Shown: piece by piece, positions 1-33,924 of the stretch
How positions within the stretch are numbered: position 1 is the first letter of the stretch
Layout of the letters: every line of letters begins with the position of its first letter
From: Akkermansiaceae bacterium
GTDB taxonomy: Bacteria > Verrucomicrobiota > Verrucomicrobiia > Verrucomicrobiales > Akkermansiaceae
Reading direction: 5' to 3'
NCBI GenBank assembly: GCA_905182475.1
Contig: CAJJBR010000077.1
Span: forward strand, 1 to 33,924
Length of the DNA stretch: 33,924 nucleotides
Position numbers and translations under genes: made by a program
The notes under the pieces: model-generated
What the model saw: the letters and a program-made list of their open reading frames with translations, nothing else
Told to the model about the DNA's origin: nothing
The model's database searches: none

Positions 1-551
1 TGATTCTGGTTGCCCTGATTCTGGTCGTTGAAATTGTCGCGGCGGCGTTTACGTTTTTCGCGGCGTTTCTTGGAGCGGGATTGCTGCTGGGTTTGTTGTC
101 CGTCGTTTTGATTTCCCGAATCTTGGCGGTTTTGTGAATCCTGCCTGTTTTGTGAATGGTTGACGGGGCCTCCGCCGGGGACACGACCGATACGCTGTTG
201 AGATTCTTGTTTTTCCGGAGCGGGTTGAGCCGATTCCTGGGGATGTGGCTCAGGTTTTGCTGCTTCTGGGGCTTTTGCCGTTACCGGCTGATTTTCCTTA
301 GGTGGAGCGGTTTTCTGTGGAGCTGGTGCCTCTGCGGGTTCCGTATTCACGAGGGCTTTTACAGCGGCTTTCTTTGCTACCGCTTTTTTGGCCGCCACTT
401 TCTTGGTAGCCTTCTTCGCTACTTTTTTGGCGGCTTTTTTCGCAGGGGTTTTCTTGGCTACTGCCTTCTTTGCCGCCGTCTTGCGGGCGGGTTTTGTGGG
501 CTTCTCGGTAGAGGGCATGTCGAAAAGGTCGTCGGTGGTGTTCTTGCTCAT
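1..551 (-). CDS. rho: Probable transcription termination factor Rho, N-terminal part (gene runs off the left edge)
   Basis: The frame opens at ATG 551-549 and stays open to the window edge, giving about 183 residues. It begins MSKNTTDDLFDMPS. Residues about 20-66 are a histone-H1-like Lys/Ala/Pro repeat of the AAKK type. A Pro/Glu/Gln linker follows, then RIGRVPGGGP, then an Asn/Gln/Arg/Lys-rich tract (RSKKRREKRKRRRDNFN, QNQGNQN). Rho of Bacteroidota and Verrucomicrobiota often carries such long disordered basic and N/Q-rich extensions before the RNA-binding and ATPase domains. Those domains would lie outside this window, so the name is inferred from the extension alone. Alternatives are a ribonuclease E/G-type protein or a histone-like protein. 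No clear Shine-Dalgarno precedes the ATG. The Gln/Asn codons form short DNA repeats at the window edge. Confidence 0.55.
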   Translation of the reverse strand, partial: MSKNTTDDLFDMPSTEKPTKPARKTAAKKAVAKKTPAKKAAKKVAKKATKKVAAKKAVAKKAAVKALVNTEPAEAPAPQKTAPPKENQPVTAKAPEAAKPEPHPQESAQPAPEKQESQQRIGRVPGGGPVNHSQNRQDSQNRQDSGNQNDGQQTQQQSRSKKRREKRKRRRDNFNDQNQGNQN

Positions 552-898
552 ACGGGAAGGGCAGGTGGTAAAGTGGGTTTTGGCGTTTTGCCTGTGACGG
601 CGGATCGCTGATCAAGTGTGGTTTGTAGGGCGTGCCGAGAATATGGAAATCCATTGGAATACCTGAAGGGGGACGGAACGAGCAGTGGTTTTCCTAACAG
701 AACGTCCGGCCGAAAATGACGGGAGGTGACGTAGGAGACGAATGCTTTTGTGGAGGCCAGGGAGAGTATCCGGAAGGCCGCCGACCGTCGTGTCAACGGA
801 GATAAGATGCGGTTCCGGAGATGGTTTGGCAACCTTTAAAATCGTAACGAAACTAAGGCCTCCATTGACGCGCGGGCAGGCGGGTGGGAGATTGCTGC
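552..898. other. Intergenic region between divergent rho and EEP lipoprotein genes
   Basis: About 350 bases without a convincing gene. It must hold the divergent promoters of the probable rho (-) and the EEP lipoprotein (+). Short open frames here lack coding character. The only clear signal is GGGAG at 886-890, the ribosome binding site of the lipoprotein gene. I cannot assign a -10/-35 pair with confidence. Confidence 0.6.
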
Positions 899-1822
899 GT
901 GCGGAAAATAGTAGGAGCTGGAGTGGTCGCGGGATTGTTGGTCTTGGTTTCCTGCGATAGGGAAAAGGAGATCCCGAAAGCAGTCGGAGTTAGGGATGAC
1001 GGGCTGATGGAACTCAATGTGATGAGTTTCAATATCCGCTATGAGAATGACAAGGATAGAGGGATACGCGCGTGGGCGGAGAGGGTGGTTGGCGTGGTGG
1101 GAGCGGTGCGTGGGGAGAAGATAGATTTGCTTGGGATCCAGGAGGGTCTGCACGGACAGGTGGCTGATTTGCGGGCGTCTCTGATGGATTACCATTTTGT
1201 CGGAGTGGGTAGGGACGATGGGAAACGTGCGGGTGAATATACGGGACTGTTTTTCAGACGGGATAGATTTGAGAAAGATGAGAAAAATAGCGGGATGATC
1301 TGGCTTTCAGCGACTCCGGAGGTGCCGGGATCAATGACCTGGGGCAACCAGATTCCGAGAATCGCGAATTGGGTGCGATTGGTTGACCGGGTGAGTGGAC
1401 GGGCGCTTTGGGTTGTCAACGTCCACCTAGACCACAGGAGTCAGGAATCGAAGGAAAAGGCAATTCGGCTGCTGGCAGAAAAGCTGGTTGAAATAAATTC
1501 GGATAGCGAACCCTTGGTGTGGATGGGTGATTTCAATGCGACCGAAGAAAACAATGTGATTAGGTTTCTCAGTGGCAAGAACTCGGAAATTCCCAAGGTC
1601 GATGGATTCGATGGACTAGTGGAAACCTACGACAGTCTGCATCCGGGTGTGAAGGTGCGTGGCTCGGTAAATTTTTGGAGGAATGATCCAAACCTGCAAT
1701 GGAAGCTGGATCACATCCTCGTTTCCAACGAGGCGGAGATCCTTGAGGCGCGTGTGATGCGCCACGGGGAACCTTACATTTCAGACCACTTTCCCGTGGT
1801 GGCACGGGTGCGGTGGAGGTGA
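899..1822 (+). CDS. Endonuclease/exonuclease/phosphatase (EEP) family lipoprotein
   Basis: Member of the DNase I-like metal-dependent phosphodiesterase fold, 307 residues from the chosen start. I prefer GTG 899 to GTG 884 because GGGAG (886-890) lies 8 nt before it and translation then begins MRKIVGAGVVAGLLVLVSC, a textbook lipoprotein signal with lipobox LVSC. Family motifs are present: NVMSFNIRYEN (first strand with the Asn), GIQEG (metal-binding Glu), NVHLDH (catalytic His region), WMGDFNAT (Asp/Asn pair), and near the C-terminus KLDHIL and SDHFPV (terminal Asp-His). The catalytic set looks complete, so an active periplasmic or outer-membrane-anchored phosphodiesterase is likely. The substrate cannot be told. 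The stop lies one base from the convergent purF stop with no terminator visible between them. Confidence 0.85.
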   Translation: MRKIVGAGVVAGLLVLVSCDREKEIPKAVGVRDDGLMELNVMSFNIRYENDKDRGIRAWAERVVGVVGAVRGEKIDLLGIQEGLHGQVADLRASLMDYHFVGVGRDDGKRAGEYTGLFFRRDRFEKDEKNSGMIWLSATPEVPGSMTWGNQIPRIANWVRLVDRVSGRALWVVNVHLDHRSQESKEKAIRLLAEKLVEINSDSEPLVWMGDFNATEENNVIRFLSGKNSEIPKVDGFDGLVETYDSLHPGVKVRGSVNFWRNDPNLQWKLDHILVSNEAEILEARVMRHGEPYISDHFPVVARVRWR

Positions 1823-1823
1823 A

Positions 1824-3746
1824 TCAGAGCAGGTCGTATGAACGGCCACCGACGCCTTCGTGCCAGCGGATGTATGCTTGGTTGACCATGGTGTAGCCGC
1901 CGGGGGTCGGGTAGTTACCTGTGAAATACCAGTCGCCGCACGGCCCCTTGATGGAGGCATGGAGGTTCTCAATGGTTTGGTAAATTACCTCTACTTCGCC
2001 GTGCCAATCGATTTCCTCGGGATAAACCATTCGGGAAATCTCTTCGGAAATTTCCTCCGGGGTGAAGATGTCATAGATGCCCTGGACGCGATTGAGTCGT
2101 TCGTTGGCGGGCTTTTGCAACTCCTCTTGGCACTCGGCATAAATCCGGTCGAGCAGGTGCTGGCGTCCGGCACGGCGGTGAAGTGCGACGGCGGCATTGA
2201 AGGCGATAAATTTGCCAAGCTCCGACATGTCGATGCCGTAGCAATCCGGGTAGCGGATCTGCGGGGCGGTGGAACAGATGACGATCCTCGACGGCTTGGT
2301 GCGGGCGAGGATTTTGAGGATGGATTTCTTCAGGGTGGTGCCTCGAACGATGGAGTCGTCGAGGACGACGAGGTTGTCACCTGGGTTTACGGCACCATAA
2401 GTAATGTCATAGACGTGAGAGACGAGCTGGTCACGGCCTTTTTCCTGGGAAATGAAGGTCCGCATCTTGATGTCTTTGTGGGCGATTTTTTCGCCGCGCG
2501 GCCAGTTGTGGAGGATGAGTTCATCTACCTTCTCTGGTGTCAGGTCTCCGCGTTCGACGCCTTCGAGTATCTCCATGCGCACTTGCTGGCGGCGGTAGAG
2601 ACGAAGGCCCTCCATCATGCCGTGGTAAGCGGTCTCGGCGGTGTTCGGGATGAAAGAGAAGACAGTTTTGTTAAACGTCTCGCCAATGGATTTCATCACC
2701 TGATCGACGAGTGCGGAGCCCATGGCCTTGCGCTCGCGGTAGATTTGCGGGTCGTTGCCACGGGAGAAATAGATTTTCTCGAAGGAGCAGGGAGTGAATT
2801 TCTGTGGAGTGTGGAACTGGGTGTCGGAAATCGTGCCATCGGCCTTGATGACGATCACGGAGCCGGGATCTACTGCTTTTACTTGGGATGCCTCAGCCTC
2901 GAAAACGGTCATCAGCGGCACGCGCTCAGAGGCGAATGCGATGACTTCGTCGGTGATGAGCATATGGCAAGGGCGGATGCCGCGCGGGTCGCGCATGACA
3001 AACATGTCGCCGTTGCCGACTGCACCGCAGATCGCGTAACCGCCATCCCACGGTTCGGCGGAGCGACCGATGATTTCAGTGATGTTTAGCGCGGTGGAAA
3101 TGTGATCTGGAGTTTCGGCGCCGGGCACGCCTTTGTCGCGAAGGTCGTGGTAGATATTCGTGTGCGCCTCGTCGAGGTGGTAGCCGATCTCCTCGAGAAC
3201 CGTCTGGGTATCCGTGCCGAAGACCGGGTGTTGGCCGCGTTGGATCAGGGCGTTGTTGAGCTCGCCCGTATTGGTCATATTGAAATTTCCCATGACCATG
3301 AGGGTGCGGGTCGGCCAGTTGCTGCGACGGAGGTAGGGATGGCAGGAGCCTTCGTCGAACTCTCCGCTGGTGCCGTAGCGCAGGTGCCCCATGAGGATTT
3401 CGCCACCGAAGTCGAACGTCGTTTTGACGCTATCAGGATCGGTTTTGTCCAGCTTGCCCTTGCGGTGCATCTTGAAAAAGGTTTTCACCTCCTTACGGAA
3501 AATCTGTGCGAGGGCGTCGGACTCGATGCCACGGCGGCGATGGACGTAGGGCTGGCCGATTGGCATATTGAGCTTCACGCAGCCGATGCCGGTGCCGTCC
3601 TGACCGCGGTTGTGCTGTTTCTCCATGAGGAGGAAAAGCTTGTTCATGCCCCACAGGCATGTGCCGTAGCGGTCGTTATAATAAGCGAGAGGCTTGCGGA
3701 GGCGGACGGCAGCGATGCCGCATTCGTGGTTTAGGTGGTCACTCAA
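1824..3746 (-). CDS. purF: Amidophosphoribosyltransferase, long form
   Basis: First committed step of purine synthesis: glutamine plus PRPP gives phosphoribosylamine. The protein has 640 residues, longer than the roughly 470-510 of classical PurF; similar long forms are common in Bacteroidota and Verrucomicrobiota. The N-terminal class II glutamine amidotransferase domain begins HECGIAAV, so Cys9 is the likely nucleophile after removal of eight residues. GHLRYGTSG (120-128) and MGNFNMTN are further amidotransferase motifs. The phosphoribosyltransferase domain carries the PRPP loop VVLDDSIVRGTT at about 460-471 and SRGNDPQIY near 328. The C-terminal 130 residues extend beyond classical PurF. 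The start is TTG 3746, giving MSDHLNHEC. It lies 54 nt downstream of purM, and that gap is filled by an A+T-rich leader repeat. Confidence 0.9.
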   Translation of the reverse strand: MSDHLNHECGIAAVRLRKPLAYYNDRYGTCLWGMNKLFLLMEKQHNRGQDGTGIGCVKLNMPIGQPYVHRRRGIESDALAQIFRKEVKTFFKMHRKGKLDKTDPDSVKTTFDFGGEILMGHLRYGTSGEFDEGSCHPYLRRSNWPTRTLMVMGNFNMTNTGELNNALIQRGQHPVFGTDTQTVLEEIGYHLDEAHTNIYHDLRDKGVPGAETPDHISTALNITEIIGRSAEPWDGGYAICGAVGNGDMFVMRDPRGIRPCHMLITDEVIAFASERVPLMTVFEAEASQVKAVDPGSVIVIKADGTISDTQFHTPQKFTPCSFEKIYFSRGNDPQIYRERKAMGSALVDQVMKSIGETFNKTVFSFIPNTAETAYHGMMEGLRLYRRQQVRMEILEGVERGDLTPEKVDELILHNWPRGEKIAHKDIKMRTFISQEKGRDQLVSHVYDITYGAVNPGDNLVVLDDSIVRGTTLKKSILKILARTKPSRIVICSTAPQIRYPDCYGIDMSELGKFIAFNAAVALHRRAGRQHLLDRIYAECQEELQKPANERLNRVQGIYDIFTPEEISEEISRMVYPEEIDWHGEVEVIYQTIENLHASIKGPCGDWYFTGNYPTPGGYTMVNQAYIRWHEGVGGRSYDLL

Positions 3747-3754
3747 GACTTTGT

Positions 3755-3790
3755 AAGTTTTAAATTTGAAGCTCTAAATCTCAAGGAAGA
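3755..3790 (-). repeat. A+T-rich leader repeat before purF (TTTAAA/TTTAGAG family)
   Basis: Read on the minus strand it contains CTTCCTTGAGATTTAGAG and then AAATTTAAAACTT. The same words recur before arsM, the ABC ATPase and eboE. It fills most of the purM-purF gap where a Shine-Dalgarno would be expected. Confidence 0.6.
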
Positions 3791-3800
3791 TGAGATGCTG

Positions 3801-4796
3801 CTACGCGGTGACTTTTACGCGGACGCCTTCTTGTTCGACCATTTTTCCGAGGACGTGTCCGCCGGGGCCGGCTGCGAGGGCATTTTCGACATCTGCTTCG
3901 GCGACGATGGCAACCCAGCCAATTCCCATGTTGAAGGTATGAAAGCGGTCTTCCGCATCGACTTGTTCTAGGAGTTTGTCGATGCCGGGGAGGTTCCACT
4001 TAGGGATTTCCAGATCGGCTCCCATTCCTACAAAAAGTCGTTCGAGGTTTTCGGGGAGGCCGCCGCCGGTGATGTGGGAGAATGCCTTGGGTTTGACTCC
4101 GGACTTTTTGAGGTCGTTGACCACGTCGTCGTAGAGGCGGGTGGGTTCCAGCCAGGCGTGAAGTTCTTCATCGGTGACGACGCCCGGTCCCATTTCCTTG
4201 AGTGCGCGACGGACGAGCGACCAGCCATTTGCGTGGATGCTGTTTGATTCGTAGCCGACGAGGACGTCGCCGAGGGCGAGGGTGGTAGGGTCGATGAGAT
4301 TAGATTTTTCTGCACAGCCGATACAGAAGCCGGAAAGTTCGAGCACGTCTGCGGGGACGATGCCAGGCATTTCTGCGGTTTCTCCGCCTGCGAGGATGCA
4401 GTTGCAGGCTTCGAGGTAATCGGCCATGCCGCCAATCACGCGGGTGATTTTATCCTCGTCGAGAGCGGCGATGCCGATGTAGTCGAGGAAGAGTAGAGGA
4501 TCGCCGCCGGTGGTGAGGATGTCGTTGACTGACATGGCGACGAGGTCTTTACCGGCTGTTTCCAGCATGTCGTGCTCCAAGAGCAGCTCCAGCTTGGTGC
4601 CGACTCCGTCGCAACCGGTGACGATGACGGGTTTGTCGTATTCAGAAAGGTCGTAGCAAGCGGCAAAGAGTCCGAAGGCCCCGAGGAGCTTGCGGTTCTG
4701 CTGGGTGCGTTTTACGTGACTTTTGATGTCTCCGACGAGTGCCGCGGCTTTCCGCGTATCTACTCCTGCCTGCTGATAAGTGAGCTTGCCTGCCAT
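3801..4796 (-). CDS. purM: Phosphoribosylformylglycinamidine cyclo-ligase (AIR synthetase)
   Basis: Fifth step of purine biosynthesis: ATP-dependent ring closure of FGAM to AIR. It has 331 residues, close to the usual 340-350. Conserved PurM motifs are in order: YQQAGVDTRK at the N-terminus, CDGVGTKLELL (62-72), AMSVNDILTTGGDPLLFLDY (88-106), LAGGETAEMPGIV, and SNSIHANGWSL followed by the substrate-binding C-terminal domain with SHITGGGLPENL. The ATG start is clear but lacks a Shine-Dalgarno. It is the first gene of an apparent purM-purF operon on the minus strand. Its upstream flank (4797-4914) separates it from a divergent pseudogene. Confidence 0.95.
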   Translation of the reverse strand: MAGKLTYQQAGVDTRKAAALVGDIKSHVKRTQQNRKLLGAFGLFAACYDLSEYDKPVIVTGCDGVGTKLELLLEHDMLETAGKDLVAMSVNDILTTGGDPLLFLDYIGIAALDEDKITRVIGGMADYLEACNCILAGGETAEMPGIVPADVLELSGFCIGCAEKSNLIDPTTLALGDVLVGYESNSIHANGWSLVRRALKEMGPGVVTDEELHAWLEPTRLYDDVVNDLKKSGVKPKAFSHITGGGLPENLERLFVGMGADLEIPKWNLPGIDKLLEQVDAEDRFHTFNMGIGWVAIVAEADVENALAAGPGGHVLGKMVEQEGVRVKVTA

Positions 4797-4944
4797 TGGT
4801 GTGAACGGGTTCTAGGCGGGCAGGTGAGGGGGGTCACGAAGAAAAATCAACCATTGTGATTTGGTGGCTGGTGAAGGGCTTGAGCACTTATTCAAAATAG
4901 CCCATTTCGCTCGTATGAAAAGGGCCGGTTCCTATCGTATTTCC

Positions 4945-5592
4945 ATGATGATGAGACTGAAAATATCCAGATTAACGCTGGCTTCCAGCGCCCTGCTGCA
5001 TTCCATCGGACTGGAGGCAAGCCCCCGGAATGCCAAGAACAGCGCCGATGTCATCGTCTACGGTTCTACCCCGTGCGGATTTTGTACCGCGATCGGGGCG
5101 GGGCGCGAGGGTGCCTCGGTGATTCTGCTGGAACCCACCGCCCACGTTAGCGGGATGAACACCGGGGGGGGGCTGAGTTTCAGCGACTCGAACCAGATGT
5201 ATCGCGACAAGCTGATTGGGCTTTTCCACGAATGGCACCTACGCATCCATAAGGACTACGAAAGCCGGGGGGCGAAGCTGCCTTACGACGTCAATGTGAA
5301 GGATCAGTCCAAATGGTCTTATGAGCCGCATATCGCTACGAAAATCACCGATGAAATGCTGGCAGAAGCCGAGGTGACGGTGCTCACCGGGAGATATCTC
5401 CAGTCTCCGGAGCCGCTCAAGGGCATCGTGCTGGATGATTCTCAGGCCGAGTTAGCCGGTGAAAAGGTGAGCGAGATCGGGACGGTGCAGCTCGCGGCGA
5501 ATCAGGAATCCGTCATCACAGACGGCACGAAAGGGATTGAGGGCTTCGTGACCCTCGATGCGATTCAGCTCAATCCCGCAGTCTCGAAATGA
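4945..5592 (+). pseudogene. Remnant of an FAD-dependent oxidoreductase with golvesin-like C-terminus, internally deleted
   Basis: A predicted signal peptide (MMMRLKISRLTLASSALLHS) is followed by ADVIVYGSTPCGF...GREGASVILLEP, the dinucleotide-binding start of PVC-type secreted FAD oxidoreductases. Next come GMNTGGGLSFSDSNQM and DVNVKDQSKWSYEPHIA, both typical of that family. The usual Gly residues of the nucleotide loop are replaced by Ser and Cys. After LTGRYLQS (near residue 160) the sequence jumps to GIVLDDSQAEL, the start of a golvesin/xanthan-lyase-type C-terminal module. It then jumps again to GFVTLDAIQLNP, the end of that module. Family members run to about 650-750 residues; this frame gives at most 225. 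The frame is open, so the two deletions kept phase. Its last 23 bases overlap the 3' end of the convergent glycosyltransferase gene. An alternative start is ATG 4915. Confidence 0.7.
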
Positions 5593-6853
5593 TCCGCGGC
5601 CAGATGCCGATCCGACCGGAGGCGAGCATCAGCTGGTGACCGAGGAAAGTGCGGATCAAGCCCGATTTTTCCCAGCGGCGCGGGGAGGTGACGGCGGCTT
5701 GATCGGTGCCCCGGATCTTCCCTGACTTCCGCGCCTTGCGGATGAAATGGAGATCCTCCATGGCTTGGAGGTTGGGGAAGCCGCCGAGGTTCTGGAAAAG
5801 CGCGCGACGAACGAATATGCCCTGATCGCCATAGGGTGTTCCGAAAAATCGGCAGCGCAGGTTCACAAGCGATTCGATGAGCGGGGAGGCACCCATGTCG
5901 CCGCTGAGCCTGAAGCGGAAGGCGCCCGCAGCGGTGTTCGGGCGGTTGAGGGTGTTGGCTATGATGTGTGGGAAACCCTCCGGAGGGAGGGTGTCTGCAT
6001 GGAGGAAAAGGAGGAACTCGCCGGTAGCGATGGATGCACCGTGGTTCATTTGTGCGGCACGACCTTTTGGTGAGGAAGTGACGCGCACACCTGTGGCTCT
6101 CGCCAGATCGGTAGTGCCATCCGTGCTGCCTCCGTCTGCGACAATGATCTCGTGAGGGTTCGAAACTGCGATTTTTTCGAGAATGGAAGTGATGTTTCCC
6201 GCTTCGTTGAGTGTGGGGATGATCACCGAAACAGTTGCTCCCTTTGAAAGTTGTGTTTCAGCAGCCGTGAGATCTTCTGGCATATCCACATCGGAAAGGA
6301 CGTCTAATAATTGAACCCGAACGCCTGCTTTCTTCGCTGCTGCGAGAGATTCATTCAGCACCTGTTCGCCGCCCCACGGGATGTTTCTGAAAATGGATGG
6401 AGTGGGTTTGTTGAGTCCGACCAAGTAATATCCACCGTCGGCGGCGGGGCCGAACACTACATCTGAGTGGTTAAGTGCATCGAAAGCTTTTGCTAGGGTG
6501 CTTTCATCAATCGAAGGGCAGTCCGTCCCGATGATCACCACCCTGTCGGCACCTTGGTCAAATACTTCGTTTGCAGCGGTTTCCATCCGCTGGCCTAGAT
6601 CACCGGGGGCTTGTTCGCGGCAGTCTAGCTCATCCGAGCCTAGCCATGTTTTCCCCTCGATACTTATTCCGCCTTCGAGTCGCACGGTGAGACGGGCTTT
6701 CGGGTGGAGGGTGCAAAACGAAGAAGCCCTGCCAATCGCATGACGTGCAAGGCGTTCGTGAAAAGTGGTGGCTCCATCCGCACCTAAGGCGGGGATGAGG
6801 CGAGTCTTGTTTCTGCCCGTGCGGGGCAGTCGAGTCATTACAATGAGCTGCAC
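5570..6853 (-). CDS. Fused arsenosugar-type glycosyltransferase (TIGR04282 domain + TIGR04283 domain)
   Basis: A 427-residue protein made of two glycosyltransferase-type domains usually encoded by separate genes. Residues 1-206 match the TIGR04282/DUF2064 family: RTGRNKTRLIPALG near the start, IIGTDCPSI, VVFGPAADGGYYLVGL, then LSDVDMPEDL. Residues 207-427 match the TIGR04283 family-2-like glycosyltransferases: VSVIIPTLNEAGNI, IIVADGGSTDGT, KGRAAQMNHGA, LFLHADTLPP, GDQGIFVRR, and MEDLHFIRKARK as the likely acceptor-site region. Both families are named for their neighbourhood with arsM and arsS. By analogy it would transfer or modify the sugar that carries dimethylated arsenic, but no substrate is shown by sequence. 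The start is GTG 6853. The 52-nt gap to the upstream DUF547 gene holds a TTTCAG-type leader repeat. Confidence 0.85.
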   Translation of the reverse strand: MQLIVMTRLPRTGRNKTRLIPALGADGATTFHERLARHAIGRASSFCTLHPKARLTVRLEGGISIEGKTWLGSDELDCREQAPGDLGQRMETAANEVFDQGADRVVIIGTDCPSIDESTLAKAFDALNHSDVVFGPAADGGYYLVGLNKPTPSIFRNIPWGGEQVLNESLAAAKKAGVRVQLLDVLSDVDMPEDLTAAETQLSKGATVSVIIPTLNEAGNITSILEKIAVSNPHEIIVADGGSTDGTTDLARATGVRVTSSPKGRAAQMNHGASIATGEFLLFLHADTLPPEGFPHIIANTLNRPNTAAGAFRFRLSGDMGASPLIESLVNLRCRFFGTPYGDQGIFVRRALFQNLGGFPNLQAMEDLHFIRKARKSGKIRGTDQAAVTSPRRWEKSGLIRTFLGHQLMLASGRIGIWPRIISRLRD

Positions 6854-6867
6854 GTGTGGGTAAATGC

Positions 6868-6900
6868 TGAAAAGCTGAAAACTTAAATTCTGAAATTTGG
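6868..6900 (-). repeat. TTTCAGCTTTTCAGCAT-type leader repeat before the glycosyltransferase gene
   Basis: On the minus strand it reads AAATTTCAGAATTTAAG followed by TTTTCAGCTTTTCAGCATTT, ending about 15 nt before the GTG start. Near-identical words lie before radC (31572-31605) and gatA (20472-20490), and in reverse orientation before the four-helix-bundle gene. Confidence 0.6.
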
Positions 6901-6905
6901 ATGAA

Positions 6906-7631
6906 TCACTTGTTGAGGTTCCAATCGTAATTCGTGTTTTTGATTTTCAGCCTTCCGCTCTGAATTGCCTTGCGCTCGCTATCTCCGAAATACGGAGCCA
7001 CGAACTTTTCCAATGATCCGGATTTTTTGACGAAGTCGCCTTTGAACCAATCGAAGATCGAGGAGAGGTAGAGCACGCCGCGTTTGTTATCGACCCGGTT
7101 CTTGCTGGTGTCGTTGAGGAATTTGCGTGCTTGCTCGTCGAGCTGTTTGTCGAGATTGGCAGCTTGGAAAGCCTCGTTCCGTAGTGCTGGGCAGCCGATG
7201 GATGCGCAGTTTACACCGAAGTGGATGCGTGGATCGCTGTAGTTTTTGCGGAGCAGATCGTGCTCTACATAATCAAGACTGCGATCTGCTCCAAAGAGTT
7301 TGATTGCTTTCTTTTTCCAAGGACTGCGGATGTCTTTGATGCTTTTCAGCGGATAGTTGTCGATGATGAGTTTCAGGGTGCCTGCGTTGTAGAGATTGAT
7401 CAGGTAGGCCATTTCCTGATCCTCACTCCAGCTCTTGAATTCGGATTGGGAAACTTTCGAAAGATCTACCAAGTAGGCACCCAGTTTGTCGGGATCTTTG
7501 TGCAACGCCGCGTAGTCGAAGCCATCACCTTTCACATGGTTCTTCAGGATATTTGTGAAAAGGGCATGCGAGTGGTCGAAGCCAGCGAAGAGTGGCGCCG
7601 CAAGTGCAATCAGTAGGAGCAATGTTTTCAT
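6906..7631 (-). CDS. DUF547 family secreted protein
   Basis: 241 residues from ATG 7631, which gives the classical signal peptide MKTLLLLIALAAPLFA. The mature part shows DUF547 landmarks: FDYAALHKDPDKL, AYLINLYNAGTLKLII, SIKDIRSPWKKK, DPRIHFGVNCASIGCPALRNEAF with paired Cys, and IFDWFKGDF. The biochemical role of DUF547 proteins is not established. A second possible start, ATG 7667, lies only 9 nt after the mtnP stop with AGGA overlapping the gene junction. If used, the protein would gain 12 N-terminal residues and be translationally coupled to mtnP. It sits between the phosphorylase and the arsenosugar glycosyltransferase in one apparent transcription unit, so a role in that pathway or its export is possible but only inferred. 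Confidence 0.85.
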   Translation of the reverse strand: MKTLLLLIALAAPLFAGFDHSHALFTNILKNHVKGDGFDYAALHKDPDKLGAYLVDLSKVSQSEFKSWSEDQEMAYLINLYNAGTLKLIIDNYPLKSIKDIRSPWKKKAIKLFGADRSLDYVEHDLLRKNYSDPRIHFGVNCASIGCPALRNEAFQAANLDKQLDEQARKFLNDTSKNRVDNKRGVLYLSSIFDWFKGDFVKKSGSLEKFVAPYFGDSERKAIQSGRLKIKNTNYDWNLNK

Positions 7632-7675
7632 GGGAGTGGGAGGCGTAGCGGAGGCGGTAAATTCCATATTTCCTG

Positions 7676-8536
7676 TCAGAGAAACCTGCCGATGATGGGT
7701 TTGAGCTTCTGGGTTGTTTTGGATGGCCAGTTGGTGACCGGGGTCAGGATGGCGGTGTCGAGGGAGCTGTGCTCCGTCCAATCCGGTTCCGTAGGCAGGG
7801 TGGGGATGAGGGTTTTGATGATGTCCTTGGCTAGTTCGGAGTTCGCTTGGAGATTGGCGATCACTGCGGCGACATCGACCGCAGGCTCATCGGTTTTCCA
7901 GCAATCGTAGTCGGTGACAAGGCAGAGGGTGGCTAGGGCGATCTCCGCCTCGCGGCAGAGGCGGGCTTCGGGGGCGTTGGTCATGCCGATGAGATCGAAG
8001 CCGTGGCTGCGGTGCATGTTCGACTCTGCCCGCGTGGAGAAGGCCGGGCCGTTCATGGAGACGTAGGTCCCTCCATCGTGGTGGCGGTCGGTGTGTTTCG
8101 CGGCAGCGGCGAGGAGACGTTTGCGCATTTCACCACTGTAGGGATCCGCGAAGCCGACGTGGGCGGCGATCCCGTTTCCAAAAAACGTGTGCTCGTGGGC
8201 TCGGCCGGTGCGGTCGACGAGTTGGTCCGGGACGACGACATCGCGGGGTGCAAGTTCCTGCTTCAGCGAGCCTACCGCTGTGACGGAAATCACCCAGCGC
8301 GCTCCAAGCGAACGCAGCGCCCAGATGTTGGCGCGGTGGTTGATTTCATGGGCGAGCAGGCGGTGGCCTTTTCCGTGGCGGGGGAGGAAGAAGACGGTGC
8401 GGTCGGAGAGCTTGCCCTCGATGATTTCATCGGAAGTTTCGCCGAAAGGGGTCATGGGGTTGTGTCGTTCGATGACTTCGAGCGAGTCGATTTCGTAGAG
8501 GCCGGAGCCGCCGATGATGGCTAGGGATGGGGTCAT
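7676..8536 (-). CDS. mtnP: S-methyl-5'-thioadenosine phosphorylase-like protein
   Basis: Purine nucleoside phosphorylase-family enzyme of 286 residues, starting at ATG 8536 (MTPSLAIIGGSGLYE with the phosphate-loop GGSG). Other landmarks are PRHGKGHRLLAHEINHRAN, TAVGSLKQELAPRDVVVPDQ, MNGPAFSTRAES (usually MEGPQFSTRAES) and LCLVTDYDCWK. The Asp in TDYDCW is the adenine-recognising position of MTA phosphorylases; guanine/hypoxanthine enzymes have Asn. In most organisms it salvages methylthioadenosine. Here it is followed at once by DUF547 and an arsenosugar glycosyltransferase. The presumed ArsS product is also a 5'-substituted 5'-deoxyadenosine, so a dedicated adenine-removing role is a reasonable inference. 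The 5' leader contains a CACTGATCACTCGGCACT repeat 9 nt before the ATG. Confidence 0.88.
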   Translation of the reverse strand: MTPSLAIIGGSGLYEIDSLEVIERHNPMTPFGETSDEIIEGKLSDRTVFFLPRHGKGHRLLAHEINHRANIWALRSLGARWVISVTAVGSLKQELAPRDVVVPDQLVDRTGRAHEHTFFGNGIAAHVGFADPYSGEMRKRLLAAAAKHTDRHHDGGTYVSMNGPAFSTRAESNMHRSHGFDLIGMTNAPEARLCREAEIALATLCLVTDYDCWKTDEPAVDVAAVIANLQANSELAKDIIKTLIPTLPTEPDWTEHSSLDTAILTPVTNWPSKTTQKLKPIIGRFL

Positions 8537-8544
8537 GAGTGAAA

Positions 8545-8573
8545 AGTGCCGAGTGATCAGTGGAAGACTGGGG
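8545..8573 (-). repeat. CACTGATCACTCGGCACT leader repeat before mtnP
   Basis: The minus strand reads CTTCCACTGATCACTCGGCA and ends about 9 nt upstream of ATG 8536. The same 18-mer or close variants precede the cyclophilin, DUF2071 and PKS genes. Confidence 0.75.
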
Positions 8574-8645
8574 TTTTGCTGAAGAGGAACCACAATCGCA
8601 GCGAAGCGAAGATAGCGGAACTGTGAAATTTAAAATCTTTCCGCA

Positions 8646-8702
8646 AATGGATGTGGATGCACACAAAGGGCATAGAAAACGCGGATCGGATTCTTTGTGT
8701 TT
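8646..8702. repeat. CACGGAT-family interspersed repeat (degenerate copy)
   Basis: Plus-strand words ATGGATGTGGATGCACACAA and CGCGGATCGGATTCTTTGTG recur at 20855-20894 and 24111-24154. Together with 8545-8573 it fills the 220-base gap between mtnP and the divergent DUF2293 gene, so the promoters of both must lie in or beside it. Confidence 0.6.
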
Positions 8703-8755
8703 GAAGAGGAAACTTTGGTTGTGTGTTGGGGGGACATTGGGTTTGATTTTCCCGG

Positions 8756-9433
8756 ATGGCAAACGAAGAGACGATGGATGTGAAGGTAGGGCAAAGGCCG
8801 GGGTATTTCGTGACCTTCGATGGGAAGGAAATGAAGCTGCCAAACGGCTGGGCGGTGCTGCCGCCGGGTGATGCTGGACTGACGCGCCGGGTGAAGAAGG
8901 CCGGGCCGCATTGGGTGGTGAAGGATCTTTATAAAAAGCGTTGGATCTCAAAAGGGGTGCTGGCTCTGCGGGAGACTATCAACTCCCTCGGCGCGGAGCT
9001 GGATGCGGAACGGGAAGATCCGGCTTACGCGAAGAAGCTAGAAGCTGGTCGGAAACGGCGCGCGGTCGCTGAGGAGACGTATGCGGAGGATTTCGCTGGT
9101 GCGGTGCGGGCTTTTCTGGGTTTCCATAAACGCTATGCTGAGATGGCGGGGAAACTTGCTTCGATGATCGCTGTGCATGCGACTCCTGTTGGCAGTGGGA
9201 CTGTCGCGAGAACGAAGCGGATACCTATTGAGAGGAGGGCGGAGGCTGCGACGATTGCCTGGTTGCGACATCAGACGACTTCTTATGACCACATGCAAAT
9301 TGCGCGCATCAAAGGTGAGCGGCGGGATGTGCGGCGGGCGTTAGCGGATGAATCGCGGCGTAGGTTGGCCGGTTACCGGAAGGGTGTTGAGATGGGTGGT
9401 GGGTGCCCGGTGTGGCGGGCGGTGAATTGTTGA
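8756..9433 (+). CDS. DUF2293 domain protein
   Basis: 225 residues from ATG 8756. The N-terminal half (GYFVTFDGKEMKLPNGWAVL ... WVVKDLYKKRWISKGVLA) is family-typical. The C-terminal half carries the DUF2293 signature AATIAWLRHQTTSYDHMQI, RIKGERRDVRRALADESRR and LAGYRKG, rich in Arg and Lys, which suggests nucleic-acid contact. No function is established for the family. It is the only plus-strand gene inside the arsenosugar region, and with the TA module it splits that region in two. Its stop codon lies inside the first of two strong hairpins (9428-9450). No Shine-Dalgarno is visible. Confidence 0.85.
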   Translation: MANEETMDVKVGQRPGYFVTFDGKEMKLPNGWAVLPPGDAGLTRRVKKAGPHWVVKDLYKKRWISKGVLALRETINSLGAELDAEREDPAYAKKLEAGRKRRAVAEETYAEDFAGAVRAFLGFHKRYAEMAGKLASMIAVHATPVGSGTVARTKRIPIERRAEAATIAWLRHQTTSYDHMQIARIKGERRDVRRALADESRRRLAGYRKGVEMGGGCPVWRAVNC

Positions 9434-9474
9434 GGCAAGATGCCTCAACAACTGCCTGGGGCAAGATACCCCAG
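9428..9474. repeat. Tandem pair of related hairpins between convergent genes
   Basis: Hairpin 1 (9428-9450) has perfect 10-bp arms TGTTGAGGCA / TGCCTCAACA around loop AGA. Hairpin 2 (9456-9474) has arms CTGGGG / CCCCAG closing on the same AGA loop, with one mismatch. The DUF2293 stop is inside hairpin 1, and the VF530 stop begins one base after hairpin 2. They may end both convergent transcripts, although no U-run follows. The related sequences also suggest a REP-type element. Confidence 0.7.
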
Positions 9475-9708
9475 CTACAGTTCTCGCTCTTGGCGCTCTA
9501 GGGTTTCGATGAACAGTTTCTCGACTTTGTTTCTTGCCCACGGAGTTTTGCGAAGGAATTTCAAAGTGGATTTAACCGAAGGATCGCTGGCGAAGCAACG
9601 GATGCGGATGCGGTCGGCAAGCTCGTCCCAGCCGTATTCCTCGACCAGTCGGACGATAATAATTTCCAAGGTGTAGCCGTGGAGAGGGTCTTTTGGGTGG
9701 GAATTCAT
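9475..9708 (-). CDS. VF530 family (DUF2132) putative DNA-binding protein
   Basis: 77 residues, the usual size of VF530 proteins. Signature: [20 protein letters not shown], then [19 protein letters not shown] and [13 protein letters not shown], which cover nearly the whole family consensus. The family is described as small DNA-binding proteins from a Vibrio fischeri structure; its cellular role is unclear. The ATG overlaps the vapC stop by four bases (ATGA), so it is the translationally coupled third gene of the vapB-vapC unit. This is unusual, because VF530 genes are not standard toxin-antitoxin components. The product may simply hitchhike on the operon. Confidence 0.88.
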
Positions 9709-10136
9709 TTCTCTAATGGGTTTCTCCAGCGGAGGCCGGGGAAGCGGTGGAAGTCGGTGTCGCAGCTGTGTAGTTCGGCTTGGTATTCGATGGCGAGGGC
9801 GGCGAGGTAAGCATCGGTCGTGAGGTTGCCCGCAGTTCCAAGTTTTTCAAGACCCGCAAAAAAGAAATTCTGGAACTGCGATCCAGGTTCGACAATGCGG
9901 ACGTTCTTGCGGGCAAGCCACGACCGGGCGATACCGATGGCATCCTCGACCGGAATCGGTTCTCTCAGCACCCTCGGATGGGTGGATATGCGGATGAAGC
10001 CGGATACGACGATCCAAGGCAGGCCGACAGGCTTTCCGCTTTGCATAAGTTCAAGAAGCCATGCCTTCGATGCTTCGTGATTCGACGCATCGCGGTTGTG
10101 GGCGAAAATGAGGAGATTGACATCCGGAATGATCAT
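9705..10136 (-). CDS. vapC: PIN-domain toxin VapC of a type II toxin-antitoxin module
   Basis: 143 residues, PIN-domain ribonuclease. N-terminal [16 protein letters not shown] carries the first acidic residue (Asp5), [13 protein letters not shown] the third, and [20 protein letters not shown] the fourth (Asp) with the usual C-terminal RWxNPL. The second position reads [13 protein letters not shown], as in the VapC subfamily that has GFLR rather than SELLR. Its ATG overlaps the end of vapB by four bases (10133-10136), and its own stop overlaps the VF530 start, so the three genes are coupled. Targets of VapC toxins are usually tRNA or rRNA; none can be named here. Confidence 0.88.
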
Positions 10137-10393
10137 CGGAGAGCTCCCTTCCGGAGGTATGATTCGGCTTCCTCGTCATCCAGGAACTGCTGGAGTTTCA
10201 TGGGATCGATCCCTGGCTGGAACCCGGAAGAAAAGGTGATCACTTCGAACGGCTTCTCCGGCTCCGTTTTCTCAATTCCCAGTCCTCGTTTCAAGGCTTG
10301 GTTGACGATATCTTTGAATGTGCTTGACCCGAGGGCTGCCTCGGCGCGGAGTTTCTCAGCGACCTCTGGTTCAAGGGTAAGGGTTGTTCTCAT
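10133..10393 (-). CDS. vapB: VapB-type ribbon-helix-helix antitoxin
   Basis: 86 residues from ATG 10393. The N-terminus MRTTLTLEPEVAEKLRAEA is a ribbon-helix-helix DNA-binding segment (beta strand then helix). FKDIVNQALKRGLG completes the domain. The C-terminal part (PGIDPMKLQQFLDDEEAES) should bind and block the PIN toxin. I prefer this start to ATG 10408 because the upstream ATG lies inside the perfect palindrome 10394-10410, which looks like the autoregulatory operator. The downstream vapC overlaps by ATGA. The module lies immediately downstream of arsS with its own promoter. Confidence 0.85.
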   Translation of the reverse strand: MRTTLTLEPEVAEKLRAEAALGSSTFKDIVNQALKRGLGIEKTEPEKPFEVITFSSGFQPGIDPMKLQQFLDDEEAESYLRKGALR

Positions 10394-10427
10394 TGATGCA
10401 TCATGCATCAGATATCGTTGATGTCAA
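10394..10427 (-). promoter_or_regulatory. Promoter and palindromic operator of the vapBC-VF530 operon
   Basis: Perfect inverted repeat TGATGCAT-C-ATGCATCA at 10394-10410 directly abuts the vapB start codon. On the minus strand a perfect -35 TTGACA lies at 10427-10422. With a 16-nt spacer the -10 candidate CATGAT falls inside the palindrome. Binding of VapB or VapBC there would block RNA polymerase, the usual autoregulation of such modules. The promoter begins only five bases beyond the arsS stop. Confidence 0.65.
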
Positions 10428-10431
10428 GGCA

Positions 10432-11385
10432 TCAGGCGTGTTCCAGAGCCCCGGCGCAACTGCTGCCTGCTCCGGCGGTGCAGCCTAGGCAGTGGTTGCC
10501 GGTGAGGATGGGGAGATCCTGCATGCTGTCCGGGGTTACGTCCCAGAGGAAGAGTTTCTTGTCGGCGCGTTTGTGCTGCATGAAGAGCATCTGGTTGAAA
10601 TCGCAATCGAAGACCTCGCCCTTCCAGCCGATGTTGATCGTGTTGCGGCACATCAGGCCTTCGACGGTATCGGGGTTGAAATTGTCGGTCAGGAGTTGGT
10701 TGTAGTAATCCCACTGGCCTTGCTCGCGGAGATCGACGGCGAAGCGGGCGATAGGGAGGTTCGTGATGGCGAAGAGGCGGGTGAAAACGATGCCGAAGTG
10801 CTTCTTGAGTTCGCGTTTGTAGTCGGCTTCTAACTCGTCTTGGTTGGGCGGGAGCTTGGCTCCGAAGGGGTTGAAAACGAGGGTGAGTGGTAGGCTGGTT
10901 CCGTAGCCGACTGCGTTGAGCTTCTTTAGTGCAGAAATGCTTTTATCGAAAACCCCGTCGCCACGCTGCGCGTTTACGTTTTCCGCAGAGTAGCAGGGCA
11001 GGGAGGCGACGACCTCGACCTCGTTTTTCGCGAGAAAATCTGGCAAGTAGCCGTATTTTTTGGTCTCAATGATCGTGAGGTTGTTGCGGTCGATTACGTG
11101 AGATCCGACAGAGCGGGCGGTCTCCACAAAGTAGTTAAAAAATTCCGAAATCTCGGGCGCGCCCCCGGTGATATCGACCGTGGCAGGCTTGTGTTCGATG
11201 ATCCATGCACCAACTTTGTGAGCAGTTTCTTCGTCCATCATTTCGGTGCGGGTCGGTCCCGCATCGACATGGCAGTGGGTGCAGGTCTGGTTGCACTTTC
11301 GTCCGACGTTGATTTGGAGGGTGTCGAACGTCCCACGCTTTAAAGGCACGTCGTGGTATTTGAGGAGGGATTGAAAATTGTTCAT
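10432..11385 (-). CDS. arsS: Arsenosugar biosynthesis radical SAM protein ArsS
   Basis: 317 residues from ATG 11385; an in-frame ATG at 11427 would add 14 residues. The radical SAM cluster motif CNQTCTHC (Cys31, 35, 38) follows FDTLQINVGRK. HVDAGPTRTEMM and DITGGAPEI are ArsS-typical. The C-terminal DUF3641 domain shows GLMCRNTINIGW, FDCDFNQML and the closing Cys cluster HCLGCTAGAGSSC (Cys299, 302, 310), expected to bind a second iron-sulfur cluster. Characterised ArsS adds a 5'-deoxyadenosyl group from SAM to dimethylarsenite, giving 5'-deoxy-5'-dimethylarsinoyl-adenosine. It lies directly downstream of arsM and in the same direction, a pairing seen in many arsenosugar loci. Confidence 0.93.
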   Translation of the reverse strand: MNNFQSLLKYHDVPLKRGTFDTLQINVGRKCNQTCTHCHVDAGPTRTEMMDEETAHKVGAWIIEHKPATVDITGGAPEISEFFNYFVETARSVGSHVIDRNNLTIIETKKYGYLPDFLAKNEVEVVASLPCYSAENVNAQRGDGVFDKSISALKKLNAVGYGTSLPLTLVFNPFGAKLPPNQDELEADYKRELKKHFGIVFTRLFAITNLPIARFAVDLREQGQWDYYNQLLTDNFNPDTVEGLMCRNTINIGWKGEVFDCDFNQMLFMQHKRADKKLFLWDVTPDSMQDLPILTGNHCLGCTAGAGSSCAGALEHA

Positions 11386-11460
11386 TCTAGAAGTGCCGAG
11401 GAATTCTCCAGTAATCCAATTGCGCATGAAACCCTGAATTTTAAAATCGAAGTAAGAATT

Positions 11461-12603
11461 CTAGCAACAGTCGCCAGCGTCGCGGCAGTTGGATGCCTCG
11501 GTTGTGGCGTTGTAGCCCTGGCCTTTGGTTTCCTTGGGGTGGCGGATATCTGTGGGGGAGCAGTCGAAGGGTATTGCCTCCTCCAATGGGATATTTGTTA
11601 GGGGATCTATGAAGCTGAAGGAATCCGCGTAGGGAGCCTTTTTGTAGAGGTTGAAAGTCTTGTCGCAGACAGCATAGCGCTTGCCGCGTTCCATCGCGTG
11701 GCCGTCGTCGTCGAGGACTTTTAGGAATGGTCCGTTGTAAACGACTGCTTGGTTGCGCTCGAAGCATGGCCCCTGCTTTCCTTTCCATGCTTGGATGGTT
11801 ACGGAACGGAATTCGATGCCTTCCACGGTTTGCCACGGATCTTCATCGCGTTTCAGAATTTCGATCCCGTAGAATCCTGCTTCTTCAAATGCTTTAAGGA
11901 AACCCTCTTCGGTATATGCTCCGCTGATGCAACCGCTCCATAGGTGCGGATCGTTTTCGAGGTGTTCGGGGATCTCCTCGTCAGCGACGATGTCGGAAAT
12001 GACGGCACGTCCACCCTTATTAAGAACACGGAAAATTTCTTCGAAAAGTTGCCGTTTCATCCGACTTTCGACGAGGTTGAGAACGCAGTTGGAAACCACC
12101 ACGTCGATGCTGTCGGAAGCTATGAGTGGGTTCTTTAAGCGCAGATCACCCGCGAGGTCATCGGCAGCGAGGTAGGAAGCAGCGTCCGCGATGGGGTTCT
12201 TTTTTAACTCTTGGTTGAGCGCTTCCAGATCTAGGGCGAGGTCCTGGATGCGGCCTTTACGAAATTCTACGTTTGAGTGGCCAATTTTTTCCGCAACGAC
12301 GGGAGCATTTCTCCGTGCGACTTCGATCATGTCGTCGAGCATATCGACACCGATCACTTTGCCAGTCGGCCCGACTACCTGGGAGGCGATGAAACAGATT
12401 TTTCCGGTACCGGATCCAAGGTCGAGGACGGTCTCGCCTGGTTTCAGATACTTCGAAGGATCGCCACAACCGTAGTCTTTTTCAATCACCTCGGTGGGAA
12501 TTGCCTTGAGGAACTGGGGATCGTAGCTGACGGGGCAGCAGAGGGCTGCTTCGGGGGCGGATGCGGCGGCGGCGTAGCGCTCGCGGGTGGCTGATTCACT
12601 CAT
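11461..12603 (-). CDS. arsM: Arsenite S-adenosylmethyltransferase ArsM (arsenosugar type)
   Basis: 380 residues. The SAM-binding Rossmann domain shows VLDLGSGTGK (59-68) and VIGVDMLDDMIEVARRN. The three conserved As(III)-binding cysteines fit Cys46 (YGCGDP), Cys173 (SNCVLNL) and Cys225 (SGCISGAY). Extra cysteines flank the core: a Cys22-Cys23 pair near the N-terminus and a terminal Cys-Cys (DCC). The C-terminal domain of about 110 residues (PCFERNQAVVYNGPF ... GKRYAVCDKTF) is typical of the long arsM form next to arsS. Product: methylated arsenicals, here presumably dimethylarsenite for ArsS. The ATG lacks a Shine-Dalgarno and is preceded at once by GAGATTTAAAGTTT. The stop of the upstream DUF1080 gene is 22 nt away. 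Confidence 0.93.
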   Translation of the reverse strand: MSESATRERYAAAASAPEAALCCPVSYDPQFLKAIPTEVIEKDYGCGDPSKYLKPGETVLDLGSGTGKICFIASQVVGPTGKVIGVDMLDDMIEVARRNAPVVAEKIGHSNVEFRKGRIQDLALDLEALNQELKKNPIADAASYLAADDLAGDLRLKNPLIASDSIDVVVSNCVLNLVESRMKRQLFEEIFRVLNKGGRAVISDIVADEEIPEHLENDPHLWSGCISGAYTEEGFLKAFEEAGFYGIEILKRDEDPWQTVEGIEFRSVTIQAWKGKQGPCFERNQAVVYNGPFLKVLDDDGHAMERGKRYAVCDKTFNLYKKAPYADSFSFIDPLTNIPLEEAIPFDCSPTDIRHPKETKGQGYNATTEASNCRDAGDCC

Positions 12604-12624
12604 AAACTTTAAATCTCAATGAAG
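12604..12624 (-). repeat. TTTAAA-type leader repeat before arsM
   Basis: The minus strand reads TTCATTGAGATTTAAAGTTT directly before the ATG and forms the whole 22-nt gap to the DUF1080 gene. It shares CTTGAG-type and TTTAAAG words with the leaders of purF and the ABC ATPase. Confidence 0.6.
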
Positions 12625-12625
12625 A

Positions 12626-13333
12626 CTAGGGAAGTTCCCGTATCTTAAGATTGCGGAACTCGATGGGGGAACCTTCGGACTCGAGGCAGAGGTGGCCGTT
12701 GTTTGGTTGCGCGCCATTGCCTCCGGAGACTTCGGTTCCGTTCACCCAGAGACGGATTTCGCCGTTGATGGCGCGGACATAGTAATGGTTCCACTCGCCG
12801 TGTGGCTTGGTGGTTTCGGCAGTGGGAAAGCTGCGGCTTCCATCCGGGGAGATTGGTGGAAATGGGGTGAGTTTGGCTTTCTTTACGGGAAAGACATCGC
12901 CGTGGCTGGTGAACCAGTCTGCGGGTTTTCCTGACGATTTTTCGTAGCTCTCTTTATAACCAAGATCGAGGATCTGGACTTCGATGCCTTCGTTGGGCAG
13001 ACCGGGGCCTTTCAATTCATCGAGGCACGCTTTGCTGGTCCAGACGAATACCCCGGAATTTCCTGCGGGTTTCAGATGCTTCCACTCCAGCACGAGTTCG
13101 AAATTCGTGTAAGCCTTCGCCGTACTCATCACGCTGATTGGCTGACCGGTGCAGGAAATCGTTTGGGCTTCATCGTCGAAAGACCACGTGTCCTCTGCGC
13201 TGTTGACTCGGACGAAGTCTTTTTCACTGAGGCTTGCCCATCCCAATTCGTTTCCGGTGATGTTCGCTGCTGGATTCGCCATCGCGACGCCGACTATGGC
13301 GAGAAACGTGAAGGGGAGGTATTTAGGAATCAT
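12626..13333 (-). CDS. Secreted DUF1080 (3-keto-disaccharide hydrolase-like) protein
   Basis: 235 residues from ATG 13333, starting with the signal peptide MIPKYLPFTFLAIVGVAMA. The body is one DUF1080 domain of the concanavalin/GH16-like fold: ISCTGQPISVMSTAKAYTNF, LVLEWKHLKPAGNSGVFVWT, GIEVQILDLGYKESYEK, PHGEWNHYYVRAINGEIRLW, VNGTEVSGGN, ending SPIEFRNLKIRELP. Family members in PVC bacteria are usually exported carbohydrate-binding or -cleaving proteins; some act on 3-keto-glycosides. It lies 61 nt downstream of trpC and 22 nt upstream of arsM on the same strand, so it may be co-transcribed with the arsenic genes. The functional link is unproven. Confidence 0.88.
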   Translation of the reverse strand: MIPKYLPFTFLAIVGVAMANPAANITGNELGWASLSEKDFVRVNSAEDTWSFDDEAQTISCTGQPISVMSTAKAYTNFELVLEWKHLKPAGNSGVFVWTSKACLDELKGPGLPNEGIEVQILDLGYKESYEKSSGKPADWFTSHGDVFPVKKAKLTPFPPISPDGSRSFPTAETTKPHGEWNHYYVRAINGEIRLWVNGTEVSGGNGAQPNNGHLCLESEGSPIEFRNLKIRELP

Positions 13334-13394
13334 CAGCAAGATTGATAATGGTAGAGGTTTGCTAGCTAGGCTTATTCCATGAAAAGCGGGAATT

Positions 13395-14186
13395 TCAGGC
13401 TCCGGATGTGAGTGCGAGATACGCCTCGATCTCGCGAGAGGGATCGTCCGCACGCATCAGGGTTTCTCCGATTAGGACGGCGTTTGCTCCGGCGTTTAGT
13501 GCGCGGAGTGCATCATCGTGGGTCTTGATCCCGCTTTCTGAAATGAGAATCACATCGTCAGGAACCTCGTCGGCGAGGGTTTCCGTTGCCGCCATATCGA
13601 CCTCGAAGGTCTTGAGATTGCGGTTGTTGATGCCGATCAGATCCGCACCGAGTTCCAGCGCTCTATCCATTTCCGGGAGATTGTGGACTTCTACGAGGAC
13701 ATCGAGTTGGAGAGATTTTGCCTCATCATAGAGTCGGCGCATGAGTTCGTCGTCCAGGGCTGCAACGATCAGTAGGATGGCATCCGCTCCTGCGATGACC
13801 GCCTCGTGGATCTGGATTTCGTGAATGGTGAAATCCTTGCGAAGAAGGGGAGCGGGTGAGAATTCGGAGATTTTCGAAAGGTAGCCCAGTGATCCTTGGA
13901 AATATTTCTCGTCCGTAAGGATGGAAAGACAAGACGCTCCGCCATCGATATAGCGCTGAGCCTGGCGGATGGGGTCGAAGTTTGGGTCGATCAGGCCGAC
14001 GGATGGGGAGGCTTTTTTTACCTCGGCAATCACTGCGAGGTGGTCGGATCCACGGTCGAGAGCCGCGCGAAATCCCCGGAATTCGTTGCGCTGGAGGGCT
14101 GCGGCACGCAGGTGGCCGGCGCGGGGGAGGAGGGCTTCCACTTCGAGATGTTTCGTGGCGATGATTTCTGCAAGTTTGTCGGACAT
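13395..14186 (-). CDS. trpC: Indole-3-glycerol phosphate synthase
   Basis: Tryptophan pathway enzyme that closes the indole ring from CdRP. It has 263 residues, the standard length, with a complete TIM barrel. Motifs in order: VIAEVKKASPSVGLI (catalytic Lys), YIDGGASCLSILTDEKYFQG, PLLRKDFTIHEIQI (Lys of LRKDF), ADAILLIVAAL, VEVHNLPEM (Glu), LIGINNRNLKTFEV, ILISESGIKTHDDA (Glu/Ser), NAVLIGETLM. ATG start MSDKLAEII with no Shine-Dalgarno. No other trp gene is in the window, so the pathway is not clustered here. It could start a transcription unit running into DUF1080 and arsM. Confidence 0.95.
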   Translation of the reverse strand: MSDKLAEIIATKHLEVEALLPRAGHLRAAALQRNEFRGFRAALDRGSDHLAVIAEVKKASPSVGLIDPNFDPIRQAQRYIDGGASCLSILTDEKYFQGSLGYLSKISEFSPAPLLRKDFTIHEIQIHEAVIAGADAILLIVAALDDELMRRLYDEAKSLQLDVLVEVHNLPEMDRALELGADLIGINNRNLKTFEVDMAATETLADEVPDDVILISESGIKTHDDALRALNAGANAVLIGETLMRADDPSREIEAYLALTSGA

Positions 14187-14331
14187 AATTCGGTTGGGTA
14201 TTGGTAGAAGCGGAGGACGGATGTGTGGAGGAATTTTTTTCGCAATTTTTCTCTAAAATTCTCTTGATCCATTCCGGCAAGCGGTTAACAACTCCGCAGA
14301 CGCAACACGAAAGCCGAAAGGCGAGCGTAAC

Positions 14332-14406
14332 GCGGGCGTAGCTCAGTGGTAGAGCGCCACCTTGCCAAGGTGGATGTCGTGAGTTCGAATCTCATCGCCC
14401 GCTCCA
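14332..14406 (+). tRNA. tRNA-Gly (anticodon GCC), CCA encoded
   Basis: The acceptor stem GCGGGCG pairs perfectly with CGCCCGC (14396-14402). The D-arm starts GCTCAGTGGT. The anticodon stem CCACC/GGTGG holds the loop TTGCCAA with anticodon GCC. The T-arm contains GAGTTCGAATCTC. Discriminator T is followed by an encoded CCA (14404-14406). A weak candidate promoter is TTGATC (14264) with TAACAA (14286). A strong terminator follows within 6 bases. Confidence 0.97.
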
Positions 14407-14411
14407 TTTTC

Positions 14412-14438
14412 AAACCACCGGTTTCCGGTGGTTTTTTT
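14412..14438 (+). terminator. Rho-independent terminator of tRNA-Gly
   Basis: Ten-base stem AAACCACCGG / CCGGTGGTTT around a TTT loop, followed by a run of T to 14438. It lies six bases after the tRNA 3' end. Confidence 0.9.
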
Positions 14439-14617
14439 GTTGGGAGCGGCGTGTCACCGACCGCCAACCAGAGCGAAGCGAAGAAGGAGGGAGAAGAGAA
14501 ATCAAAACCAATCCCCTCGATAAAAGCACTGGGGAACGTGCTCAGGTTGTGCAGACGCTCGGAGATACACCTCTCTGGGCTTGCATTGGGTCGTGAATCT
14601 AAGATGTTTTTCGGCAT

Positions 14618-15484
14618 ATGTATCTCTGGTCGAAATTATCGGGTGCGCAGTGGATTGATGCTTGGGAGGAGCGTTTCGCAGGGAACGCGAATTTCGTCCT
14701 AGAATATATCAAGGGCGGGAAGTCCGTGCGGCTGCAAGTGTATTGCGGGACGAAGAAGGAGGCTGATGCGATCTTCGGACAGTTCGGCGGATCGGTAAGG
14801 AAGGTCAAAGATGCGGAATGGAAGAAGGCTCCCGAGCCGCCGAAGCCACTCAAGGTGCGGGACGCGTTCCTCGTCACCGCGGAGACCAATGCGAAGAAGT
14901 TGGCGGCGCTGCGCAAGGAACACGGCAAGCGGGAACTGATCGTGATCCCACCGGAGATGGCTTTCGGGACCGGCGACCATGCTACCACATCCACCTGCCT
15001 GAGGTTCCTAGTGGATATATCGCGCGAGCGGGAAGCCGGGAAATGGTCGGTGGCGGATCTCGGGACAGGCAGCGGGCTGCTGGCGATCGCTGCGGCCAAG
15101 TTGGGGGCGAAGGAAGTCTGGGGCTGCGATTTTGACCCTTTCGCCGTTGCCGTCGCGAAGCGCAACACGGAGCGCAACCACACTCCTGATATCACCATCA
15201 AGGAACAAGATGTCCTGAAATGGAAGCCGCGTAAGAAAGGCTACAACGTGGTTGCCGCGAATCTGTTCTCAACCGTGCTCATCGAAGCCTGGCCAGTGAT
15301 CGCGAAATCGCTAGCCAAGGGAGGTGACTTAGTCGTTTCCGGGATTCTGGCGACTCAGGCATGGGAAGTTTTCGAGGCCGCCGCGAAGGAAGGGCTTGGT
15401 TTCTCCAAGATCGTAAAAAAGGGCAAGTGGGTCAGCGCCCGGGGAGGCTGGTTCGAGGATCTTGCCCGAGTGGCGGCAGATTGA
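14618..15484 (+). CDS. prmA: Ribosomal protein L11 methyltransferase
   Basis: 288 residues. N-terminal substrate-recognition domain (MYLWSKLSGAQWIDAWEERF ...), then a class I SAM methyltransferase domain: IPPEMAFGTGDHATTSTCLR (the PrmA signature, usually AFGTGxHxTT), VADLGTGSGLLAIAAAKLGA (motif I), VWGCDFDPFAVAVAKRN, and the catalytic-site motif NVVAANLFSTVLI (usually NILAN). The C-terminal SGILATQAWEV and ARGGWFEDL are also conserved. It should trimethylate the amino groups of ribosomal protein L11. Start ATG 14618 lies about 180 bases after the tRNA terminator. The intervening stretch shows no gene. The region between its stop and the ABC ATPase holds a possible coding remnant. Confidence 0.9.
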   Translation: MYLWSKLSGAQWIDAWEERFAGNANFVLEYIKGGKSVRLQVYCGTKKEADAIFGQFGGSVRKVKDAEWKKAPEPPKPLKVRDAFLVTAETNAKKLAALRKEHGKRELIVIPPEMAFGTGDHATTSTCLRFLVDISREREAGKWSVADLGTGSGLLAIAAAKLGAKEVWGCDFDPFAVAVAKRNTERNHTPDITIKEQDVLKWKPRKKGYNVVAANLFSTVLIEAWPVIAKSLAKGGDLVVSGILATQAWEVFEAAAKEGLGFSKIVKKGKWVSARGGWFEDLARVAAD

Positions 15485-15501
15485 ATCCGCCATACCAAAC
15501 T

Positions 15502-15625
15502 TCACTCCTCCGCCAACGGCGTAAGCTCGACCTTGCGGAACTCGACCTCCGAGTCCTCGGCCATTCTCCGATAGGTTTCTCGGAGCCGTCGGTGAGGTTG
15601 AGGATCTGGCGGGCGTCTTTCTTCG
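15502..15625 (-). pseudogene. Possible remnant of a DUF1080-like gene 3' end
   Basis: The 233-base gap between prmA and the convergent ABC ATPase gene contains minus-strand coding-like sequence in two frames. KDARQILNLTDGSEK (about 15580-15625) continues, after a one-base shift, as TYRRMAEDSEVEFRKVELTP and a stop at 15502. VEFRKVELTP resembles the last strand of DUF1080 domains (compare SPIEFRNLKI in the intact DUF1080 protein at 12626-13333). The shift and lack of a 5' part suggest a decayed gene end. The identification rests on about 20 residues. Confidence 0.3.
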
Positions 15626-15717
15626 CTCCTCCTCAGACTGAACTGACTTTTCGACTTTCGGTTATCGAGGACAAGGCGAATTTCGAATCTCATTCCAAGA
15701 CTCTATGGAGAGCTTAG

Positions 15718-16689
15718 CTACGCCAAACACCCCGGGCAGTTCTGGGCGAAGTGGCCGGGCTTGATCTCTGCTAGTTCCGGCTGGTGATCGGTGACGCAGA
15801 GTTTCGGATCGCCGAGGAGGTTGCGGGGCTGGAAGGCACATCCCTGGGGTGGATTTGTGAGGTTGGGTGGCAGGCCGGGTATGGTGATGAGAGGCTGACC
15901 TTTCGGCTGGGCGGCTGGGATGGATCTCAGCAGGGAGCGAGTATAGGCGTGGAGGGGATTGTTGAAAAGCTCCGCTCGGGTCGCCGTTTCCACGATTCTG
16001 CCTGCATACATCACGTTGATCACGTCGCAGACTTCGGAAACGACCGCTAGATCGTGGGTGATGAAAATGACTGCAGTTCCGAGGTCGCGCTGGCGATCAC
16101 GGATTAGGTCGAGCACTTGCTTCTGGACGGTCACGTCGAGGGCGGTGGTCGGCTCGTCGCAGATCAAGAGCTCGGGTTTCGTGATCAGCGACATGGCGAT
16201 CATCACCCGCTGCCGCATTCCTCCGGAAAATTCGTGAGGATAAGATCTGATACGCTTTTCCGGATCTGGGATACCGACCTCGGCGAGGGCGTCGATCGCT
16301 CGGTGGAGTGCTGGTTTTCCACGCAGGTTCTCGTGAAGCTCCAAAGGCTCGGTGAGCTGGTCGCTGATCCGCATGTAGGGGTTCAGCGAGGTCATGGGAT
16401 CCTGGAAAATCATCGAGATCCGCTTGCCGCGTATCTTCTGTAGCTGTTTTTCCGGGGCTTTAAGGAGATCAATCCCGTCAAAAATTGCCGATCCACCTTC
16501 AATTCTGCCGGGAGGCATCGGGTTCAATCCGAGTAGGGAATAGCAGGTGACTGATTTTCCCGAACCCGATTCGCCGACGATCCCTAGCGTTTGCCCTTTG
16601 TCTACAGAGAAGGAAACGTCCTCCACAGCATGGACGATCCCGTTGCGGGTGTGGAAGCGGGTGGTCAGGCCTTTGACGTCGAGAAGCAC
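15718..16689 (-). CDS. Oligopeptide/dipeptide ABC transporter ATP-binding protein (DppD/OppD type)
   Basis: 323 residues. Walker A GESGSGKS (39-46), Q-loop IFQDPMTSLNP (Gln95), signature FSGGMRQR (153-160), Walker B LLICDEPTTALD (173-184) and switch ITHDLAVV. The C-terminal extension (HAYTRSLLRSIPAAQPKG ... PPQGCAFQPR ... CPGC) is the oligo_HPY cysteine-containing tail of peptide/nickel importers. It would power uptake of peptides at the inner membrane, but no permease, binding protein or second ATPase lies nearby, so partners must be elsewhere. The start is GTG 16689, and the whole 30-nt gap to gntK is a TTTAAA-type leader repeat. Confidence 0.9.
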   Translation of the reverse strand: MLLDVKGLTTRFHTRNGIVHAVEDVSFSVDKGQTLGIVGESGSGKSVTCYSLLGLNPMPPGRIEGGSAIFDGIDLLKAPEKQLQKIRGKRISMIFQDPMTSLNPYMRISDQLTEPLELHENLRGKPALHRAIDALAEVGIPDPEKRIRSYPHEFSGGMRQRVMIAMSLITKPELLICDEPTTALDVTVQKQVLDLIRDRQRDLGTAVIFITHDLAVVSEVCDVINVMYAGRIVETATRAELFNNPLHAYTRSLLRSIPAAQPKGQPLITIPGLPPNLTNPPQGCAFQPRNLLGDPKLCVTDHQPELAEIKPGHFAQNCPGCLA

Positions 16690-16690
16690 G

Positions 16691-16728
16691 TGGAAACTCT
16701 AAATTTTAAACTTTAAACCTCAAGGAAG
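16691..16728 (-). repeat. TTTAAA/TTTAGAG leader repeat between gntK and the ABC ATPase
   Basis: The minus strand reads TTCCTTGAGGTTTAAAGTTT and then AAAATTTAGAGTTTCC, ending at the GTG start. The gntK stop TGA (16722-16720) and its last two codons lie inside the repeat, so the repeat forms the gene end as well as the next leader. Confidence 0.65.
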
Positions 16729-17241
16729 AAGGAACGCGCTTTGGAAAAGCGCGGATTCGATTTGCGTCACGATCTCCTCCGGTGAACTGCGAATTGAAAT
16801 ATGGAGAGCTTCCTCTGGAGAGGGGGCTTCCAAGGTTTCAAGTTGGCTGGCGAGCATTCCGGGTTTCATATAGTGATCTTCCCGAATGTTGATCCGTTCC
16901 ACTAGGGTTTCCAGATCGCCTGCAAGATATACGATTGAAACATCCGTTTGATCCAGGCCGAGGATTTCCCGGTAGGTCTGCTTCAGTGCGGAGCAGGCCA
17001 GAAGGGTGATCTTTCCCTCTGGCGCAGTGTTGATAACTTCCTGTCGCAGCCGCTGAAGCCATGGCAAGCGGTCATCGTCAGTCAACGGATGACCCTGTGC
17101 CATTTTGTCCACATTTGCCTGTGGATGAAAATCATCAGCATCGTGAAATACACCGCCGTGCCGCTCTGCTAAGAGGGTGCCAACGGTCGTTTTGCCCGAC
17201 CCAGCAACCCCCATGAGGAGGACGATACGCGGTGCTTTCAC
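16720..17241 (-). CDS. gntK: Gluconokinase
   Basis: 173 residues, the usual size of GntK/IdnK. P-loop MGVAGSGKTTVG (10-21), HDADDFHPQANVDKM, GHPLTDDDRLPWL (substrate-site signature), LLACSALKQTYREIL, and REDHYMKPGMLASQLETLE. It should phosphorylate D-gluconate to 6-phosphogluconate for the pentose phosphate or Entner-Doudoroff route. No gluconate transporter or dehydrogenase is adjacent. Start GTG 17241. The gap to the upstream cyclophilin gene is a perfect 9-bp inverted repeat (17243-17268) that abuts the start codon. The last residues FLLP and the stop are encoded by a leader-repeat element. Confidence 0.92.
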   Translation of the reverse strand: MKAPRIVLLMGVAGSGKTTVGTLLAERHGGVFHDADDFHPQANVDKMAQGHPLTDDDRLPWLQRLRQEVINTAPEGKITLLACSALKQTYREILGLDQTDVSIVYLAGDLETLVERINIREDHYMKPGMLASQLETLEAPSPEEALHISIRSSPEEIVTQIESALFQSAFLLP

Positions 17242-17242
17242 G

Positions 17243-17268
17243 CTGATTGAAACGTTCGATTCAATCAG
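17243..17268. promoter_or_regulatory. Perfect inverted repeat between cyclophilin stop and gntK start
   Basis: Arms CTGATTGAA (17243-17251) and TTCAATCAG (17260-17268) enclose the 8-base loop ACGTTCGA. It covers the cyclophilin stop codon and ends one base from the gntK GTG. It could be an operator or an mRNA hairpin that limits gntK translation. No U-run is present, so a terminator is unlikely. Confidence 0.6.
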
Positions 17269-17810
17269 GCTTTATCGAGGATGGAATTCCAGTGCTCGAC
17301 GTTGTCTTTTTGTGCTTCAAACAGGTCAGTGGTGTCGTCGTGGATGGTGATTGAAGTGATCTTGTCGCCGGTTCCATCGAACTTACAGCCGCGCTCACCT
17401 GTATTGTTTTTTCCAGTAACTTTGTCCACAATGTCTAGACCGTCAGTGACTTGCCCAAAAACAGAATGTTTGTTATCGAGGAATGCTGTCGGGGTGGTCG
17501 TGATGAAGAACTGGGAACCGTTGGTGCCGGGGCCGGAGTTCGCCATGGAGAAGATTCCGGGGCTGCGGTGGCGGAGTTCCGGGTGGAATTCGTCCGCAAA
17601 CTTGTAGCCCGGGCCGCCACGGCCTGACTCAGTCGGGTCGCCGCCTTGGAGCATGAATCCCTCGATTACGCGGTGGAAGGCGATACCGTCATAGTAGCCG
17701 CGCTTAGCGAGGTTGAGGAAGTTTGCGCAGGTGAGTGGTGTTTTCGAAGCGTACATGGTCGCGTCGATATCTCCTGCAGAGGTGTGCATGGTTATTTTGA
17801 TGTCGTTCAT
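17265..17810 (-). CDS. Peptidyl-prolyl cis-trans isomerase, cyclophilin type
   Basis: 181 residues, single cyclophilin domain without a signal peptide, so cytoplasmic. Motifs: GDIDATMYASKTPLTCANFL, GYYDGIAFHRVIEGFMLQGG (catalytic Arg in FHRVI), PTESGRGGPGYKF, IFSMANSGPGTNGSQFFITT, FLDNKHSVFGQV. The C-terminal tail (IHDDTTDLFEAQKDNVEHW) extends about 25 residues past the domain. It accelerates proline isomerisation in protein folding. The leader upstream of ATG 17810 contains a CACTGATCACTCGGCACT repeat with three heptamer units, and that repeat also ends eboE. Confidence 0.93.
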   Translation of the reverse strand: MNDIKITMHTSAGDIDATMYASKTPLTCANFLNLAKRGYYDGIAFHRVIEGFMLQGGDPTESGRGGPGYKFADEFHPELRHRSPGIFSMANSGPGTNGSQFFITTTPTAFLDNKHSVFGQVTDGLDIVDKVTGKNNTGERGCKFDGTGDKITSITIHDDTTDLFEAQKDNVEHWNSILDKA

Positions 17811-17824
17811 AGAATTTAGTGGCT

Positions 17825-17860
17825 AGTGCCGAGTGATCAGTGATCAGTGATCAGTGGAAG
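17825..17860 (-). repeat. Heptamer-expanded CACTGATCACTCGGCACT repeat before the cyclophilin gene
   Basis: The minus strand contains three tandem TGATCAC units followed by TCGGCACT, about 15 nt upstream of ATG 17810. The eboE stop codon TGA (17846-17844) and its last codons (Ser-Thr-Asp-His) are part of the repeat. Confidence 0.75.
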
Positions 17861-19016
17861 AGCTGCGCAACTGGTCGAGAACCCAGCGGTATTCGGCGGC
17901 GATTTGCTCTTCTACCGGGCGCTGGAGATTTCCGGGGAGGACGCCCCAAGTGTAGGTTTCGATTTCGAAGTGCTGGCACGCGTTTGGGTGTTTCTGGCAC
18001 CAGGCTAGGGTTTCCTCGACGTGGTTGTGGGTGGAGCCCAGTGGTGAAGTCGGTTGTGCATCGAGAGGAATGTGGAAGTGGACACGTGCCTCCTCGAAAT
18101 CGGTGGCTTTTGTTTCGCCTGAATCGACTGCGGACAGGAAGACGGGCAGATCTAGGAATCGTTCGAGGGATTTGTCTGGGCGGCGGGCGATTACTTGGTG
18201 GAAGTAAGTTGGCTCGTCAAAGCCTCGGATTGCGTTGATTGCTACCGGGTTCGCTGGATTCAGCGAAAGTGCGTTTGAAAGGTGAATTTTCGAGAGGCGG
18301 ATGCCTCCGTAAGAATGGATCGCGTCTAGGGATGCTGCGGCATCGTCGAATTCGATCGCGAAATGGCAGGAATCGAAATTCAGGCCGATCCGCTCGCGGA
18401 TGATGGGGGATTCGCCTGCTTGAATATTCAGTCGCTCGAAGAAAGCTAGTGTCTCGGCGGTGTTTTCGAAATGTCCGAGAGGTTCTGGCTCCAGTCCGAG
18501 GTGGAGGTCGATCTGGTGTTTCTGCGAGAGATCCTCGATGTAGTGGGCGAGTGAGATCAGGTTCTTTCGGATTGGCTCTTCTTCCGCGTGGAAGGTTTTG
18601 TGGGATCCTGGTAGTGTTGAAACTGAGCCACCAGAGGATTTGGGGGCAATCTTCGCTAGGATTTCAAACAGACGTTTGGTGTATTCGATTCGCTCCGGGC
18701 TAGTCCAGTCGGGGAGGAATACCTGTTCCTTGACCCGGGTGCCGTGGAAAGAGCCGTATGGGAAACCATTGATCGTGAAAACGTAGGAATTGTTCTCCGC
18801 TAGCCAATCAGCAAAGCGGGGTAGGTTGTCCCCTTCAAGAAGTTCTCTGGCGGCGATTGCAGACAGGCGGAGGCCTATGGGAAAAGGTTTTCCGGCAGGT
18901 TGGTCGCCGTTGGCGAGTAGTCTGTCCCTAACTGTTAAAACATGTGTTTGAAGTGCGTCAAGTGTCTCCAGCCAGGTTTCCGCCGGATGGATGTTGGTGC
19001 AGTAGGAGAGGATCAC
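17844..19016 (-). CDS. eboE: EboE-like metabolite traffic protein (xylose isomerase-like TIM barrel)
   Basis: 390 residues. The N-terminus MILSYCTNIHPAETWLETL and the stretches GLRLSAIAARELL, YVFTINGFPYGSFHG, TRVKEQVFLPDW and IGLNFDSCHFAIEFDD match the EboE family, which has a xylose-isomerase-type TIM barrel. Candidate metal ligands are Glu in LGLEPEPLG, Asp/His in NFDSCHFA, and HFHIPLD. Ebo proteins occur in clusters (eboABCDEF) thought to help move diverse secondary metabolites, such as scytonemin precursors, to the periplasm. No other ebo gene lies in this window, so this is an orphan copy here. Start is GTG 19016 after a TTTAAA-type leader. The last four codons and the stop derive from a heptamer repeat. 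Confidence 0.8.
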   Translation of the reverse strand: MILSYCTNIHPAETWLETLDALQTHVLTVRDRLLANGDQPAGKPFPIGLRLSAIAARELLEGDNLPRFADWLAENNSYVFTINGFPYGSFHGTRVKEQVFLPDWTSPERIEYTKRLFEILAKIAPKSSGGSVSTLPGSHKTFHAEEEPIRKNLISLAHYIEDLSQKHQIDLHLGLEPEPLGHFENTAETLAFFERLNIQAGESPIIRERIGLNFDSCHFAIEFDDAAASLDAIHSYGGIRLSKIHLSNALSLNPANPVAINAIRGFDEPTYFHQVIARRPDKSLERFLDLPVFLSAVDSGETKATDFEEARVHFHIPLDAQPTSPLGSTHNHVEETLAWCQKHPNACQHFEIETYTWGVLPGNLQRPVEEQIAAEYRWVLDQLRSSSTDH

Positions 19017-19023
19017 AGGGAGA

Positions 19024-19058
19024 AAACTTTAAACTCTAAATTTTAAATTCTAAACTAA
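19024..19058 (-). repeat. TTTAAA/TTTAGAG leader repeat before eboE
   Basis: The minus strand reads TTAGTTTAGAATTTAAAATT then TAGAGTTTAAAGTTTTC, filling the gatA-eboE gap. It contains the AAATTTAGAGTTT word also found before the ABC ATPase. Confidence 0.65.
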
Positions 19059-20470
19059 GACCTTACTGCCTCTGCGGCTTTGGCTATGCGTAGCATGGTT
19101 TGTTCGCCTAGGTGGGGGGCGAGGATCTGGATGCCGACTGGGAGGGCGTCCGCACCGTCGAAGGCGGTAGTTCCGCACGGGACGGAAATTGCCGGTATTC
19201 CGGAGAGGTTTGCGGCGATGGTGAAAATATCGGAGAGGTAGTCTTGGAGCGGATCATCGGTGCAGGTTCCGATGCGTCTGGCTGGGGTGGGGGTTACTGG
19301 CGAGATAATCGCATCCACGGTCTCGAACGCCTGTTTGAAATCGCGGGTGATGAGTTGGCGGACTTTCTGAGCTCGGGTGTAGTAGGCATCGTAGTAACCG
19401 GATGAGAGAACGTAAGTGCCGAGGATGATCCGGCGTTTTACCTCGGGGCCGAAGCCGAGTTCCCGAGACTGGTGGTAGAGATCGATGATGTCATCCGGGT
19501 TGGTCGCGCGGTTTCCGTAGCGAATTCCATCGAAACGGGAGAGGTTTGAGGAGGCTTCGGCTGGGGCGATCACGTAGTAGGTGGCGACGGCGTGGGAAGT
19601 GTGTGGTAAAGATATCGGAATTATCTCTGCTCCCTTACTCTCAAGCAGTTTGATACATTTTTCCACGTTTTCTCGAACGCCTTGGTGGATGCCTTCTCCA
19701 AAATATTCGGCGGGGATTCCCAGCTTCATTCCGGCGACTCCATCATTGATTCCGGCGGAGTAGTCGGGAACGGGTGTATTCAGGGAGGTTGTGTCCTGTG
19801 GGTCGTGTCCGGCTATAGCTTGCAGGATTAGTGCTGCATCGTCAACGGAGTTGGTGAGGGGGCCGATCTGATCCAAGGATGAGGCGAATGCGACCAATCC
19901 GAAGCGTGATACCCTTCCGTAGGTCGGTTTCAGGCCGACAACGCCACAATGGGAAGCTGGTTGGCGGATCGAGCCTCCGGTATCCGAGCCGAGAGCGGCG
20001 TATGCTGTGAGGTCTGCGACCGCTGCTGCCGATCCTCCGGAAGATCCGCCGGCGATGCGAGTTGGGTCGTGGGGGTTCCTGGTGGGTTGGAGAGCGGAGT
20101 TTTCAGTGGCGGATCCCATGGCGAACTCATCCATGTTCATGCGTCCAAATGGAATTGCTCCGGCGTCTACCAATTTTTTTATAGCCGTTGCATTGTAGTT
20201 AGATGTGTAACCTTTTACGAGAAAATTTGAGCCACAGGTGCAGGGCTGGCCGAATACGTTGATATTGTCTTTGATGGCGATGGGAAGGCCACCTAGGGGT
20301 TTGCTGAGATCGGCCTTTCCGGCTGCCTCTAGTGCGGTATCGAGATCGTATGAAACGTATGCTTGAGTCTGTGGATCACGGGCGGAAATCCCGGCGGCGA
20401 GATCCTCGATCGCTTTCGAGGGTGTGGTCTCGCCGGAGATGAACTGCTGGCGGAGTTGGGTCAGGGTCAT
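19055..20470 (-). CDS. gatA: Asp-tRNA(Asn)/Glu-tRNA(Gln) amidotransferase subunit A
   Basis: 471 residues, standard for GatA. Amidase-signature catalytic triad: Lys67 in GLPIAIKDNINV, Ser143 in IAGGSSGGSAAA, Ser167 in GSDTGGSIRQPAS. It releases ammonia from glutamine for transamidation of misacylated tRNAs by the GatCAB complex, which indicates that tRNA-Gln and/or tRNA-Asn are charged indirectly. ALQPTRNPHDPTR and GLKPTYGRVSRFG are further GatA signatures. It lies directly downstream of gatC; gatB is not in the window. The leader before ATG 20470 (CAATTTCAGAATTTCC) belongs to the TTTCAG repeat family. Confidence 0.96.
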   Translation of the reverse strand: MTLTQLRQQFISGETTPSKAIEDLAAGISARDPQTQAYVSYDLDTALEAAGKADLSKPLGGLPIAIKDNINVFGQPCTCGSNFLVKGYTSNYNATAIKKLVDAGAIPFGRMNMDEFAMGSATENSALQPTRNPHDPTRIAGGSSGGSAAAVADLTAYAALGSDTGGSIRQPASHCGVVGLKPTYGRVSRFGLVAFASSLDQIGPLTNSVDDAALILQAIAGHDPQDTTSLNTPVPDYSAGINDGVAGMKLGIPAEYFGEGIHQGVRENVEKCIKLLESKGAEIIPISLPHTSHAVATYYVIAPAEASSNLSRFDGIRYGNRATNPDDIIDLYHQSRELGFGPEVKRRIILGTYVLSSGYYDAYYTRAQKVRQLITRDFKQAFETVDAIISPVTPTPARRIGTCTDDPLQDYLSDIFTIAANLSGIPAISVPCGTTAFDGADALPVGIQILAPHLGEQTMLRIAKAAEAVRS

Positions 20471-20494
20471 TTGGGGAAATTCTGAAATTGAGAG

Positions 20495-20785
20495 TTACGC
20501 GTCGGCGACGACTTTTGGGACGCGGATTTGGGACTGCGCCTGGTCGGGTGCATTTTGCAATACGAGCTCCGGGGCGAGGCTTTCGTGGGGAGTATCATCG
20601 CGCATCATCGCGAGGTGGGAATTGTCATCGAGGTGAAGATCTTCGGGGAGGTTGACCTCGGAAAGGGACTCGACGTGGTTCATGATGGATTCGAGCTGGG
20701 ACTGGAACGTGTTCACCTCTTCTTCGGTGAGATCCAGCCGTGCGAGCTTTGCTACGTAACGGACATCGATATGGTCGTGTGACAT
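20495..20785 (-). CDS. gatC: Asp-tRNA(Asn)/Glu-tRNA(Gln) amidotransferase subunit C
   Basis: 96 residues from ATG 20785 (MSHDHIDVRYVAKLARLDLT). The open frame extends upstream to 21025, but that part is a repeat-rich leader without GatC similarity. Conserved features: VAKLARLDLTEEEVNTF, QLESIMNHVESLSEV, and MRDDTPHESLAPELVLQNAP. GatC is the small belt that stabilises GatA and GatB. The gatC-gatA gap is 24 nt and the pair is clearly one operon. Confidence 0.93.
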   Translation of the reverse strand: MSHDHIDVRYVAKLARLDLTEEEVNTFQSQLESIMNHVESLSEVNLPEDLHLDDNSHLAMMRDDTPHESLAPELVLQNAPDQAQSQIRVPKVVADA

Positions 20786-20828
20786 CGCGGGGAGGTTTGT
20801 AGAGGAGGAAGCAAGATGCAAGAGGTAA

Positions 20829-20908
20829 GAGTGTCGGACTTCTGGGAAAGAAGAGCCACGGATGACGCGGATGGGCATGGATCGGATTCTTTGCTGTATT
20901 TTGAAGAT
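20829..20908. repeat. CACGGAT-family interspersed repeat upstream of gatC
   Basis: Plus strand GAGCCACGGATGACGCGGAT followed by GGGCATGGATCGGATTCTTT. The word GGATCGGATTCTTTG is identical to that at 8683-8697, and the CACGGATG/CGCGGAT words match 24111-24154. The 395-base gene-free stretch 20786-21179 consists of this copy, the hairpin near 20966 and the terminator at 21058. Confidence 0.65.
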
Positions 20909-20965
20909 GAAAAACTTTTTTAAGATTCTTTGAACGTTTAGAGAGGTTGAAGGTCTATACCCATT

Positions 20966-20987
20966 GAAAGCCGACACTGTCGCTTTC
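20966..20987. other. Hairpin of unknown role in the gatC-DUF2237 gap
   Basis: GAAAG and CGACA (separated by a bulged C) pair with TGTCG and CTTTC at 20978-20987, giving ten base pairs. Together with the terminator at 21058-21096 it could mark a short plus-strand RNA. No promoter or known RNA family is recognisable. Confidence 0.3.
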
Positions 20988-21057
20988 ATGTAAGGGTGTA
21001 ACAGCAGTTGTCTATCGAATCCCATGGGTGTGGGTAAGGTAAGATGACTTTTAAAAG

Positions 21058-21096
21058 AAACCGCCGGGGAAGGGACTCCCTGGCGGTTTTTCTTTT
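21058..21096. terminator. Bidirectional Rho-independent terminator
   Basis: AAACCGCC (21058-21065) pairs with GGCGGTTT (21082-21089). The stem continues through one G-T pair and GGGA/TCCC. Plus-strand Ts run TTTTTCTTTT; on the minus strand TTTCTTTT follows. It most likely ends the minus-strand DUF2237 transcript. What it ends on the plus strand is unclear. Confidence 0.8.
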
Positions 21097-21179
21097 CTCA
21101 GGTAGCTGCTGGGTCTCGCAACAGGCCGTGCGTGGTTTTGGCGTCTCGCCGAAAGTCCGCTGTGAGGTCTTTATCGCGG

Positions 21180-21539
21180 TTATCCGATCGAATACTCTTT
21201 GAGGACATCGCGATCGACGAATTCAAGAACCGAGATGTGGCAGCCTTCGAGAAATACCTGTGGAGCAACGTTTGCCTCGTGAGCTTCCATCCAGCGGCGG
21301 ACGCAGAGGCACCACATGTCGCCGTCTTTCAGTCCCGGGAAATCGAACTCGGGGCGCGGGGTGCTGAGGTCGTTGCCGCTGGCTTTTGAAAACTGGAGGA
21401 AAGACTCGCTGACTTTTACGCAGACCGTATGCAGTCCGTGGTCTCCTTGGCCGGTGCGGCAGTAGCCGTCGCGGAAATATCCGGTCATAGGATTGGTGCA
21501 GCAGGATTTGAGGGCGGAGCCGAGGACGTTGGTAACCAT
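21180..21539 (-). CDS. DUF2237 family protein
   Basis: 119 residues covering the whole DUF2237 family: NVLGSALKSCCTNPMTGYFR, DGYCRTGQGDHGLHTVCVKV, FLQFSKASGNDLSTPRPEFD, FPGLKDGDMWCLCVRRWMEA, and VAPQVFLEGCH. The many conserved Cys residues (CC, YC, VC, WCLC) suggest metal binding or redox chemistry, but no function is established. It starts at ATG 21539, five nt downstream of the alpha/beta hydrolase stop on the same strand, so the two are probably co-transcribed. The terminator lies 84 bases past its stop. Confidence 0.9.
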   Translation of the reverse strand: MVTNVLGSALKSCCTNPMTGYFRDGYCRTGQGDHGLHTVCVKVSESFLQFSKASGNDLSTPRPEFDFPGLKDGDMWCLCVRRWMEAHEANVAPQVFLEGCHISVLEFVDRDVLKEYSIG

Positions 21540-21544
21540 GGTTT

Positions 21545-22851
21545 CTATTGAGTGCTTCGAGCGAGACAGGGTTCGAATAGATCTGATGGTCGGAGAATAT
21601 TTTCCTTTTTCAAGTGAAGAAAGAGGATGCGGCTGATCTCTTCGGAGGTGTCCTGGCGCTCTGGGACGCTGTGGTTCGAGGGGACGATGAGTTCTGACTC
21701 TACCGATTCAATATGGGAAGACCAGTAGGGAACTACCCCGTCGCTGCTGTCCGGGGTGTCGCTGTGGCCTTTGTCGCCCATGATGCTGTGGAATGTGATT
21801 CCTTTGGGAAGGGGGAGCTGATTAAGCGCTTTGAAACCACGGCTTTTTGGGGAAAGGCTGCTGATCGCTGTTGGTGGACGAATGTCCTCGGCTCTGGTTA
21901 CCAAACCGGATTCTAGGTTGTCTTTGGCGCTGTGGATCGTGGCATCGATCAAGCCTACGGTGAGTGTTTTCGGGAGCCGGATCAGGTGCGATAGAAATGC
22001 GGTGCCTCGGAAATTCGCCATCGGACTACCACGGTGGGGAACTGCCATGAAGACGACGCGTTTCGGATCGGTGATCGGTGATCGGTGATCGGGTCGTAGA
22101 GGAGGCCTTCCTGGATGAGTTTCCGGGTTTCCGGCTTCACTTCGAGTTGGTCAAACGGGGTCTTGAAATGAGCATCATAGAGTTTTTTTCCAGGATCGGT
22201 GATCGCAGCCCGGGTAAGCAGGCCGCCCATAGAGTGGGAGAGGACGACCATTTTTTTCAGGTTTACGTCCGAGCCTTTGCTGCGCGCGAAGTTCGCAGCC
22301 TCGCCCATGATCTGGCGGAAGGGCATGGCGTTGTAGAGCCATGGGGTGCCTGTTGGGTAGTTGTAGAGCCAGACCTGATAGTGCTCACGGAACCATGGCT
22401 CGGGCGAAAGATCGTTGATGATGTGGCGAAATGCATCCGGGCTGGAGACCAAGCCATGAACCATTACGACGGGGATCTTGTTCGGATCATATTCTTGGAG
22501 GAAATAGAGTTTCGTTTCCTCCGTGTAGCGGCTGGGGATGATTGCGTTCTGGATACGAAGGTCGTCGAGATCGCACATGTACCAGAAGAAATCGACCGGG
22601 GCAGTCCAATTCGCTGCTAGGTGGTGGGGAATGCCTTCCACCTCATAGGTATCTTTTACCCAGCTTTTAGAAAATTTCCATTGTGGAACTAAAGTGCTAA
22701 AATCGAGGGTATCCCAGTTCCGCTTGGCAGTCTCCATCACCATAGCTGCTGGAGCCCGGGAACCGATCGGAAGGAATCTGCAGGATGGCGGTTGGGGCGC
22801 GCCGCAATGGCAGAGCAAGATTATCGGGGAAATCAGAAGAAGGAGTCTCAT
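21545..22851 (-). pseudogene. Alpha/beta hydrolase, frameshifted at a heptamer repeat (possibly phase-variable)
   Basis: Two abutting frames form one hydrolase. Frame 1 starts at ATG 22851 with a hydrophobic signal (MRLLLLISPIILLCHCGAP). It runs through IPVVMVHGLVSSPDAF (oxyanion region) and VVLSHSMGGLLTRAAI (nucleophile elbow, Ser in SHSMG) to GLLYDPITD. Frame 2 takes up with DPKRVVFMAVPHRGSPMANF, contains DSSDGVVPYWSSH (likely Asp) and IVPSNHSVP (likely His), and ends at 21545. The shift coincides with three tandem GATCACC units (22070-22090, minus strand). One unit would give a 430-residue protein and four units 437, both in frame; three units do not. The repeat is open in both frames, so slippage could restore the enzyme. 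With three units the frame 1 product lacks the Asp and His. A sequencing error is possible but would need to be a 1- or 2-base indel. Confidence 0.8.
22066..22092. repeat. Tandem heptamer array (GGTGATC)3 inside the hydrolase gene
   Basis: Three complete GGTGATC units at 22070-22090, flanked by a partial unit on each side. Each unit differs by one base from the AGTGATC units of the intergenic repeat at 17825-17860. Confidence 0.9.
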
Positions 22852-22885
22852 GAATTGGCTGGTGTAGCGTTTGATATAGGACGAA

Positions 22886-23137
22886 TCAGTTTTGATGACG
22901 AATATCGGCTGAGGTGAAGGCAAATGAGTTTCGACCTGCCAATGCCGAGTTTGTTCGGCTAAGACGGGCAGCCGTCTCAGCGGAGATCAGCACGATGTGC
23001 TTGCCTTTGCATGGATCTTCCCCGCCGGGATAGGTAAGCCACAGCGGGCTTTCCGTAACGTGCTGGGAGGATTCGGCCATGGACGTTCCATGAAAAAGGC
23101 AGAGGAGCAGGAGGGCGGTAAGTGATTTGGTTCTCAT
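22886..23137 (-). pseudogene. Truncated ThuA-like secreted protein remnant
   Basis: An 83-residue frame from ATG 23137: signal peptide MRTKSLTALLLLCLFHGTSMA, then SPLWLTYPGGEDPCKGKHIV and LISAE. This resembles the first 30 mature residues of ThuA-like (trehalose-utilisation-type) proteins of Verrucomicrobiota, which continue for about 250 more residues. After LISAE the similarity stops and the frame ends within about 35 residues. The rest of the family fold is absent; the hydrolase gene follows directly. I read it as a 5' gene fragment left by a deletion. It could in principle be expressed as a short secreted peptide. Confidence 0.5.
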
Positions 23138-23151
23138 CGTATTGGGAAATT

Positions 23152-23297
23152 TTATTCGGATGCACCGGGCTCCGGCACTTCGTTGAGGGGGTAGTAGGCG
23201 TCGTGATGGAGGAGTTCCTCGCCATCGCGGGAGAGGAGGGCGGAGGTTTTTTTTGCAGGCCGTAGATACAGACAAGAGAGCAGATTTCTTGCAACCC
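23152..23297 (-). pseudogene. Unidentified C-terminal gene fragment
   Basis: A minus-strand frame ending at TAA 23154-23152 reads RPAKKTSALLSRDGEELL and HHDAYYPLNEVPEPGASE. It has clear coding character (balanced acidic residues, plausible protein end). It has no start codon at a sensible place and begins near the DUF2071 stop. An A8 run near 23255 could also mark a frameshift. The ThuA-like remnant starts 15 nt after its stop. I cannot name the family. Confidence 0.35.
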
Positions 23298-23314
23298 CCT
23301 GTTGGGGGATGGAC

Positions 23315-24052
23315 TCAGGCTTTCCGGAGCGGAAAGATGGTAACGTCTACTGGATTTGCGAGGAGGATGGATTGAGGAGGGGAGGTGGGCTCTGGAAATC
23401 CGTTGAGAGCGAATGGGATCGTGGAACACTCGGTGCCGGTGGCTGGCTCGATGAGGTAGGGGCTGTGGTGGACGCGGCCGGTGTGGAGGCTGCCTTTTTT
23501 ACTAGCTGAGAAAAGGAGGTATCGTTCTACTAGAAACCATTCGAGTGAGCCGAGTATTGCCGGCTCCGGTGAGACGGTAGAAGGGTAGCGGAAGGTGGCT
23601 TCCGGGAGGGAGGAGTTTTTTCGGCGGCTGCGGTAGTGAGTTTTATCTCCTGTGGTAGAAGACATGGCCGCGTGCTCGTAGGGGAGATTGAAGGCTTTTC
23701 GTGCGATCTCTACGGCGATGGGTTGGTTGCAATCGAGTGAGAAAAACCAGACGCCGGGGTCTCCATTTTCGTCGAAGACATAGGTGCGGACGTTCAGCTC
23801 GTGGAACCATGAGAGCCAGGGAAGTGGTGGGAGGCCGACGGGGCGAATGCGCTGCATGAAGAAGGGGACGATACCTATCCATGCTTTTCCGGCCAAGGTA
23901 TCAACATGGAGTCCGGGCGGGAGGCGGGAGGCGATGGTTTCTGGATCTACCGACCAATGGAAGAACGCGAGGCCGGCCCAACGCTGTTTCATAACGGGAA
24001 AACCGGAGGGGCGTTCGCGGGTAGCGAGGCGTTGTTGGTCGGTGGGGGGCAT
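23315..24052 (-). CDS. DUF2071 (YqjF-like) protein
   Basis: 245 residues. Typical features: RPSGFPVMKQRWAGLAFFHW, SVDPETIASRLPPGLHVDTL, GKAWIGIVPFFMQRIRPVGL, FHELNVRTYVFDENGDPGVW, FFSLDCNQPIAVEIARKAF, and LEWFLVERYLLFSASKKGSL. DUF2071 shares the acetoacetate-decarboxylase-like fold; no activity is firmly known. It is the last gene of the type III PKS locus, 130 nt downstream of the PKS on the same strand. A tailoring role on the polyketide is conceivable but speculative. The leader before ATG 24052 contains a CACTGATCACTCGGCAC repeat. Confidence 0.85.
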   Translation of the reverse strand: MPPTDQQRLATRERPSGFPVMKQRWAGLAFFHWSVDPETIASRLPPGLHVDTLAGKAWIGIVPFFMQRIRPVGLPPLPWLSWFHELNVRTYVFDENGDPGVWFFSLDCNQPIAVEIARKAFNLPYEHAAMSSTTGDKTHYRSRRKNSSLPEATFRYPSTVSPEPAILGSLEWFLVERYLLFSASKKGSLHTGRVHHSPYLIEPATGTECSTIPFALNGFPEPTSPPQSILLANPVDVTIFPLRKA

Positions 24053-24068
24053 GGGGTTCAGTTTGTTC

Positions 24069-24108
24069 GTGCCGAGTGATCAGTGGGAAGAGTGGGGTTT
24101 TGGGGAAG
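24069..24108 (-). repeat. CACTGATCACTCGGCAC leader repeat before the DUF2071 gene
   Basis: The minus strand reads TTCCCACTGATCACTCGGCA, ending 17 nt before ATG 24052. The adjoining GTGGGGTTTTGG/GAAGAG word also follows the copy before mtnP. Confidence 0.75.
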
Positions 24109-24110
24109 AG

Positions 24111-24154
24111 CAACCACGTATGGACGCGGATGAACACGGATAGCATTCCTTGTG
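24111..24154. repeat. CACGGAT-family interspersed repeat upstream of the DUF2071 gene
   Basis: Plus-strand words ACCACGTATGGACGCGGATG and AACACGGATAGCATTCCTTG recur in variant form at 20855-20894 and 8646-8702. It directly adjoins the 24069-24108 repeat, the same A-then-B order as at 8545-8702. Confidence 0.7.
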
Positions 24155-24181
24155 ACTGAGGTTAGATTTCTGATTTGAAAT

Positions 24182-25219
24182 TTATGGCTTCGTGCTTCGC
24201 GAGAGCTGGCAGGAGTGGGCGGCGAAGCCTGCGCCGAATGCGGTGAGCCAGAGGGAGGTGTCTTCGGGACTGGTTTTGAGTCGCTCGGCGAGGGCGAAGA
24301 GGACTGAGGGGCTGGACATGTTTCCGTGGCGGCGGAGGATCTCGCGGGTTTCAGTGAGATAGAAGGGGAGGGTGGACTCGAGGGCTTCGATGACGTCGCG
24401 GCCTCCGGAGTGGGCTAGGACTTGGTTGGGATCCGAGTGGCGGCGAGTGTAGAGTTTGGAAACAGCTTCTGCGGCGAGGCCGGGGACGGAGCGGTGGAGT
24501 TGGTTTTTGAGCTTTCCGCCTGCGTTGGTGAATCGGATTTTCTCGCGGTCGGCAGGGACGTGGTGGGTATCGAAGGAATGGAATTTCCATGCGTCCTCCG
24601 AAGCTGGTGTACCGGTGAGGATGGCGGCGGCGACGCCGTCTCCGAAGAGGCAGAGGGAGATGAGGACGCCGGGGTCGTCATCGATGTAGAAAGCGGAAGA
24701 GGAGGTCTCGACGGCGACCATTGCTACGGTGTGGGTGGGATTCGCGGCGAGGTATCCTTGGGCGGCACGGAGTGTGGGTATGGCCGCGCCGCAGCCGAGA
24801 CCGACGAGATCGCAGAGGTAGGTATCCGGGCGGAAGCCGAGCTTTTCCGCGACGTGGCTGGAGGGACCTGGGCAGAGGTAGCCGGTGCAGGTGCAGAGAA
24901 AGAGAGCGTCGATCTTGTCCGGGGCGATACCTGCTTTATCGAGGGCTTTGGAGATGGCTTGGGAGGCTAGCGCTGGGGCGTCTTTCTCGAAGGAATGGTT
25001 TAGTTCCTCTGCATTCTGACGGAAGACGGGATCGAGATCAGGTGCTGAGAACTGGCGGTTCTCGATGCCGGAGGAGGTGTTGGTGAGGATTTTTTCTAAC
25101 AGGGTAAGGGAACGGGATTTCAGTTCGCCTATATTGGGGTGGGATTGGAGGGCACGCCACGTATCGGCTTGAGTGAAGGTGTGGGGAGGGTTGGCGGTTG
25201 CGAGACTGGTGAGATACAT
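24182..25219 (-). CDS. Type III polyketide synthase (chalcone/stilbene synthase family)
   Basis: 345 residues, thiolase fold. Catalytic triad: Cys143 in [15 protein letters not shown], His270 in [14 protein letters not shown] (usually HPGG; here HSGG) and Asn300 in [32 protein letters not shown] and [13 protein letters not shown] are family-typical. Such enzymes extend an acyl-CoA starter with malonyl-CoA, giving alkylpyrones, alkylresorcinols or similar products. Starter and product cannot be read from sequence. It lies 52 nt downstream of the FAD oxidoreductase, and the methyltransferase gene of the same locus is further upstream. The gap before ATG 25219 is a CACTGATCACT-type repeat. Confidence 0.92.
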
Positions 25220-25223
25220 AAGA

Positions 25224-25269
25224 GGAGTGCCGAGTGGGAAGTGATCAGTGGAAGACTGTGGTTGGGGAG
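25224..25269 (-). repeat. CACTGATCACTTCCCACTCG repeat between FAD oxidoreductase and PKS genes
   Basis: Variant of the CACTGATCACTCGGCACT family in which TTCCCACT is inserted before CGGCACT. It fills almost the whole 52-nt gap and ends five nt before the PKS ATG. Confidence 0.7.
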
Positions 25270-25271
25270 GG

Positions 25272-26273
25272 CTAGCGAACCAAGTTTAGGATGGGATTCA
25301 GGGGGGCGATTCTGACCAATGGGCTGGCGGCGGGGAGGAAGAGGAGGGGATGGATGATGCTTGCGGAGGTGAGGCGTTTCCGGAAACGGATGTGAAGGTC
25401 TTTTTTGATACGTTCGCAGGCGGTGTACCATGGGAGTTCGCCGTTTGCGTAGGAGAGTATGTGTGGGAGGGCGGTCTCGGCGGATTGGAAGGCCATGGTC
25501 ATGCCGTTTCCCGTGAAGGGTGGGATGATTGAGTGGGAGTCGCCGAGGGCGAGGATGCCGGGGTCGGGTGTCTGGAGGCCGAGTTCGAAGCCTGCGACTG
25601 CGGTGAAGGAGTCTGGTTTCCATTCGGCGTTTTCCAGGGATTCAGCGAGGCGGAGGTTTCCATTTTTCCGGAGGTATGCTGGGAGGAGATCCTGATGACG
25701 GGCGGTGATGGAGCGGTCGATTTTGAGTAGGCCGCATACGTTGAACCAACCATTCTCTACTGGAGTGATACCGAGGTAGCCGGACTTTCCGGTGTGCATT
25801 TCGAGATCCGAGCTATTTGTGATTCCGCGCACGTGGGCTTTGAGGCCGATCCACTTTCCGGTGGTGGGTTTCCTACCTGCGCTCCAGATCGTGCCGGGTT
25901 TTCCGGGCTGGGGTTTGATGCGGGATTTCGTGTGGATTTTAACGCCGAGGTCGCATGCGATGGATTGGAGTCGGTCGTCGAGGAGGTGGCGGGAGAGGCC
26001 TAGGGCTGGCTCTGATAGGACGTGCTTTCGGGTTTCCTTGTCACCTGAGAACCAGGTGATGCTGCTGTGGCTCTGGGCATCGGATAGTGTTTCGGAGATT
26101 CCGAGCGTTTCCAATGTGGATGGCGAGATGCCAGATATAAACTCGCCGCACACCCTGTGGCGTGGGTAGCTGCCTGCCTCGTGAAGAATAACGGGTATGC
26201 CCTGTTTACTTAGGGCGATGGCAAGTGACAGGCCGGTCAGGCCGCCTCCGATGATGGTGATTGTTTCGGGCAA
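25272..26273 (-). CDS. FAD-dependent oxidoreductase of the type III PKS locus
   Basis: 333 residues, group A flavin monooxygenase/geranylgeranyl-reductase-like fold. The FAD site is [20 protein letters not shown] (GGGLTG at 9-14); the second FAD motif is [20 protein letters not shown] followed by [20 protein letters not shown] is typical of the reductase/halogenase-like subgroup. C-terminal [14 protein letters not shown] is weakly hydrophobic. It probably hydroxylates, oxidises or reduces the polyketide made by the next gene. The start is TTG 26273. Upstream lies a VapBC module that separates it from the locus methyltransferase. Confidence 0.85.
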
Positions 26274-26328
26274 GCCACGGAACCTAACACGGTTCGGGAA
26301 AGTTCAAACGGGAATGCGAGGCAATTGC

Positions 26329-26745
26329 CTACTGCTCTACATAGCTGCCACCGCATCCAGGGGTGTAGAGTTCGATGAGACCGAGATCTGCCAGGGTATT
26401 AAAATGTTTGTCGCGAGCATAGATCCGGTGTCCGTGTTTTTTCGCAAGGCTGGCGATGACAGCATCCGACCATGGAATGTTGAGTCCTTTTTTCCGGGCC
26501 TGCCACTGGAAGCGGACAGTCTCATCCCATGTGGTTTCGGGCTGGGGAATATATGGAACGAAGGAAAATAGGTTGGAGATCGTCGTCTTTTCGTAGTCGC
26601 GTGCGCCGCCGAGAACTTCGAGCTTCACGATCCCGCATACGCATGCCTGCATTTCCTCTATGACGTTTTCGACGGCGATGCTCGTGAACAGGTCGCCCTT
26701 TTTCCTGAATAGCTCGATCCAGACCGAGGAGTCGATGAGAACCAT
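26329..26745 (-). CDS. vapC: PIN-domain toxin VapC, second module
   Basis: 138 residues. PIN catalytic acids: Asp5 in MVLIDSSVWIELFR, Glu in GIVKLEVLGGAR, Asp in IPWSDAVIASLAKKHGH, and Asp in RIYARDKHFNTLADLG. The set is complete, so the ribonuclease should be active. It belongs to a different VapC subfamily from the one at 9705-10136. The ATG begins 2 nt after the antitoxin stop. The module interrupts the PKS locus. Confidence 0.88.
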   Translation of the reverse strand: MVLIDSSVWIELFRKKGDLFTSIAVENVIEEMQACVCGIVKLEVLGGARDYEKTTISNLFSFVPYIPQPETTWDETVRFQWQARKKGLNIPWSDAVIASLAKKHGHRIYARDKHFNTLADLGLIELYTPGCGGSYVEQ

Positions 26746-26747
26746 GG

Positions 26748-27005
26748 TTAGGATTTTTTGGAGCTGCGGTAGGAGGTGGAGGAAACATCTTGGGAAGATG
26801 ACCCATTTCCCCAGTCCTCGATCTCTTCATTGGTATGCGCGTAATCTAAGGGACTCTCGCGCAAGGAACGGATGATTGCGACAGCCTTCTTGCGGTTGGC
26901 AAAAAGCTCTACCGCTTTTGCGATCCCGGCACTCATTTTGGTCTCCCCGGTAAGTTCCATGATCTCTTTTACTAGATCCGCGCTAATTTCTACGCTCACT
27001 CTCAT
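26748..27005 (-). CDS. vapB: VapB-type antitoxin, second module
   Basis: 85 residues from ATG 27005. The N-terminus MRVSVEISADLVKEIMELTG and KMSAGIAKAVELFANRKKAV resemble the short VapB/DUF2191 ribbon-helix-helix antitoxins. The C-terminal tail (HTNEEIEDWGNGSSSQDVSS) is acidic and disordered, as expected for a toxin-binding region. The frame continues upstream to 27107, but that part crosses the palindrome at 27017-27031 and overlaps the methyltransferase end, so I reject it. Confidence 0.82.
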   Translation of the reverse strand: MRVSVEISADLVKEIMELTGETKMSAGIAKAVELFANRKKAVAIIRSLRESPLDYAHTNEEIEDWGNGSSSQDVSSTSYRSSKKS

Positions 27006-27016
27006 GTAGAGAATAT

Positions 27017-27031
27017 GCTGCTTAATGCAGC
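27017..27031. promoter_or_regulatory. Palindromic operator candidate of the second vapBC module
   Basis: GCTGC-TTAAT-GCAGC, perfect 5-bp arms, starting 12 nt upstream of the antitoxin ATG. Its position matches the palindrome before the first vapB gene, but the sequence is unrelated. It lies between the methyltransferase stop (27062) and vapB. Confidence 0.5.
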
Positions 27032-27061
27032 TAATAGAAACGTAAAAGATGCAAAAAGGTG

Positions 27062-27694
27062 CTAGATTGGTGATTGTTTTGCAATTATGCGAATTGATCC
27101 GCTCCATGTCGTCGTTTCCTGAAGCTCAAATCCCATATCCTTGAGCCCGAGTAAAAGGGGGATTTCACCGGGAATAAAACCGGCTTCGATACTGACCCGC
27201 ATGTCGTGGCGGGTGATAGAATGGATGAAGGGGAGTGCTGCCTTTGCGAGGAGTTGAGGTAGCTTCGCACGGAGGGGCTCGTTGATCAAAATGGTATCGA
27301 AGCCTTGTAGCCACGGAGTGAAAACACGGAGTTGTTCATCGGTGAAATGGTGGAGAAACAGGTTCGCGATAAGGACGCCGCCTTGTTCGGGGGGAGTCTG
27401 GGTGAGGATATCTCCCCGGTGCCAGTTTGCCTTTTTCAGCAGATCCGCGGGTTTGGGGGCAAGGTCGTATGCATTAATTTGTGCGCCTGGATGGAGCTTG
27501 GAGAGCTTGGAAAGCAGGATTCCGTCGCCTGCACCGATTTCTGTTATGTGGCTTGGCGACTTCCCCACCGAGCGGATGATCCACGAGTTGTTTCCCATGA
27601 AACGATTGATGCGGGCGAGGTCGCGTCTTGAGCGGACGGCTCCGGGATCGTCGTGGGGCAAGTGGTCTAGTAGCTCCGGGGTAAGTTTTCGCAT
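27062..27694 (-). CDS. Class I SAM-dependent methyltransferase of the type III PKS locus
   Basis: 210 residues. The N-terminus MRKLTPELLDHLPHDDPGAV and RSRRDLARINRFMGN is typical of methyltransferases beside bacterial type III PKS genes. Motif I is SHITEIGAGDGILLSKL; the acidic strand end is INAYDLAP; post-motif regions are LIANLFLHHFTDEQL and ILINEPLR. It presumably O- or C-methylates the polyketide. It is the first gene of the locus on the minus strand and diverges from the MBL hydrolase across 78 bases. The vapBC module separates it from the oxidoreductase and PKS. Confidence 0.85.
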   Translation of the reverse strand: MRKLTPELLDHLPHDDPGAVRSRRDLARINRFMGNNSWIIRSVGKSPSHITEIGAGDGILLSKLSKLHPGAQINAYDLAPKPADLLKKANWHRGDILTQTPPEQGGVLIANLFLHHFTDEQLRVFTPWLQGFDTILINEPLRAKLPQLLAKAALPFIHSITRHDMRVSIEAGFIPGEIPLLLGLKDMGFELQETTTWSGSIRIIAKQSPI

Positions 27695-27772
27695 TCGGAT
27701 TGGAAACTATCCCTGTAAGAAGAAAATGGAAGCGGTGGTTGCAACGGCGCCGCCAATAGTGGAAAAGAGAGG

Positions 27773-28375
27773 ATGAAGATTTCAAGCTATACCGGTGGGA
27801 TGGTGCAAACGAACGGGTATCTTGTGGAGAGTGCTGAAGGGAATTTCTTGGTGGATGCACCTGCCGGTATTTCAGATTGGGCCGCTAAGAAAGGCGTGCG
27901 AGTGGACGCGCTCTATCTCACGCACCAGCACTACGATCACGTGGAAGATGTGGCGAAACTGCAGGAATCTGGAGTCAAGGTCTTGGCTTGGGCGGAATAC
28001 TCGAAGGAACTTACCTTGGAATCCTACGGGTCGAGTTGGGGACTCCCGGAGGTGACGCCTTTCAGTATAGATGAGTGTATTGTCTCGGGTGAGCAGAAGC
28101 TTTTTGGAACTACGGTGATGGTAGGGCACGTTCCGGGGCACTCACCGGACAGTATAAGTTTCTACGTGGAGGAGAGCGGGGTGGTGTTTGCGGGTGATGC
28201 TTTGTTCGCAGGTTCGGTGGGGCGGTGTGATCTGCCGGGTGGTGACTTCGAACTCCTTTTGACAGGTATTCGCAGGGAATTGCTGACACTGCCTGACGAT
28301 ACGGAAGTCCTTTCTGGTCACGGCCTTGCGACGAAGGTTGGGCGGGAAAAACTCACCAACGGCTACCTGAAATAA
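27773..28375 (+). CDS. MBL-fold metallo-hydrolase (glyoxalase II-like)
   Basis: 200 residues. Zinc-site motif LTHQHYDHVEDV (HxHxDH at 51-56), then the histidine of VGHVPGHSPDSI, the bridging Asp in VFAGDALFAGSVGR, and the terminal His in LSGHGLATKVG. This complete set is typical of hydroxyacylglutathione hydrolase-like enzymes, but the recognition loop for glutathione is short, so the substrate is uncertain. AGAGAGG directly precedes ATG 27773. The stop abuts the convergent AsmA-like gene with no spacer. Confidence 0.88.
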   Translation: MKISSYTGGMVQTNGYLVESAEGNFLVDAPAGISDWAAKKGVRVDALYLTHQHYDHVEDVAKLQESGVKVLAWAEYSKELTLESYGSSWGLPEVTPFSIDECIVSGEQKLFGTTVMVGHVPGHSPDSISFYVEESGVVFAGDALFAGSVGRCDLPGGDFELLLTGIRRELLTLPDDTEVLSGHGLATKVGREKLTNGYLK

Positions 28376-30853
28376 TCACTCTGGAACGATCTGCGCCTTT
28401 GGTGGAGGTGCCAAGAGGATTTCGTTCTGCGCATCCGGGGGGGATGTGAAGTGAACGTTTTCCCAAACGGTGTCCTTGAGCGAGCCAGTGCCCCTGAATT
28501 GGAAGAGCCCGTAGAACGGGCGCAAAGGGAGGGTGATTAGCCCGAGCAACCCCCGCGCGTTGAGGCGGATGGTGAAGTCGATGGTCTTCTCACTCATGTC
28601 GATTGCCCCGTCTCCCGCGAACGTAATCGAACTGGTAGCCGTCTGGAAATCCCGGGTGCGGAGAATGCCTTTCTTGATGTTGAACGTACAGAATGCGGAT
28701 TTTGCTCGCTCGAAACCGGCACGCTTGTCACTGAGAGCTGTGCTCATCACGGGGGAGAGCGGGCCGAAGATAGGGACGGAGAAAAGCTCGGCATTCTCTA
28801 GAGCGACAAGCCCTTCGCCGGACATCGTATTTACGTCGTCACCGGTGATTGCAAAATCAATTCTTCCGGTGATCTCTCCGGAATCCTTCATATCGAACCC
28901 GTAGGTGGAGGAAAGGCCTGCAACCGAAAGTTTCGACCAATGGAGGTCACCTGAGAATTTTGATTTTCCGGAGTGGGCGAATGATCCGGCGACCGGTCCA
29001 CCGAATGCCTCCGCGGAAAAATCGGAAACGCGCACGCTTTTGCCTTTAACGGAGACCGTTGCCTTTGGCTCGGAAAGTGTGATGTTCTCACCGAGAAAAC
29101 CGTAATCCGCTTTTCCTGGAGAACTGAATTTTACCACGAGATCGGTGCGCTCTTGCGGTGTTACGTCCACGACACCGGAACCACTGAGTGTAGGTGGCGT
29201 GTGGAAACGGTATTGCTCGATCTCCTCAGCGATCTTTGGTGCGAAAAAGCGGAGCATTGGAGCCGCCCAGAACTTACCGCTCACAGCCTCAACTCCAACG
29301 GTTTTCGATTTCCCATCATAGCGGATACGACCCACATTTGCTATTCCGGTGGCAGGGCCGTCATAGGCTTTTCGTAGCGCATAGGAGCTGTAATCGAAAA
29401 CCACTTTACCGTCGAAGAAGTCCAGTGCGTGGTGGTCGAGGACAAATGAGCAGGTGGCCGATTTTACAGGCACGCCTCTGTAGGAAAGATTCTTGATTGT
29501 CCCGTGGCCGCTGTAAGCCCATGCGTATCTGTCTTGGGTATCGAATGATCCATCCAAGTGGATTTCCGTGGAGGGGTTTTCGTTTTCCGAGAAATCTGCG
29601 ATCACGTTCTCCAGCGCTTTGCCGATGAAGAACGGTTTAAAAAGAGGGGCGGGAATCGTTGAATCGAGTTCGAGTCGGACGATGTTTTTTTCCATCAGGA
29701 CTTTTGCACGCGCTTCACCGTCCGGGCGGCTGAGAATCAGGTCTTTCAGGAAGAGGTTTCCATCTTGCCAAGAGAACCACGACTCCAGGGAATGGAAAGA
29801 AACCCCGCGAAACATGATCGATTCACAAACCGCATGTCCGGTCAGGTGGACGAGTGGTGCGGAGAGATCAGCTAGATTGAAATCTCCCGCCGCTTGGATC
29901 TGTTGCTTTCCAGCTATGAGAAGATCGATGTTCAGTGGTGCGGAAAGCCATGATTTGAGGAGCCGGGGAATATCGATCGAAGATTCCAGATCGAACCTGC
30001 CGTCCCGGGTGAGAAGCTGGTAATCGGCATGTCCGGAAATGTTTCCGCGGGCATCTTCGGCACGCAATTTTTCGATGGTGAGCAGGTGCCCGGAGAGTTT
30101 TACTTTTGCTGTGAAGTTCTTGAGCTTGTATTGTCGTTTTTCGATTGAGGAAGCTTCCACCGCAAAGTTTGCGCGTAGGCTGCTCTTGTCGGAAAGGTCT
30201 CCATCCAGATTCACGTGGACGTGTGGCCTGTTATCCTCATCGAAATTCCAGTGTTTAATCTCATTGAGGATGTTGGCGATCATTTCGCGCCTCCTTCCTT
30301 CATTCTTATCGTCATCCTTGTTGCCCTTCTTCTTGTCTTTGCCCAGAAGCCTTGCGCTCAGCGTGACGTCGATGCCGCCTACCTGTCCCCGCGCGTCGCG
30401 GATTTCGATGAGCCTGTCGCCGGATTGGAAAATGGTTGCGTAGATGCCGGTGAAGTCCAACGACTCGCCGCCAGGGTTCTTGGGATCGACTGGTAGCGAC
30501 AGGCGGGCGTTGTTCAGGTCGATCTTCTTCAGTTTGAATTTACCGAGAGCTAGGTTAGTATTGTCGAGCACCAGTTGCACGCGCTCGAAACGGGAAATCT
30601 CGTGGATGCGTTCCTCCTCCGCATAGACCCGGACGTGCTCGGCGACGAAGCCTTTCAGCGGTATGTAAGTCAGCGAAGCAATCTCTACGTGCGCCCCGTA
30701 TTTTGAAATCTCCTGTTCGATAGCCTCGCGCCAATCGTCGGGTAGGCCGGTCTGGTTTGCCCAGTAGAGTCCTCCCAGGGCTAGGGGGACGAGCGCAAAA
30801 AGAATCAGCCAGACGGCTGTCTTTAGATTGCGAACGAGGTGGAAATGGAACAT
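28376..30853 (-). CDS. AsmA-like protein, predicted envelope lipid-transport or assembly factor
   Basis: 825 residues. One N-terminal membrane anchor (AVWLILFALVPLALGGLYWA, about residues 13-32) is followed by a long beta-rich periplasmic part. The N-terminal region GAHVEIASLTYIPLKGFVAE resembles chorein/AsmA starts. A charged low-complexity stretch KDKKKGNKDDDKNEGRRRE lies near residue 175. The C-terminal part (ITGDDVNTMSGEGLVALENA, AKSAFCTFNIKKGILRTRDF, IDFTIRLNARGLLGLITLPL, FRGTGSLKD) matches the AsmA-like C-terminal domain. AsmA-like proteins are bridge-like lipid carriers between membranes. It lies 12 nt downstream of radC and abuts the MBL gene. Confidence 0.8.
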   Translation of the reverse strand: MFHFHLVRNLKTAVWLILFALVPLALGGLYWANQTGLPDDWREAIEQEISKYGAHVEIASLTYIPLKGFVAEHVRVYAEEERIHEISRFERVQLVLDNTNLALGKFKLKKIDLNNARLSLPVDPKNPGGESLDFTGIYATIFQSGDRLIEIRDARGQVGGIDVTLSARLLGKDKKKGNKDDDKNEGRRREMIANILNEIKHWNFDEDNRPHVHVNLDGDLSDKSSLRANFAVEASSIEKRQYKLKNFTAKVKLSGHLLTIEKLRAEDARGNISGHADYQLLTRDGRFDLESSIDIPRLLKSWLSAPLNIDLLIAGKQQIQAAGDFNLADLSAPLVHLTGHAVCESIMFRGVSFHSLESWFSWQDGNLFLKDLILSRPDGEARAKVLMEKNIVRLELDSTIPAPLFKPFFIGKALENVIADFSENENPSTEIHLDGSFDTQDRYAWAYSGHGTIKNLSYRGVPVKSATCSFVLDHHALDFFDGKVVFDYSSYALRKAYDGPATGIANVGRIRYDGKSKTVGVEAVSGKFWAAPMLRFFAPKIAEEIEQYRFHTPPTLSGSGVVDVTPQERTDLVVKFSSPGKADYGFLGENITLSEPKATVSVKGKSVRVSDFSAEAFGGPVAGSFAHSGKSKFSGDLHWSKLSVAGLSSTYGFDMKDSGEITGRIDFAITGDDVNTMSGEGLVALENAELFSVPIFGPLSPVMSTALSDKRAGFERAKSAFCTFNIKKGILRTRDFQTATSSITFAGDGAIDMSEKTIDFTIRLNARGLLGLITLPLRPFYGLFQFRGTGSLKDTVWENVHFTSPPDAQNEILLAPPPKAQIVPE

Positions 30854-30865
30854 GTGGTGGGGCGT

Positions 30866-31561
30866 TTACGCGGGGATGATACCGGCGGAGCGGAAGGAGA
30901 AGTAGGGGAGTCGTCCTGCCGAGGGGAGGCCAATGATCAGGTGGTCGAGGAATCGGATCTGCATGATTTTAGCTGCTTCGACCAATCTCTCGGTAATTTT
31001 GTAATCAGCTCGGCTTGGGGTTGGATCTCCGGAAGGGTGGTTGTGGATCAGAAGAAACGCGTAGGCGTTCCGCGTGATGACCGGGCGCATAATCTCGCGC
31101 GGATGTGCGGTTGTTTCATTGACCGTGCCAATGGATATGGTGGTTGTGCTGGTATGCTCGAGCCGGGTGTTAAGAGTCACTACGATGGCTGTTTCGTTAG
31201 GAAGGTTGCCCATCTGGTGGGCGAAATGTTCGTAGATGAGCTCCGGGGAATCGAGGGGCTTCGAGATGACTTCCTCGCGCTTGAGCCGGTTACCAAGTTC
31301 GAACGCTGCCGCAAGCTTGCAGGCCTTTGCGAGTCCGATTCCTTTATTATTCATGTATTCGGAAACCGGAAGGCGTCCGAGTTCCTGCAGGCTTCCGTAT
31401 TTTTCCAAAAGATCTCCTGCCACTTGGATCACGTTACGCCCCACCAAGCCGGAGGTCAGGAAAATTGCCATCAGCTCCGCGTTGTTCAATGCACTCGCCC
31501 CGTATTTGTAGATCTTCTCACGGGGAAGGTCCGAGTCGGCGGAGTCGTTGAGTAAAGGCAT
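30866..31561 (-). CDS. radC: RadC/JAMM-domain protein
   Basis: 231 residues, full RadC. An N-terminal helix-hairpin-helix region (REKIYKYGASALNNAELMAI, KGIGLAKACKLAAAF) is followed by the JAMM metal site HNHPSGDPTPSRAD (173-186). ALNNAELMAIFLTSG and GTVNETTAHPREIMRPVITR are characteristic. The historical link to DNA repair is unproven; JAMM folds suggest a metalloprotease. It lies 12 nt upstream of the AsmA-like gene. The leader before ATG 31561 contains a TTTCAGCTTTTCAGCAT repeat. Confidence 0.92.
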   Translation of the reverse strand: MPLLNDSADSDLPREKIYKYGASALNNAELMAIFLTSGLVGRNVIQVAGDLLEKYGSLQELGRLPVSEYMNNKGIGLAKACKLAAAFELGNRLKREEVISKPLDSPELIYEHFAHQMGNLPNETAIVVTLNTRLEHTSTTTISIGTVNETTAHPREIMRPVITRNAYAFLLIHNHPSGDPTPSRADYKITERLVEAAKIMQIRFLDHLIIGLPSAGRLPYFSFRSAGIIPA

Positions 31562-31571
31562 GGTGTTTTGG

Positions 31572-31605
31572 GAAAAAGCTGAGATGCTGAAAAGCTGAAA
31601 TTTTG
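31572..31605 (-). repeat. TTTCAGCTTTTCAGCAT-type leader repeat before radC
   Basis: The minus strand reads ATTTCAGCTTTTCAGCATCT then CAGCTTTTTCCC, ending about 10 nt before ATG 31561. It shares the 16-mer TTTCAGCTTTTCAGCA, up to one base, with the copy at 6868-6900. Confidence 0.65.
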
Positions 31606-31624
31606 GAGTTCCAGTGCGGTGTGT

Positions 31625-31984
31625 TCAGGGTTTGTTGCGGGTTCGTGAAACGATCGTTGTGAAAATAGCCAGAAGCTCCTCTGTTTCCTGGTGTGCTTGT
31701 TTGAGTGTAGGGTCGGAGATACCGCAGTCCTCTTCCAAGAGTTTCAGCCAGAACTGGGTTTCGTAGGCTTCCTGCAATAGAATATCGATTTTTGAGCAAA
31801 ACTCCGAATCTGAGTGGGCACGTGAGGTTTCCCTGGCATGAGCAGCCACAGAGGTTCCGGATCGGATCATCTGCTTTGCGAGGATTGCCACTTCAAGGCG
31901 CTTCCTTGGCAACGAAATGGATCGCCTTATCACCGAAGGAGCGAAGCTCTTGGTTCGTTGTCGAAGTTCCCCGGATAGTCTCAT
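31625..31984 (-). CDS. Four-helix-bundle protein (S23/TIGR02436 family)
   Basis: 119 residues. Signature stretch AKQMIRSGTSVAAHARETSR, AHSDSEFCSKIDILLQEAYE, TQFWLKLLEED. Related proteins are encoded in 23S rRNA intervening sequences or as isolated chromosomal genes; they form pentameric helical bundles of unknown role. Here the gene is chromosomal between yicC and radC, with no rRNA nearby. The 36-nt gap to yicC is a reversed TTTCAG-type repeat (31986-32020). Confidence 0.87.
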   Translation of the reverse strand: MRLSGELRQRTKSFAPSVIRRSISLPRKRLEVAILAKQMIRSGTSVAAHARETSRAHSDSEFCSKIDILLQEAYETQFWLKLLEEDCGISDPTLKQAHQETEELLAIFTTIVSRTRNKP

Positions 31985-32020
31985 TTTTAGATTTTCAGTA
32001 TTCAGCGTGTCAGCATTTTC

Positions 32021-32902
32021 TTACTCAATATTCTGCACCTGCTCGCGGATCTTTTCCAGTTCGGTTTTCGACTCGACAACGGTTTGTGCGATGAGTGGAT
32101 CGTTTGCTTTGGAGCCGATGGTGTTGAACTCGCGGAAGAGTTCCTGGCAGAGGAAATCGAGTGGACGACCGGCGGGTTCCTCCGAGTGGACGTATTCGTG
32201 GAATTTTGCGAAATGGGATTCGAGGCGGGTGACTTCCTCGGAGATGTCGCAGCGGTCGGCGAAGAGGGCTAGTTCCTTGGCCAGCCTTTCGTCATCCAGC
32301 TCAAGCGGGATGCCCAGATTAGAGAGACGTTTTAGAAGGAGTTCTTTCTGGCGTATCATTCGTCCCGGAGCGTGGCCGGTGATCGTTTGGGTAAATGCCA
32401 TCAGTTGTCCGAGCCTTGCCAGCAGATCGTCGCGGAGGTGGATGCCTTCGGAGCTTCGCATCGCGTTCAGATTCGTGATCGCTTGTTCGAGAGCAGGGGA
32501 GATTGCTTCCCAGGCTACCTCGGGATCGACCTCCTCTTGTTCGCAGACTTCGATGATGCCGGGCTGGCGGAGAAAGTCGGAAGGCTCCGGGAGAAGGGGG
32601 CGACTGATAATCAGAGAGAGATCCGAGAATGCAGACTCGAAGGATTTCGCGAGTGCGGGATTAATCCGGATCTGGGCGGATGCCTCGCCCTCGGAATTCT
32701 CGATGCGGACGGAAATCTGCACCCTGCCGCGTGATATATGGGGAAGGGTGGCCTGGCGGACGCGCGATTCGAGCGATTGCAGGGGGCGCGGAAGGTTGGC
32801 GACGATCTCAACCTGCTTTCTGTTGATGGCGGCGGCTTCGACACTGGCTAGCCAACGTTCGGTGGTATGTGTTCCTCGGCCGAAGCCTGTCATCGATTGC
32901 AT
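32021..32902 (-). CDS. YicC/YloC family endoribonuclease
   Basis: 293 residues from ATG 32902 (MQSMTGFGRG, the family N-terminus). An upstream GTG in frame (33019) would translate repeat sequence and is rejected. Conserved features: RGRVQISVRIE, the central helical region, EGIHLRDDLLARL, and the DUF1732 C-terminus EVTRLESHFAKFHEYV, GRPLDFLCQELFREFNTIGS, KANDPLIAQTVVESKTELEKIREQVQNIE in sections. YicC/YloC are manganese-dependent endoribonucleases. A nearby guanylate kinase or rpoZ gene, common elsewhere, is not seen. Confidence 0.93.
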   Translation of the reverse strand: MQSMTGFGRGTHTTERWLASVEAAAINRKQVEIVANLPRPLQSLESRVRQATLPHISRGRVQISVRIENSEGEASAQIRINPALAKSFESAFSDLSLIISRPLLPEPSDFLRQPGIIEVCEQEEVDPEVAWEAISPALEQAITNLNAMRSSEGIHLRDDLLARLGQLMAFTQTITGHAPGRMIRQKELLLKRLSNLGIPLELDDERLAKELALFADRCDISEEVTRLESHFAKFHEYVHSEEPAGRPLDFLCQELFREFNTIGSKANDPLIAQTVVESKTELEKIREQVQNIE

Positions 32903-32993
32903 GCGCACATCCTGAATGGCACCTGCCGGATGTCGAATCAAGAAACTGGCAGGTAGGGGCAGGGCTCCTACACTCGGGAGGGCAAAGATGATT

Positions 32994-33025
32994 GAACCAC
33001 GGATTTCACGGATTTTCACGGATGA
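32994..33025. repeat. CACGGAT-family repeat, well conserved copy
   Basis: CCACGGATTTCACGGATTTT followed by CACGGATGAAG: three CACGGAT words at 10-11 base spacing. Boundaries may be off by one base. Confidence 0.75.
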
Positions 33026-33218
33026 AGACTCAAAAACCCGACTGGAAAATGGCTACCGCTAGGAAAAAACTCATCAAAGCCGGAAATTACCGAATTCACT
33101 CTCTCTTATCCGTGGCCACCCGTGCAATTTGAGGAAAGGATAGTCTGAGCTAGTTCCTCTATGTCCGCTTCGCTCCCATTGTGGTTAAAAATTCTTCGGA
33201 ACTGTCAGCCTCTCCCTT

Positions 33219-33260
33219 GTGTAGGAGCCCTGCAGGTAGGGGCGATGTTCGGTCGCCCCT
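33219..33260. repeat. REP-like hairpin element
   Basis: GTGTAGGAGCCCTGCAGGT leads into a perfect 8-bp hairpin AGGGGCGA (33238-33245) / TCGCCCCT (33253-33260) with loop TGTTCGG. The GTGTAGGAGCCCTGC word appears inverted at about 32961-32976 (GCAGGGCTCCTACAC), so two oppositely oriented copies flank this gap. Confidence 0.7.
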
Positions 33261-33311
33261 TCAGTCTTTCCCGCAGTCGAGTGTCTTCGTCCGTTGCGCA
33301 ATACGCATCTT

Positions 33312-33761
33312 TTATCCCGGATAATCGCCGGAAATATAGCCGTGAAGCTGCTCGATGGTGTGGCGCTGGGAACTCATCACCCATTTCACTAAGTCTCCCA
33401 TGGAAATCAGACCAACCAGTTGTCCGTCATCGACCACAGGCAAGTGCCGGATGCGCTTGTCGGTCATGAGCTGCATGCACTTCTCGATTCCGTCGCTGCT
33501 GCCCACGGTGATCGCCGGGCTGGAAAGGATTTCTCCGACTTTGGTATTCCGGGAGGTGCGGCCTTGTAGCACCACTTTCCGGCTGTAGTCGCGCTCCGAA
33601 AGCACGCCAATTACTTCGTCACCATTGACGGCGACGAGGGCTCCGATGTTTTTTTCGCCCATCAATCGGATGGCCTCATACACGGATTCCTCCGGGTTGG
33701 TGGTCCAAATTTCTCCGACTTTGTTATGTAAGATGTCGTATACAGTTCCGTTTACTTCCAT
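33312..33761 (-). CDS. CBS-domain pair protein
   Basis: 149 residues made of two CBS domains: about 12-67 (VGEIWTTNPEESVYEAIRLM, NIGALVAVNGDEVIGVLSER) and about 74-130 (VGEILSSPAITVGSSDGIEK, RIRHLPVVDDGQLVGLISMG). DxVGLISxGDLVK endings are typical. CBS pairs bind adenine nucleotides such as AMP or ATP; stand-alone forms act as energy sensors or regulators. The partner is unknown and no fused domain is present. The ATG 33761 is preceded on the minus strand by AAAGGGAGAAAATC, a reasonable Shine-Dalgarno (GGGAG), so this gene differs from most here. Confidence 0.92.
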   Translation of the reverse strand: MEVNGTVYDILHNKVGEIWTTNPEESVYEAIRLMGEKNIGALVAVNGDEVIGVLSERDYSRKVVLQGRTSRNTKVGEILSSPAITVGSSDGIEKCMQLMTDKRIRHLPVVDDGQLVGLISMGDLVKWVMSSQRHTIEQLHGYISGDYPG

Positions 33762-33893
33762 GATTTTCTCCCTTTTAAAGTTTTATCAACCTGAGTCTCT
33801 GGAATCGTCACGTCAAGAACTCAGCATGATAAATTCGCGCGACTTCGCATTTCGGCTCAACTCTCCGGATTCGAGCATGCCGGGCACCCTGCT

Positions 33894-33924
33894 TCTGAAT
33901 GGGGTCTGAATGGGGTCTGAATGG
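33894..33924. repeat. 11-bp tandem repeat at the right window edge
   Basis: TCTGAATGGGG repeated 2.8 times and cut by the window edge. No gene is visible in the last 160 bases. The array may continue beyond the window or be where assembly stopped. Confidence 0.85.

What the first reader, a model, noticed from the sequence alone, without database searches (positions are those of the whole stretch)
5570..12603. Arsenosugar locus with an MTA-phosphorylase homologue placed to process the ArsS product
Seen: arsM-arsS, then after a TA insertion mtnP-DUF547-fused glycosyltransferase, all on one strand. Known: ArsM methylates arsenite and ArsS yields a 5'-deoxy-5'-dimethylarsinoyl-adenosine, which has the shape of methylthioadenosine. 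Inference: the TDYDCW-type (adenine-specific) phosphorylase could remove adenine to expose an arsenic-bearing ribose-1-phosphate, a substrate for the glycosyltransferase module. That would make a near-complete arsenosugar pathway in 7 kb.
Basis: partly seen in the sequence, partly recalled or inferred. Interest (0 to 1): 0.7.

Follow-up and report, generated by a model that had tools for sequence, protein, structure and literature searches.

The report
Phosphorylase step of arsenosugar biosynthesis
This bacterial gene cluster of the arsenosugar type contains a methylthioadenosine phosphorylase gene, as do such clusters in several distantly related bacteria, and the enzyme likely cuts adenine off the arsenic-bearing nucleoside so that the neighbouring two-domain enzyme would activate the arsenic sugar and attach it to its carrier, a step for which I found no assigned enzyme.

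Summary
In detail: arsM, arsS, an MTA phosphorylase (MTAP), DUF547 and a fused TIGR04282-TIGR04283 gene share one strand in 7 kb. By my own profiles, arsS loci with TIGR04282/TIGR04283 within 8 kb hold a phosphorylase or MTR-kinase gene in 11 of 40 cases, the others in 1 of 96. Linked canonical MTAPs fall in four places of the tree. A divergent MTAP-like family has 9 members in 387 genomes: 8 are in the 22 arsS-positive ones, and 9 of 9 stand by TIGR04282, TIGR04283 or DUF547. One arsS genome without MTAP has methylthioribose kinase beside arsS. The window's genome shows one MTAP and no mtnA. Against: most arsS loci lack the gene, in relative G790 the two blocks lie apart, and no reaction was tested. 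Library searches found no prior report; the key ArsS papers were not readable.

The parts
11461..12603 (-). ArsM-type arsenite methyltransferase; predicted to make dimethylarsenite
   Evidence: NF040538 341.4 bits (cut-off 500, not met), NF008823 205.6 (cut-off 263, not met); Methyltransf_31. ArsM by similarity.
10432..11427 (-). ArsS radical SAM enzyme; predicted to join the 5'-deoxyadenosyl group to dimethylarsenic
   Evidence: TIGR04167 418.6 bits, cut-off 300; DUF3641
10133..10408 (-). ORF overlapping the start of vapC; would be the antitoxin (inserted, not part of the pathway)
   Evidence: no family search made
9705..10136 (-). VapC PIN ribonuclease toxin (inserted, not part of the pathway)
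   Evidence: TIGR00028 136 bits, cut-off 73.6
8756..9433 (+). DUF2293 gene on the opposite strand between arsS and mtnP
   Evidence: PF10056 72.4 bits
7676..8536 (-). S-methyl-5'-thioadenosine phosphorylase (MTAP); likely cleaves the arsenic nucleoside by phosphorolysis
   Evidence: TIGR01694 293.2 bits, cut-off 274.85; 17 of 24 positions checked equal human MTAP in the window's clade of four, among them R60, H61, T93, A94, H137, S178, M196, T197, D220, D222; ATG start
6906..7631 (-). DUF547 protein with a start that looks like a signal peptide (by eye); role unknown
   Evidence: PF04784 95.7 bits; start MKTLLLLIALAAPLFAG
6269..6847 (-). TIGR04282 (DUF2064) domain of the fused protein; predicted nucleotidylyltransferase for the arsenic ribose-1-phosphate
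   Evidence: 205.4 bits, cut-off 134, also CofC TIGR03552 37.6 bits (cut-off 105); PDB 3cgx E 4e-25, 2-phospholactate guanylyltransferase 6bwg E 0.015
5591..6232 (-). TIGR04283 (GT2) domain of the fused protein; predicted inverting glycosyltransferase
   Evidence: 228.5 bits, cut-off 182; Glycos_transf_2

Best explanation
The mtnP gene encodes a methylthioadenosine phosphorylase that likely serves arsenosugar synthesis here, by predicted phosphorolysis of the dimethylarsinoyl-adenosine that ArsS would make, giving adenine and 5-deoxy-5-dimethylarsinoyl-ribose-1-phosphate. The TIGR04282 domain of the fused protein would then turn this sugar phosphate into a nucleotide sugar, and the TIGR04283 domain would transfer the arsenic ribose to its acceptor (glycerol or lipid). 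Shown here: the genes, their recurrence together in several lineages, a divergent MTAP-like family found beside such genes, and conservation of the main phosphorylase residues. Inferred: every reaction. The stereochemistry fits from general knowledge (recalled): phosphorolysis inverts beta to alpha, nucleotidyl transfer keeps alpha, and a GT2 enzyme inverts to beta, the configuration of natural arsenosugars.
Against: The gene is beside arsS in a minority: 4 of 22 genomes of the window's phylum within 5 kb and 3 of 80 Pseudomonadota genomes within 10 kb (rough P 0.016). 29 of 40 GT-bearing arsS loci have no phosphorylase within 8 kb (some contigs end sooner). G172 has ArsS, DUF547, ArsM and a TIGR04283-like gene (145.5 bits, below the cut-off of 182) but only one PF01048 protein, far away and not MTAP-like. 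G643 has ArsS-MerA-TIGR04283-TIGR04282 and no MTAP-family match. The window's MTAP is the only one of its genome and looks like a housekeeping MTAP at the active site, so it can serve housekeeping as well. In G790 the two blocks are apart. In a further sample 3 of 4 PF01048 neighbours of TIGR04282 are futalosine hydrolases. The genome is 90% complete, so the absence of mtnA is not certain.
Confidence: 0.6

Rival explanations
1. Housekeeping MTAP: the window's only MTA phosphorylase clears methylthioadenosine and salvages adenine for the cell, and its place beside arsenosugar genes is incidental.
For: Only MTAP over the cut-off in the genome; main MTAP residues kept; stand-alone MTAP in most arsS-positive relatives: 20 of the 22 MTAP loci over the cut-off show no gene of my arsenosugar profiles within 1.5 kb.
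Against: The MTAP-DUF547-GT unit is kept in G790, G791 and G390, G390 has a separate stand-alone MTAP, no mtnA match, and linked MTAPs recur in other lineages.
Confidence: 0.21
2. Clean-up enzyme: MTAP removes 5'-deoxyadenosine and MTA, by-products that inhibit radical SAM enzymes such as ArsS, and makes no pathway intermediate.
For: MTAP is known to take 5'-deoxyadenosine, and radical SAM enzymes release it (both recalled).
Against: The link is to TIGR04282/TIGR04283 rather than to arsS: 11 of 40 against 1 of 96 loci, and divergent members G015, G093 and G186 stand beside TIGR04282 away from arsS. An MTR kinase beside arsS fits supply of a 5-substituted ribose-1-phosphate better.
Confidence: 0.13
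3. Arsenate reductase helper: the phosphorylase splits a nucleoside with arsenate in place of phosphate and so helps to reduce arsenate before ArsM acts, as purine nucleoside phosphorylase can do in vitro.
For: Purine nucleoside phosphorylase is described as an arsenate reductase in vitro (passages of PMC12608789 and PMC8419240).
Against: It gives no reason for the tie to TIGR04282/TIGR04283 or for the MTR kinase.
Confidence: 0.04

Closest known systems
arsM-arsS arsenosugar pathway (cyanobacteria and others; NCBIfam TIGR04167, TIGR04282, TIGR04283)
   Same: ArsS and the two families named arsenosugar biosynthesis glycosyltransferase are present over cut-off, and an ArsM-type gene below cut-off.
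   Different: An MTA phosphorylase stands in the cluster. Of the library models that matched it, none is an arsenosugar model, and none of the literature searches found such a step in print (see Tried and rejected).
Methionine salvage MTAP (TIGR01694; human MTAP 1cb0)
   Same: Same family over the cut-off and the same main active-site residues.
   Different: Genomic setting: no mtnA match in the genome, arsenosugar genes as neighbours.
CofC/FbiD 2-phospholactate guanylyltransferase (TIGR03552)
   Same: The TIGR04282 domain is its distant relative (37.6 bits; PDB 6bwg E 0.015).
   Different: Below the CofC cut-off of 105; substrate unknown.

Membership tests
ArsS (TIGR04167) | score over curated cut-off | tested here: met
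   418.6 against 300 bits
MTAP (TIGR01694) | score over curated cut-off | tested here: met
   293.2 against 274.85 bits
MTAP (TIGR01694) | phosphate, ribose and adenine residues of human MTAP | tested here: met
   positions 60, 61, 93, 94, 137, 178, 196, 197, 220, 222 identical in the window's clade; 7 of 24 positions checked differ from human MTAP (92, 195, 198, 199, 229, 232, 237); the role of each residue is recalled
MTAP (TIGR01694), for the divergent sister family | score over curated cut-off | tested here: not met
   132.3-132.8 bits in the 3 members tested, so it is MTAP-like, not an MTAP equivalog
MTAP | activity on MTA or on the arsenic nucleoside | not testable with these tools
   needs an assay
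TIGR04282 and TIGR04283 arsenosugar glycosyltransferases | score over curated cut-off | tested here: met
   205.4 against 134 and 228.5 against 182 bits
CofC guanylyltransferase (TIGR03552) | score over curated cut-off | tested here: not met
   37.6 against 105 bits: works like it at most
Arsenosugar ArsM (NF038099) | score over curated cut-off | tested here: not met
   135.2 against 400 bits; best model NF040538 341.4 against 500
Arsenosugar biosynthetic locus | arsenosugar product | not testable with these tools
   needs culture and speciation

The most novel reading that the evidence does not exclude
Arsenosugar synthesis runs on a borrowed methionine-salvage step: phosphorylases of the MTAP fold, recruited about five times (four places in the MTAP tree and one dedicated divergent family), make arsenic-bearing ribose-1-phosphate, which TIGR04282, a nucleotidylyltransferase and not a glycosyltransferase, converts to the first arsenic-containing nucleotide sugar. 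The divergent family is a dedicated arsenonucleoside phosphorylase.
Probability: 0.42. Interest if true: 0.86.

Novelty: new variant of a known kind. Interest (0 to 1): 0.7.

Why it matters
Arsenosugars are the main arsenic compounds of seaweed and occur in cyanobacteria. The first two enzymes are known (ArsM, ArsS). What removes adenine and what builds the glycoside had no assigned enzyme in anything I could search. The survey names candidates for both steps, including a small protein family that sits beside such genes, so the gap becomes a direct in vitro test. It would also rename TIGR04282, now called a glycosyltransferase in the NCBI family library.

Tried and rejected
A glycosyltransferase taking ribose-1-phosphate directly was rejected, because GT2 enzymes use nucleotide sugars (recalled). 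The idea that every PF01048 neighbour of TIGR04282 is a phosphorylase was rejected. In the sample (45 of 135 TIGR04282-positive genomes, every third), 4 of 45 have one within 1.4 kb, but 3 are futalosine hydrolases, so only G1010 counts; one of the three (G389) had been seen before the sample was drawn. My own superfamily profile found none beside the 30 best-scoring TIGR04282 genes, but it also missed the known case L136. A PNP-I beside TIGR04282 in G393 was left out of the claim. Pseudomonadota alone gives weak adjacency (3 of 80, rough P 0.016). MTAPs on two plasmids that I read for contrast (Azospirillum, Pantoea) have no arsS within 8 kb. The Pseudanabaena and Hymenobacter plasmid records with arsS hold no PF01048 match. 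V236A marks the Pseudomonadota linked MTAP clade (5 of 5, 0 of 49 stand-alone) and may widen the 5' pocket, but the window's clade lacks it. The pocket role of 236 is recalled, and a paper search for it (Val233) found nothing.

Limits of the counts. 4 of the 84 arsS-positive Pseudomonadota genomes were dropped before (G540, G546, G543 fragmentary arsS; G450 arsS at a contig end). G489 and G531 (arsS near contig ends) were also left out of the loci, so 78 of 84 were used; L208 was dropped as a repeat of L057. rests on my own profiles, with the TIGR04282 threshold lowered from 80 bits to 60; library checks were made on the key loci only. Stand-alone labels rest on 1.5 kb flanks, and the 29 stand-alone Pseudomonadota MTAPs of the tree are among the best-scoring. 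MTR kinase was added to the count after it had been seen in L206; without it the count is 10 of 40 against 1 of 96 (not tested again). The adjacency estimates use rounded genome sizes. The profile was made from 3 seeds themselves found by arsS adjacency, and several members share a family.

Literature. Ten searches were made. None showed a paper joining a phosphorylase to arsenosugar synthesis; 'arsenosugar' with 'methylthioadenosine' gave no paper at all. One search listed 30 of 38 papers. The seven listed that hold both 'arsenosugar' and 'phosphorylase' were checked for that word: it is purine nucleoside phosphorylase as an arsenate reductase or a candidate gene, or starch or glycogen phosphorylase; the 8 unlisted papers were not seen. 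The two key ArsS papers were seen only as reference entries: Cheng 2021 was not looked up, and Xue 2019 is not held. A proposal there is not excluded.
Full report
Five genes lie on the minus strand between 5570 and 12603: ArsM, ArsS, an MTA phosphorylase, DUF547 and a fusion of TIGR04282 with TIGR04283. NCBI's family library already names the two fused domains arsenosugar biosynthesis glycosyltransferases. Of its models that matched the phosphorylase in this call, none is an arsenosugar model. Between arsS and mtnP lie a VapC gene with an overlapping upstream ORF, a DUF2293 gene on the other strand and a small ORF. MTAP, DUF547 and the fusion are separated by gaps of about 45 and 50 bases.

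Layout in relatives. The closest loci found (ArsS 92% and 89% identical) keep two blocks: trpC-arsM-arsS, and MTAP-DUF547-fused GT followed by an AIR-synthase-type and a purF-like gene. In G790 they are on different contigs and at least about 11.7 kb apart. In G791 arsS ends 0.17 kb from its contig end and MTAP starts within about 0.9 kb of its own, so their distance is unknown. The conserved link is thus between mtnP and the glycosyl-transfer gene. The Luteolibacter MAG L037 has arsM, arsS, MTAP, DUF547 and the fusion within about 12 kb, plus a second MTAP that stands alone.

Survey. In 387 genomes of the window's phylum 22 have ArsS over cut-off. A PF01048 protein lies within 5 kb of arsS in 4 of the 22 (G000, G131, G210, G157). 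In 397 genomes of the phylum of G387 (the genome of L057, a Burkholderiaceae MAG), called Pseudomonadota here, 84 have ArsS. MTAP-family genes were sought in 80 of these: 77 have one, and 3 lie within 10 kb of arsS (G514, G471, G705). Among plasmid records ArsS is in 52, of six first-word names. I read five records, one of each of five names: the Burkholderia, Cupriavidus and Acinetobacter ones have MTAP in the cluster, the Pseudanabaena and Hymenobacter ones have no PF01048 match; the Acinetobacter one was reached through its MTAP, and the Candidatus one was not read. Pooled over 136 loci and by my own profiles, arsS loci with TIGR04282 or TIGR04283 within 8 kb hold a phosphorylase or an MTR kinase in 11 of 40 cases, the others in 1 of 96.

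Residues. Against human MTAP numbering, the window's clade of four equals human MTAP at 17 of 24 positions checked, among them those recalled as catalytic or substrate-binding. The divergent family keeps R60, H61, H137, T197 and D220 in 9 of 9, but has A94V, S178N, M196Q and D222A in 9 of 9. Catalysis and adenine recognition thus look kept and the sugar side changed; the roles of these residues are recalled. Human MTAP structures with butylthio and chlorophenylthio inhibitors (titles) show that the canonical 5' pocket takes groups larger than methylthio.

Phylogeny. In a tree of 80 proteins, linked canonical MTAPs fall in four places: the window clade beside a stand-alone sister clade, a Pseudomonadota clade of five (100/99) apart from 29 stand-alone Pseudomonadota ones, Cupriavidus alone, and G023 with G1010. 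The join of L327 to the window group is weak (87/43), and the Cupriavidus branch is long and weakly placed. This looks like repeated recruitment, not one neighbourhood inherited by descent.

Alternative supply of the same intermediate. Three of 80 Pseudomonadota genomes with ArsS have no MTAP-family match. In one of them, G751, an S-methyl-5-thioribose kinase (TIGR01767, 433.5 bits, cut-off 275) starts 0.17 kb from arsS in the opposite direction, with TIGR04283 and TIGR04282 on the other side of arsS. With a nucleosidase it would yield the same 5-substituted ribose-1-phosphate. This is one case among the 137 loci scanned with a profile of this one protein, seen after the fact.

Methionine salvage. 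mtnA (TIGR00512) has no match in the window's genome, nor in 19 of the 23 other genomes or plasmid records searched (two are plasmid records only). The window's MTAP product therefore has no MtnA route there, allowing for 90% completeness. Bacteria with MTAP and no mtnA exist (recalled), so this is support, not proof.

Mechanism. MTAP would phosphorolyse the arsenic nucleoside to an alpha ribose-1-phosphate. TIGR04282 resembles CofC, which couples a phosphate to a nucleotide (37.6 bits; nearest solved structure 3cgx, called a putative nucleotide-diphospho-sugar transferase, E 4e-25). It would make the nucleotide sugar, and the GT2-type TIGR04283 would invert to a beta-riboside. The name of a known arsenosugar in the title of PMC6656958 (search listing only) bears beta-ribofuranosyl. 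All three reactions are inference.

What weighs against. Most arsS loci lack the gene; 29 of 40 GT-bearing loci have none within 8 kb. G172 has ArsS, ArsM, DUF547 and a TIGR04283-like gene below cut-off but no MTAP-like protein. G643 has the GT pair over cut-off and no MTAP match. An MTAP elsewhere in the genome can explain many of these but not those two. The window's enzyme cannot be told from a housekeeping MTAP by sequence.

Novelty. The searches found no link of a phosphorylase to arsenosugars (Tried and rejected gives their reach). PMC12159101 and PMC8552651 (passages) name ArsS and ArsM for this pathway and no later enzyme in the passages I saw. In PMC12608789 and the six papers (passages) phosphorylase means arsenate reduction, gene variants, or starch and glycogen breakdown. 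Cheng 2021 and Xue 2019 were not read, so an earlier proposal is possible.

Noticed in passing
window 24182-27694: A type III polyketide synthase (24182-25219), an FAD oxidoreductase (25272-26273) and an ORF without a Pfam match (27062-27694) run on one strand, interrupted by a second PIN-domain gene (26329-26745) with a small upstream ORF (26748-27107): a second toxin-antitoxin-like insertion in this window.
   Followed up: no
window 4861-5592: A 243-residue piece of an FAD oxidoreductase (first 114 of 416 profile positions of PF12831) overlaps the 3' end of the fused gene; looks like a remnant.
   Followed up: no
L247 7754-12186 (G194): A locus without ArsS that has a TIGR04283-like gene, another radical SAM gene, the divergent phosphorylase, an ArsM-like methyltransferase and TIGR04282: perhaps a sister pathway with a different radical SAM enzyme.
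   Followed up: partly
L320, L321, L322: Futalosine hydrolase directly beside TIGR04282 in 3 of 45 genomes sampled from the phylum of G389, so TIGR04282 may have another role there.
   Followed up: partly
L206 7332-8126; L139 13469-14128: A gene resembling the ornithine lipid hydroxylase family (97.8 bits, cut-off 475) follows TIGR04282 in L206, and a sterol desaturase family gene follows mtnP on the Acinetobacter plasmid; this might hint at a lipid product.
   Followed up: no
L329-L387 and L202-L220: 64 of 77 Pseudomonadota ArsS loci have no TIGR04282 or TIGR04283 within 8 kb by my profiles (some contigs end sooner), so ArsS alone may make a different end product there.
   Followed up: no
L323 1-1283: A PNP-I type phosphorylase (TIGR01700, 308.1 bits) lies directly beside TIGR04282 in the genome of a Gemmatimonadetes MAG.
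   Followed up: partly
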